A stretch of 39,813 nucleotides of DNA, from IMG/VR virus record IMGVR_UViG_3300047496_000214, positions 1-39,813 of that record. One strand, written 5' to 3'. Each line of letters starts with the position of its first letter. Positions within the stretch are counted from its first letter, which is position 1. The translations under genes and the position numbers were made by a program. The DNA is from a virus. The notes under the pieces were generated by a model that had not been told where the DNA came from, did no database searches, and was given only the letters and a program-made list of their open reading frames with translations. Shown here in pieces: positions 1 to 39,813 of this stretch.

Positions 1-613
1 CGTTGACTTTTTTTGGTGTTCCTTTTTCCCAACCATCTAAATTTACAAATTCTTTGCGAAATTTTTTGATTTGCTCAAATAAAACTTCCTTTTTTACACC
101 AATCAACAAATCTTTCAACAGTTTTTCCAGAAAACTTTGCATAATTTTTGGTGTGTCAGCCCGCTTCATATCTAAGCCCATAACTTTCATTTTTCCAGGG
201 CTTCCGTCTTTATCTAAACGTTTTCCTTCTTTATAATATTGAAGAACTGCATATTTCTTTTTCTTGATGAAAAGGCCGCGTGATGCAACTAACTCAAGTC
301 CAGCTTTAATCATTTGACCACGATTCAATGTCGTATTGAAATTTTCCATCATAAAACCAGGAAAACTTTCATTGACCATCTCTTCAATTCCTTTATAAAG
401 GGCGATAATATTGTCGCGCGACCATTCAAAATCCGCATAATCCGGATTATCTTTCAATACCGAATAAGCAGAAAAATAACTTGAATTATGAACAAGTATA
501 TTGTTGGCAAAAACATATGGAGTGTCTTCTTCTACACCAATGTCATATACATATTCGTCCTCAAAATCGTCAAGACGTTCTATTTTAATAACTCTATTCT
601 TAGATATTTGCAT
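1..613 (-). CDS. DNA polymerase (gp43-like) C-terminal part with split-intein C fragment; runs off the window
   Basis: This open frame enters from base 1 and starts at the ATG at 613-611; an in-frame TAA lies just upstream (616-614). The first 43 residues are an intein C fragment: block F is visible as DEYVYDIGVEEDTPYVFANN and block G as ILVHN, with the terminal Asn codon at 487-485. The C-extein then begins SSYFS, which restores the family B motif C as YADTD-SSYFS. It continues through KKKKYAV, KMKVMGLDMKR and ADTPKIMQSFLEKLL, typical of T4 gp43 palm and thumb. Trans-splicing with the product of 830-3115 should rebuild an active replicative polymerase. The start overlaps the end of the endonuclease gene by 14 bases, which suggests translational coupling. 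The frame is the same as that of the upstream N-terminal half. Confidence 0.88.
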   Translation of the reverse strand, partial: MQISKNRVIKIERLDDFEDEYVYDIGVEEDTPYVFANNILVHNSSYFSAYSVLKDNPDYADFEWSRDNIIALYKGIEEMVNESFPGFMMENFNTTLNRGQMIKAGLELVASRGLFIKKKKYAVLQYYKEGKRLDKDGSPGKMKVMGLDMKRADTPKIMQSFLEKLLKDLLIGVKKEVLFEQIKKFRKEFVNLDGWEKGTPKKVN

Positions 614-833
614 TTAACCACCGTTTCAATTTATACAAAATTTCGACTTTATCGCGAAGCCAATCCATCTCCCATATGATATATACTTTGTAACCCTGTT
701 TGCATGCAATTTCAATTTTATGCTGATCTTTATTCCAAATCTCTCTGGCGGTTTTCTTACATCTAGATATAACATCTTCGGCTAAGTATTTTCTCGGATC
801 AGCATGCCAATAAGTTCCATTAAACTCAATCAA
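600..833 (-). CDS. Vsr-like homing endonuclease located between split-intein halves
   Basis: A 77-residue product with IEFNGTYWHADP near the start and a GYKVYIIWEMDW stretch later, both typical of the very-short-patch-repair (Vsr)-like homing endonuclease family found with phage inteins and introns. The only standard start in frame is the TTG at 833, overlapping the TGA of the upstream polymerase/intein gene. Family-like sequence (KGEFDFRFKSCL) continues in the same frame upstream of that start, to about 866, and contains the Asp of the usual DF motif that is probably catalytic. With the TTG start the enzyme would lack it. Either a -1 shift from the upstream frame supplies it, or the gene has decayed by one base. 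The gene lies in the -1 frame relative to both intein halves. Confidence 0.75.
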   Translation of the reverse strand: MIEFNGTYWHADPRKYLAEDVISRCKKTAREIWNKDQHKIEIACKQGYKVYIIWEMDWLRDKVEILYKLKRWLNANI

Positions 834-3115
834 ACAAGACTTAAATCGGAAATCAAATTCGCCTTTTCAATGACAGAAATAATTATATCATCCGATTTTA
901 TATCACGTGGTTTTATCTCTTGGAGTTGGCCGTCTCTTTCAATCATGACAGAATGATCACCTGTACATATAATTTCATTTCCTAGATTATCTGTAATTTT
1001 CCATCTCTCTTTTTTTACTCTATGTCTATAGACATAGTTTATATTCTTAAATATTGCTTTGTCTTGAAGAGGATCATAGCTAAGAACCTTAGTATCCTCA
1101 CACGATGCATACTCTTTTTCACCGTCCATCCAACGAACTGGGAGCAAATTAAATAACGCTTCTACTGATAAAGTGCCCCTCGTGGTATGTATTTTAGAAT
1201 CATTCGCAAAACTGTCCGTATCAGCATAGATAATAGCATCGCCTTTGTAGTCATATTTTCCAACTACAATTTCATTAATTTTGGAATTCATATGCTTGGC
1301 GACACACCGTCCCGTCAGAGTAACAGATTTACCAATTCTCTTATCTGAAAATTTCATGACTTCATTAAGCAATGCTCCGTACAAACTATTCAACAAAATC
1401 TTTCTAGTTTGCTGCCTTTGATTCCAAAATTTTGCTTGTATCTGAAAAGAAAGTTTATCTTCTTCAGAAGTAGCTTTTTCCGCTAATTCTTCAAATTCTC
1501 TCTGCTTAGCTTGCATCTCCATACGTTCGGTAAACCACTTACCGAGAAGCATAGGAATTATACCATCAGTGTTAGTTTTGAAAATTGTACCGTTAGCAGT
1601 AATACAGAGATGATTATTAGGATTGAATATGTAATCGTAAAGATCACACGCCAACATATTTTTACTTGTACCATTTTCAAAATCAATAGTTAAAATTGTT
1701 TTGTCATTTGGAGTAAACATATGTTCAACTTCATATGTTCTAAAAATACCTTCCCATGCTTCTGCACGTTTGTTTTTTCCAAGTTTTTTAACTTTAGCTG
1801 CGATAAACGCATCAGTTTCTATTGGGCGAATATGACCAAAAATCGTTTCGATACTCATATTTAATGAGCGAATAACAGATGGATACAAAGAAGTAATATC
1901 TACACATCCAATTTCTTCTTGTAATCCAGTCTTAGGATCGGCAACATATGCCCCAACAACCGGAAGATGTCGTTCTTCTTCATCATCTTCGTCATATTCT
2001 TCAATTGATACTTTACGAGATGGAACTACTAAACCCAATAGTTTATGAGTTTCATTAGTTATAGCTTGTTCAACCAAGGAAACCGTTCCCATGGTAGTCT
2101 TGAGCATTACACAATTAGCATGAGCTACTTGATTAGCCAGTTCGATGAACTTCTTTTTAGCATCGATTTTTACTAAAAGAAAAGTATCTTGTCGGTTATA
2201 TTCAATAAATCTGTCAAAATCTTTATTATAAAGATCGTCTAAAGTTCCTTCATATTGTGTCTTTGATCCGCAATCTTCATGTTCACCGACAAAATTTAAT
2301 CCATAAGAATGAAGTTGCTGTGGATTATGCTTTTGATAAAGTTCTAGGTAATCTAGATGCACCCGTCCAATTAAATCATAGGTCTGATGTTCTCTCTTAA
2401 ATTTTTTAGTCTTACCTTCTTTTGGAAGTTGCCCCCAAAGACACATATCACGAGTTCTATCTTTCCCAAGGACACGTGTAATGCGATTGACGAGATAAGG
2501 AATATCGAAAAACGTAGAGTTCCAGCCAGAGCAAACATGCACAGGTTCAAAAATTTCTAAGAACTTTCTAAGAAGTTCTGCTTCACTATCAAAAAGATAA
2601 GTATCTGTAAAATTGGAAACAATCCGCTCTCCATCTTCCATAGTATAGGTTTTAGGGAGTAAAACCAACGTAATCATCTTTTGATTATTGGAAGTGTATA
2701 AAGAAATAGCAGTTATAGCATTGAAAGGATCGGTAATAGGAGCGTGGCCACGATCTTTATCAAAATCAGTCTCAATATCGAAAAAACCTATATTTAATTC
2801 AGGAGCATCCAGACCCATATAATGATCAGCTAAACATCTGAACTCTGGTTTTATGTCACTCTCAAATATTTTTACTGGAGGTTGATTCGATATAGGAGAT
2901 ATAATCTTTCCAAGTTCCTTACGAAACTTCATGGAATTGTTAGTTGAATATTTCTTACAGCTATCTCCAAAAATAGATTTATGACTACCAGATGGATGTG
3001 AATAATAAAACACATACTCAGCCGGATATTCTACCGTATGAATAGAACCATCTACTATCTCTGAAACATAGACCTTATCTTTCTTTCGATCATGAAAAGC
3101 ATCTAAAAAACTCAT
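830..3115 (-). CDS. DNA polymerase (T4 gp43-like) N-terminal part fused to split-intein N fragment
   Basis: A 761-residue family B polymerase fragment. The 3'-5' exonuclease motifs are Exo I DIETD (about 113-117), Exo II GWNSTFFDIPYL (197-208) and Exo III YNRQD (306-310). Polymerase motif A is DITSLYPS (406-413), motif B is KILLNSLYG (572-580), and motif C stops at YADTD (630-634). Residues 635-761 are an intein N fragment: it begins with Ser (SFANDSKIHT, block A) and has block B as CTGDHSVMI near 717-725. The rest of the polymerase is encoded by 1-613. Family knowledge says the YADTD site is a recurrent intein insertion point in PolB. A TAAATA late-type box lies upstream at 3146-3141, 26 bases from the start. 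The ATG at 3115 is the first in frame and gives a full-length N terminus. Confidence 0.92.
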   Translation of the reverse strand: MSFLDAFHDRKKDKVYVSEIVDGSIHTVEYPAEYVFYYSHPSGSHKSIFGDSCKKYSTNNSMKFRKELGKIISPISNQPPVKIFESDIKPEFRCLADHYMGLDAPELNIGFFDIETDFDKDRGHAPITDPFNAITAISLYTSNNQKMITLVLLPKTYTMEDGERIVSNFTDTYLFDSEAELLRKFLEIFEPVHVCSGWNSTFFDIPYLVNRITRVLGKDRTRDMCLWGQLPKEGKTKKFKREHQTYDLIGRVHLDYLELYQKHNPQQLHSYGLNFVGEHEDCGSKTQYEGTLDDLYNKDFDRFIEYNRQDTFLLVKIDAKKKFIELANQVAHANCVMLKTTMGTVSLVEQAITNETHKLLGLVVPSRKVSIEEYDEDDEEERHLPVVGAYVADPKTGLQEEIGCVDITSLYPSVIRSLNMSIETIFGHIRPIETDAFIAAKVKKLGKNKRAEAWEGIFRTYEVEHMFTPNDKTILTIDFENGTSKNMLACDLYDYIFNPNNHLCITANGTIFKTNTDGIIPMLLGKWFTERMEMQAKQREFEELAEKATSEEDKLSFQIQAKFWNQRQQTRKILLNSLYGALLNEVMKFSDKRIGKSVTLTGRCVAKHMNSKINEIVVGKYDYKGDAIIYADTDSFANDSKIHTTRGTLSVEALFNLLPVRWMDGEKEYASCEDTKVLSYDPLQDKAIFKNINYVYRHRVKKERWKITDNLGNEIICTGDHSVMIERDGQLQEIKPRDIKSDDIIISVIEKANLISDLSLV

Positions 3116-3206
3116 GCGTATGCCTACTAATTATACCTATTATTTATCCTCAAATTATAGCTTGACGCGTCACCAAAAAGATATATTTTTAATTTTTAAC
3201 CTGAAC

Positions 3207-3212
3207 TAAATA
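3207..3212 (+). promoter_or_regulatory. Late promoter box (TAAATA), near-leaderless
   Basis: CTAAATA ends six bases before the ATG at 3219. In T4-type late promoters transcription starts about six bases after the box, so the mRNA would have almost no 5' leader. Confidence 0.6.
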
Positions 3213-3218
3213 CGAGTT

Positions 3219-3428
3219 ATGAAACCGACGTATGGAAAGAATGTTCGATCTACCAGAGCCCCATTGAGTGAAAAGAAACTCAATGTGGAATGGTGGACCA
3301 TTGCCGGTGATCAGAGAGAAACCCGCAAACAGAAGGCGAAAGCTAAGAAGACTTTGCGAAAGCAGTTCCGATTCAATGAGAACGAAACAACACGAAAACT
3401 TGCTGAAGATTATTTAAAAAATAGGTAG
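3219..3428 (+). CDS. Small basic hypothetical protein
   Basis: A 69-residue, highly basic protein (runs such as RKQKAKAKKTLRKQ) with no recognised domain. It has two Trp residues in a short EWWTIAG stretch near residues 24-30 and a helical, charged C terminus. The start is fixed by the TAAATA late-promoter box six bases upstream; no Shine-Dalgarno sequence is visible. It is divergent from the polymerase gene, with about 100 bases between. Its charge would suit nucleic-acid binding or a virion-associated role, but nothing in the sequence proves that. Confidence 0.6.
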   Translation: MKPTYGKNVRSTRAPLSEKKLNVEWWTIAGDQRETRKQKAKAKKTLRKQFRFNENETTRKLAEDYLKNR

Positions 3429-3453
3429 ACAATCGCAAAATTTGTGCTATATT
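3426..3453 (+). promoter_or_regulatory. Sigma70-like promoter upstream of AT-hook gene
   Basis: TAGACA (3426-3431), a 16-base spacer and TATATT (3448-3453), followed by an AAAAGGAG ribosome site before the ATG at 3496. This differs from the TAAATA class and points to early host-polymerase transcription. Confidence 0.5.
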
Positions 3454-3495
3454 AAATCCATAAGCAGTTAGAAGTTGTAATAAAAGGAGAAAAAT

Positions 3496-3840
3496 ATGGT
3501 CGAGTTTGATCATCATAATCCGAGTGGACGACCGCGTAGGGTTTATACCAAGGAAGAACTCACTTTTCGTGGAGTTACCTTCGGTAATATGTCGCGTCGT
3601 CAGGACGCTGAACTTGCCTATAACGAAGTTCAAAAGCGCAACGCCAATGAAGCGCGGGCCGCTGAACTAGCTCTTAATCCGCCGCCGATTGTTCTGAATG
3701 AAGATGGAACGGTCAAGCGCGGGCGTGGTCGGCCTAGGAAGGACCCCAATGCTCCGGTTGTAGCGAAGGTTGTCAAGGAACCAGTTCTGGTCAATGGCGT
3801 AAAGCGCGGTCGTGGTCGCCCTCGTAAGGTTGTTGTATAA
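3496..3840 (+). CDS. AT-hook DNA-binding protein with two AT-hooks
   Basis: A 114-residue protein with two copies of the extended AT-hook KRGRGRPRK, at about residues 74-82 and 103-111, separated by a Pro/Val-rich linker. A further GRPRR motif lies near the N terminus (residues 11-15). AT-hooks bind the minor groove of AT-rich DNA, which suits this AT-rich genome. The gene itself is GC-richer than its neighbours, has a strong ribosome site (AAAAGGAGAAAAAT before ATG) and a sigma70-like promoter, and is followed by a perfect hairpin. It may compact phage DNA or act as a transcription factor early in infection. The exact target is unknown. Confidence 0.8.
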   Translation: MVEFDHHNPSGRPRRVYTKEELTFRGVTFGNMSRRQDAELAYNEVQKRNANEARAAELALNPPPIVLNEDGTVKRGRGRPRKDPNAPVVAKVVKEPVLVNGVKRGRGRPRKVVV

Positions 3841-3848
3841 CTAAAATT

Positions 3849-3880
3849 TCGGGGGAGAAACAATTTGGGTTCTCCCCCGA
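3849..3880 (+). terminator. GC-rich hairpin after AT-hook gene
   Basis: A perfect 11-bp inverted repeat, TCGGGGGAGAA (3849-3859) with TTCTCCCCCGA (3870-3880), and a 10-base loop. There is no U-run after it, so it may be a transcript-end stabiliser rather than a strict intrinsic terminator. Confidence 0.5.
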
Positions 3881-3902
3881 GACATTAGAAGTAACGCACC
3901 TT

Positions 3903-4054
3903 TCAATCTTCTACCATCGCAAGCATCTCTTTGAGAAATTTCTTTAAATCGATCGGATGGATCGCCAATCTGATCTATTTTCACCGCAACATGCCGTATC
4001 GGTGTTAAAGTCATACCAGAAAGTAAGGGTAGAACCCGAAAGAGTCACTTTCAT
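3903..4054 (-). pseudogene. Possible frameshifted small gene downstream of dsbA-like gene
   Basis: An ATG (4054-4052) follows the TAA of the dsbA-like gene directly, and its frame ends after 36 residues. Protein-like sequence then moves between frames: TPIRHVAVKIDQIGD in the second frame and IDLKKFLKEMLAMVED, ending with TGA at 3905-3903, in the third. Read together these would make a short helical protein. It looks like a broken gene or a sequence with one or two indels. It could also be chance. Confidence 0.3.
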
Positions 4055-4324
4055 TTAGACGTTTCCGCGTCCAGTCACTTCAAGAATTTCTTCAACAATA
4101 TTGAAGGATTCCTTTTCTTCTTCCAGAGAAACCTTATACGCCACTCTGGCGGCCTTCATTAGTTCCTTTGGCTTCCATCCAAATTCTTCCGCAATAATCT
4201 TAGCGGTCTCTCTGAGACCAGCTTTAAGGTCTTCAGTTTCTTGAAATACCCGCATAGCCGAATCCATGAAAGAGGTAAGTTTCTGGCGGTCGTCGGTAGT
4301 AAGCGTCTGCGTATCGATTGACAT
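4055..4324 (-). CDS. dsbA: DsbA-like small dsDNA-binding protein
   Basis: 89 residues, the same length as T4 DsbA, with the same plan: an acidic N terminus, then helices (FMDSAMRVFQETEDLKAGL, AKIIAEEFG, PKELMKAARVAYK) and an acidic C-terminal helix (VEEILEVTG). T4 DsbA binds double-stranded DNA and was linked to late transcription regions. Similarity here is by pattern and length, not strong identity. A ribosome site AAGGAT precedes the ATG. The following stretch (3903-4054) looks like a broken small gene. It could instead be another small helical phage protein. Confidence 0.5.
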   Translation of the reverse strand: MSIDTQTLTTDDRQKLTSFMDSAMRVFQETEDLKAGLRETAKIIAEEFGWKPKELMKAARVAYKVSLEEEKESFNIVEEILEVTGRGNV

Positions 4325-4409
4325 TAATTTATCCTTGGGTTTAAGTGCCTTGCGGCTAATATCCAGACATTAGCGAAGCGGCTGAAGGTTTGTCATTATT
4401 TTTCTCGAC

Positions 4410-4415
4410 TAAATA
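4410..4415 (+). promoter_or_regulatory. Leaderless late promoter box for acetyltransferase
   Basis: CTAAATA ends five bases before the ATG at 4421, placing the expected late transcription start on the A of the start codon. Confidence 0.65.
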
Positions 4416-4420
4416 CGACC

Positions 4421-4774
4421 ATGCGGGAGTTCATAAAAATCGTGGAAACGACCAGTGATCAGCCATACATAAATGCCCATAGGGCAAGCCCGAATACCGT
4501 GGAAATAGAAATATTGTATATTCCTCTATCTATGAGAGGGAGAGGTATCGGACGAAAATATTTTGAAGATTGGGTGAAAGACTTACCAAATCACATTCAT
4601 TATATCGTGTTATGGGCGGCTGATACCGGCAAAGGACGTAGTAACCATTTTTGGGAAGCATTAGGCTTCGATTATCAATATGAATGTGCTAACGAACTAG
4701 ATATTAATAAATGGTGGATGATTAAGGGGATACATGGGCATCCGACACCTTCTCCGAAGCCTTTGGAAGATTAG
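4421..4774 (+). CDS. GNAT-family N-acetyltransferase with capsid-targeting-like N terminus
   Basis: 117 residues. The acetyl-CoA binding motif A is clear: VEIEILYIPLSMRGRGIGRKYF (about residues 27-48) ends in the RGxGIG loop. A C-terminal NHFWEALGFDYQYE matches the GNAT motif B region (xxFYxxxGF). The enzyme should transfer an acetyl group from acetyl-CoA to an unknown amine or protein. The first nine residues, MREFIKIVE, resemble the capsid-targeting peptide of T4 internal proteins and end in a possible (I/L)xE prohead-protease site. The mRNA is expected to be leaderless. The 3' end overlaps the convergent gene 4722-6524 by 53 bases. Confidence 0.82.
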   Translation: MREFIKIVETTSDQPYINAHRASPNTVEIEILYIPLSMRGRGIGRKYFEDWVKDLPNHIHYIVLWAADTGKGRSNHFWEALGFDYQYECANELDINKWWMIKGIHGHPTPSPKPLED

Positions 4775-6524
4775 CTGGGTTGAAGTCTGGATTATTTTCA
4801 AAGAAAGATTCTATTGCTCCCTTTTCATCATATTCAGACCATCCATAGTTAGGTTCTGATACATCAAACTCTTTAAAATTCCAATTACCTTCATTTTCGA
4901 GTTCATCCAGAGCATCATCATCAGAAACCAATTTCACTATTACATTAGTAGGCATGGCCATCCAACATTTAGTATCATAAGCAAAAGTATCGTTCTCATT
5001 GTCATATGTTACGTTGACTTGAAACTCTTCACCATTCAGTTCAATATGAGTTCCATATTTAAGACAACTTTTTATGGCATCTAACATATTTTTTTCCATA
5101 CCGTATCTATATCCGGTATTTGCTGCACTTTTTAAGGCATGCATAAGTTCTTCATCCTGCCATTCTATGAACGAAAAAATTAAATTTTCATCCTCAGGAT
5201 CAAATTCTTCTTCACCAGTAGAACTTTGCCAATTAGACAAATCACTTTCATATTCGTTAACGATATATTGACCTATTAGTTTAGTAGATTGATAGGGAAG
5301 ATCATCAAATAGATTTCTAGCCCCATGATCGTCATAACCTTCATCGGTATCGACAAAATCTTCTAATGTATTCAAAACATACTGAGAACTACTGCTTCCA
5401 AATATACTTATTATTTGCTGCCAATTTTTGTATATTTCTATTCTAAACTCATGTAAATCAGGGCTAAATCCAATATATCCTAGATTTTTTGATTTTATGA
5501 TTCTACATACTCGGCTGACGATATCTTTGGACATTCCATGTTTTTTATATAGATACTCCACTGAAGCTAGATTTGGATTCTTCTCGAACAGTTGTTCAGC
5601 TACATTTTTTGGCAAATCACTCATATCAAAATTGCTCTCAGGAGCATAACCACCACCCTTGATCCCTTTAATGATATCAGACTCAAGTAATTTAATAATG
5701 TAGGGATGATATCTAGCGGCTGGCTTTTTATTAGCGCGACCTTTCATTTCTCCAAGGAACCCATTGGCATCAAGAATGAAAGTTAAGAAAGGATGCCAAA
5801 ATTGACTTTTACCTTTCTTCACCAACTGGCGTAAGCTGAGAATTGTTTCGCCTTCTTCTCCGGATGCAGTATTACCACAATGACCCATGGCATCACCTTC
5901 GGCCTCACATTCATGTCGTTGGAGATCAACCCACACAAAACCATCCGGAAACTGAATAATAATTTTTCCATCATTGGGATTACGAGGAATAAACTGAGTT
6001 CTATTTTCTTGCCACTCTTTCTCAATTTCTTGGTATAACAACGTCAATTCATTCGGAGTTGCCCAACGTGGATTTAATGATTGAAGTTTTGGTATAGGTA
6101 AAGATATAAAATGTTCTAACGAACGATGGTATTGATTGATATTTTTTAGAATTGCCGCAGATTCTTGCGGTCTCGCTAAACCTTGTTTTTTTCCTTCCAT
6201 AACAAGTCTATTATACATATCTAAAAATGGTTTCATCAACGCAGTCTTCATAGCGTTTGATAAATCCATTTTGGTATCTTTTGTAATTCTATCTATTCTT
6301 TCGCGTAGAATTCCTAAACGATACCAACGAAGCCACCAAACTATTCGCAAATTAGTTTTAAGTGCTTTTTTTGCCCATTTTATTTCTTCTGATATATCAC
6401 GTTCAATATCAATTTTTTGTAATTTATTATTAGCAAATAAAGCCATTAGTTGACCGAACATCTCAGGATAATTCTGATCCTCATTGATGATCTCAATATA
6501 TTTGCGAATAAGGGTGGAAGTCAT
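4722..6524 (-). CDS. PcfJ-like protein of unknown function, late expressed
   Basis: A 600-residue protein. A central block resembles PcfJ-like domains seen in many large phages: FVWVDLQRHECEAEG (about 196-210), DAMGHCGNT (211-219), ILSLRQL (228-234), HPFLTFILD (244-252) and MKGRANKKP (260-268). The biochemical activity of this family is unknown. The C-terminal third is acidic (many D/E runs). The N terminus MTSTLIRKYIEIINE ends in an (I/L)xE site like the T4 capsid-targeting peptide. A TAAATA box sits four bases before the ATG, so it is probably a late, leaderless transcript. It stands alone, convergent with the acetyltransferase. Confidence 0.7.
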   Translation of the reverse strand: MTSTLIRKYIEIINEDQNYPEMFGQLMALFANNKLQKIDIERDISEEIKWAKKALKTNLRIVWWLRWYRLGILRERIDRITKDTKMDLSNAMKTALMKPFLDMYNRLVMEGKKQGLARPQESAAILKNINQYHRSLEHFISLPIPKLQSLNPRWATPNELTLLYQEIEKEWQENRTQFIPRNPNDGKIIIQFPDGFVWVDLQRHECEAEGDAMGHCGNTASGEEGETILSLRQLVKKGKSQFWHPFLTFILDANGFLGEMKGRANKKPAARYHPYIIKLLESDIIKGIKGGGYAPESNFDMSDLPKNVAEQLFEKNPNLASVEYLYKKHGMSKDIVSRVCRIIKSKNLGYIGFSPDLHEFRIEIYKNWQQIISIFGSSSSQYVLNTLEDFVDTDEGYDDHGARNLFDDLPYQSTKLIGQYIVNEYESDLSNWQSSTGEEEFDPEDENLIFSFIEWQDEELMHALKSAANTGYRYGMEKNMLDAIKSCLKYGTHIELNGEEFQVNVTYDNENDTFAYDTKCWMAMPTNVIVKLVSDDDALDELENEGNWNFKEFDVSEPNYGWSEYDEKGAIESFFENNPDFNPANLPKASEKVSDAHVSP

Positions 6525-6528
6525 CCCT

Positions 6529-6534
6529 TATTTA
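6529..6534 (-). promoter_or_regulatory. Leaderless late promoter box
   Basis: TAAATA on the minus strand (6534-6529), four bases before the ATG at 6524. It overlaps the 3' end of the upstream zinc-ribbon gene. Confidence 0.6.
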
Positions 6535-6717
6535 TTGTTGGGGCTCTACCAGCCATTCCGAGTGTCCGCACTTGGAGCACTTCCAACAATCGATCATTTT
6601 TAGCGGGTGTCCATGGTAGATCGTAGGAGAGCCTAAACCACGAGCGCGCTCATCCGTTTCGGCATGTTCAAATACCTTACCGATACCCATTTCTATTTTG
6701 CAATGCTTACAAATCAT
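6532..6717 (-). CDS. Small zinc-ribbon protein
   Basis: 61 residues with CKHC near the N terminus and CWKCSKCGH near the C terminus, a pattern able to hold one or two zinc ions. I chose the ATG at 6717, which overlaps the upstream stop as ATGA. A longer start at 6747 would overlap the previous gene by 34 bases. No ribosome site is obvious, consistent with translational coupling. Function is unknown; such ribbons often bind nucleic acids or partner proteins. Confidence 0.65.
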   Translation of the reverse strand: MICKHCKIEMGIGKVFEHAETDERARGLGSPTIYHGHPLKMIDCWKCSKCGHSEWLVEPQQ

Positions 6718-6986
6718 TTTGGAATTATTCTTATTATCGTAGAACATCCATAATATTTAACATTAAAATTTGAATAATCTTCATGGATATCACGACTCGT
6801 AATTATTCGAAAATTAAATGGTGGAGTAATATTGACTATAGAATCCAACATTTTTGTAACATGTTCGATTAAATTAATAGATAGATAAGTCAATGCGTCA
6901 TCTACCGCTTCTTTTGTGAAACAGCCCGTAAATCCTTTGTGCTCATACAAAATTTCTCCGGTTTCAGAAATTTCTTGAAGTTTCAT
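6714..6986 (-). CDS. Hypothetical protein
   Basis: 90 residues, mixed alpha/beta by pattern, with no recognised domain. It overlaps both neighbours by four bases (ATGA), so it is co-translated with the 87-residue gene upstream and the zinc-ribbon gene downstream. An EAVDDALTYLSINLIEHVTKML helix spans the middle. The similar length and position of 6983-7246, together with a shared order of elements (short beta N terminus, helix, aromatic beta C terminus), hint at an old duplication, but sequence identity is low. Confidence 0.6.
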   Translation of the reverse strand: MKLQEISETGEILYEHKGFTGCFTKEAVDDALTYLSINLIEHVTKMLDSIVNITPPFNFRIITSRDIHEDYSNFNVKYYGCSTIIRIIPK

Positions 6987-7246
6987 GATTTCATCAATAT
7001 ATCAAAACGATCTGAAGATAATACCCCGTCTTTAGCTCCATCAATAGAGGAAACTCTAAAGTAAAGATAGCATGGAGAAATACCATCCTTGATGAAACGA
7101 TCTATTGATGCCCTCATATATTCGATCACGTCAATACCTTTATGATATCCAAACAATTCTTTACAATCTCTCACTTCATCATTAAACTGAATAGTGAAAT
7201 CTTTATATTTCATTTCAAAAACGTTATTTCCTAATTCTTTGATCAT
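6983..7246 (-). CDS. Hypothetical protein
   Basis: 87 residues with no recognised domain. A central amphipathic helix (DVIEYMRASIDRFIKDG) is followed by a beta-rich PCYLYFRVSS segment. It begins one base after the GMP reductase stop region and overlaps the next gene by ATGA, so it belongs to the thyX-guaC operon. Residue pattern resembles its downstream neighbour. No function can be assigned. Confidence 0.6.
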   Translation of the reverse strand: MIKELGNNVFEMKYKDFTIQFNDEVRDCKELFGYHKGIDVIEYMRASIDRFIKDGISPCYLYFRVSSIDGAKDGVLSSDRFDILMKS

Positions 7247-7247
7247 G

Positions 7248-8306
7248 TCAATTTCCTATCGTATTTTGCTCATACTTACGATTGATTGTATCATTTACCG
7301 GAATAAACGTGACATTGCTAGGAAATTCTTCCAAAGTTCGTGAATTTGTATACGACATGGCTGACCGAATTCCACCAAAAATATTTTGAATTGTGTCCTC
7401 CACTGGCCCTTTGAGTGGAATCAAAGAAGTTCTTCCTTCTGAAGCCCTATATTTGGCCATGCCACCATAATATTTGTTTTGGGCTGTTCTACTAGACATA
7501 CCATACATTTCTTTATATTGTTTTCCACCCAGAGTAATGACATCACCGCCACTTTCATGATGTCCAGCGAACATAGACCCGGACATAACAAAGTCAGCAC
7601 CGGCTCCTAATGCCTTCCCAAAATCAGCATAATCATTTATACCGCCATCGGAACAAACTAAAATACCTAATTTATCTGCGGCCTCTACGCAGTCCATGAC
7701 GGCTGTAAACTGAGGCACACCCACACCCGCTACAGTCCTTGTTAGGCACTGGGCGCCCGAGCCAACACCTGCCTTTATTACATCTACGCCGACATTAGCG
7801 AAAGCCTGGATTGGTTCTGGTGTACAAATATTACCCGCCATGATAACAGTATTTGGAAGCATTTTCCTCAATTTTTCCAAATATGGCCAAAGGGAAGTCA
7901 TATAACCGTTGGCTACGTCAACGCAAATTCCTAGTTTATTTTTAGCAAAAAAACCAAGATTTTTCATATTTAGAATATGATTGAAGCTTATTTCTCCTAT
8001 ACCAATAGTAACAAAATTGAAAGATTTAGTTTCATCTTGATTTAACTCTAAATCATAATTAACCAAAGTATAGAATTTGTGAAAGCAAGTCATAATTTTA
8101 TGATGATCAACAGCTTTTGCCATGGTGAAGTTTCCAACTATATCCATATTGGAAATAATAATTGGTGAAGAGACGATAGTTTGTCCAGAGTTCTTAAAAT
8201 AAAATTCTCGTTCTATACTTGCTTCAGAACGAGAAGTCATCGTGGTCATACGAGGTTTTATTAACACATCTGAGAAATCGTAATACTTCTTATCTTCTAC
8301 GATCAT
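7248..8306 (-). CDS. guaC: GMP reductase (IMPDH/GMPR family)
   Basis: 352 residues, a full-length TIM-barrel enzyme without the CBS pair of IMP dehydrogenases. The catalytic loop is GVGSGAQCLTRTVAGVGVPQ with Cys at about 187. The GMP-reductase signature SGSMFAGHHESGGD and YGMSSRTAQNKYYGGMAKYRASEG follow, then GPVEDTIQNIFGGIRSAMSY. The family reductively deaminates GMP to IMP with NADPH. Residue changes at the usual GPGS motif (GVGSGAQC) are mild. It overlaps thyX by ATGA, so both are translated together. In the phage it could rebalance purine pools, moving guanine nucleotides to IMP and adenine nucleotides during AT-rich genome synthesis. Confidence 0.85.
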   Translation of the reverse strand: MIVEDKKYYDFSDVLIKPRMTTMTSRSEASIEREFYFKNSGQTIVSSPIIISNMDIVGNFTMAKAVDHHKIMTCFHKFYTLVNYDLELNQDETKSFNFVTIGIGEISFNHILNMKNLGFFAKNKLGICVDVANGYMTSLWPYLEKLRKMLPNTVIMAGNICTPEPIQAFANVGVDVIKAGVGSGAQCLTRTVAGVGVPQFTAVMDCVEAADKLGILVCSDGGINDYADFGKALGAGADFVMSGSMFAGHHESGGDVITLGGKQYKEMYGMSSRTAQNKYYGGMAKYRASEGRTSLIPLKGPVEDTIQNIFGGIRSAMSYTNSRTLEEFPSNVTFIPVNDTINRKYEQNTIGN

Positions 8307-9265
8307 GTAGGTTCTTTCTTAATTTTACTGGTTAAACCCCAACGTAAACCAAAATCTCGTAATTCTCTCAAAGACATTCCGGTTTTTTCGGCATAATTCT
8401 TTTCGCCACCAGCCTCAACGATCAATCGAGTGAATTTCTCTTGAGTATCCCCAAGAAGGTCTTTTAACACTTCGACTTCCATTCTGGAACTTTTTACTGA
8501 TTGACGTACATAATCTTCAAAGGCTTCAATCGAAACCGGATAGATAGGCTGAAGAATATCATATACAGCTTGAGCGAATACTCTAATTTCATATTGAGCA
8601 TGAGGATCAAGACGCAAATGCATCAAATGCATTAAATTATGAAGATTTTGCGACCAATAGAGTTCAGTATAATTAGCTACTGGTAATACCGATCTGGCTA
8701 ATTCACGAGCGATACCAGGAAATTCATCATCTAATAAAGCATCTTCACCATAGGGATCATATATTTCATCTTCTGAATTACGCTCTCCTAAAAGTATTTT
8801 ATAGATACTATAGCTATGATCATAAGCAGTTTTTAATAACCACTTAACACCAGAAGTATTAGTTTCATTTAAGGAACCCAAACGACCTTGTTTATTATCT
8901 TTGCTTTGTGGCTGGATAACATCATCGGCTGGCATATAGAATTCATCAGTCATAACCGAATAACGACCAGACTGTTCGTTGAGAGAAGCGGTTCTATGAC
9001 GAACCCACTGACGCATAGCAATGATAGGAAGCTTAATATGCAACTTGATTTGGCACATTTCAAAAGGAGAAGTGTGATCTGCTCTCATCAAATAGCGGAT
9101 CAATCCTCTATCTTCAGTTACAGACTTAGTGCCATCACCATATGATACGCGGGCGGCCTGGACTATAGAAGCATCTGTGCCCATGTAATCAACCAGACCA
9201 ACAAAACCATAGTCTAATACTGTATAATACTTTGGATCGTTAGCTATTTCGGATTGTTTAGTCAT
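8303..9265 (-). CDS. thyX: Flavin-dependent thymidylate synthase
   Basis: 320 residues. The diagnostic ThyX motif RHRxxSxNExSxRY is present as RHRTASLNEQSGRY at about 89-102. Upstream HTSPFEMCQIKLHIKLP and downstream SVLPVANYTELYWSQNLHNLMHLMHLRLDPHAQYEIR match the family, including the dUMP and FAD binding stretches. It makes dTMP from dUMP using methylene-tetrahydrofolate, FAD and NADPH. The C-terminal 60-70 residues extend past the core. It overlaps guaC and the upstream small gene by a few bases. An AT-rich phage benefits from extra dTMP supply. Confidence 0.93.
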   Translation of the reverse strand: MTKQSEIANDPKYYTVLDYGFVGLVDYMGTDASIVQAARVSYGDGTKSVTEDRGLIRYLMRADHTSPFEMCQIKLHIKLPIIAMRQWVRHRTASLNEQSGRYSVMTDEFYMPADDVIQPQSKDNKQGRLGSLNETNTSGVKWLLKTAYDHSYSIYKILLGERNSEDEIYDPYGEDALLDDEFPGIARELARSVLPVANYTELYWSQNLHNLMHLMHLRLDPHAQYEIRVFAQAVYDILQPIYPVSIEAFEDYVRQSVKSSRMEVEVLKDLLGDTQEKFTRLIVEAGGEKNYAEKTGMSLRELRDFGLRWGLTSKIKKEPT

Positions 9266-9560
9266 TATTTTTTGCTCTTGCTTTTAATAGAATATAATTT
9301 CTAACATCTTTTATTTTATTATAGAGTTCTAACTCTTGTCGTTCATCATCTGTTGGAATACATGATTTTATCAATTCGCCTTTTTCATTTATAGAAGTAT
9401 AAAATTTTTCAGCATCTCTACTGGACATATCGGTAGTTTTCCATACACCACTATAAGTAAAGAATTCTACTACATCCGCAGTAATTCTAACCAATTCAAA
9501 AGTAGAAGGATTAATATATACATCACCATACATAGTTGTCGCTACAAATTGCAATTTCAT
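9258..9560 (-). CDS. Hypothetical protein
   Basis: 100 residues from the ATG at 9560, which overlaps the upstream TAA (TAATG); a longer reading from 9617 would overlap the upstream gene more deeply and is less likely. The N-terminal half is beta-rich with an aromatic cluster (EFFTYSGVWKTTD), the C-terminal half is helical and charged. No domain is recognised. It is part of the continuous thyX-guaC operon and overlaps thyX by eight bases. Confidence 0.6.
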   Translation of the reverse strand: MKLQFVATTMYGDVYINPSTFELVRITADVVEFFTYSGVWKTTDMSSRDAEKFYTSINEKGELIKSCIPTDDERQELELYNKIKDVRNYILLKARAKNND

Positions 9561-9805
9561 TATTCTTCCTCTATATCTGGAATAGACATTCTTAGGAATG
9601 AACAAAATCTTGTCCATTCACCTTGAAGTATAGGATTAGCAAGTATATCTCTCTGCATTTGAAGATAAAAAACACCTGCTGTTTGAAGAGCACGTGTTTC
9701 TCCTATTTCTTTATTGAGTTCTTGTTGAAGCGAACGTATTTGGCCATTCAATTTGGTTATCAACGCTGCTTGAGCATCGATCATCATCTTATCTTCTCTG
9801 CACAT
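9560..9805 (-). CDS. Small coiled-coil hypothetical protein
   Basis: 81 residues, or 75 from the internal ATG at 9787. Residues 10-40 (AQAALITKLNGQIRSLQQELNKEIGE, interrupted) form a heptad-like coiled coil. No enzyme motif is seen. It ends in a TAATG overlap with the next gene and follows 9831-10133 with a 25-base gap. It may be a structural or adaptor protein; function unknown. Confidence 0.55.
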   Translation of the reverse strand: MCREDKMMIDAQAALITKLNGQIRSLQQELNKEIGETRALQTAGVFYLQMQRDILANPILQGEWTRFCSFLRMSIPDIEEE

Positions 9806-9830
9806 AGAGAGATATTATCTGATTTAATGG

Positions 9831-10133
9831 TTAAATGTCATTATTTTTATCAACGGATTCCCTAATTTCGCTTCTACGATTTATTTCGGCATAAACCGTA
9901 TTTATTGCTTCAGTTATAGTGATTATTATTTTCTTTACATCGAGAATAACCCGAGCACCTATCAAATTTTTACGTTCTGGACCTCTCATTACTTTATTTA
10001 CTTCATCATTTTGGAGAAGTATTTCTCGACCATATCTGTCTGTAACTCCAGCCATAAGTATAAATTCAAGTGGAATAGTATCTATATCAATATTTTGGAT
10101 TAGTTCATTAAAGAAACTGTTTTTTATAGGCAT
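9831..10133 (-). CDS. Hypothetical protein
   Basis: 100 residues with no recognised domain. A central ILDVKKIIITITEAINTVYAEIN helix is followed by a charged C terminus. A TAAATA box lies upstream at 10171-10166 with an AGGAATTC leader before the ATG at 10133, so it may be the first gene of a late or middle transcript running into thyX and guaC. Confidence 0.55.
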   Translation of the reverse strand: MPIKNSFFNELIQNIDIDTIPLEFILMAGVTDRYGREILLQNDEVNKVMRGPERKNLIGARVILDVKKIIITITEAINTVYAEINRRSEIRESVDKNNDI

Positions 10134-10167
10134 TTGAATGAATTCCTATTATATATGATATTGGTAT

Positions 10168-10440
10168 TTACTTTAAATCTAGAAACTTATTAAGTTTCAT
10201 AACATCAACATGTTCCAAAGCTGCTATTATAACGGCGGCACATTTGATAAGATTATGTTCAAAATCGTCAGATGTAGGAATTCTGTCGAACCTTCTAACA
10301 TCTTCTGACAAGCAACTTGTAGCAATGGCTATCCAATCATTAGGAGTATTTTTTAGATCAAGTTCGGAACCGTGAGAGTTAAATTGTCTCTCACGTTCCG
10401 AAAGTATTGACTCTATAATTTTAGCTCTTCGCTCATACAT
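10168..10440 (-). CDS. MazG-like/DUF550-type small protein
   Basis: 90 residues. The plan SERERQFNSHG..LDLKNTPNDWIAIATSCLSED..., then HNLIKCAAVIIAALEH, is that of small phage proteins annotated as MazG-like or DUF550. In these the N-terminal ERQ helix and the C-terminal CAAVIIAALEH helix build an all-alpha NTP-pyrophosphatase-like fold. The complete acidic metal-binding set of active MazG is not obvious, so activity is uncertain. It overlaps the upstream 268-residue gene by eight bases. Confidence 0.55.
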   Translation of the reverse strand: MYERRAKIIESILSERERQFNSHGSELDLKNTPNDWIAIATSCLSEDVRRFDRIPTSDDFEHNLIKCAAVIIAALEHVDVMKLNKFLDLK

Positions 10441-11239
10441 TAGTCTTTTTAACTCTTGATCTCTTGACTGGTTCTACATTAGCTTTACGCGACATCTTAA
10501 CTGGAGCCGCCGTACTCATGTTTTCTTTCATAAACTTTACAACCAATTCTTGTAATTTATCTGGAAGAATTTGAGGATCAGATTGAGTTTCTTGAATTGG
10601 AGAAACTTCTTGAATTTTTCGGTTAACTGTTTTCCCAACTGGAGCCGGGCGTAGATGTGGAGCGGCAGCATAAGCCCGCTCCCGCTTCATTTTTGCTTCT
10701 TGTTCAAGTAAATCAGCCTCGATCAACAAACCATTAGCTAAACCATGGGTTTGCTCAGTAGCATCATTACCTTGATTTGAAGTATGAGGATTAAACTTTT
10801 CTTTATAAGGATCATCTATTTTTTGTTGGACTGGTTTAGCCAGAGGCTTAGCAGTCTCGGACTCTAAAATAGTGGCATATTCCTCTGGAATAAGGCGACC
10901 CATCGCTTGAAGAATTTGACGAAGCGGGTAAGGGCGATTTGGTTCCGGCATCATAAGAATATTATCTATCGGAGTCCGAATTAATAATCCAGCCGTATGT
11001 AATGCCGATAATAAAGTCTGAGTAGTGTCTGGCATCATACGACGATGAAGAACATTACCTAAATCTGGGTCACCCTGTCCTTCAGGACTTTCCAATACAG
11101 TCATGAGATGTTGTTCCCATCGTGGAGGAAGATTATCAACTGCTACTACTAAAGCATGATCTGCATCATCTGGGATTTGCATAAAAACTACTACGATTCT
11201 TTGATCCGTATTGGCTATGCGAGCTAAATGTCTTTTCAT
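10433..11239 (-). CDS. Conserved phage protein of unknown function
   Basis: 268 residues. Residues 1-115 (QRIVVVFMQIPDDADHALVV, NLPPRWEQHLM, SPEGQGDPDLGNVLHRRMMPDT) form a compact domain I associate with large T4-like phages; I know no function for it. Residues 115-268 are a low-complexity, charged tail ending in basic KRSRVKKTNV. A perfect TATAAATA late box precedes it by about 26 bases, with an AAGGAAAAT ribosome site directly before the ATG. It is followed by the MazG-like gene with an eight-base overlap. Confidence 0.65.
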   Translation of the reverse strand: MKRHLARIANTDQRIVVVFMQIPDDADHALVVAVDNLPPRWEQHLMTVLESPEGQGDPDLGNVLHRRMMPDTTQTLLSALHTAGLLIRTPIDNILMMPEPNRPYPLRQILQAMGRLIPEEYATILESETAKPLAKPVQQKIDDPYKEKFNPHTSNQGNDATEQTHGLANGLLIEADLLEQEAKMKRERAYAAAPHLRPAPVGKTVNRKIQEVSPIQETQSDPQILPDKLQELVVKFMKENMSTAAPVKMSRKANVEPVKRSRVKKTNV

Positions 11240-11265
11240 ATTTTCCTTTGAAATAATTAACTACC

Positions 11266-11273
11266 TATTTATA
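11266..11273 (-). promoter_or_regulatory. Late promoter TATAAATA with a normal leader
   Basis: Exact TATAAATA (11273-11266, minus strand), followed by a leader with AAGGA before the ATG at 11239. It contrasts with the leaderless class. Confidence 0.65.
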
Positions 11274-11295
11274 ATAATGCTGTATTTACAATGAA

Positions 11296-11646
11296 TTACG
11301 GTGTTTTTTGATCATTTTGAGATTCAATATAGTTAATAAAGTCAACTATACGGGTTCTTTGGGGGAGAATTTGTTGTATAGTAGACCAACCTTTCAAGGC
11401 GCCTTCGTCAGCGGCGAAATCGATGATTTTCAAACTAATTTGAAAGTCTCGCAAGTTCAAAGTTGGTGGTTCTTTCTCATTAGGAGAGTCAACATACTTA
11501 ATAAACACATCATAGCGATTTCTATTATTGAATACTTGTTGTATAACATCCCAACCTTTCAGAACACCTTGATTTGCGATATAATCAATAATTGATAATA
11601 TATTTTTAAAATCTTGCAGTTCTAAGATAGGTGCTTCATTGCTCAT
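11296..11646 (-). CDS. Two-repeat small phage protein
   Basis: 116 residues built from two repeats of about 50 residues: LELQDFKNILSIIDYIANQGVLKGWDVIQQ and LNLRDFQISLKIIDFAADEGALKGWSTIQQ, each closed by an (R/N)xxFIxY(V/I)(D/E)S segment. Similar single- and double-repeat proteins (pattern LxLxDxxxxxxIIDxAxxxGAxxxxE) occur in T4-like phages of marine bacteria. The role is unknown. The second repeat keeps all key hydrophobic positions, which indicates an internal duplication still under selection. Confidence 0.65.
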   Translation of the reverse strand: MSNEAPILELQDFKNILSIIDYIANQGVLKGWDVIQQVFNNRNRYDVFIKYVDSPNEKEPPTLNLRDFQISLKIIDFAADEGALKGWSTIQQILPQRTRIVDFINYIESQNDQKTP

Positions 11647-11714
11647 ATTTTACCTATATCAGTATTATATATCCTTTATAACATTGGTAATTTTCAATAA
11701 GCAATATTATTCTA

Positions 11715-11918
11715 TCAAAAATCAAACAATATCAGCATCATCAATAGCGCATACAAAAAATCGGTGATATATTCTTCAGATTGATTATCTGTTTTAAGTC
11801 TTTGATATTCATCAATTATCAACTCTCGTAATTTTTCTGCGAAAATTGTTCCAGCAAGATAACCTTCGGCTTGATTTTTTTCTATTTCAGTGGACGTTTC
11901 TTGGGTTTCGATGGACAT
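11715..11918 (-). CDS. Small acidic hypothetical protein
   Basis: 67 residues with an acidic N terminus (MSIETQETSTEIEKN) and a hydrophobic C-terminal segment (FLYALLMMLILFDF) that could be a short membrane-binding helix. No domain is recognised. It lies between the repeat protein and the hairpin terminator of the HNH gene. The start ATG at 11918 is about 14 bases after weak ribosome-site-like sequence. Confidence 0.5.
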   Translation of the reverse strand: MSIETQETSTEIEKNQAEGYLAGTIFAEKLRELIIDEYQRLKTDNQSEEYITDFLYALLMMLILFDF

Positions 11919-11937
11919 TTGGTAATCCTAAAAGTAA

Positions 11938-11967
11938 GGGGTCTATGGCTCGTATACCATAGACCCC
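11938..11967 (-). terminator. Intrinsic terminator downstream of HNH gene
   Basis: An 11-bp perfect stem, GGGGTCTATGG with CCATAGACCCC, loop of eight, followed on the minus strand by TTACTTTTA. It sits directly after the HNH gene stop. Confidence 0.7.
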
Positions 11968-11971
11968 AAAT

Positions 11972-12544
11972 TTAACCAATTTTCATTTTCCTTTTCCCAC
12001 GAGACTTCAGGATTACGTTCTCTTCTGGCCAATCCAAATATGGAAGCCAGGAGGCATCTGGAACATCAATAGGGAATTGGCGTCTACGCTCAACCATTTC
12101 GTAATAAGATGGTTGATATGGAGGCGTCATAGGCTTGATCTTCATGTTACAACCACGATTGCTGTTACATGGAGAACAAGCAGAAGACAGGTTATCCCAA
12201 GTTGACTTACCACCATAAGTAACGGGGCGAACATGGTCCAACGTCAAAGTATTTTCGTTGAACAGATTTCCACAATATTGACAACGGTATCCATCACGCA
12301 GGAAGACGTTTTCGCGAGTGAAACGAACTGATCGACCTTCATTGATATACCGGCGCGTCATGACTATCGATGGAACACGCATTTCCATAGTTGGACTATG
12401 GACGATCCAGTCTTCATAGTAGTCTAGGACGGATACGGAATTTACCCATATCGCCTTAACAGCATCTTGCCAAATGAATGACGAAATAGGGATTACACTG
12501 ATTGGCAATCCACTCGAATTCAACACAAGGGTATCACCAGACAT
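11972..12544 (-). CDS. HNH endonuclease
   Basis: 190 residues. The HNH core is RDGYRCQYCG (about 83-92), then LDHVRPVTYGGKSTWDNLSSACSPCNSNRG, giving paired CxxC zinc ligands and the His-Asn-His set. The N-terminal part (LPISVIPISSFIWQDAVKAIWVNSVSVLDYYE) matches the widespread bacterial HNH family usually annotated as a restriction-type or McrA-like endonuclease. It is GC-richer than its neighbours, which suggests recent gain from a bacterial genome. It starts MSGDTLVL, nearly the same as the nuclease gene directly upstream. Confidence 0.85.
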   Translation of the reverse strand: MSGDTLVLNSSGLPISVIPISSFIWQDAVKAIWVNSVSVLDYYEDWIVHSPTMEMRVPSIVMTRRYINEGRSVRFTRENVFLRDGYRCQYCGNLFNENTLTLDHVRPVTYGGKSTWDNLSSACSPCNSNRGCNMKIKPMTPPYQPSYYEMVERRRQFPIDVPDASWLPYLDWPEENVILKSRGKRKMKIG

Positions 12545-12545
12545 A

Positions 12546-12989
12546 TCAATGCTCCTTCCATTTTTCTAAATATTCTATTGCATTCCGTAATGTGTTACTA
12601 TCATCTTTAGCGAAACCTAACATAACATTACATTGTGGACATAATATTCCTCTTACAAAACCAGTATTATGGTTATGATCAAGATGCCAATCTCTAACTG
12701 CATCTTTTTCTTTTTTACAGATAGCACATACAAAATTTTGTGACTCGAAAATTTCATTATATTTCTCTTCAGTTATACCCAAAGATTTTAATTTTTTACG
12801 TCTATTGTAGACTTTTCCCTTTTCTCTATATTGGGAAATATTATTTAAACGTGTTTGCTTGTTTCTCGTATATTGGCAAGGCTTACAAAACGAAAATAAA
12901 CCATCCAATGATCTGCTTCTTTTCGTAAAATCCGATTTGCTTTTTACTTCTTTGCAAACAAAAACTAAAGTATCTCCGCTCATTTTCAA
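12546..12989 (-). CDS. Endonuclease VII-like HNH (His-Me finger) nuclease, probable homing endonuclease
   Basis: 147 residues. The C-terminal half is the recombination endonuclease VII-type His-Me finger: CAICK, then WHLDHNHNTGFVRGILCPQCNVMLGFAKDD, and NAIEYLEKW. The N-terminal zinc part reads CKEVKSKSDFTKRSRSLDGLFSFCKPC but lacks the first CxxC cysteine that relatives usually have. In its place is MKMSGDTLVF, whose MSGDTLV copy also starts the next gene one base downstream. This suggests a mobile nuclease inserted at the start of the 190-residue HNH gene. A TAAATA late box lies upstream. Confidence 0.78.
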   Translation of the reverse strand: MKMSGDTLVFVCKEVKSKSDFTKRSRSLDGLFSFCKPCQYTRNKQTRLNNISQYREKGKVYNRRKKLKSLGITEEKYNEIFESQNFVCAICKKEKDAVRDWHLDHNHNTGFVRGILCPQCNVMLGFAKDDSNTLRNAIEYLEKWKEH

Positions 12990-13035
12990 CTCTCTTTGTC
13001 TTGGGGTTATTTATCCCCTCAACTTGGAGTTGAAG
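12984..13035 (-). promoter_or_regulatory. Late promoter inside nested inverted repeats
   Basis: TAAATA (13013-13008, minus) lies in the loop of GGGG/CCCC arms, and an outer TTCAACTC/GAGTTGAA pair encloses them. The structure ends at the start codon of the endonuclease VII-like gene. Confidence 0.45.
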
Positions 13036-13040
13036 GGCGT

Positions 13041-14240
13041 CTAATGTCTGCTAAAAATCATTTTCGGGCCTTGATTGGTAAATCGCAAATCTACGGATGA
13101 AAGAAACCCGCCTTTACCGGACCCCGTATCAAGGAAGACGGCGGTTCCGCCAAGTTCATTGATTTTTGTTACGGGGCACAGATAGGAACGTGCATCATGG
13201 CCAACAAAAGCGACCGCCTCTGAAGGTATTGAGTTAACCCAATCATATGTTCTCTTCGGCTTATTAGAATTAGAGAACGTCATCGCTGACTTCTCGAATT
13301 CACCGAATAAAGAAAACAGTTCCATTTCTTTCCTATCTACTTCCGGAGTCCACCACGACGGATGAACAGCCGCATGTGTAAAAACATACTTATCTAACTT
13401 TAGTAATAAAGGTGATCTATAAACTAACCCGCGAAACCTTGCCATCCATTGTTCCCTTTGATAAGGGCTCAATTTCATTAAAGATTGGGTAGTTACTTTA
13501 TTACCATCACTTAATTTTAAATTATATCGGGTTTTTTCAGGTTGGTCAATCCATTTCGCTATTTTTCTTTCATGATTTCCAACTATTAATTCCCCATTTC
13601 CTCGCATCACAGTACGGTAAACTTCATCTGCGCATTCTAATGTACCGGGGCCATAATCAATTATATCTCCCATAAATAAAAGAAAATGGCGACGAGATTT
13701 AGCCCAGTCTATTGCTGCCAACAAAGATTGGTGCATACCATGAACATCTCCAACTATCGTTAACCCATCAAATTTTTCACGGATATCATCAATATTCTGT
13801 ATTTTTTTGACGATATATAGATCAGAACACCGTAAATCTATAACTTCTGCTACACCATCGCCCCTTAATATTTCTCTCTCGGAAGATAAAAAATTTTTAT
13901 CAGGATTTTCTGAATCATAACATACCAAATAAAATACAGGTGCTCCACATGATAACGCTATATTTGCTAAAGCTATTCGACCATTGCTCCTCAAATTATA
14001 AGCGTTAACTATAACTCGTTCGCCTATCTTTAATTTTGTTTCAACCATGTGATTAATTTCGGAAAAAACAATTTTTTCAATATCTTGCCGATTTCTATCG
14101 CCACTTAATTGATAACGTATATCTTCGACGTTTATGATCTCGTAATCAGAAAACCATTTGGATAGCACTTTTTCATTATAATCCAAAGATGGACCTACTG
14201 TTATTATCAAACAATTTAATGGAACTAATTTAGTATTCAT
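13041..14240 (-). CDS. Calcineurin-like metallophosphatase with degenerate kinase-like N-terminal domain
   Basis: 399 residues from the ATG at 14240; a GTG at 14249 is possible. Residues from about 160 form a complete metallophosphatase: GDVHGMHQSL, GDIIDYGPG, GNHERK, HAAVHPSW and GHDARS, the PPP/ApaH/Pnkp phosphatase set. The N-terminal 150 residues have the layout of polynucleotide-kinase P-loop domains, but the Walker A site is lost (ITVGPSLDYNEK instead of GxxGxGKS). This arrangement resembles the kinase-phosphatase part of bacterial Pnkp RNA-repair enzymes. It probably removes phosphates, perhaps from RNA ends or proteins, with no kinase activity. It is a single gene with no close partner. 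Confidence 0.8.
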   Translation of the reverse strand: MNTKLVPLNCLIITVGPSLDYNEKVLSKWFSDYEIINVEDIRYQLSGDRNRQDIEKIVFSEINHMVETKLKIGERVIVNAYNLRSNGRIALANIALSCGAPVFYLVCYDSENPDKNFLSSEREILRGDGVAEVIDLRCSDLYIVKKIQNIDDIREKFDGLTIVGDVHGMHQSLLAAIDWAKSRRHFLLFMGDIIDYGPGTLECADEVYRTVMRGNGELIVGNHERKIAKWIDQPEKTRYNLKLSDGNKVTTQSLMKLSPYQREQWMARFRGLVYRSPLLLKLDKYVFTHAAVHPSWWTPEVDRKEMELFSLFGEFEKSAMTFSNSNKPKRTYDWVNSIPSEAVAFVGHDARSYLCPVTKINELGGTAVFLDTGSGKGGFLSSVDLRFTNQGPKMIFSRH

Positions 14241-14293
14241 TTTTATCACAATATACGAATGTTTATTTTATTTCAATTACTTATAAAAATCCC

Positions 14294-14321
14294 TTGACAG
14301 ATATACGATTTAATATATTAT
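14294..14321 (+). promoter_or_regulatory. Sigma70-like promoter
   Basis: Consensus TTGACA (14294-14299), 16-base spacer, TATTAT (14316-14321). It is followed by an AAGGAAA ribosome site before the ATG at 14357, so it is a likely early promoter. Confidence 0.65.
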
Positions 14322-14356
14322 CGAGACATAGAGTTTGCCACATAAGGAAATTCATT

Positions 14357-14881
14357 ATGGAACTGAAAAACCCTGATGCTCCTGCTTCCAAGGCTCAAAC
14401 TTTCAAGATTTTTACTCTGACTAAGAAAGATGTTAGGGATCAAAATCTTACAATGGCGCAAGCTTCAGCAATGATTGAAGAATTGCTTGCTGCCAAGAAT
14501 GGACAAGAAAAAATCGTTTCGGCTCCAAGAAATTTTTCTTCGATTATCAAGGAAGCCACCAAGGCTGCTAATGAAGCCGGGGATCAATGGATGGCAGAAC
14601 ATTCCCGGCCTGCATATGAAGTTTTGGACAAGAGGGGCCGCGTGATCGGCCAAATGTTAGATGTATGTGGTTTTGCGTGGATTATCATTAAAGATCGCCG
14701 GACTTCTTTTGCCAAATGGGCAGAAAAAACCGGAATAGCGAGCCATGATTTTCTACATATAGCTCATAAATACAAAATGAGACAAGAACTCGGCCTAGCA
14801 GAAGCATGCGGCAAAGCTGCTTTACAGGTTCTTGTGAACCATGAAATTAAGGGTTTGTATTTCGAAAGTCGGATCGACTGA
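14357..14881 (+). CDS. Hypothetical protein, probably early
   Basis: 174 residues, starting at the ATG at 14357 behind AAGGAAATTC rather than at the earlier in-frame start, which would lie on the promoter. It is Ala/Lys-rich and mostly helical, with a hydrophobic VCGFAWIIIKD strand near residue 110. No domain is recognised. A strong sigma70-like promoter lies about 36 bases upstream. It forms a two-gene rightward unit with 14883-15158 inside an otherwise leftward region. Confidence 0.6.
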   Translation: MELKNPDAPASKAQTFKIFTLTKKDVRDQNLTMAQASAMIEELLAAKNGQEKIVSAPRNFSSIIKEATKAANEAGDQWMAEHSRPAYEVLDKRGRVIGQMLDVCGFAWIIIKDRRTSFAKWAEKTGIASHDFLHIAHKYKMRQELGLAEACGKAALQVLVNHEIKGLYFESRID

Positions 14882-14882
14882 C

Positions 14883-15158
14883 ATGGAAAAAACATCGCCG
14901 TGGGCGCAAATGGTTATGGAAGTATCTGAAGAGATCAACCTATACGCTACCAATGATAGTAGTTTTTATCCTACATGGGTCAAGCTAACTCAAACATCAG
15001 CTTCGGATCACCAATGGCGAAAATCTGTAAAAGATTTTGTACATTCATGTCGCAATAAACAATGGTTTGATCATAATTGGACGAGTGTTGATGTCACCAA
15101 CAAGGTTATCGCCTCTCTGAAAACATATTATGCTGAGCATCTTAAGACTCTCGATTAG
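14883..15158 (+). CDS. Hypothetical protein
   Basis: 91 residues from the ATG one base after the previous TGA. It is rich in Trp (WAQMV, TWVKL, WRKSVKDF, WFDHNW) and appears alpha-helical. No domain is recognised. It is probably translated with 14357-14881 from the same early promoter. Its 3' end overlaps the convergent gene 15142-15321 by 17 bases. Confidence 0.6.
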   Translation: MEKTSPWAQMVMEVSEEINLYATNDSSFYPTWVKLTQTSASDHQWRKSVKDFVHSCRNKQWFDHNWTSVDVTNKVIASLKTYYAEHLKTLD

Positions 15159-15321
15159 CGATAAAATCGGCCAGAGTTTTTTGTGCCACTCTTCTAAAAT
15201 TTCGTTTCATATCATCAGGTACAGAACTCCAAAAAACTTGTGAAGTATCACCCCAATTATCCATAACAACATACGCTATTTCTCGCGCCATTTTTTCAAT
15301 TTCTTCCTCTGTTGCCTGCAT
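15142..15321 (-). CDS. Small hypothetical protein
   Basis: 59 residues from the ATG at 15321, preceded by AAGGAAATATAGT. The longer reading from 15369 overlaps the upstream gene and is not needed. Mostly helical, with a VVMDNWGDTSQVFWSSVPDDM centre. Function unknown. Confidence 0.55.
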   Translation of the reverse strand: MQATEEEIEKMAREIAYVVMDNWGDTSQVFWSSVPDDMKRNFRRVAQKTLADFIANRES

Positions 15322-15322
15322 A

Positions 15323-15664
15323 CTATATTTCCTTTTGTTTGGGTTTGCGGCCACGGCGTTTACCTTCAACTATTTTACCACCATTGGGATTAATACTAAA
15401 AACCGACGCCAATGTTTTCAATTCCATGCCATCAATACATTCCACTTGAGTTGACTTAATGGTATGTAAAGAGCCATCTATAGTATTTACGGCATCAAAG
15501 TATGCCGTATCAGACAAAATTCTGACAGCTTTTACATAAAAATTGCCTTTACATAGAGAGGTTTTTGTTCCTGCTAAATCTTTTCCAAAGTAAGTCGCAG
15601 TAATTTCTGTATTTTCATGAATTATACCGCGATCAACTAATTTACGATAAATTTCGACGTGCAT
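15323..15664 (-). CDS. Hypothetical protein with C-terminal AT-hook-like motif
   Basis: 113 residues. The body is beta-rich with KGNFYVKAVRILSDTAYFDAVNT, and the C terminus carries a single basic KRRGRKPKQK motif of AT-hook type, which suggests DNA binding. It overlaps the upstream gene 15642-16328 by 23 bases and ends one base before the next start. It recalls the two-hook protein at 3496 but is otherwise unrelated. Confidence 0.6.
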   Translation of the reverse strand: MHVEIYRKLVDRGIIHENTEITATYFGKDLAGTKTSLCKGNFYVKAVRILSDTAYFDAVNTIDGSLHTIKSTQVECIDGMELKTLASVFSINPNGGKIVEGKRRGRKPKQKEI

Positions 15665-16328
15665 TTATTTTTTCCCGTAGTATTGCTTCAGATTGTTTTT
15701 CAATTTTATCAGATAGGGCTATATAAACATAAAGAAGATCGTTCTCATCATTGAGAAGCAATCGTCGTTTTTTATTCATTATTAATCTAAAACGACTGGA
15801 ATTTTTTCGTTTATTGGGGAATATACTCAAAATATCTTTATCTAACTGATCATTATCTTCTTCATAAAAATCTATTGCATATTTAAAACGATTCCAATAA
15901 AGGATATCCCGCAATTCGCGGCGGGAATGCACGCTTAATACATCTACTTCATTTTGATTTCTGGCTCTATGAACATATAATACAAACTCTTGATGAATTT
16001 TGATAAAATCTTTAGCATCATCTCTGTTATAGAAAAAGAAACTGAATGTTTTGGTGGAGTTATTTTGAGAATGCCATAAATCTTTAATATTATTAGAACA
16101 ATATTCTTTTAATTTTGAGTAATGATTACGATTAATTGTTAATGATTTTGAAATAGCACTATTCCAGTGCCAAAGCGGCGACGGTATGTCTGATATTTTT
16201 GCTTTCCCCCAAATAAGAACTTTATATGGGTATTTTCCATAGTAAAGGCGAGAAATATCTTTGTATTCTACAGAAGAAATTTCGTCAAAATCATATGGAT
16301 ATGTAGTTGTTGCTGATAAACCATTCAT
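15642..16328 (-). CDS. Hypothetical protein
   Basis: 228 residues with no recognised domain. Aromatic-rich N-terminal half (DISRLYYGKYPYKVLIWG, LWHWNSAISKS) and basic, helical C-terminal half (MNKKRRLLL, ALSDKIEKQSEAILREKINARRN). Sequences such as FSFFFYNRDDAKDFIKIHQEFV look like an alpha/beta element of a ferredoxin-like fold. It is the first gene after the ClpA terminator and overlaps the AT-hook gene. Function unknown. Confidence 0.6.
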   Translation of the reverse strand: MNGLSATTTYPYDFDEISSVEYKDISRLYYGKYPYKVLIWGKAKISDIPSPLWHWNSAISKSLTINRNHYSKLKEYCSNNIKDLWHSQNNSTKTFSFFFYNRDDAKDFIKIHQEFVLYVHRARNQNEVDVLSVHSRRELRDILYWNRFKYAIDFYEEDNDQLDKDILSIFPNKRKNSSRFRLIMNKKRRLLLNDENDLLYVYIALSDKIEKQSEAILREKINARRNLS

Positions 16329-16358
16329 TAAATACTCATTAAAAATACAAATTATAAA

Positions 16359-16390
16359 AAGGGTGCTTAACCTACATGTTGAGCACCCTT
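16359..16390 (-). terminator. Intrinsic terminator after clpA
   Basis: On the minus strand AAGGGTGCTCAAC pairs with GTTAAGCACCCTT (13 bp, one wobble), loop of six, followed by TTTTTATAATTT. It ends the dnaJ-def-clpA transcript. Confidence 0.85.
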
Positions 16391-16406
16391 AGTTATGGCA
16401 TAAAAT

Positions 16407-18650
16407 TCAAGCAGATACCATAATTTTTTGGTCGATCACCCGAACCTTGGCAATGCCACCGTTCAATAAGGGTCCAGAGAGCATCAAACGAGCGAGAGGC
16501 TTCTTGACGTGATCCGTAATGGCTCTCCCAAGTGGACGAGCGCCCAAAAGAGAATCAAACCCGACTTTAGCCAACCAATCTAGAGCTTCATCATCAATAT
16601 CGATAGAAACTCTACGATTAAGTGACATTGTTTCCAGTTGCTTGACGAACTTACGAACGACTAAACGAATATCATCCGGCTTGAGTTTGCCAAATTGTAT
16701 AACGCCATCTAACCGATTACGAAATTCTGGAGAAAATGTCTTCTTGATAGCATCTTCTACTACAACTTTACTTTTATCGGTTATTCCAAAGCCAATAGAA
16801 TTACGTTCTGCATCAGCAGCACCAGCATTTGTGGTCATAATTAGAATAACATTTCGAAAGGAAACATCCTTGCCGGAAGCACTTACCAAATTTCCATGAT
16901 CCATGACCTGAAGGAAAATATTGAAAATATCTGGATGCGCTTTTTCAATTTCATCCAATAGCACTACCGCGCGAGGATGAGTTGATACTTCGTTTATCAA
17001 CTTTCCAGAACCAGAATCACCTTCTCCATATCCAACATAGCCAGGAGGGGCGCCGACTAACTTTGAGACGGAATGTTTTTCCATGTAGTCAGACATGTCA
17101 TATTGAAGTAAAGGAATACCTAATGTCTTTGCTAAAGTCCTAGCTGTTTCGGTTTTACCAACACCCGTAGGTCCGCTAAACAGATAACAACCAGTGGGTT
17201 TATTTTCTTCTCGTAATCCTGCTCTTTCAATATGGATGCTATCATCAAGTTCAGACAAGGCAAAAGATTGGCCTATAACATTTGCCTTCAGATTTTCAAG
17301 AAGATGTGCAAGTTGTTCTTGCTCATTTTCTGAGACTGTCTTGGCTGGAATATGAGCAACTTTCGCTACTTCAATTTCAATTTCAGCTAAACCAATTTCA
17401 GTCTTTCGATCTTCAAGTTTGGCAACTCTCTGTCTCGAACCAGCTTGATCGATAATATCGATGGCCTTGTCAGGAAGGAAAGCAGTCGTCACATATTTTG
17501 ACGTAAGATCAACAGCAGCATCAAGGGCTTCCTCTGTGAACTTAACCTTATGGAAAGTCTCATAATATGGAGCAAGGCCACGAATTATGAGTTTCGCATC
17601 TGCTACAGATGGTTCACCAATATCGACTTTTTTGAAGCGGCGATTGAGAGCCCGATCCTTTTCTACATGTTTTCTATATTCTTCTAATGTTGTCGCGCCG
17701 ATACAACGCAAATCGCCGCGTGAAAGTGCTGGCTTCAAAAGATTGGAAACATCCATAGAACTTTCACTACCAGAACCAGCACCAAGGATAGTATGAATTT
17801 CATCAATAAACAAAATTGAATTAGGAACTAATGCGATAGCTTTCAAAAATAGCTTCATTCGCTCTTCAAAATCTCCTCGAAATTTTGTTCCAGCAATCAA
17901 AGAAGCGATGTCAAGCGCATAAACAGTTGAATCTTCAATAACTTCCGGGACTTCTTTCCGAACAATTTTCAAGGCCAAACCTTCAGCGATTGCTGTTTTA
18001 CCAACCCCTGGTTCACCAACCATGATCGCATTATTTTTTGTGCGGCGAGCGATGATCTGGATCATATTGCCCACTTCATTAACTCGCCCAATCAAAGGAT
18101 CGATCTTAGAATCAATAGCGGCCTTATTCAGATTTACAGCATATTGCTCAATGTATGTTTCTGCTTCTTCCCTAGATGAAGTTGCTGAAATTTCATCTTT
18201 GCCGCCATGAGACAATAATTTTTTCAGAGTAAGAGAAGTAATATTGTGATATTGCAGAATAGAAATGGCAAAAGATTCTTCAGCAATATCAGAATTGGTC
18301 ATTTGAACCAATAAATCAACTGGCGTTACTGGTCCGCGAGAAGACAAAATAGTAATAGCAATCGCTCTCTGAATTGTTTCCTGCATAGCAGTAGTAGGTT
18401 TAGGAGACACATTTTTTTGAACTTTAGGAAATGGTCCAGTTTTAAGATAAGAGTTTAGTTGATTGCTAATATCTAAATGATCTACATTTAATTTAGTAAA
18501 AATTTCTTTAACGTCATCTTGTTCTAACAAGGAAAAAAGAAGATGTTCTAAAGTTATATATTCATGTTTATTATCAAATGCTAATTGCTGTGCTCTGTCG
18601 ATAGCATTCATAGATTGATCTGTAGCTGGATTGTTATCTTCGTTATCCAC
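16407..18650 (-). CDS. clpA: ClpA-like AAA+ protease ATPase subunit
   Basis: 747 residues, close to bacterial ClpA in size and order. There is an N domain (residues 10-150, Clp repeats), D1 with Walker A GEPGVGKT (212-219) and Walker B ILFIDEIH (279-286), and D2 with Walker A GPTGVGKT (493-500) and Walker [16 protein letters not shown]. The D2 pore loop YVGYGEG is present. The ClpP-docking tripeptide is retained as IGF at 619-621 (RNSIGFG). It should unfold tagged substrates and feed host ClpP. It is the last gene of a DnaJ-deformylase-ClpA operon and ends in a strong terminator. The phage also encodes a tmRNA (29270-29511), whose tag could supply substrates. Confidence 0.93.
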
Positions 18651-19135
18651 TATACTTCCTTTTTCTTAAAACGACGACTTTTGGCCAATTTTAACGCCAG
18701 TGGCCCTACTTGATCAACAAAACGTATTCCATTCAGATGATCCAATTCATGACTATAGACGCGGGCTATCAAATTAGCAATTTTCTCATGAACCATTTTT
18801 CCGCTAAAATCTTGATACGACACTTCCATAGCAGTGTCGCGATAAATCTTCAACCATAAATCAGGAAAACTTAAGCAGCCTTCAACATCCATCTCAACCG
18901 TACCGGATTTGGTTAATATTTCAGGGTTAAAATAACCATGTGGCTTATCCCCATCCATTACAAATACTCTATGCATCAAACCACATTGTGGCGCGGCAAG
19001 ACCTATTCCATTATTTGATCGCATGGTTTCTATCATATCATAGACAAGTTTTTCAGTATCAATGCCAGCCGTAAAATCAAATTCAGGCATAACTAGCTTG
19101 AGTATTGGATCATTTTCAGAAACTAGGGGGAGCAT
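18650..19135 (-). CDS. def: Peptide deformylase
   Basis: 161 residues from the ATG at 19135, with an AGGA ribosome site; the upstream start at 19162 would add nine residues and overlap the previous gene more. All three family motifs are present: GIGLAAPQ (motif 1), EGCLS (motif 2) and HELDH (motif 3, SHELDHLNG instead of the usual QHExDHLxG). It removes the formyl group from N-terminal Met during translation. Phage deformylases are known in marine T4-like phages. It meets clpA end to start with no gap. Confidence 0.9.
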   Translation of the reverse strand: MLPLVSENDPILKLVMPEFDFTAGIDTEKLVYDMIETMRSNNGIGLAAPQCGLMHRVFVMDGDKPHGYFNPEILTKSGTVEMDVEGCLSFPDLWLKIYRDTAMEVSYQDFSGKMVHEKIANLIARVYSHELDHLNGIRFVDQVGPLALKLAKSRRFKKKEV

Positions 19136-19430
19136 ATTTCGATCCTGGATAAGTGCTTTCAAACATTTTGTCCCATTCTTCCGCCTCTATTATCGCTTGA
19201 TCTGCATACACATCTGGAAGTTTTTCCCAATTATTATTTAACCATATCCAATGAGTTCGCAAATTATGCGGTTCGTATTGTTTGGAAACCATTTTCCAAC
19301 GACGGCTTACCCTACGATGAATGTCTGCTAATGATGCATTACTACCTAAATTGCTATCGAGATATGCAACAAATGATATTACATCTTCTACTAAACGATC
19401 TTCTTTATGACTTCCCATATAGTCGGTCAT
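19116..19430 (-). CDS. Hypothetical protein in chaperone operon
   Basis: 104 residues, mostly helical, rich in Trp and charged residues (RRWKMVSKQYEPHNLRTHWIWLNNNWEKLP). No domain is recognised. It starts inside the stop of the dnaJ-like gene (TAATG) and overlaps the deformylase start by 20 bases, so it is co-translated. Its position between DnaJ and deformylase suggests a partner or adaptor, which is only an inference. Confidence 0.55.
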   Translation of the reverse strand: MTDYMGSHKEDRLVEDVISFVAYLDSNLGSNASLADIHRRVSRRWKMVSKQYEPHNLRTHWIWLNNNWEKLPDVYADQAIIEAEEWDKMFESTYPGSKYAPPSF

Positions 19431-20236
19431 TAGAGAGCCTTAATTTTCTGCACGAGTTCGATTTGTTGATCATTCAAATCAGGGATGACCAAATTGAATC
19501 CAATCACATGATCGCCTCGTTGTCCACCGCCAACTGGCGGCATTCCTCTTTCAGCTATATTCATAGTTGAATGATGTTGAATACCTTTAGAAACATCGAC
19601 TTCTATAGTATCTCCATCAATAGTTTTGACCGATATCTTACCACCTATCATAGCAGTAAAGGCATCAATATCTACTTCAGAATATAACGTTTGCCCTTGA
19701 CGTATTAAAAAATCGTGCGGCTTCAACCTAATAATAACAAATAGATCGCCTGGAGGCGCATTTGATTTAGATTCAGCTACACCAGCCACACGAATTCTTG
19801 TTCCATTATCGACTCCTTCCGGAATCTTAATCCTGATATCTTTCTCAAAAACTGTAAATTGAACTTCGCAACCTCTAAAAGCATCTTCTAATGAAATATC
19901 ACATCCAATATTAATGTGGCGATTCGCCTGTTGCGCATGTGATCGCGCAAAAAACTCAAAATTTCTAAAAATTTCATCTATTCCATGACCACCGCTACCA
20001 TTAGCAAATCCAAAACCAAAATGTTGAGAACCCATATGAGGATTATCGTATTGATTTCTTTTTTCAGGATCACCTATTATATCATAAGCATTTTGAATTT
20101 CCTTGAATTTAGCTTCCGCTGCATTATCTCCTTGATTTTTATCAGGGTGCCATTTTTTAGCTAGTGTCCGATAAGCAGATTTAATTTCGTCAAACGAAGC
20201 AGTAGGAAGGACCCCAAGAGTTTCATAATGAGTCAT
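19430..20236 (-). CDS. DnaJ/CbpA-type co-chaperone
   Basis: 268 residues. The J domain spans about 1-68 with HPD at 30-32 ([10 protein letters not shown]) and [17 protein letters not shown] short Gly-rich stretch follows ([10 protein letters not shown]), then two C-terminal beta domains ([61 protein letters not shown]). The cysteine-rich zinc domain of DnaJ is absent, so it is CbpA-like. It would recruit and stimulate host DnaK. It heads the quality-control operon and overlaps the outer spanin gene by ATGA upstream. Confidence 0.9.
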
Positions 20237-20580
20237 TTTGGTTGAGTTCGAGCCTTGGTTAAAAAATCTAAAATTTGTTGTTGAGCAGCAATATAACGCT
20301 TAATGTCAGCTAAATTCAAGTTAAGATTTTGAAAGTTAGTGGAGTCAAGAGTAAAAAGAATAATTTGTGAGTTTGATTTAGCTAATTCTTCTCCCAAACT
20401 TTTTAATTCTGTAGAATTATACACTTTCCATTGAACAGGTTGAATGACTACCGGAGAAATTTTAGGAACGACTAATGGTACAGTTGGAGAAACAATTACA
20501 GTAGGTTCCGGTTTAGGAATTGAAGTACATGCCGAAAGCATACAAATCCCAAAAATCATTATAGTTCTTAAAAATTTCAC
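20233..20580 (-). CDS. Outer-membrane spanin-like lipoprotein (Rz1 analogue)
   Basis: 115 residues. The N-terminal signal ends in a lipobox, MLSAC (Cys at about 18), followed by a Pro-rich segment ([19 protein letters not shown]) typical of outer spanins. The C-terminal part is helical. It overlaps the membrane-anchored gene upstream by four bases (ATGA), the usual layout of two-component spanins, which join inner and outer membranes in the final step of Gram-negative lysis. Confidence 0.72.
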
Positions 20581-21008
20581 TGAGTGAGTCCTGCTATATC
20601 TGTAAAAATTCCATTTGTAGTCTGGTTAGCCCATTTTTCTACTTCTTCTGGATGTTCTTTTCCAATAGTAACCGGATCATAAGAAATTATAATCCGTTTT
20701 TGTAGATTCGAGTCTACATTAATTTTATCAATTTTGCTATTCGTTTCAGTTTCCAATTGAGTAATTTGCTGTATTTCTTTTGTGAGTTCAATATTGGTCG
20801 TATTAGCTACATTTTTTTGTGTTTCCGCTATACCTGCCAAATGAGCCGCCGATATAGCGGCATTAAGTTTTAATTGTGATTCCGCTACAGAAGTTTTGTA
20901 GTAATTGACTCCAAAAGAAATAGCAAAAGACACAATGCCAGTTATCACCATAATTTTTATGAGTGATGTACCAAATACAGATGTAAAAAACTTAACGAGA
21001 AACTTCAT
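20577..21008 (-). CDS. Inner-membrane spanin-like protein (Rz analogue)
   Basis: 143 residues. One N-terminal transmembrane segment (about 16-36, IKIMVITGIVSFAISFGVNYY) is followed by a long periplasmic coiled coil (residues 40-100, with NIELTKEIQQITQLETETN). This type II topology and the ATGA overlap with the lipoprotein gene fit the i-spanin of a Rz/Rz1 pair. A TAAATA late box lies at 21022-21017, eight bases before the start codon, so the gene is probably late. Confidence 0.7.
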   Translation of the reverse strand: MKFLVKFFTSVFGTSLIKIMVITGIVSFAISFGVNYYKTSVAESQLKLNAAISAAHLAGIAETQKNVANTTNIELTKEIQQITQLETETNSKIDKINVDSNLQKRIIISYDPVTIGKEHPEEVEKWANQTTNGIFTDIAGLTQ

Positions 21009-21052
21009 AATATATGTATTTATCTAATTCATCCTAGATTGAATAGCCTTTA

Positions 21053-21094
21053 CTCCCTGAAATTCCTAGAATTATTTCTAAGAATTTCAGGGAG
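21053..21094. other. Long near-perfect hairpin in a gene-poor stretch
   Basis: CTCCCTGAAATTC and GAATTTCAGGGAG pair over 13 bp, then a mismatch and a further TAGAA/TTCTA with a four-base loop. It lies between leftward spanin genes and rightward sequence, with no clear U-run on either side. The whole stretch 21009-21609 holds only this hairpin, two small ORFs and a promoter candidate. Confidence 0.5.
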
Positions 21095-21139
21095 ATAAAA
21101 ATGTAACAAACATCCTGAGTTGTTAGCAGCCTCAAATTC

Positions 21140-21274
21140 ATGACGATTCGAAATCCATCGAAAGCTGGTGGTCCACCTTTACCAGCATATAGTCATCCAA
21201 TCTCGATTAAAACTCATCCGTTAATATTGAACTACGGTAAAATACCTAGCGTTCTCGGCAGCTATAAAATCTGA
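21140..21274 (+). CDS. Possible small protein
   Basis: 44 residues (MTIRNPSKAGGPPLPAYSHP...) with normal-looking composition. No ribosome site or TAAATA box precedes it and no family is recognised. It is offered because the stretch is otherwise without genes. Confidence 0.3.
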   Translation: MTIRNPSKAGGPPLPAYSHPISIKTHPLILNYGKIPSVLGSYKI

Positions 21275-21305
21275 ACGGTTATGGAAAAATATCCAAGCGC
21301 ATATG

Positions 21306-21449
21306 TTACCGAATTTGAGGAATAACATATACAAGGGGGTCAAATTGCTCAAGACACACCCCTACTCTTTTATAAAATGCTTTTTCGTGAGAAATTAATC
21401 TCACCGAGTAGCTGTCCATAAAAACACGCGCTGGGTTCTTATGATCCAT
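21306..21449 (-). CDS. Possible small protein, start uncertain
   Basis: 47 residues from the only ATG in frame. Protein-like sequence continues upstream in the same frame (SIPPTTWELDQSVKRKNE) to a TAG near 21526 without any ATG, GTG or TTG. An AGGAG lies near 21523 and an in-frame ATT codon about ten bases after it. A sigma70-like promoter (21541-21570, minus) is well placed. Either a rare ATT start is used or the 5' end has shifted frame. Stems are also visible in this stretch (for example GTGAGA/TCTCAC), so an RNA role is possible. Confidence 0.4.
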   Translation of the reverse strand: MDHKNPARVFMDSYSVRLISHEKAFYKRVGVCLEQFDPLVYVIPQIR

Positions 21450-21540
21450 CTCGTTTTTGCGCTTAACACTCTGGTCTAATTCCCAGGTTGTTGGTGGGAT
21501 GGAGCGAATCCCCTTGAATCTCCTGCGCTATATAATGAAG

Positions 21541-21570
21541 AAGATAGAATCGAATCGGAGTGGTTGTCAA
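21541..21570 (-). promoter_or_regulatory. Sigma70-like promoter, leftward
   Basis: TTGACA (21570-21565), 18-base spacer, TATCTT (21546-21541) on the minus strand. It would drive the gene-poor stretch 21300-21535. Confidence 0.4.
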
Positions 21571-21609
21571 GATAAATACATTAAAGTGATATTTAATTAG
21601 GAGTTCACC

Positions 21610-21786
21610 ATGGCTGTCATTCAAACCAAAGAGCTTGTTATTCGTCTTAGTAAATTGGTAAAAGGTTATGAAAAATCTTCCAATGAAAGTTTAGGTGGAG
21701 ATACTTTTTCAGAAGAATTGGAAAGTATTGTATCAGAATTGATTCAAGATAAGACTATAATCGTAGAAGTTGTTGAAAAAGATTAA
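21610..21786 (+). CDS. Small hypothetical protein
   Basis: 58 residues (MAVIQTKELVIRLSKLVKGYEKSS...), acidic and helical, with an AGGAG ribosome site eight bases before the ATG. A TAAATA box lies at 21573-21578, giving a leader of about 25 bases. No domain is recognised. Confidence 0.6.
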   Translation: MAVIQTKELVIRLSKLVKGYEKSSNESLGGDTFSEELESIVSELIQDKTIIVEVVEKD

Positions 21787-21807
21787 ATTTTTCAATATTC
21801 TGAACAA

Positions 21808-22005
21808 TCACCGTCTCACGCCGTTCGCAATTCGCGCGTAGCCTGCACTTCGATTGGCAATTTTACCTTCAATGATTAAGATAGAATCGCCCCAATAGTT
21901 AGTATCTGAAGATTTAGGAAGATCGTAAAGAATTTCCTGATCACCCCAATATTTTTCTTCCAGACGTTCCAGAAGAGTTTCTAATCCAGGGCATTTTTTT
22001 GTCAA
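21808..22005 (-). CDS. Hypothetical protein
   Basis: 65 residues from a TTG at 22005, as no ATG or GTG is available in frame. It contains two similar short segments, EKYWGDQEILYDLPK and TNYWGDSILIIEGK, and a basic C terminus (ANGVRR). Its composition looks like protein, but the start is weak. It is divergent from 22032-22499 with 26 bases between. Confidence 0.42.
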   Translation of the reverse strand: MTKKCPGLETLLERLEEKYWGDQEILYDLPKSSDTNYWGDSILIIEGKIANRSAGYARIANGVRR

Positions 22006-22020
22006 GGAATGTTTTTCAGA

Positions 22021-22026
22021 TAAATA
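22021..22026 (+). promoter_or_regulatory. Leaderless late promoter box
   Basis: GATAAATA ends five bases before the ATG at 22032. This fixes the start at 22032 rather than the TTG at 21999. Confidence 0.6.
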
Positions 22027-22031
22027 CCGTT

Positions 22032-22499
22032 ATGTCTCGTCAAAGTATTGTCTTGTATAGTAAAATGGCAACTGAGTCTGCCGAAAGAGTTGGTGGTCCT
22101 AATGTGGGCGATACTGTTGATCTTTTAGCTGATTATGCTCCAAATCCTATATATTGGAGTAGTCCTGTTAGAGTAGATCAATGGTATAATTCTTCATCAC
22201 ATCAATCTACTATTTCCATAATTTCGAGTAATTTTATAGGAACCATGAGTTTAGAGGCGTCGATCAAAGCAAATCCTGGCACATATGATTGGTTCAATAT
22301 TTCATTAGATGGTGTTAATCCGTTTTTGACTTTTCCTGATTATTTTTTAGGAGCGTTTGGGGGAAGTATACGAGGGGAAACTTCAAATCGAGCTTATAAT
22401 TTTTCAGGAAGATTCACATGGTTTCGTGTTAAAATTGATACCACGATCACGGATGGTATCCCTTACGGATTTATTGATAGAATTTTGGTAAATTTATAA
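22032..22499 (+). CDS. Hypothetical late protein, probably virion-associated
   Basis: 155 residues, beta-rich and rich in Ser, Asn and aromatic residues (WYNSSSHQSTISIISSNFIGTMSLEAS, YNFSGRFTWFRVKIDTTITDG). The SGRFTWFRVKI ending resembles beta-sandwich decoration or tail-associated proteins of large phages, but I cannot name a family. The start chosen is the ATG directly after the TAAATA box, so its mRNA is expected to be leaderless. Its stop codon overlaps the late promoter of the next gene. Confidence 0.6.
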   Translation: MSRQSIVLYSKMATESAERVGGPNVGDTVDLLADYAPNPIYWSSPVRVDQWYNSSSHQSTISIISSNFIGTMSLEASIKANPGTYDWFNISLDGVNPFLTFPDYFLGAFGGSIRGETSNRAYNFSGRFTWFRVKIDTTITDGIPYGFIDRILVNL

Positions 22500-22502
22500 A
22501 TA
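22497..22502 (+). promoter_or_regulatory. Leaderless late promoter box (TATAAATA)
   Basis: TATAAATA ends four bases before the ATG at 22507. The box includes the TAA stop of the previous gene. Confidence 0.65.
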
Positions 22503-22506
22503 CACG

Positions 22507-23112
22507 ATGGACGGCCCATTAGATATCAAGAGATATGTTAAACTTAGAGTAGACGAAGAGCTATCTGAGGATATCATTAAATTTTGGTTTCGTTGTCTTA
22601 GAAAAAATCTTCCAAGTGGAATCATAAACACTATACAAACTACGGACAATAAAGGTCGTTTAAAAAATGTTGCGTTAGTAACACGCAAAATTGGTGATGA
22701 GTATGAATACATTACACCTCTGACCAGAGATATATTTGATTATGAAGTTGATGATGCGAATAGTGAATTTTCTGAGCGTTTTCCAGATATAAAATTTGAA
22801 ATTGAAATTTCTTCGGCGGGTGTCGAAAATGTTAGGTTTCCTGATATCGAGATTCCGAAGGAACATTTATTGGACCTTTGTACAAATTGGGCAAAAAAAG
22901 AGCACGAAGATTGGTTGAAAGACAGAACTAAAAATGGTTGGTCATATGGTGTTTCTGTTGATTTAAAAAATAAGAAACATCCTCTTATTCGCCAATGGCA
23001 TGAATTGCCAGACAAATTTAAGAAAGTTGATACAAATAAACCTCAAGAACTATTAGATATGTTTCATAAAAATGGATATATAGTAGTATTGCGTTCAGAA
23101 TATAAGGAATAA
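22507..23112 (+). CDS. RyR-domain-containing protein
   Basis: 201 residues. The C-terminal 80 residues match the RyR domain first named in ryanodine receptors and common in phages: WAKKEHEDWLKDRTKNGWSYG, then KKHPLIRQWHELPDKFKK and a helical end. The N-terminal 110 residues are unassigned (alpha/beta). Prokaryotic RyR domains are thought to bind nucleotide-derived ligands; the ligand here is unknown. It has a perfect late box four bases before the start. It is followed at one base by a 51-residue gene. Confidence 0.75.
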   Translation: MDGPLDIKRYVKLRVDEELSEDIIKFWFRCLRKNLPSGIINTIQTTDNKGRLKNVALVTRKIGDEYEYITPLTRDIFDYEVDDANSEFSERFPDIKFEIEISSAGVENVRFPDIEIPKEHLLDLCTNWAKKEHEDWLKDRTKNGWSYGVSVDLKNKKHPLIRQWHELPDKFKKVDTNKPQELLDMFHKNGYIVVLRSEYKE

Positions 23113-23113
23113 A

Positions 23114-23269
23114 ATGCCAGAAATTGCTTCTCTTCTTGATGATTTAAAGAATATAATTCATGATATTGAATTATCTGTTGAAAAAATTCCTGAAAAGGCT
23201 CCCGCCGAGATATCAAAAATAATTGTTATCAAGAATTTTCTTGCTGAAATAGAAAATAAAAGAAAATAG
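23114..23269 (+). CDS. Small helical hypothetical protein
   Basis: 51 residues (MPEIASLLDDLKNIIHDIEL...), predicted helical and charged. The ATG is one base after the RyR gene stop and its TAG is one base before the ligase-like gene start, so the three genes are co-translated. No domain is recognised. Confidence 0.6.
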   Translation: MPEIASLLDDLKNIIHDIELSVEKIPEKAPAEISKIIVIKNFLAEIENKRK

Positions 23270-23270
23270 T

Positions 23271-24317
23271 TTGATTAATACAATATCAATAATTGACAAG
23301 TTAAATTCTGTTACTAAACGATCTGATAAAGAACAAATAATATTTGATGCGTTTATGAGAGGTAATAGAGAATTTTTTATTGGCGCGCAACTTTGTTATG
23401 ATTCAATGCATACGTTTGGTCTCAAAAAAGTTGCTGAAATTATTGAAGAAGATGACATTTCTGGATCATTTTTATTTTCGGATTTTCTTATTTTGGCAAA
23501 AAATATACAAAAAAGAAAATTGGTCGGCGAGGCAGTTCGGGCGGCTATTAATGATGCTGCTGAAATTTGTCAGGCTGAAATATGGAATAAATTTTATCGT
23601 CGCATCCTTTTACATGATTTGGGTTGCGTTGATAGATCAATCATAAACAAAGTCCTCAAAAAACTTTCTCCTACAGAAAATGAAGCTAAACTTTATATTA
23701 TACCGTCATTTGGATGCCAATTAGCCAAAGAAGGAACCATTCTTATAGGTAAAAAATTAATTGACATCAGATTAACTGGTACTCGTATATTATCGTTTCT
23801 TGATAAAGAAGTTGGTACAGTGACTTTATATAACAAAAAAGGCTTAAATGTTGATGTATTATATCCAGAAATTAAGAAAAAATTAGAGTCATTACTTGAA
23901 GATTTACCGGGGTCTTTGGTATTTGATGGGCAAATAGTCGATAAGTCTTTTACGGAATTGATGACATCCTCTACCGATAGTTCAATTAAATTGGCATTAT
24001 TTGATATCATTCCTATGAATGAATATAAACGAGGCGGCACTAATATTACTCAGGAAAATCGCCACACGGTTTTAGCTTCTTTAGAAATAACTGGGATTTT
24101 ACAAAAACATGCGGGAGATACTATATATGTTCTGCCAAAAATATCTATCGATTTTGAAACTATGCAAGGTAAAGAAAAGTTTGAAGATTTTTATAATAAT
24201 ATCAAACACTTGATTGATAAAAAACTGTCAAAAGGTATAATGGTTAAAGACCCAAATGCTCCATATATGCTACAAAGATCGATGAATTGGATGAAATTAA
24301 AAAACGGGCCTAAATAA
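23271..24317 (+). CDS. ATP-dependent DNA ligase-derived pseudoenzyme (T4 gp30-like)
   Basis: 348 residues from a TTG start. Residues 1-135 match the helical N domain of T4 gp30 (LLHDLGCVDRSIINKVLKK against T4 MRDLECGASVSIANKVW). The nucleotidyltransferase domain follows but key residues are changed. Motif I, normally KxDGxR, is RLTGTR (Arg at 167 in place of the adenylated Lys, Thr in place of Asp). Motif III DGE is DGQ (219-221). Motif IV EGxxxK is KGIMVK (321-326). Motif V WMKLK remains, but the C-terminal OB domain is absent. It should not form ligase-AMP. The frame is intact, so it probably kept a binding or regulatory role. It is co-transcribed with the RyR gene. Confidence 0.75.
   Translation: MINTISIIDKLNSVTKRSDKEQIIFDAFMRGNREFFIGAQLCYDSMHTFGLKKVAEIIEEDDISGSFLFSDFLILAKNIQKRKLVGEAVRAAINDAAEICQAEIWNKFYRRILLHDLGCVDRSIINKVLKKLSPTENEAKLYIIPSFGCQLAKEGTILIGKKLIDIRLTGTRILSFLDKEVGTVTLYNKKGLNVDVLYPEIKKKLESLLEDLPGSLVFDGQIVDKSFTELMTSSTDSSIKLALFDIIPMNEYKRGGTNITQENRHTVLASLEITGILQKHAGDTIYVLPKISIDFETMQGKEKFEDFYNNIKHLIDKKLSKGIMVKDPNAPYMLQRSMNWMKLKNGPK
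24311..24316 (+). promoter_or_regulatory. Leaderless late promoter box
   Basis: CTAAATA ends five bases before the ATG at 24322 and overlaps the stop codon of the ligase-like gene. Confidence 0.6.
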
Positions 24318-24321
24318 CTGT

Positions 24322-24492
24322 ATGCGTATTTCTGACATTTTTACCGACGAAATCATTGATGCTGACATTCGAAAAATGATGGGTAAAAATGCTCCAAAAA
24401 TCATTAGAGAGACCCCGAAAGATGAGCGTTCTAATGATTGTGAGAGTGGTAGCATTAAAAAACGTTCCATCAACAAATCAAAAAAATCTTAA
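24322..24492 (+). CDS. Small late protein with MRISDIF N terminus
   Basis: 56 residues: an N-terminal MRISDIFTDEIIDAD, a basic C terminus (SIKKRSINKSKKS). The N terminus belongs to the MRI(N/D/S)(E/D)(L/I)(F/Y) set seen in this window, which resembles capsid-targeting peptides. Behind the tag there is only a short basic peptide, like the small DNA-associated internal head proteins of T4. The late box is five bases before the ATG. Confidence 0.6.
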   Translation: MRISDIFTDEIIDADIRKMMGKNAPKIIRETPKDERSNDCESGSIKKRSINKSKKS

Positions 24493-24501
24493 CAAATCGC
24501 C

Positions 24502-24529
24502 TTGACTAATCCATTTTAGAGTATATTGT
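24502..24529 (+). promoter_or_regulatory. Sigma70-like promoter for NYN gene
   Basis: TTGACT (24502-24507), 16-base spacer, TATTGT (24524-24529). An AAGGAG ribosome site precedes the ATG at 24592. Confidence 0.5.
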
Positions 24530-24591
24530 ATGCTTCTCGATAGGGGCAATAATGCCTTAGATGATAAAGACCTAAAGGAGTTAAGAATTTT

Positions 24592-25170
24592 ATGACTAAG
24601 ATTGAGGACGAATTTCAACTTATTCCGGAAGATCGAGTTATGGTGTTTGTGGATGGACAAAGTGTTTATTCTGCATGCCGCCAGCTTGATTTCACAATTG
24701 ATTATGCGAAGCTGAAGTCGCATTTTCACTTTAATTGTCGTTATGTGCGGGGTATTTTTTATACCCCGGTGCTTCCAGATAATCCGGATCGTCATGATCC
24801 TGCTCGAACTATGATTGATTATCTCGAATATAATGATTGGACGATTACTCGCAAACCAATCAAGGAATTCTCTGACGATGAAGGTCGCCGGGCGGAAAAG
24901 TCTTCGTCGGTAGGTGTCGAAATCGCCACGGATATGATGAAGGCTGCGTTTACAAATCGCATCGATCATATGATTCTATTCTCTGGAGACGGCGCATACG
25001 TTCCTCTGGTGAAAGAAATCAAGGGCCTTGGTATCAAGGTTACCGTTGTTTCCACTCTTGGCGGCGGCGCTCCTGCCAGTTCCATGATCGCGGATGAACT
25101 TCGCCGTCAGGCAGATACCTTTGTCGATCTTAAGAATCTTACGGCGGATTTCTCAAGACGAATGAAGTAA
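24592..25170 (+). CDS. NYN-domain (LabA/DUF88-like) ribonuclease
   Basis: 192 residues. The PIN-like NYN fold shows its acidic residues: VMVFVDGQSVY (Asp about 21), EIATDMMKAAF (Asp about 114), and ILFSGDGAYVPLVKEIKGLGIKV (Asp about 132), closing with LRRQADTFVDL. The family cleaves RNA with a metal-dependent acidic site; LabA-like members are common in bacteria. The gene is clearly GC-richer than its neighbours, with codons like those of a GC-rich bacterium, and has its own sigma70-like promoter and a terminator. It was probably taken from a host and acts early, perhaps on host or phage RNA. Confidence 0.85.
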   Translation: MTKIEDEFQLIPEDRVMVFVDGQSVYSACRQLDFTIDYAKLKSHFHFNCRYVRGIFYTPVLPDNPDRHDPARTMIDYLEYNDWTITRKPIKEFSDDEGRRAEKSSSVGVEIATDMMKAAFTNRIDHMILFSGDGAYVPLVKEIKGLGIKVTVVSTLGGGAPASSMIADELRRQADTFVDLKNLTADFSRRMK

Positions 25171-25175
25171 GTTGT

Positions 25176-25212
25176 TTTTAGGGCGTTGTCCTTAAAAAAC
25201 AACGCCCTAAAA
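25176..25212. terminator. Bidirectional terminator between convergent genes
   Basis: TTTTAGGGCGTTGT pairs with ACAACGCCCTAAAA (14 bp), loop of nine. A and T tracts on each side allow it to work for both the NYN gene and the methyltransferase gene. Confidence 0.85.
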
Positions 25213-25815
25213 TCAAATCCATGCTACGGTTGGAACTCCCGTATATCCATGTTCCCAAACGAACCATGCGAACGCTATCATTCCGGAGTTTGCCATTTTC
25301 TCTCCGTTTCGAGTCATACTCAATCTTTTTGAAAAAATATAAACACTTTTGAATGGAGTGCTCTCGAACATTAGCTTACGTTTGCCGCCCTCTAAAAATT
25401 GAAGTTTACAGAGCATTACAACTTTACCCGTAGTCAGCTTCAACGCATGTTGAATAAATTCCTCTCCAAGCCTGAATGGAGGATTGGTGATTACATTAGG
25501 ATATTTTTCATGGCTTTTTAAGAAATCGTGACCACCTTCTCCATATCCTCTATAAATAAGGTCCCTGGATATTACTGAATATCCATGAGCCTCAAGAACA
25601 CGGCTCATGGCTCCATCACCACAAGCGGGCTCCAATATGGCGCCATCAAATTTTTCTCTCTGTAGCAAAGCCTCTGTGGCTTCTGGTGGAGTAGGATAGA
25701 AATCATTTTCCGGACGTCCTTCCGAAGTTCCTACGAGACTTTGAGCGCGCTTCAGTTTTTCAGAAATTTTATCGGATTTTTTCTCGATATCAGGAAAAAA
25801 TAAATCCTCATTCAT
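25213..25815 (-). CDS. SAM-dependent N6-adenine-type DNA methyltransferase
   Basis: 200 residues. Motif I (SAM binding) is LEPACGDGAMS (about 61-71) and the catalytic motif IV is NPPF (about 113-116, VITNPPFRLGEEF). This order and DPPY-like motif fit small gamma-type adenine methyltransferases of phages. An N-terminal DFYPTPPEATEAL segment is also typical of phage Dam-like enzymes. A specificity domain is not obvious. It may protect phage DNA from host restriction. It overlaps the upstream small gene by eight bases and shares the bidirectional terminator. Confidence 0.85.
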   Translation of the reverse strand: MNEDLFFPDIEKKSDKISEKLKRAQSLVGTSEGRPENDFYPTPPEATEALLQREKFDGAILEPACGDGAMSRVLEAHGYSVISRDLIYRGYGEGGHDFLKSHEKYPNVITNPPFRLGEEFIQHALKLTTGKVVMLCKLQFLEGGKRKLMFESTPFKSVYIFSKRLSMTRNGEKMANSGMIAFAWFVWEHGYTGVPTVAWI

Positions 25816-26029
25816 AATTTAAACCCGATACGTAATTAAATACTCTTTCAGCAAATATGAATATTTGATCATTAGTTGGATATTCAAGGTCTAAAATAGC
25901 AGAAGAACGACTATGTTCATCGGGTATAGATCGCAATTCCTCTAAACGAGCATAGTATATACCGCAAAGTTGATCGCGAGCGTATTGTAAAATTTCAAAT
26001 CTTAATTTAGTGAGTTTAGAAGTTTCCAT
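25808..26029 (-). CDS. Small hypothetical protein
   Basis: 73 residues, helical (LRFEILQYARDQLCGIYYARLEEL). No domain is recognised. A CTAAATA box lies upstream (26060-26055) with an AAGGAAAA ribosome site before the ATG. It overlaps the methyltransferase start by eight bases and is likely co-translated with it. Confidence 0.58.
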   Translation of the reverse strand: METSKLTKLRFEILQYARDQLCGIYYARLEELRSIPDEHSRSSAILDLEYPTNDQIFIFAERVFNYVSGLNYE

Positions 26030-26072
26030 AAGTATTTTCCTTAATTGAAAATACTATTTAGTATAGATTTAA

Positions 26073-26636
26073 TTAAGAAAATGGATCGGTAATGACTATT
26101 TGGTTATCTGCGCGTTTCATGAAATTTCCTTGATGCCAATCCATCCAACGTCCTCGATATTTTCCAAAGAATTTCAATTCTTTTAATGTGTCATAGAGTA
26201 AAGCATTTTCGTCTATTTCTGTATATGATGGATTTCCATCAAATCTTATGTCATTGATTATAGTGTATAAAGACTTCCATTCTTCATCTGATATAGGGAT
26301 AAGTTTTTCTATTCTAATCATATATACATCGTCGGTTATTTTTATTGGTATTCCTTTAAATATCGGAAGACAAGGATTTCCAGGATTCTGATTACAGAAT
26401 TTTATGAAAGTAGGATAACCCATATTGTTTGAATCAAAAATTTTTACTACTAAATTTGGATTGGATTTATATGAATAAACATATGCAAAGGCGCCGTCGC
26501 CTATTTTTGTGAAGCCGTATTTTTTCATTAGAGATGTTATGAAGTGTGGCGAACCAGAACGTTGATCTGTCATGTTACCAACATGAATTTTTTTAGGTTT
26601 TATTGCTTTTATGCCATAAAGTTCATTAATACGCAT
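26073..26636 (-). CDS. Small protein kinase-like protein, second of a tandem pair
   Basis: 187 residues. A kinase-like core: a Gly-rich GDGAFAYVYSY, the ATP-lysine strand NLVVKIFD, a hinge-like VYMIRIEKLIP, the catalytic MDWHQGNFM (Asp, Asn) and ITDPFS in place of DFG. This set matches small APH/fructosamine-kinase-like folds found in T4-type phages. The N terminus MRINELYGIKAIKPKKI is shared in pattern with the upstream copy and belongs to the tag class of this window. It starts three bases after the upstream stop. The substrate is unknown. Confidence 0.7.
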   Translation of the reverse strand: MRINELYGIKAIKPKKIHVGNMTDQRSGSPHFITSLMKKYGFTKIGDGAFAYVYSYKSNPNLVVKIFDSNNMGYPTFIKFCNQNPGNPCLPIFKGIPIKITDDVYMIRIEKLIPISDEEWKSLYTIINDIRFDGNPSYTEIDENALLYDTLKELKFFGKYRGRWMDWHQGNFMKRADNQIVITDPFS

Positions 26637-26639
26637 GAT

Positions 26640-27230
26640 TCAGAAACTTCCAAAAGCAAATGGATCAATAATAACAATTTGGCCATTTTTTCTTTTCATA
26701 ACATTGTTGGAATGTATGTCAAATGTGCAGTGACCAGCAAAAGCACGTAATTTGACTAATGTATTATATAATTCCTTATCTTCGAGTGACGCGAGCCGGG
26801 CTACTATTTCTGGAGGCACCAATCTTTCGTTTACATAGCTGATCATTTTTTGTAATGGAACCCAATCTCTGGGTTTTAGTTTATATAATCTTTCTATTCT
26901 AATCATCCTAATATTTTCAGATATTTTTATACTGTTTCCTTTAAATACCGGCAAAAAAGGATTTCCTGGATTTTCTTTACAAAATCTGATAAATAATAAA
27001 AAACCTTTATCCTCTTTAATGTCAAATATCTTTACAACCAGATTCGGGTTGGTTTTATAAGCAAACACTGTAGAAAACATACCGAATTCACCAATAACAC
27101 GAAAACCATAATTATTCATAAAATCAATTAAATTTTGATTATCATTATATAACTCGTTCTTTGGAGATATATTTTCAGGTTTTATCCTTTTGATGCCTTG
27201 TAATTCAGTGATTATTTCTTTGAAACGCAT
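26640..27230 (-). CDS. Small protein kinase-like protein, first of a tandem pair
   Basis: 196 residues, paralogous to the next gene. Core motifs are GEFGMFSTVFAYKTNPNLVVKIFD, IRMIRIERLY, FDIHSNNVMKRK and IVIIDPF, again with an apparently complete catalytic set. The N terminus MRFKEIITE ends in an (I/L)xE site as in the T4 capsid-targeting peptide, followed by QGIKRIKPENI. A TAAATA box lies four bases before the ATG, so the pair is late and leaderless. If packaged, these would be kinases delivered with the DNA. Confidence 0.7.
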   Translation of the reverse strand: MRFKEIITELQGIKRIKPENISPKNELYNDNQNLIDFMNNYGFRVIGEFGMFSTVFAYKTNPNLVVKIFDIKEDKGFLLFIRFCKENPGNPFLPVFKGNSIKISENIRMIRIERLYKLKPRDWVPLQKMISYVNERLVPPEIVARLASLEDKELYNTLVKLRAFAGHCTFDIHSNNVMKRKNGQIVIIDPFAFGSF

Positions 27231-27234
27231 GTTT

Positions 27235-27240
27235 TATTTA
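27235..27240 (-). promoter_or_regulatory. Leaderless late promoter box for kinase-like pair
   Basis: ATAAATA on the minus strand, four bases before the ATG at 27230. Confidence 0.6.
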
Positions 27241-27295
27241 TTGTAAATTTGAAGATCGTTGTTTATCATATGAAAATAATCTTTGAGGAAAAATA

Positions 27296-27628
27296 ATGAA
27301 GAATTTAGGAATATTGAATTGTTTATTGGTATCTACATTATCCATATCGTTGATGGCTTGTGCCAACATGGGGACCCCCTCTCAAATCGCGGAAAAAGCT
27401 GATACGGATGCTCTTTTGGCATATGCGGCCATAGCGTCTTCGGTTAACACTTACGAAAAGACACCGGGATTATCCGTTGTCCAGATAGCTTCGGCCGAAA
27501 GTTTAAAAGTTCAGGGCTGGGATGCTTTGAAAATTGAACGAAATGCTTACGCTCTGGGTCAAGCGATTGATTTAACTACACTTACAAATTTAGCTACAAA
27601 AGCAAAAGCTCTTTTAGGAGGAAAATAA
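27296..27628 (+). CDS. Small lipoprotein
   Basis: 110 residues. The N-terminal signal (LGILNCLLVSTLSISLMAC) ends in a lipobox, SLMAC, with Cys at about 22 followed by ANMG. The mature part is Ala/Leu-rich and helical (ADTDALLAYAAIASSVNTYE). It has a GAGG ribosome site. It could be a phage lipoprotein for superinfection exclusion or lysis; no family is recognised. Confidence 0.68.
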   Translation: MKNLGILNCLLVSTLSISLMACANMGTPSQIAEKADTDALLAYAAIASSVNTYEKTPGLSVVQIASAESLKVQGWDALKIERNAYALGQAIDLTTLTNLATKAKALLGGK

Positions 27629-27629
27629 T

Positions 27630-27806
27630 ATGGGATCGATAATCACTATCTTAACTTTACTTGAGCCATTATTGTCTCAAATGACTGGAATAATTAGTAA
27701 AGCGGTAGCTGCTAATCTTACAAATGATCAGGCTACGTTGGACGCGCTTCATAATGAAGCAATCGCTTTGGCTAATTCATTGGCTCCTACTGGAACCACG
27801 CCATAA
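27630..27806 (+). CDS. Small hydrophobic protein next to lipoprotein
   Basis: 58 residues with a hydrophobic N-terminal stretch (SIITILTLLEPLLSQMTGII) that could insert in a membrane, then an Ala/Asn-rich helix. The ribosome site AGGAGG overlaps the end of the lipoprotein gene and the ATG is one base after its stop, so both are co-translated. It may be a membrane partner of the lipoprotein; a holin-like role is possible but not shown. Confidence 0.58.
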   Translation: MGSIITILTLLEPLLSQMTGIISKAVAANLTNDQATLDALHNEAIALANSLAPTGTTP

Positions 27807-27817
27807 GGTTATGTCAC

Positions 27818-27823
27818 TAAATA
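27818..27823 (+). promoter_or_regulatory. Leaderless late promoter box
   Basis: CTAAATA ends five bases before the ATG at 27829. Confidence 0.62.
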
Positions 27824-27828
27824 TGTGA

Positions 27829-28281
27829 ATGCGTATTGATGAATTATTTGATAGAGAACCTGGAGAACTACGGCGGCTTGATCCGAAAAAATTCGAACAG
27901 GCTACTTTATTAACTAATATTGTTGCCGCATGGGATTTTAATATTGGCGAACATCATTATGCGATCTACTTCGACCAGTGTGCAAGAATTCCAAATAAAT
28001 TTAATTGTGGTTTTGTAGTTTTCTATGATGATGCCCATAGAGATACTCATATGGCTACAGGTTTTAATACTCCATTAATGGTTTTTACCAATGTTTTTGA
28101 AGCACTACGACTTTTTATTACGGAAAATGATCCAGAGGAAGTAAGTTTCTCTGGATATTCTCCTAAACAACAAGAATTATATTTGAAAATGGTTACTCGT
28201 TTTAAGAGTAAAATTCCATCTGGATATACGGTGAAAATGCCAGAAGAATACGAAAATCGTATTCGTATTCAAAAACTTTAG
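27829..28281 (+). CDS. Late tagged hypothetical protein, paralogue of 30163-30636
   Basis: 150 residues. N-terminal tag MRIDELF, then a beta-rich part (AAWDFNIGEHHYAIYFD, CGFVVFYDD), a helix (VFTNVFEALRLFITENDPEEVSFSG) and a closing SPKQQELYLKMVTRF element. The same order, including the (K/D)PEExxFxxxxxxxxxLYxxm ending, occurs in 30163-30636, so the two are paralogues of a phage family without known function. The leaderless late box is five bases upstream. It overlaps the convergent 28278-28517 by four bases. Confidence 0.65.
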   Translation: MRIDELFDREPGELRRLDPKKFEQATLLTNIVAAWDFNIGEHHYAIYFDQCARIPNKFNCGFVVFYDDAHRDTHMATGFNTPLMVFTNVFEALRLFITENDPEEVSFSGYSPKQQELYLKMVTRFKSKIPSGYTVKMPEEYENRIRIQKL

Positions 28282-28517
28282 TTAAAAGTAACCGCCTTGA
28301 ACGGGGTGCTATGCGTAAAAAACTTACACTTGTCCTTCCAAAAACCATCCATGGAAACAGTGAGCCTTTCGTCACCGTCACCAATTGTGACCAATTCGGT
28401 GGATTCTACGTCAAGAGCATTCGTCCAACTTTCACTAGGGCTCCTACGCGCAAGCGGAGTGCTATCATCGATATTAGCGAGGAAAGCCTTGAGTTCACCG
28501 ACAGTGGTAAAGGTCAT
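28278..28517 (-). CDS. Small hypothetical protein
   Basis: 79 residues (MTFTTVGELKAFLANIDDSTPL...). This N terminus is typical of short phage proteins with a VGELKxFLxxxxDxxPV beginning. A strong ribosome site, AAGGAGATAATCATC, precedes the ATG and decides between this frame and two overlapping plus-strand frames. Codon use is GC-richer than the neighbours. Function unknown. Confidence 0.68.
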   Translation of the reverse strand: MTFTTVGELKAFLANIDDSTPLARRSPSESWTNALDVESTELVTIGDGDERLTVSMDGFWKDKCKFFTHSTPFKAVTFN

Positions 28518-28567
28518 GATGATTATCTCCTTCGTTGCTATAAAGAAATAATACCATAGTATTGTTA

Positions 28568-29125
28568 TTAGTCAACCAATAATTTTCTAACTTTCATTAA
28601 AGATTCACCTAACCAATTCATACCTTTCCAGTTAGCTGGATCGATAATTCTTGGATCATCCCAGGCAAGACCTACGCCCCAGATTTTATCATAATGGGCG
28701 CCTTCGACTAGAATTTTGTCTTCAAATTGAAAGAGAAAATCCCTCAGTTTTGGATTTTGGTCGAACTTTGCGAAATTGCCTTTTTCGACCATAGGTCTTG
28801 CATAAGTCGTCCAAACTTTTTCATCAAAGTTTTTGATCTCTCGTCCAAGAGCTTTGTGTATGCGAGGGGCAGATGTCCAATTAGAAGGGTCTTGCTTTGT
28901 AGCCATAATCTGCTCGAATATCTCTTCATCTTTGAAGAGTTTGGCCTTCGCTGCCATCATATATTGTTCGGCACAATTGAAATTTAATATAGTGGCATCT
29001 TCAGAAAAAATAAATGTTTCGAAATTTGAAGGATACCATTGACTAAAAGGCCCGTTCAGAAAGAAAACATGTGTATCCGTCTGAGACATCTTCATATTTT
29101 TATCTATCGATGTAAAACCAGTCAT
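28568..29125 (-). CDS. NADAR-family ADP-ribosyl glycohydrolase (YbiA-like)
   Basis: 185 residues from the ATG at 29125, with GAGGAAGA as ribosome site. The NADAR (DUF1768) domain fills it: GPFSQWYPSNF, NCAEQYMMAAKAKLF, ALGREIKNFDEKVW, MVEKGNFAKFDQNPKLRDFL and YDKIWGVGLAWDD. NADAR proteins remove ADP-ribose from guanine in DNA, and a phage NADAR (AdfN of RB69) counters the DarTG defence system. The same anti-defence role is likely here. It overlaps the small Cys-rich gene upstream by ATGA, so both are made together. Confidence 0.88.
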   Translation of the reverse strand: MTGFTSIDKNMKMSQTDTHVFFLNGPFSQWYPSNFETFIFSEDATILNFNCAEQYMMAAKAKLFKDEEIFEQIMATKQDPSNWTSAPRIHKALGREIKNFDEKVWTTYARPMVEKGNFAKFDQNPKLRDFLFQFEDKILVEGAHYDKIWGVGLAWDDPRIIDPANWKGMNWLGESLMKVRKLLVD

Positions 29126-29253
29126 TCTTCTTCCTCGCAATCTAATTCGTAATAAAAAGCTTCTTCCAGTTCTTGGCAATATTTTTCTTCGCAGTCTTCA
29201 CACCGAAAATATATTTCGGTGGGTTTACTACAATCACAACATTTTGTGTTCAT
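29122..29253 (-). CDS. Tiny Cys-rich zinc-binding-type protein
   Basis: 43 residues (MNTKCCDCSKP..., then YFRCEDCEEKYC, acidic end). The Cys pairs could bind one zinc ion. The TGA overlaps the NADAR ATG (ATGA). An alternative start lies six bases upstream at 29259. Its small size and acidic tail suggest an adaptor or regulator. Confidence 0.55.
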   Translation of the reverse strand: MNTKCCDCSKPTEIYFRCEDCEEKYCQELEEAFYYELDCEEEE

Positions 29254-29269
29254 ATTCATATTCAAAAAA

Positions 29270-29511
29270 GAAAGTGAGGGACTTTCTGTTGCTAGGACTC
29301 AACTTTCGTTAAGTGTCCCTCTACCCCGGATTGATTACGCCGCTAAGCGATCTTCCATGACAAAATTATCATTGTCATTTTCAGTTGTGTCACTATTTTG
29401 TTCCTTCGTCACCAATCGAAACCAGTCATCCCCATAAAAATAAAAAGGGTGGTGGAGATGAAGGGAGTTGAACCCTTGTCTTGATGATTATCTAACAACG
29501 TCAAACATGAC
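29270..29511 (-). ncRNA. ssrA: Circularly permuted two-piece tmRNA
   Basis: On the minus strand, the acceptor piece comes first: P2 strand TCATCAA (29487-29481), T-arm AAGGG-TTCAACT-CCCTT (29477-29461), acceptor strand CATCTCC and A-CCA ending at 29450. A 16-base AT-rich linker (29449-29434) follows. The coding piece then starts GGGGATGACTGGTTTCGATTGG (29433), the hallmark tmRNA 5' end. GGGGATG pairs with CATCTCC, and TTGGTGA (29415-29409) with TCATCAA. The tag frame ends ENDNDNFVMEDRLAA with TAA at 29337-29335. A GAGGGAC/GTCCCTC helix enclosing a GAAA-capped hairpin closes the 3' end before a T-rich run. The resume codon is not certain (GAA, or a codon up to 9 bases earlier). It would rescue stalled ribosomes and tag peptides for Clp proteases. 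Confidence 0.88.
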
Positions 29512-29517
29512 GATTCC

Positions 29518-29546
29518 TATTTAGCAAAAAACAATTGACGTGTCAA
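29518..29546 (-). promoter_or_regulatory. Sigma70 promoter of tmRNA
   Basis: TTGACA (29546-29541), exact 17-base spacer, TAAATA (29523-29518) on the minus strand. The expected start is near 29511, just upstream of the acceptor piece. Confidence 0.7.
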
Positions 29547-29593
29547 TAACATACTGACCTCCACCATAAAAATCTACATCTCCACTTTTTAAC

Positions 29594-29599
29594 TAAATA
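29594..29599 (+). promoter_or_regulatory. Leaderless late promoter box
   Basis: CTAAATA ends five bases before the ATG at 29605. Confidence 0.62.
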
Positions 29600-29604
29600 C
29601 AAAT

Positions 29605-30153
29605 ATGAATACAATAGAATTAAGTTGTCATGTATGCTCGCGTAGTTTTCTTAAAACTAAAAAAGAGTATAATCGTAGAATTCGCCTTAATAAAGAAAAA
29701 TTTTACTGCTCTTTGTCATGTTCCGGAAAAGATAGTCTGAATTTTCCAACATGGATTAATTCCGAAGAAGGAAAACGACATACTAAAGAAAAGTTTATCG
29801 GATGCAGAATTTTAAATCCTAAAATTAAACCATTTTATTTGTATGTCCAAAAAGCAAAGAAGCATTATAGACATATGATGGCTAAACATAGGAATATTGA
29901 TTTTGATATAAACAAAGAATATCTTTCAGAATTGTGGAACAAACAAAATGGACGATGTGCATTTTCAGGAATACCGCTAGTGCATGGTGGAACCAATGTT
30001 AATTATAAGGCTTCTCTGGATCGCAAGGATTCATCAAAAGGATACATAGAGGGAAATGTTCAGTTTGTGAGTTGTGCATTAAACTATGCTAAAAATTCCT
30101 CGGACGATTCATCTGTGGCAGAATTAATTTTTTTAATCAAACAAATACCTTAA
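29605..30153 (+). CDS. HNH-type (zinc, LDR variant) endonuclease
   Basis: 182 residues. An N-terminal zinc site CxxC (8-11) with CSLSC (34-38), a helical middle, and a C-terminal nuclease block: NKQNGRCAFSGIPL, YKASLDRKDSSKGYIEGNVQFVS and LNYAKNSSDD. The ASLDRKDSxKGYxxGNVQxV signature is that of phage HNH-type nucleases in which LDR replaces the usual DH pair. It is probably a free-standing homing endonuclease. It lies beside the tmRNA, in the opposite direction, with a leaderless late promoter. Confidence 0.75.
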   Translation: MNTIELSCHVCSRSFLKTKKEYNRRIRLNKEKFYCSLSCSGKDSLNFPTWINSEEGKRHTKEKFIGCRILNPKIKPFYLYVQKAKKHYRHMMAKHRNIDFDINKEYLSELWNKQNGRCAFSGIPLVHGGTNVNYKASLDRKDSSKGYIEGNVQFVSCALNYAKNSSDDSSVAELIFLIKQIP

Positions 30154-30162
30154 TTATTTCGG

Positions 30163-30636
30163 CTAATTTATTTCATCTAATCCATTTTTTCTTCGAAAGT
30201 TAAATATATAACCGAAACGATTTTTATTAACTATTTCTAACTCATATGGATATTTTTTCTCTATTTTAAGACTTAACGCTTTATATAATTTTGACCTCGA
30301 ACGATTGTGAGATGTGAAGTAAAATTCTTCAGGTTTATACTTTGTGAGATATTCATCTAATATAAATGATAATGTGCTGAAAACTATTGGAGCATCACCT
30401 GTATTAGTTATGGATTCAGAACCTTTTAGATTTTCGCTAGGTATATCAACATAGAAAATAACTTCACCACTATTACAAAATAACATATAGTAAATTTTTT
30501 CTTTGCCAAATTTTGGATCACCTAATATAAACTTGGCATTGAGTCGATTATAACCATCAGTAAACCATTCGTAATCAATATGATTAGTGAATAGTTCGTT
30601 TAATTGTTGTTCGACTAAATTAATCCATTGACGCAT
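30163..30636 (-). CDS. Late tagged hypothetical protein, paralogue of 27829-28281
   Basis: 157 residues. N-terminal MRQWINLVEQQLNE resembles a capsid-targeting peptide with (I/L)xE sites at residues 7-9 and 12-14. The body (YYMLFCNSGEVIFYVDI, NTGDAPIVFSTLSFILDEYL, KPEEFYFTSHNRSRSKLYKALSL) has the beta-helix-SRSKLY order of a widespread phage family of unknown function. The late box is four bases upstream. Behind its promoter lies a structured RNA candidate (30663-30773). Confidence 0.66.
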   Translation of the reverse strand: MRQWINLVEQQLNELFTNHIDYEWFTDGYNRLNAKFILGDPKFGKEKIYYMLFCNSGEVIFYVDIPSENLKGSESITNTGDAPIVFSTLSFILDEYLTKYKPEEFYFTSHNRSRSKLYKALSLKIEKKYPYELEIVNKNRFGYIFNFRRKNGLDEIN

Positions 30637-30640
30637 GATT

Positions 30641-30646
30641 TATTTA
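30641..30646 (-). promoter_or_regulatory. Leaderless late promoter box
   Basis: ATAAATA on the minus strand, four bases before the ATG at 30636. Confidence 0.6.
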
Positions 30647-30662
30647 TGCTATGATGAAAATC

Positions 30663-30773
30663 GAGAGACGAACGACGAAGCAATGTTCTACACACGGCGT
30701 TAGAGTTTGGCGGGTAGCTAGTGTAGAATGGTTCAGAACCTAACTTTCGCCATTGGCTGTCCGTTCGTCTCTC
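30663..30773. ncRNA. Compact multi-branched structured RNA candidate
   Basis: A 111-base element closed by a perfect 12-bp stem, GAGAGACGAACG (30663-30674) with CGTTCGTCTCTC (30762-30773). Inside, CAATG (30681-30685) pairs with CATTG (30751-30755), enclosing two hairpins: TTCTACAC/GTGTAGAA (30686-30693, 30721-30728) and GGTT-CAG-AACC (30730-30740). It lies between two leftward genes, nine bases past the stop of 30782-31510, so minus-strand transcription is likelier. No known RNA family is recognised. It could be a processing or termination element or a regulatory RNA. Confidence 0.6.
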
Positions 30774-30781
30774 ATTTAATT

Positions 30782-31510
30782 TTAGCGGTCATTAGGATAC
30801 CATGGAGTAGTATCGACAGAAACTTGGGTGTTGGACCAATCAAATGGGGGAAGACCAGCGTAGACCCCAGCATTCGCGCTGAGAGAAATAACGGCGTTGG
30901 CCAGACTGTTTTCTGCGATGGTCCCAATGATAGGCGCCATGGATGGATCACTGCATAAAACTAGCAAATTCGTGGTTTCTGATATATTGATAGAATTTCC
31001 AATAGAATTAACGAATATTTGGACTTCACTTTCAGTAATATTGACCATTATAGTCCCATTACTTTCTATTTCGGTTACGCCGGTATTAGGATCACCACTT
31101 CCTAAAATATAGGTTATGCTGTTATCGATGTTATCAAGATAAGGTTCCAGTGTGCCCAAAATTGAACCAAAGTATGAATTTGAAACATTTATAGTTCCTT
31201 CCATGGTTTGAGAGCCAAAACTCTCGTTGATGCTTTCTGCTGTAGTATAGATAGAAGCATTTCTTGTTAAATTGCTATATTGAAAATTCAAATGTTGTCC
31301 AACTATAGCAAATGCGCCATCACGACTATCGAGTAAGTTGGTCACTCTATTTAAAATGGAGGGATCGACCATACTGTTAGCCAAAAAAGTGTAGACCAGA
31401 CCCATATTTGTAGCCGCATTGGTCACATGGTTCAATGGCTGCGTATAAAAAACCGCTGAATTTTGAAGATCGTTGTAGACCGCTTGAACATCAGGTGGTA
31501 GGGTTGTCAT
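30782..31510 (-). CDS. Hypothetical late protein, probably virion-associated
   Basis: 242 residues, rich in Ser, Asn, Thr and small residues, almost without Lys and Cys. The N-terminal half is helical (DVQAVYNDLQNSAVFYTQPLNHVT, NAATNMGLVYTFL), the rest mixed (GTIMVNITESEVQIFVNSIGNSI). Composition is that of a virion protein. A TAAATA box four bases before the ATG marks it as late and leaderless. No family is recognised. Confidence 0.6.
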   Translation of the reverse strand: MTTLPPDVQAVYNDLQNSAVFYTQPLNHVTNAATNMGLVYTFLANSMVDPSILNRVTNLLDSRDGAFAIVGQHLNFQYSNLTRNASIYTTAESINESFGSQTMEGTINVSNSYFGSILGTLEPYLDNIDNSITYILGSGDPNTGVTEIESNGTIMVNITESEVQIFVNSIGNSINISETTNLLVLCSDPSMAPIIGTIAENSLANAVISLSANAGVYAGLPPFDWSNTQVSVDTTPWYPNDR

Positions 31511-31514
31511 CGAC

Positions 31515-31520
31515 TATTTA
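31515..31520 (-). promoter_or_regulatory. Late promoter box overlapping the divergent gene's start codon
   Basis: ATAAATA (minus) ends four bases before the ATG at 31510. The box shares its last base with the ATG of the rightward gene at 31520. Confidence 0.55.
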
Positions 31521-31702
31521 TGGTGAAAACGATGGACGATATGTTCCGCGAAGATTTGCGAGCAAAATTAATTGAAGGTATAAGCGGAAAATTGAGTAAG
31601 GACGATCCGCGAGTAAAAACTTATCCAGATTTTCCTAAACAATGGATCAATGTTGACGCGTTGACTGACTTTTTGCTTCCATGGTTGGAAGAAAGAAAAT
31701 GA
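31520..31702 (+). CDS. Small hypothetical protein
   Basis: 60 residues; an internal ATG at 31532 (MDDMFREDL) is an alternative start. Acidic and helical with Trp and Pro near the C terminus (YPDFPKQWINVDALTDFLLPWLEER). It lies nine bases from the divergent gene and heads a run of overlapping rightward genes. Function unknown. Confidence 0.5.
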   Translation: MVKTMDDMFREDLRAKLIEGISGKLSKDDPRVKTYPDFPKQWINVDALTDFLLPWLEERK

Positions 31703-31705
31703 AAA

Positions 31706-31987
31706 ATGCTAAAAGCTGATGACGCTCGGCATTTAATGCCAAAACATAATATATCGATGATTATCTCTGAAATAGAAAAACTCATAGAAATTTCAGCTTC
31801 CGATGGATTATCTCGGGTAAATATTCACCATCTTATTCCAGAATGGACGGCATGGGCGATAGGTAAAAGAAGTAAACTTCATAACGAATTGGCACAGATT
31901 TTTATGTCTAATGGTTATGAATTAGAAATGGACTCTGGTGGATTTGCTGGAACTGGGTATATTCGTCTTGTATGGAACAAAGAATGA
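31706..31987 (+). CDS. Hypothetical protein
   Basis: 93 residues, three bases after the previous stop, and overlapping the next start by ATGA. It has a helical N-terminal half (HNISMIISEIEKLIEIS), then HHLIPEWTAWAIGKRSKLHNELAQIFMSNGYELE and a Gly-rich beta end (SGGFAGTGYIRLVW). The layout suggests a small alpha/beta fold. No family is recognised. Confidence 0.58.
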   Translation: MLKADDARHLMPKHNISMIISEIEKLIEISASDGLSRVNIHHLIPEWTAWAIGKRSKLHNELAQIFMSNGYELEMDSGGFAGTGYIRLVWNKE

Positions 31988-32436
31988 CAACGCCACTTAA
32001 ATCCGCTGACCACATTGAAAAAATTTTAGAAATTATCAATGTTGGAACATGGGCACAAGACGCAATCTGGAATAAACATAAAGATGAGGAAGATTATATA
32101 GAAGTTCCTCTTTCAGATAGAGCATATAAATCTAGAGGTGTTATTATTATAGAGCAAGGTCGATCAAGATTTCAGTCTACTGGTAAGAAACTTTACGCGA
32201 CTGAAGCAGATTTCTGGAAAGGAATGATTAGGCATTGGCCAAGATTTCCTCTCAAGAAAAGTAATTGGAAGAGAACTTCTCGTAAAAAAGATGGCGAATA
32301 TTTAGTCCGGAATTATGAACTATTTGTTCACAGAATTACGGCCGTGACTTTTGAAAAAAATAATGTCATAGAGAAAATTGATTTCTATACCGAAGGTTCA
32401 AATATATTGATACATAGTTGGTCTAATGGCGTATAA
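31984..32436 (+). CDS. Hypothetical protein
   Basis: 150 residues from the ATG at 31984 that overlaps the previous stop (ATGA). Mixed alpha/beta with several basic segments (PRFPLKKSNWKRTSRKKDGEYL) and many Trp. No domain is recognised. It overlaps the start of the next gene by 11 bases, so it is part of the same co-translated run. Confidence 0.58.
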   Translation: MTTPLKSADHIEKILEIINVGTWAQDAIWNKHKDEEDYIEVPLSDRAYKSRGVIIIEQGRSRFQSTGKKLYATEADFWKGMIRHWPRFPLKKSNWKRTSRKKDGEYLVRNYELFVHRITAVTFEKNNVIEKIDFYTEGSNILIHSWSNGV

Positions 32437-32734
32437 ACCTTTTGATCAAATCGCTACGTTTAATCCTCCTGATAATAATATCAGAGAATACTATAGAGAA
32501 TATCTTATAAGAATTGAAAAAGAAATAATAGAAAAAGGTTATATTTTTGTTGTATCAGTAAATACATCTATATTCCCGGTAGAAAATTTAAAACCTTCAA
32601 ATTTAGAAGAATTTGCTAGATATTTGGTTGATGATTTTACTTATATTTCGGATGAATTTTTGGTTTCAAAAAGAATTCATTTTTTCTTCAAAACTTTGGT
32701 AGATGCCACCATGTTTAAAATGGCTATTTACTAA
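32426..32734 (+). CDS. Hypothetical protein, first of a duplicated pair
   Basis: 102 residues, alpha/beta. The ending IHFFFKTLVDATMFKMAIY is almost the same as that of the next gene, while the rest is only loosely similar (EKGYIFVVSV against ENGYSFIIVE; YLVDDFTYIS against LVHNWTMYS). The pair arose by tandem duplication. Function unknown. Confidence 0.6.
   Translation: MAYKPFDQIATFNPPDNNIREYYREYLIRIEKEIIEKGYIFVVSVNTSIFPVENLKPSNLEEFARYLVDDFTYISDEFLVSKRIHFFFKTLVDATMFKMAIY
32675..32719 (+). repeat. 45-base repeat, second copy at 32949-32993
   Basis: The copies are identical over the first 32 bases and differ at two positions after that. They encode the shared C-terminal peptide of the two paralogues. 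The flanking coding sequence is far more divergent. Confidence 0.75.
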
Positions 32735-32735
32735 T

Positions 32736-33008
32736 ATGGGATATGTGTGGTGGGGGAATATTGTTTCGGCTTTGGACGTTGAAGAAAAAGATCATTTTCA
32801 AACGATAAAATCATTGTTGGACGAAAACGGTTATTCATTTATAATTGTAGAGCCTGAAGGATTTTTAATTGGAATTGATCGAAATGATCGAGAAGAACTC
32901 TCTAAAAAATTAGTTCATAATTGGACAATGTATAGTTATGACGGCAAAATTCATTTTTTCTTCAAAACTTTGGTAGATGCTATCATGTTTAAAATGATAG
33001 TATATTAA
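32736..33008 (+). CDS. Hypothetical protein, second of a duplicated pair
   Basis: 90 residues from the ATG one base after the previous stop; a start inside the previous gene is not needed. It carries MGYVWWGNIVSALDVEEKDHFQ at the N terminus and ends IHFFFKTLVDAIMFKMIVY. It is the paralogue of 32426-32734. Its 3' end overlaps the convergent M15 peptidase gene by four bases. Confidence 0.6.
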   Translation: MGYVWWGNIVSALDVEEKDHFQTIKSLLDENGYSFIIVEPEGFLIGIDRNDREELSKKLVHNWTMYSYDGKIHFFFKTLVDAIMFKMIVY

Positions 33009-33799
33009 AAATATCTGACTAACGCATGCGTATAAGGCGCCGTTCCAGTTCGAGCCGTCATGATTGGATAGGGCGCTTTTGGACCACCGAAGCTTAAATG
33101 AAGCCATGGACGCTGACTGCTAGGAAGTTTTTCCAAGATCATTTGATTATACGGAATATTTGCTGCGACCCATTGTGCCGCAGCCCAGAAGGCATCATTA
33201 TTTAAATGTGGCATCTGGATATCGACTGCTTGGCCAAATGTATGTTGGCTCTTAGCATTGCCTTGAATGGGACGAAAGCCGCTAGTGATCATCAGAGAAC
33301 CCTTACCATAATGGGCTACGAGTGGTTCCATGATGTTGACCGCTACACCTTTAAGATTACAAATGATTTGGGCAACGGTCAAACCTTGTTGAGCCATAAT
33401 TTGGTGTCCGCCTAGAGCGGTATGGGTTGAAAGTTCGGCCAGGGTATAATGTGTTGATAGTTGATAGCCGTAGTTCACGGCTCCGGTAATCATCGTGCAA
33501 TCTACGGATGTAGCATTTGCATTGTTTGTCACAGAGTTGACGATTGCGTTAGCATCGGGCTGACCGTTTACTGAACCATAAGGATTAGGATCGAACGGAG
33601 GATTAGCCGATGTGGTATCTACATCGTCATTATTCATCACAATTTGATCTTGTTTTGAAAATACGACCACCATTCCATTGAAATTAGTGGTCGTTACAGA
33701 ACTACCGGGATTTGGTTCCACAAATGCAGTATCGGCGCCCGTAATAACCTTCGAACCGTCGTTATTTAAGCTACCAACCCTCGCGTATTTATAACTCAT
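33005..33799 (-). CDS. M15-family peptidase (D-Ala-D-Ala carboxypeptidase-like)
   Basis: 264 residues from the ATG at 33799 (MSYKYARVG), which lies five bases after a TAAATA box; the earlier reading from 33856 crosses this promoter. The C-terminal 140 residues are the peptidase: the zinc motif HxxGxAxD is QHTFGQAVDIQ and the last ligand pair is WLHLSF. Substrate-site residues include TSGFRPIQGNAKSQ. The N-terminal 120 residues are Asn/Asp-rich and may anchor it to the virion. It probably cuts peptidoglycan cross-links, as a tail-linked or lysis enzyme. Confidence 0.82.
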   Translation of the reverse strand: MSYKYARVGSLNNDGSKVITGADTAFVEPNPGSSVTTTNFNGMVVVFSKQDQIVMNNDDVDTTSANPPFDPNPYGSVNGQPDANAIVNSVTNNANATSVDCTMITGAVNYGYQLSTHYTLAELSTHTALGGHQIMAQQGLTVAQIICNLKGVAVNIMEPLVAHYGKGSLMITSGFRPIQGNAKSQHTFGQAVDIQMPHLNNDAFWAAAQWVAANIPYNQMILEKLPSSQRPWLHLSFGGPKAPYPIMTARTGTAPYTHALVRYF

Positions 33800-33804
33800 T
33801 ACGA

Positions 33805-33810
33805 TATTTA
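33805..33810 (-). promoter_or_regulatory. Leaderless late promoter box for M15 peptidase
   Basis: ATAAATA (minus) ends five bases before the ATG at 33799. It lies at the very end of the preceding 224-residue gene. Confidence 0.62.
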
Positions 33811-34482
33811 TACAAGTCTGAGAAGAATACTGTAGTCGGATGCTTTGGACAAACATTTTGGATAGGTTTGAAGGATAGCCGCGTTGACCGATCCATCTGG
33901 TAGAATTTCTGCTAAGAAACCGGTATCATAATAACCTGCTCTAAGTATTTTCTCGTTACCAATGTATCGAATTAATATTTCATCAGGTTCTAACGAATCT
34001 GTTTGATCAATGATATAATGTGGAAGTGATAAATGAATTATACTATTTGGTGATAAAGAAATATTTCTTCCTGCGCCACGTCGTGTTCTTGCTGCTATAA
34101 GATTGGAACAACGAGCTATCCTTACACTTAAGCAGCCTATAGTATCTCCAACACATGAACCACGGCGATGTTCAGTTTGATAATCGTCAGTATATAGCCA
34201 AGCTTGTTCATTATTTAATACAGTTTCAATGGGTATTTCATATACTTCTACGGAATTTAAAATACATTCTCTATAAGATGGAAAAGTCAATATTTGACTA
34301 CTTTCTAAAGCTGAAAGACGTAATTCATTTTCTTTACGATATTCTAACCATTGTCCTTTATAATATTCAGATATATCTAAAGGAGTAATCGGTTCCCATT
34401 TTGAGTCAATCTGTTCCATAGGTTCATCGGAATAACAAACTCTTAATGTTTTTATAGTATCCGGAAGTTTATCGACTATCAT
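33808..34482 (-). CDS. Hypothetical protein
   Basis: 224 residues with no recognised domain. Features are a Cys/Arg-rich middle (RRGSCVGDTIGCLSVRIARCSNLIAARTRRGAGR) and a beta-rich second half. It overlaps the Sm-like gene by ATGA and precedes the peptidase. The setting suggests a virion or tail-assembly role. Its sequence ends in the late promoter of the next gene. Confidence 0.58.
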   Translation of the reverse strand: MIVDKLPDTIKTLRVCYSDEPMEQIDSKWEPITPLDISEYYKGQWLEYRKENELRLSALESSQILTFPSYRECILNSVEVYEIPIETVLNNEQAWLYTDDYQTEHRRGSCVGDTIGCLSVRIARCSNLIAARTRRGAGRNISLSPNSIIHLSLPHYIIDQTDSLEPDEILIRYIGNEKILRAGYYDTGFLAEILPDGSVNAAILQTYPKCLSKASDYSILLRLV

Positions 34483-34817
34483 ATTTTAAGATTTCCCATA
34501 GCTGGAATTTCTAGACCGGTCGTCATTGCAGTATATTTCGAGCTAATATCGGATCGAGGCTTGATAGGATCGCACAAAAATCTCGAACGCTCGAAACGAA
34601 ACTTTACATTGGAATTATCGGCTGTAGCCATGAAGGGGGCAAAAGCGATTCCAGCTTGATTGGCTGACACCATTTGCATTTGAACTATTAAAAGTTTGGA
34701 TAGAGTAATAGAATTATCATCCATAGCAGTAATTTTACCAATAAGTTCTTCACCAGTCACTAATTTCAGACTGATTACATCATTAACACCTACTACTGGT
34801 TTCTTTTCGATTAGCAT
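34479..34817 (-). CDS. Sm-like-fold small phage protein
   Basis: 112 residues. The N-terminal 45 residues (NDVISLKLVTGEELIGKITAMDDNSITLSKLLIV) have the pattern of an Sm1 motif, as seen in many T4-like phage proteins of this size. The C-terminal part (FAPFMATADNSNVKFRFERSRF) is a beta segment. A good ribosome site, TAGGAGAAAA, precedes the ATG. It may form rings or bind RNA, but family function in phages is not established. Confidence 0.62.
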   Translation of the reverse strand: MLIEKKPVVGVNDVISLKLVTGEELIGKITAMDDNSITLSKLLIVQMQMVSANQAGIAFAPFMATADNSNVKFRFERSRFLCDPIKPRSDISSKYTAMTTGLEIPAMGNLKI

Positions 34818-34919
34818 AAAATTTTCTCCTAATGTTAATATATAGTTTATGTAAATTTTATTGAAAAATCAATAATAATAAAGCAAACACCGAAAAAACC
34901 CTTCAGAGACGGTAATAGA

Positions 34920-34925
34920 TAAATA
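34920..34925 (+). promoter_or_regulatory. Late promoter of tail sheath gene with a normal leader
   Basis: GATAAATA, then a 28-base leader with GGAG before the ATG at 34954. The most abundant virion genes keep leaders and ribosome sites, in contrast to the leaderless class. Confidence 0.65.
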
Positions 34926-34953
34926 GAAAAGTATACTCTTTTGGAGATTTAAT

Positions 34954-37869
34954 ATGACTTTATTATCGCCGGGTGTTGAAGTTGATATCATTGATCAATC
35001 TGCTTACGCCTCATCTGGACCAGGAACCATTCCTCTTATTGTGATTGCTACGGCTGCTAACAAACTAAATCCTGCCGGAACCGGTTATGCTCCTTACACT
35101 GTTCCGTCTCAAGCTGGACAACTTTTTACTGCTACTTCACAAAATGAATTAGCACAGAATTATGGAAATCCTTTATTTAAAGTTGTTGAAGGAACGCCAG
35201 TACAGGGTTATGAAACTAATGAAGTTGGATTACTTGCTGCATATCAATATTTGGGTGTTTCCAATGAATGTAATGTAATTCGTGCGAATATCGATACCAC
35301 TCAACTTGATCCTTCTGCGACGGCGCCCGTTGGCCCGCCAACGCCTGGAACATACTGGTTTAACACACAAACGACAAAATTTGGTGTGTTTTCTTCTACG
35401 GGAAATGTAAATCCAGGTATTGCTTGGCAAAGTGCTACGCCATTAATTGCGACTACTCCTAATATTGTCACTTCCAATGGTGTTGATATGCCGTCTTCTT
35501 CTTTTGGATCAAATGGTAATTTTTCAGTTGTAGTAACGCAATCGAATAATTTGGTTTATGAGAAAATTTCTGGAGCTTGGCATGCGGTTGGAAGCACTTC
35601 TTGGAAATCTTCTCACCCAACAATCGTAACTGGAAGTTCTTCTCCAGCACACATTGCTAATACTGATGTATTCACCATTGATGGTGTTAATGTGTCGTAT
35701 GTTGGAAATGGAGACCTAGCGAATGTTGTTACGGCAATTAACACTGCGAGTATTTCAAATGTTACTGCTTCTGTATCGTCTTCATCATTAAGAATTACTG
35801 ACTCTACCGGTAATGCTATAACTTTTGCTAACCAAACTGGTACGCCTTTGGCGACCTTGGGTATAACTGCCGGTGTTACTCCGGGAGTAACTTTCTATCA
35901 AACCAACAATTCGCAATATCCATCTGGATCAGGTGCGGGCTCGGTATGGATTAAAGGTAGTCCGACCAATAATGGTGCAAGTTGGTTTGTTCAAATATTC
36001 AGTTCGGCTACTTCTTCGTGGGTCACGGTTCCTGCGCCATTTTATCCATTTGGAGGAAATCCAAATGTGTTAGCGGATGGTAACCCAAGTAAAGATTCGT
36101 ATGCCATTACTGCTATGCCTAATCCATCTATTGGAGCCTTGTATGTCGGTTATTGGACCGATGGAACACAGCAACTTCGTTATTGGAATGGTACTGAATG
36201 GACAAATCTTGTTTATGAAGCGGGATCGGTAGCTCCTTCTACGGTCGCTCCATCTGGAACCCTTTGGTATAATACTACCTTAGGTAGTCCTCCGGTATCA
36301 ACCCAACCTTCTTCTGTTGATATTATGTATGGTTCTGGAGAAGTTTGGAAAGGTTATCTGAATCAATTTCCTGAAACTGATCCAAATGGTGTTCAACTTT
36401 CTGGTTCTGCCCCCCTTACACAATCTGGTGGTGGAGGTTTGGTTGACAATGATTTGTGGATTGATAGTTCAGATTTAGAAAATTATCCCGCTTTATATCG
36501 TTATGACGCGTCTCTTCTGCAATGGGTATTGATGGATAATACTGATGACACTTCTCCATTTGGTATTATTTTCCAGGATGCTCGTGTTAATAGTGGTCCA
36601 ACTTATGTAGGAAATGCAACAGGTTATAGCTATAATTCTACAAATATTGGTGATATGCTTCTTTCTAATTATGTTGAACCTGACGCTCCAAATCCTGTAA
36701 CGTACCCTTCAGGTATGTTGCTATTCAATACTCGTTATTCGACCTATAATGTAAAACAATATCTACCAAATTATTTTAAAGCAGGTGGTTTTAACGGAAC
36801 AAACTATACTCAAAATACATATACAGTTGGTGATTCTCCAACATTCCCAGCTTTGACCAGCGCGGGTCGTTGGGTGACTGCAAGTGGCAACGATGTAAAT
36901 GGTTCTCCTTTTATGGGCAGAAAAGCTCAAAGAGTAATGATTGTTCGTGCTATGGAATCTGTTCTTGAAACTAATCAAGATATTCTGGCTGAAGACGTTA
37001 ATTTCAATTTAATTGCTGCTCCTGGTTATCCAGAGTTGATGACTCAGATGGTAGCTTTGAATATTGCCATGAAACAAGTTGCATTTGTTGTTGGAGATAC
37101 GCCTATTGCTCTTCCAGCATCAGCCACTTCTATTCAAAATTGGGCAACAAATGCGGCGGATGTTGCGGCAACTGGTGAAAATGGATTAACTCTCGCTAAT
37201 CCGTATGTTGGTCTATATTATCCGTGGGGTTTAAGCACTGATCTATCTGGTAATGCTGTCATGGTTCCGCCAAGTAGTGTTGCTCTGTTAACTATTGCGT
37301 ATAATGATTCTGTTGCTTATCCTTGGTATGCACCAGCCGGTTTCAATCGTGGTTCGATAATTAATGCCACTTCAGTTGGGTATTTGGATAGGGCTTCAGG
37401 AAAATATATTCCAGTAAAATTAAACGAGGGATTAAGAAACGTTCTTTACGCTAATAATATTAATCCATTCGCATATATTCCAAATAAAGGTTTAACTGTA
37501 TTGGGTCAAAAAACTTTGAACCCAACATCTACTGCTTTAGATAGAATTAATGTTGCTCGTTTGTGTAACTATTTGGCATATAATTTGCCAGTTATTTTGG
37601 CTCCATTCTTGTTTGAACAAAATGACGTTCAAACTCGTACTGCGGCTCAACAATTAGTTGTTAATTATCTTAGTGGATTAGTTGGTTTAAATGCTATTGA
37701 CGATTATTCTGTAGTTTGTGATTTGACTAATAATACGCCTCAGACAATTGATGAAAATCAATTATGGATTGATATAGCAATTATTCCAACTAAAACGATT
37801 GAGTTCATTTATGTGCCAATTCGTTTGGTTGCGCATGGAACTACTTTGCCATTAAGTTCGGCAGGCTAA
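34954..37869 (+). CDS. Tail sheath protein (gp18-like), enlarged
   Basis: 971 residues, against about 660 in T4. The N terminus (LLSPGVEVDIIDQS) and the C-terminal 350 residues (MGRKAQRVMIVRAMESVLETN, VALLTIAYNDSVAYPWYAPAGFNRG, TVLGQKTLNPTSTALDRINVARL, IEFIYVPIRLV) are the conserved sheath core that contracts around the tube. Between about 120 and 640 lies a large insertion built of similar beta units, each with a G-x-LW(Y/F)-type strand and a Trp-ended strand (TYWFNTQTTKFGVF, GALYVGYWTDG, GTLWYNTTLG, DLWIDSSDLENY). These probably project from the tail surface. A strong terminator follows. Confidence 0.92.
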   Translation: MTLLSPGVEVDIIDQSAYASSGPGTIPLIVIATAANKLNPAGTGYAPYTVPSQAGQLFTATSQNELAQNYGNPLFKVVEGTPVQGYETNEVGLLAAYQYLGVSNECNVIRANIDTTQLDPSATAPVGPPTPGTYWFNTQTTKFGVFSSTGNVNPGIAWQSATPLIATTPNIVTSNGVDMPSSSFGSNGNFSVVVTQSNNLVYEKISGAWHAVGSTSWKSSHPTIVTGSSSPAHIANTDVFTIDGVNVSYVGNGDLANVVTAINTASISNVTASVSSSSLRITDSTGNAITFANQTGTPLATLGITAGVTPGVTFYQTNNSQYPSGSGAGSVWIKGSPTNNGASWFVQIFSSATSSWVTVPAPFYPFGGNPNVLADGNPSKDSYAITAMPNPSIGALYVGYWTDGTQQLRYWNGTEWTNLVYEAGSVAPSTVAPSGTLWYNTTLGSPPVSTQPSSVDIMYGSGEVWKGYLNQFPETDPNGVQLSGSAPLTQSGGGGLVDNDLWIDSSDLENYPALYRYDASLLQWVLMDNTDDTSPFGIIFQDARVNSGPTYVGNATGYSYNSTNIGDMLLSNYVEPDAPNPVTYPSGMLLFNTRYSTYNVKQYLPNYFKAGGFNGTNYTQNTYTVGDSPTFPALTSAGRWVTASGNDVNGSPFMGRKAQRVMIVRAMESVLETNQDILAEDVNFNLIAAPGYPELMTQMVALNIAMKQVAFVVGDTPIALPASATSIQNWATNAADVAATGENGLTLANPYVGLYYPWGLSTDLSGNAVMVPPSSVALLTIAYNDSVAYPWYAPAGFNRGSIINATSVGYLDRASGKYIPVKLNEGLRNVLYANNINPFAYIPNKGLTVLGQKTLNPTSTALDRINVARLCNYLAYNLPVILAPFLFEQNDVQTRTAAQQLVVNYLSGLVGLNAIDDYSVVCDLTNNTPQTIDENQLWIDIAIIPTKTIEFIYVPIRLVAHGTTLPLSSAG

Positions 37870-37872
37870 ACT

Positions 37873-37909
37873 AAAAAACGGTCAGAAAATGGTATTCTGA
37901 CCGTTTTTT
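37873..37909 (+). terminator. Strong intrinsic terminator after tail sheath gene
   Basis: AAAAAACGGTCAGAA pairs with TTCTGACCGTTTTTT (15 bp), loop of seven, with a T-run. It separates the sheath and tube transcripts. Confidence 0.9.
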
Positions 37910-37941
37910 ATTTAATTAAAGCTGTAGTTTTACCCTCTTGA

Positions 37942-37947
37942 TAAATA
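37942..37947 (+). promoter_or_regulatory. Late promoter of tail tube gene
   Basis: GATAAATA, then a 33-base leader with GAGG before the ATG at 37981. Confidence 0.65.
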
Positions 37948-37980
37948 GAAGTAGAATATTTTTACACGAGGTTCTCTTCC

Positions 37981-38568
37981 ATGTCTACATTATTAAACTT
38001 CGGGGTTCCTCTCGGCGGCGGTTCTGGTCGCGGAGGAATGCTTCAACCAAAAACTAAACAGAAATTCCGTGTTCGCGCAACTCAATTTGGTCCCGTTAAT
38101 GGTGGTCTAGAACTTACTCAACAAGTTGTTACTTGTGGGCGTCCACAATTTTCTCAGCCTCCAGTTGAAGCACATTCATACAATTCCGTTTCTTATTTTC
38201 CAGGCAAAGCGGTTTGGGAAGCAATTTCTATGACTGTACGTGACGATGTTACTAACGTTGTCAGCAGTCTGATAGGATATCAGCTACAGAAACAAATGAA
38301 CTTTTTCGAACAGACCACACCTGAGTCTGGTGCAGATTCTAAATTCACGCTGTTTTTGGAAACTCTTGATGGTGGTAATGGAGACAATGTATTAGAACAA
38401 TGGTTTATCGAAGGTTGTTTTATTACGACAGCTAATTATGAAACATTTGATTATGGTTCCGGTGATGCAATGACTATAGAATTAAGTATTCGTTATGATA
38501 ATGCAACACAATCTGGCGGAATTATGCCTCTCAATCCTGTTATTGCAAATAGACCGTTCATTGGATGA
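37981..38568 (+). CDS. Tail tube protein (gp19-like)
   Basis: 195 residues, near the length of T4 gp19 (163). The tube fold is indicated by FRVRATQFGP, VEAHSYNSVSYFPGKAVWEAISMTVRDDV (the conserved strand-loop of the tube family), LETLDGGNGDNVLEQWFIEGCFI and TIELSIRYDNATQ. It has its own late promoter and sits directly after the sheath gene, the standard order in T4-like phages. It polymerises as the inner tail tube and also passes DNA during injection. Confidence 0.9.
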   Translation: MSTLLNFGVPLGGGSGRGGMLQPKTKQKFRVRATQFGPVNGGLELTQQVVTCGRPQFSQPPVEAHSYNSVSYFPGKAVWEAISMTVRDDVTNVVSSLIGYQLQKQMNFFEQTTPESGADSKFTLFLETLDGGNGDNVLEQWFIEGCFITTANYETFDYGSGDAMTIELSIRYDNATQSGGIMPLNPVIANRPFIG

Positions 38569-38585
38569 TATCAGTTAAGTAAAAA

Positions 38586-39813
38586 ATGAGTATTTTGCTT
38601 AAATCTCCGCGTCAAGCCACTACAGTATATGGTCTTAAAGGTCACTCGGCTCCTCGGCAAAAAGGTTCATTTTATGTGAGATTTGTAAGAGCAGCAACGC
38701 CTCAAAATTCGAATGGCTGGCAAAACGATTTAGGTTTTTTTGTAAAAACAATAGATCGGCCAGCCGTTGAACCACAAATAGAGACATTAAATCAGTATAA
38801 CAAAAAACGAAACATTACGACTTCTTATAAAATAACTCCTATACATGTAACGTTATATGACACCGCAGATAGTTTAGTTATGAATATGTGGAATGACTAT
38901 AGTCGTTATTATTTTGGAGATTTCGCTCAAGATGATCATGGAGGAAATGGGGCGCCAGCAAATTATCGTTATGACGTAACGCTGCCTACTGTTTTTGATA
39001 GTGGTTCTGGATTTGGTTATCAACCTCAAGATACTGGAGATGATATTACAGACCAAAATTCGCAATTCTTTTTTGATACTATAGAAGTTTATCAAGTATT
39101 TGCGAAAGAATATACACAATATACATTAGTTAATCCTAAAATAACAAATTTTACACCAGATGATCAAGATTATTCTTCTTCGGAAATTTCTACTATTGCT
39201 ATGACAGTTACGTATGAAGCTATTTTTTATAGAAATAATGCTCAACCGATGCCAATAGCAAATAACGCTGATTTAACCAGAGCATTTGCCAATCAATTTA
39301 ATGGTGAAACGCCTGCGGTTATTGGTGCTCCTACAAAAATTTCTGCGTTGGTATCTATGCCACAAATAAGTCCACCAATTTCTTTAACCGGCGTTGGGTT
39401 ACAAACATTACCAGTGTTAAGTAGTAATTCAGGAAATACTATTGGTGGCGGCGTTTTGGCTTCATTTGGAAATTATGTCTTTGGAAGTATTACAAATACA
39501 TCTCCACTTATTACTGGTATAGCTGGTGATTTAGCTTATAAAGCGACAGGAAATCCTGCGCTTGCTTCGTTATTATCTCAGCCAGTAGGGGCTCCTATAA
39601 TCCCAAACCAATTAACCACTCGTTCATCTCTTTCCATCCCAGGTCAGGTATATGATGTAGCCATGGGGGCGTTAACTGCTTCTGGAGGAAATAGTTCATA
39701 TGCTAAGAATTATATTTCCAATAATTTAACTCCTGGTGTTTTGGTTAGTGCTAATTTAGACAATAACAATGGCTCTGATCAACTTATTTCGGGTGACGGA
39801 TTGGCTTTAGCTG
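38586..39813 (+). CDS. Tail-tube/baseplate-related virion protein, truncated by the window end
   Basis: The frame opens at the ATG at 38586 and is still open at 39813 (409 residues visible). The first 220 residues resemble a tube-type fold: GSFYVRFVRAATP, VKTIDRPAVEPQIETLNQYNKKRNITTSYKITPIHVTLYDTADSLV, YYFGDF, and TVTYEAIFYRNN. The rest is Gly/Ser/Asn-rich and low in charge. This fits a baseplate-tube junction protein such as T4 gp48 or gp54. No ribosome site is strong; the gene starts 18 bases after the tube gene stop. Confidence 0.65.
   Translation, partial: MSILLKSPRQATTVYGLKGHSAPRQKGSFYVRFVRAATPQNSNGWQNDLGFFVKTIDRPAVEPQIETLNQYNKKRNITTSYKITPIHVTLYDTADSLVMNMWNDYSRYYFGDFAQDDHGGNGAPANYRYDVTLPTVFDSGSGFGYQPQDTGDDITDQNSQFFFDTIEVYQVFAKEYTQYTLVNPKITNFTPDDQDYSSSEISTIAMTVTYEAIFYRNNAQPMPIANNADLTRAFANQFNGETPAVIGAPTKISALVSMPQISPPISLTGVGLQTLPVLSSNSGNTIGGGVLASFGNYVFGSITNTSPLITGIAGDLAYKATGNPALASLLSQPVGAPIIPNQLTTRSSLSIPGQVYDVAMGALTASGGNSSYAKNYISNNLTPGVLVSANLDNNNGSDQLISGDGLALA

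Follow-up and report, generated by a model that had tools for sequence, protein, structure and literature searches.

A permuted tmRNA gene of two-piece layout in a T4-like phage genome fragment

The window, meaning the whole 39,813-nt stretch of DNA analysed, is a 39.8-kb IMG/VR fragment that encodes a tail sheath, a family B DNA polymerase, a thymidylate synthase and an endonuclease VII-like protein, which bears out an earlier sequence-based note that had placed it in a T4-like phage. Every part of the element described here lies on the minus strand, a point on which the earlier note was silent. A putative promoter (29546-29518) was read from the sequence as TTGACA (29546-29541), a 17-nt spacer and TAAATA (29523-29518). 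It is followed by an acceptor piece at 29515-29450, delimited by covariance-model alignment (RF04321), covariation and an MFE fold and with an approximate 5' end, which begins with a hairpin (CGTCA-TGTT-TGACG) and the 5' strand of helix 2 and continues through a T-arm (AAGGG-TTCAACT-CCCTT, 29477-29461) and the acceptor 3' strand CATCTCC (29460-29454) to an A and the CCA that ends at 29450. The 16-base linker that had been claimed could be read directly (CCCTTTTTATTTTTAT, 29449-29434) and is expected to be removed by processing. The coding piece extends from 29433 to 29276 in the RF04321 alignment and to 29273 in the complete RF01849 alignment; it opens with GGGGATG-ACTGGTTTCGA at 29433, contains the GGGGATG...TTTCGA motif, and comprises, in order, the acceptor 5' strand GGGGATG, the D-loop TGGTTTCGA, the 3' strand of helix 2, the tag frame and a 3' pseudoknot-type hairpin. 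The 3' end (29328-29264, CCGGGGTAGAGGGAC...CCTAGCAACAGAAAGTCCCTC; fold z -2.8) consists of a 7-bp GAGGGAC/GTCCCTC stem, a nested ACTTAAC-GAAA-GTTGAGT hairpin and a U-tract that is possibly a terminator, and it agrees with the conserved GCAACAGAAA..CTCC terminus of alpha_tmRNA, as do the 3' ends of the relatives L130 and L131. The next gene downstream, at 29179-28568 on the same strand, encodes a NADAR-domain protein (PF08719, 150 bits; TIGR02464) and is given as context.

tmRNA is an RNA that releases stalled ribosomes and tags incomplete proteins. A cmscan search matched the window to RF04321 (tmRNA_permuted) at 29512-29335 on the minus strand with 74.4 bits (E = 1.3e-12), well over the cut-off of 47, and the acceptor half with its CCA was found 5' of the coding half, the arrangement by which RF04321 is defined. 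The element is thus a genuine permuted tmRNA gene with a two-piece layout in a T4-like phage. The alphaproteobacterial character that had been proposed for this layout held in part: RF01849 (alpha_tmRNA) aligned over its full length (model positions 1-355) to 29550-29273, nearly the interval of the earlier note (29270-29546), at 42.9 bits (E = 1e-12), below the cut-off of 50, and RF01850 (beta_tmRNA) gave a partial match of 45 bits against a cut-off of 84. Of the checks that had been suggested, the permuted model therefore passed, while RF01849 stayed under its cut-off and ARAGORN called no tmRNA gene in the window. RF04321 can also be misled: at L002, L009 and L016 a tRNA-Ala lies a few nucleotides upstream of a one-piece tmRNA and imitates the permuted form, giving false calls of 51, 36 and 51 bits, respectively.

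The two pieces can be joined by pairing visible in the sequence, as the earlier note had it: the acceptor stem is paired at 7 of 7 positions and the T stem at 5 of 5, G3-U70 is present, and the expected helices, helix 2 included, reappear in an MFE fold of the region formed by the tRNA-like domain (TLD) and helix 2. The energy of that fold was not below that of shuffled sequences (z +0.8) and is uninformative. For covariation we compared 14 permuted TLDs (the window, four relatives and nine other viral contigs), whose pieces were cut by hand at conserved motifs and aligned with MAFFT, independently of any covariance-model fitting. Across this set 98.8% of acceptor- and T-stem cells were paired, compared with 51-60% in slid-partner controls; both sides were altered in 7 of the 12 stem pairs, and no shuffle reached the covariation score. 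The acceptor stem and helix 2, by which the two pieces pair, are read from the sequence, and covariation backs the acceptor stem. G3-U70, the alanine identity signal in the tRNA-like domain, was invariant (14/14).

A GGAGATG upstream of the element, at 29583-29559 on the minus strand, together with TGGTGGAG, perfectly complements the acceptor 3' strand and CCA region; because the 7-mer is missing from the relatives, this complementarity is probably due to chance. The same GGAGATG would allow a tRNA gene with inserts, or a standard tmRNA, to start at 29583, since it too can pair with CATCTCC, and the tRNA model (29583-29453, 33.4 bits) and the standard tmRNA model (29583-29450, 35.1 bits) both match there on the minus strand; a tRNA-Ala beside a one-piece tmRNA is, as noted above, able to mimic the permuted form. 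Such a reading would nevertheless require two inserts of 55 and 16 nt, uses a GGAGATG that precedes the promoter and that the relatives lack, and leaves a tag that is not followed by a T-arm and CCA, while the permuted reading scores double. We consider it highly improbable.

The promoter proposed earlier, TTGACA-17-TAAATA, recurs in comparative data. The window and three relatives (L129, L131 and Phosso) share a TTGAC-17/19-TAAATA site placed 57-59 nt ahead of the acceptor 3' strand, and a looser version (TTGACG-17-TATCAT) is carried by the fourth relative, L130; by chance, TTGACn-17-TAnAnn occurred in 15 of 4000 random 130-nt stretches of the contig. A consensus promoter scan did not list the site because TAAATA lacks the final T, and the comparative footprint is the better promoter evidence of the two. 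The L131 site can also be read as TATAAATA, a T4 late motif, so transcription may be timed early or late. CTAAATA, with 10 occurrences against 11.3 expected, was rejected as a promoter motif used throughout the phage.

An open tag frame runs to CTTAGCGGCGTAA (LAA-TAA, stop codon 29337-29335), in agreement with the earlier description, whereas its start is less certain than had been claimed. It runs from 29376 to 29335 if GAC is the resume codon (tag DNDNFVMEDRLAA, 13 aa) and from 29382 to 29335 if GAA is (tag ENDNDNFVMEDRLAA, 15 aa). An A at -4, which is essential for the resume codon in E. coli (PMC2481249), precedes both codons and no other candidate near the tag start. Alignment with L129 puts GAC opposite the alanine codon without any gap, and GAC follows the last helix 2 strand by 12 nt; at -5, GAA has a C, which is tolerated in E. 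coli, and GAC an A, which is impaired there. We lean slightly toward GAC (about 60:40), and the full tag peptide would be expected to be ADNDNFVMEDRLAA or AENDNDNFVMEDRLAA, depending on the resume codon. A 7-bp hairpin (ATGACAA/TTGTCAT) covers the start of the frame, which counts against a working rescue RNA. In either case the resume codon is acidic, whereas an alanine codon is used in all 17 of the other permuted tmRNAs compared. An alanine resume codon is common without being universal, and is typical of tmRNA rather than defining.

The same region is shortened in the window. The model columns of pseudoknot 1 are deleted in the covariance alignment, and 33 or 39 nt separate the D-loop from the start of the tag, as opposed to 49-92 nt in the 17 others. 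Pseudoknot 1 is found in most tmRNAs (PMC1168896), yet E. coli tmRNA in which it was swapped for single-stranded RNA still tags efficiently (PMC4236655); it is typical of tmRNA, not defining. An assembly error that deleted about 27 nt may lie behind the unusual tag-start region. The loss of pseudoknot 1 and the non-alanine resume codon could mean reduced activity.

Other phage tags departed further from the usual form. Permuted tmRNAs in phage sequences L025 (4464-4850, minus strand), L030 (11214 to the contig end, minus), L160 (1445-1893, plus) and L161 (1968-2416, minus) encode a 28-residue tag, ATASTKGSFKFSGKGVKLASA[A/R]REAVMA, that is followed by two stop codons and has no LAA end. This tag is borne by two clearly distinct tRNA-like backbones, and the L160 gene had no match among phage records. 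A related tag start, AKANTGEVTVSGKNVKL, is interrupted by the contig end in L014, and a phage permuted tmRNA at L032 (746-1118, plus) has a 27-residue tag, ATNSDSMRKDNVLAFVPRIAVPMQMAA.

The window's tail sheath is nearest to those of Sinorhizobium phage Phosso and Agrobacterium phage Atu_ph07 (45-48% identity), on which basis the carrier very probably belongs to their group of jumbo T4-like phages. Megablast of half of the window against phages gave no match. Two further features of the window were recorded. The family B DNA polymerase ORF (830-3115, minus) matches the N-terminal splicing region of an intein at residues 636-725 and ends soon afterward, and may thus represent one half of a split intein; and two adjoining ORFs at 26073-27230 (minus), each similar to a phage protein kinase that inhibits host transcription, are possibly a tandem duplication.

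Within the group the tmRNA gene is distributed unevenly. Phosso carries a permuted tmRNA (113 bits; PV764938.1, 349596-350198, minus) that is absent from the record's annotation, and three large related IMG/VR contigs (G050, G044 and G074) have one as well; linker lengths in the relatives range to about 370 nt. No permuted tmRNA scored above threshold in Atu_ph07 or the 543-kb contig G072, and L049 and L084, which are nearest by tail sheath, retain flanking genes but have no tmRNA in the corresponding interval. Given these four cases, the gene is accessory in the group. The neighbours of the tmRNA in the window had no counterparts near the relatives' tmRNAs. SmpB genes were found in G044 (L134, 330541-330969, 192 bits), where SmpB and a permuted tmRNA occur together, and in G072 (L135, 449907-450335, 176.5 bits), which has SmpB and no permuted tmRNA over the cut-off. 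With permuted tmRNAs in four relatives and SmpB in two giant contigs related to them, ribosome rescue appears to be part of an accessory translation kit of Atu_ph07-type jumbo phages.

Searches for a source of the gene yielded candidates that did not hold. With the tmRNA alone as a blastn query, the matches listed were mostly tRNA-Ala T-arms. Matches to the coding 5' end were discarded as close relatives: they have no CCA upstream and resemble one-piece phage tmRNAs. A genome pattern scan for a bacterial donor returned only Gallionellaceae/Nitrosomonadales betaproteobacteria, and the D-loop-tag spacing was a normal 66 nt in the one measured.

The window also encodes a ClpA-like AAA+ unfoldase (18650-16407, minus) with Clp_N, two AAA modules (Pfam) and an IGF loop at residue 619; it scored 861 bits with TIGR02639, under the cut-off of 993. 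ClpA-like genes occur in Atu_ph07 and G072, both of which lack a recognised tmRNA, and were absent from the tmRNA-bearing phages tested outside the group. Because the distributions do not coincide, a link between unfoldase and tmRNA, in which the former would act as downstream partner of the phage tag, is rated as no more than a possibility.

Taken as a whole, we assign a probability of roughly 0.87 to the reading that a jumbo T4-like phage here carries a permuted ssrA gene whose RNA rescues ribosomes together with host SmpB during infection and tags proteins for Clp proteases. The gene's own sigma-70-type promoter would give a single precursor, acceptor half first, from which host tRNA-processing enzymes would excise the 16-nt linker to leave two RNAs held together by the acceptor stem and helix 2. 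The tRNA-like domain would, by identity rules, be charged with alanine through G3-U70, and the molecule would presumably use host SmpB, since the window encodes none. In infected cells it would then enter ribosomes that have stalled on broken mRNA, adding (A)DNDNFVMEDRLAA or (A)ENDNDNFVMEDRLAA, and the LAA end would direct the product to host ClpXP/ClpAP, possibly with the phage ClpA-like unfoldase. The likely gain is that ribosomes stay available while phage and host nucleases break mRNAs.

The features in which the window copy is unusual also bear on other explanations. A streamlined phage tmRNA, without pseudoknot 1 and with an acidic resume codon and a phage-specific tag that is possibly handed to the phage ClpA-like unfoldase for phage-directed proteolysis, is conceivable and rather unlikely. 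The missing pseudoknot 1 and non-alanine resume codon would likewise suit a decoy, a tmRNA-like RNA that damps trans-translation in the host by tying up host SmpB or ribosomes. Such a role has been suggested for mycobacteriophage DS6A, whose tmRNA has no tag; this TLD-only form is a known kind, and strong inhibition of tmRNA by a molecule similar to it has been reported (PMC4131195). Unlike the DS6A RNA, however, the window copy has an open tag frame, a start signal, an LAA end, a stop codon and a conserved 3' end, and we regard this explanation as improbable. Slightly less probable again is that a host-derived gene has lost its function. The alpha_tmRNA score of 42.9 bits is lower than in all four relatives (56-108 bits), pseudoknot 1 is deleted, and the gene is not kept in the nearest relatives; against this, the acceptor and T stems are unbroken, and G3-U70, the tag frame, the promoter and the 3' end are all retained.

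As a functional rescue RNA, the element would offer, through its lost pseudoknot 1 and acidic resume codon, a natural test of minimal tmRNA requirements. Its tag sequence would let mass spectrometry tell phage tagging from host tagging, so that the role of phage tmRNAs in infection becomes testable.

Among known systems, one close counterpart is that of Phosso, a related jumbo phage (tail sheath 45%) that likewise has a permuted tmRNA, a ClpA-like gene and a promoter (TTGACT-18-TAAATA) positioned as in the window; it differs in its linker of about 370 nt, in retaining pseudoknot 1, in its tag (ANDNVSTKVALAA) and in its alpha-type T-loop. That linker is far longer than usual. The tmRNAs of G050, G044 and G074 share with the window the phage group by tail sheath, the permuted form, the promoter layout and G3-U70, and differ in having the pseudoknot 1 region and an alanine resume codon; their tags are ANDNVSMDYALAA, ANDNVFAMAA and ASNDNFKMDTRLAA, respectively, and G044 encodes SmpB in addition. 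The Sinorhizobium jumbo phage AP-J-162, of the Atu_ph07-like group, is listed with a tmRNA (PMC11242549), and huge phages have been reported to carry tmRNA and SmpB (PMC7162821). Outside this group, the two-piece tmRNA described for the OM43 myophage Melnitz and marine phages is likewise a permuted tmRNA in a myophage; it differs in the marine host and in the glutamine riboswitch reported alongside. For a public database of phage genomes, the same study put the number of putative two-piece tmRNAs at 53 (PMC9004378). Permuted tmRNAs are also present in the cultured phages Marzo, XacN1, DLP6 and BUCT628 (119-137 bits). Stenotrophomonas phage Marzo (Menderavirus, MZ326868.1; 119 bits), whose tmRNA annotation is deposited, is, like the carrier of the window, a T4-like phage, as its relatives Mendera and Moby are described to be, whereas its tmRNA is of betaproteobacterial type (RF01850, 94.6 bits), lies within a tRNA cluster and encodes the tag VAANDDSYTVRIAA. 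Melnitz, Marzo, the listed tmRNA of AP-J-162 and the 53 putative cases contradict the earlier view that a permuted tmRNA is unusual for a T4-like phage; the gene in the window is one further example of an already known kind of phage gene, with some unusual details.
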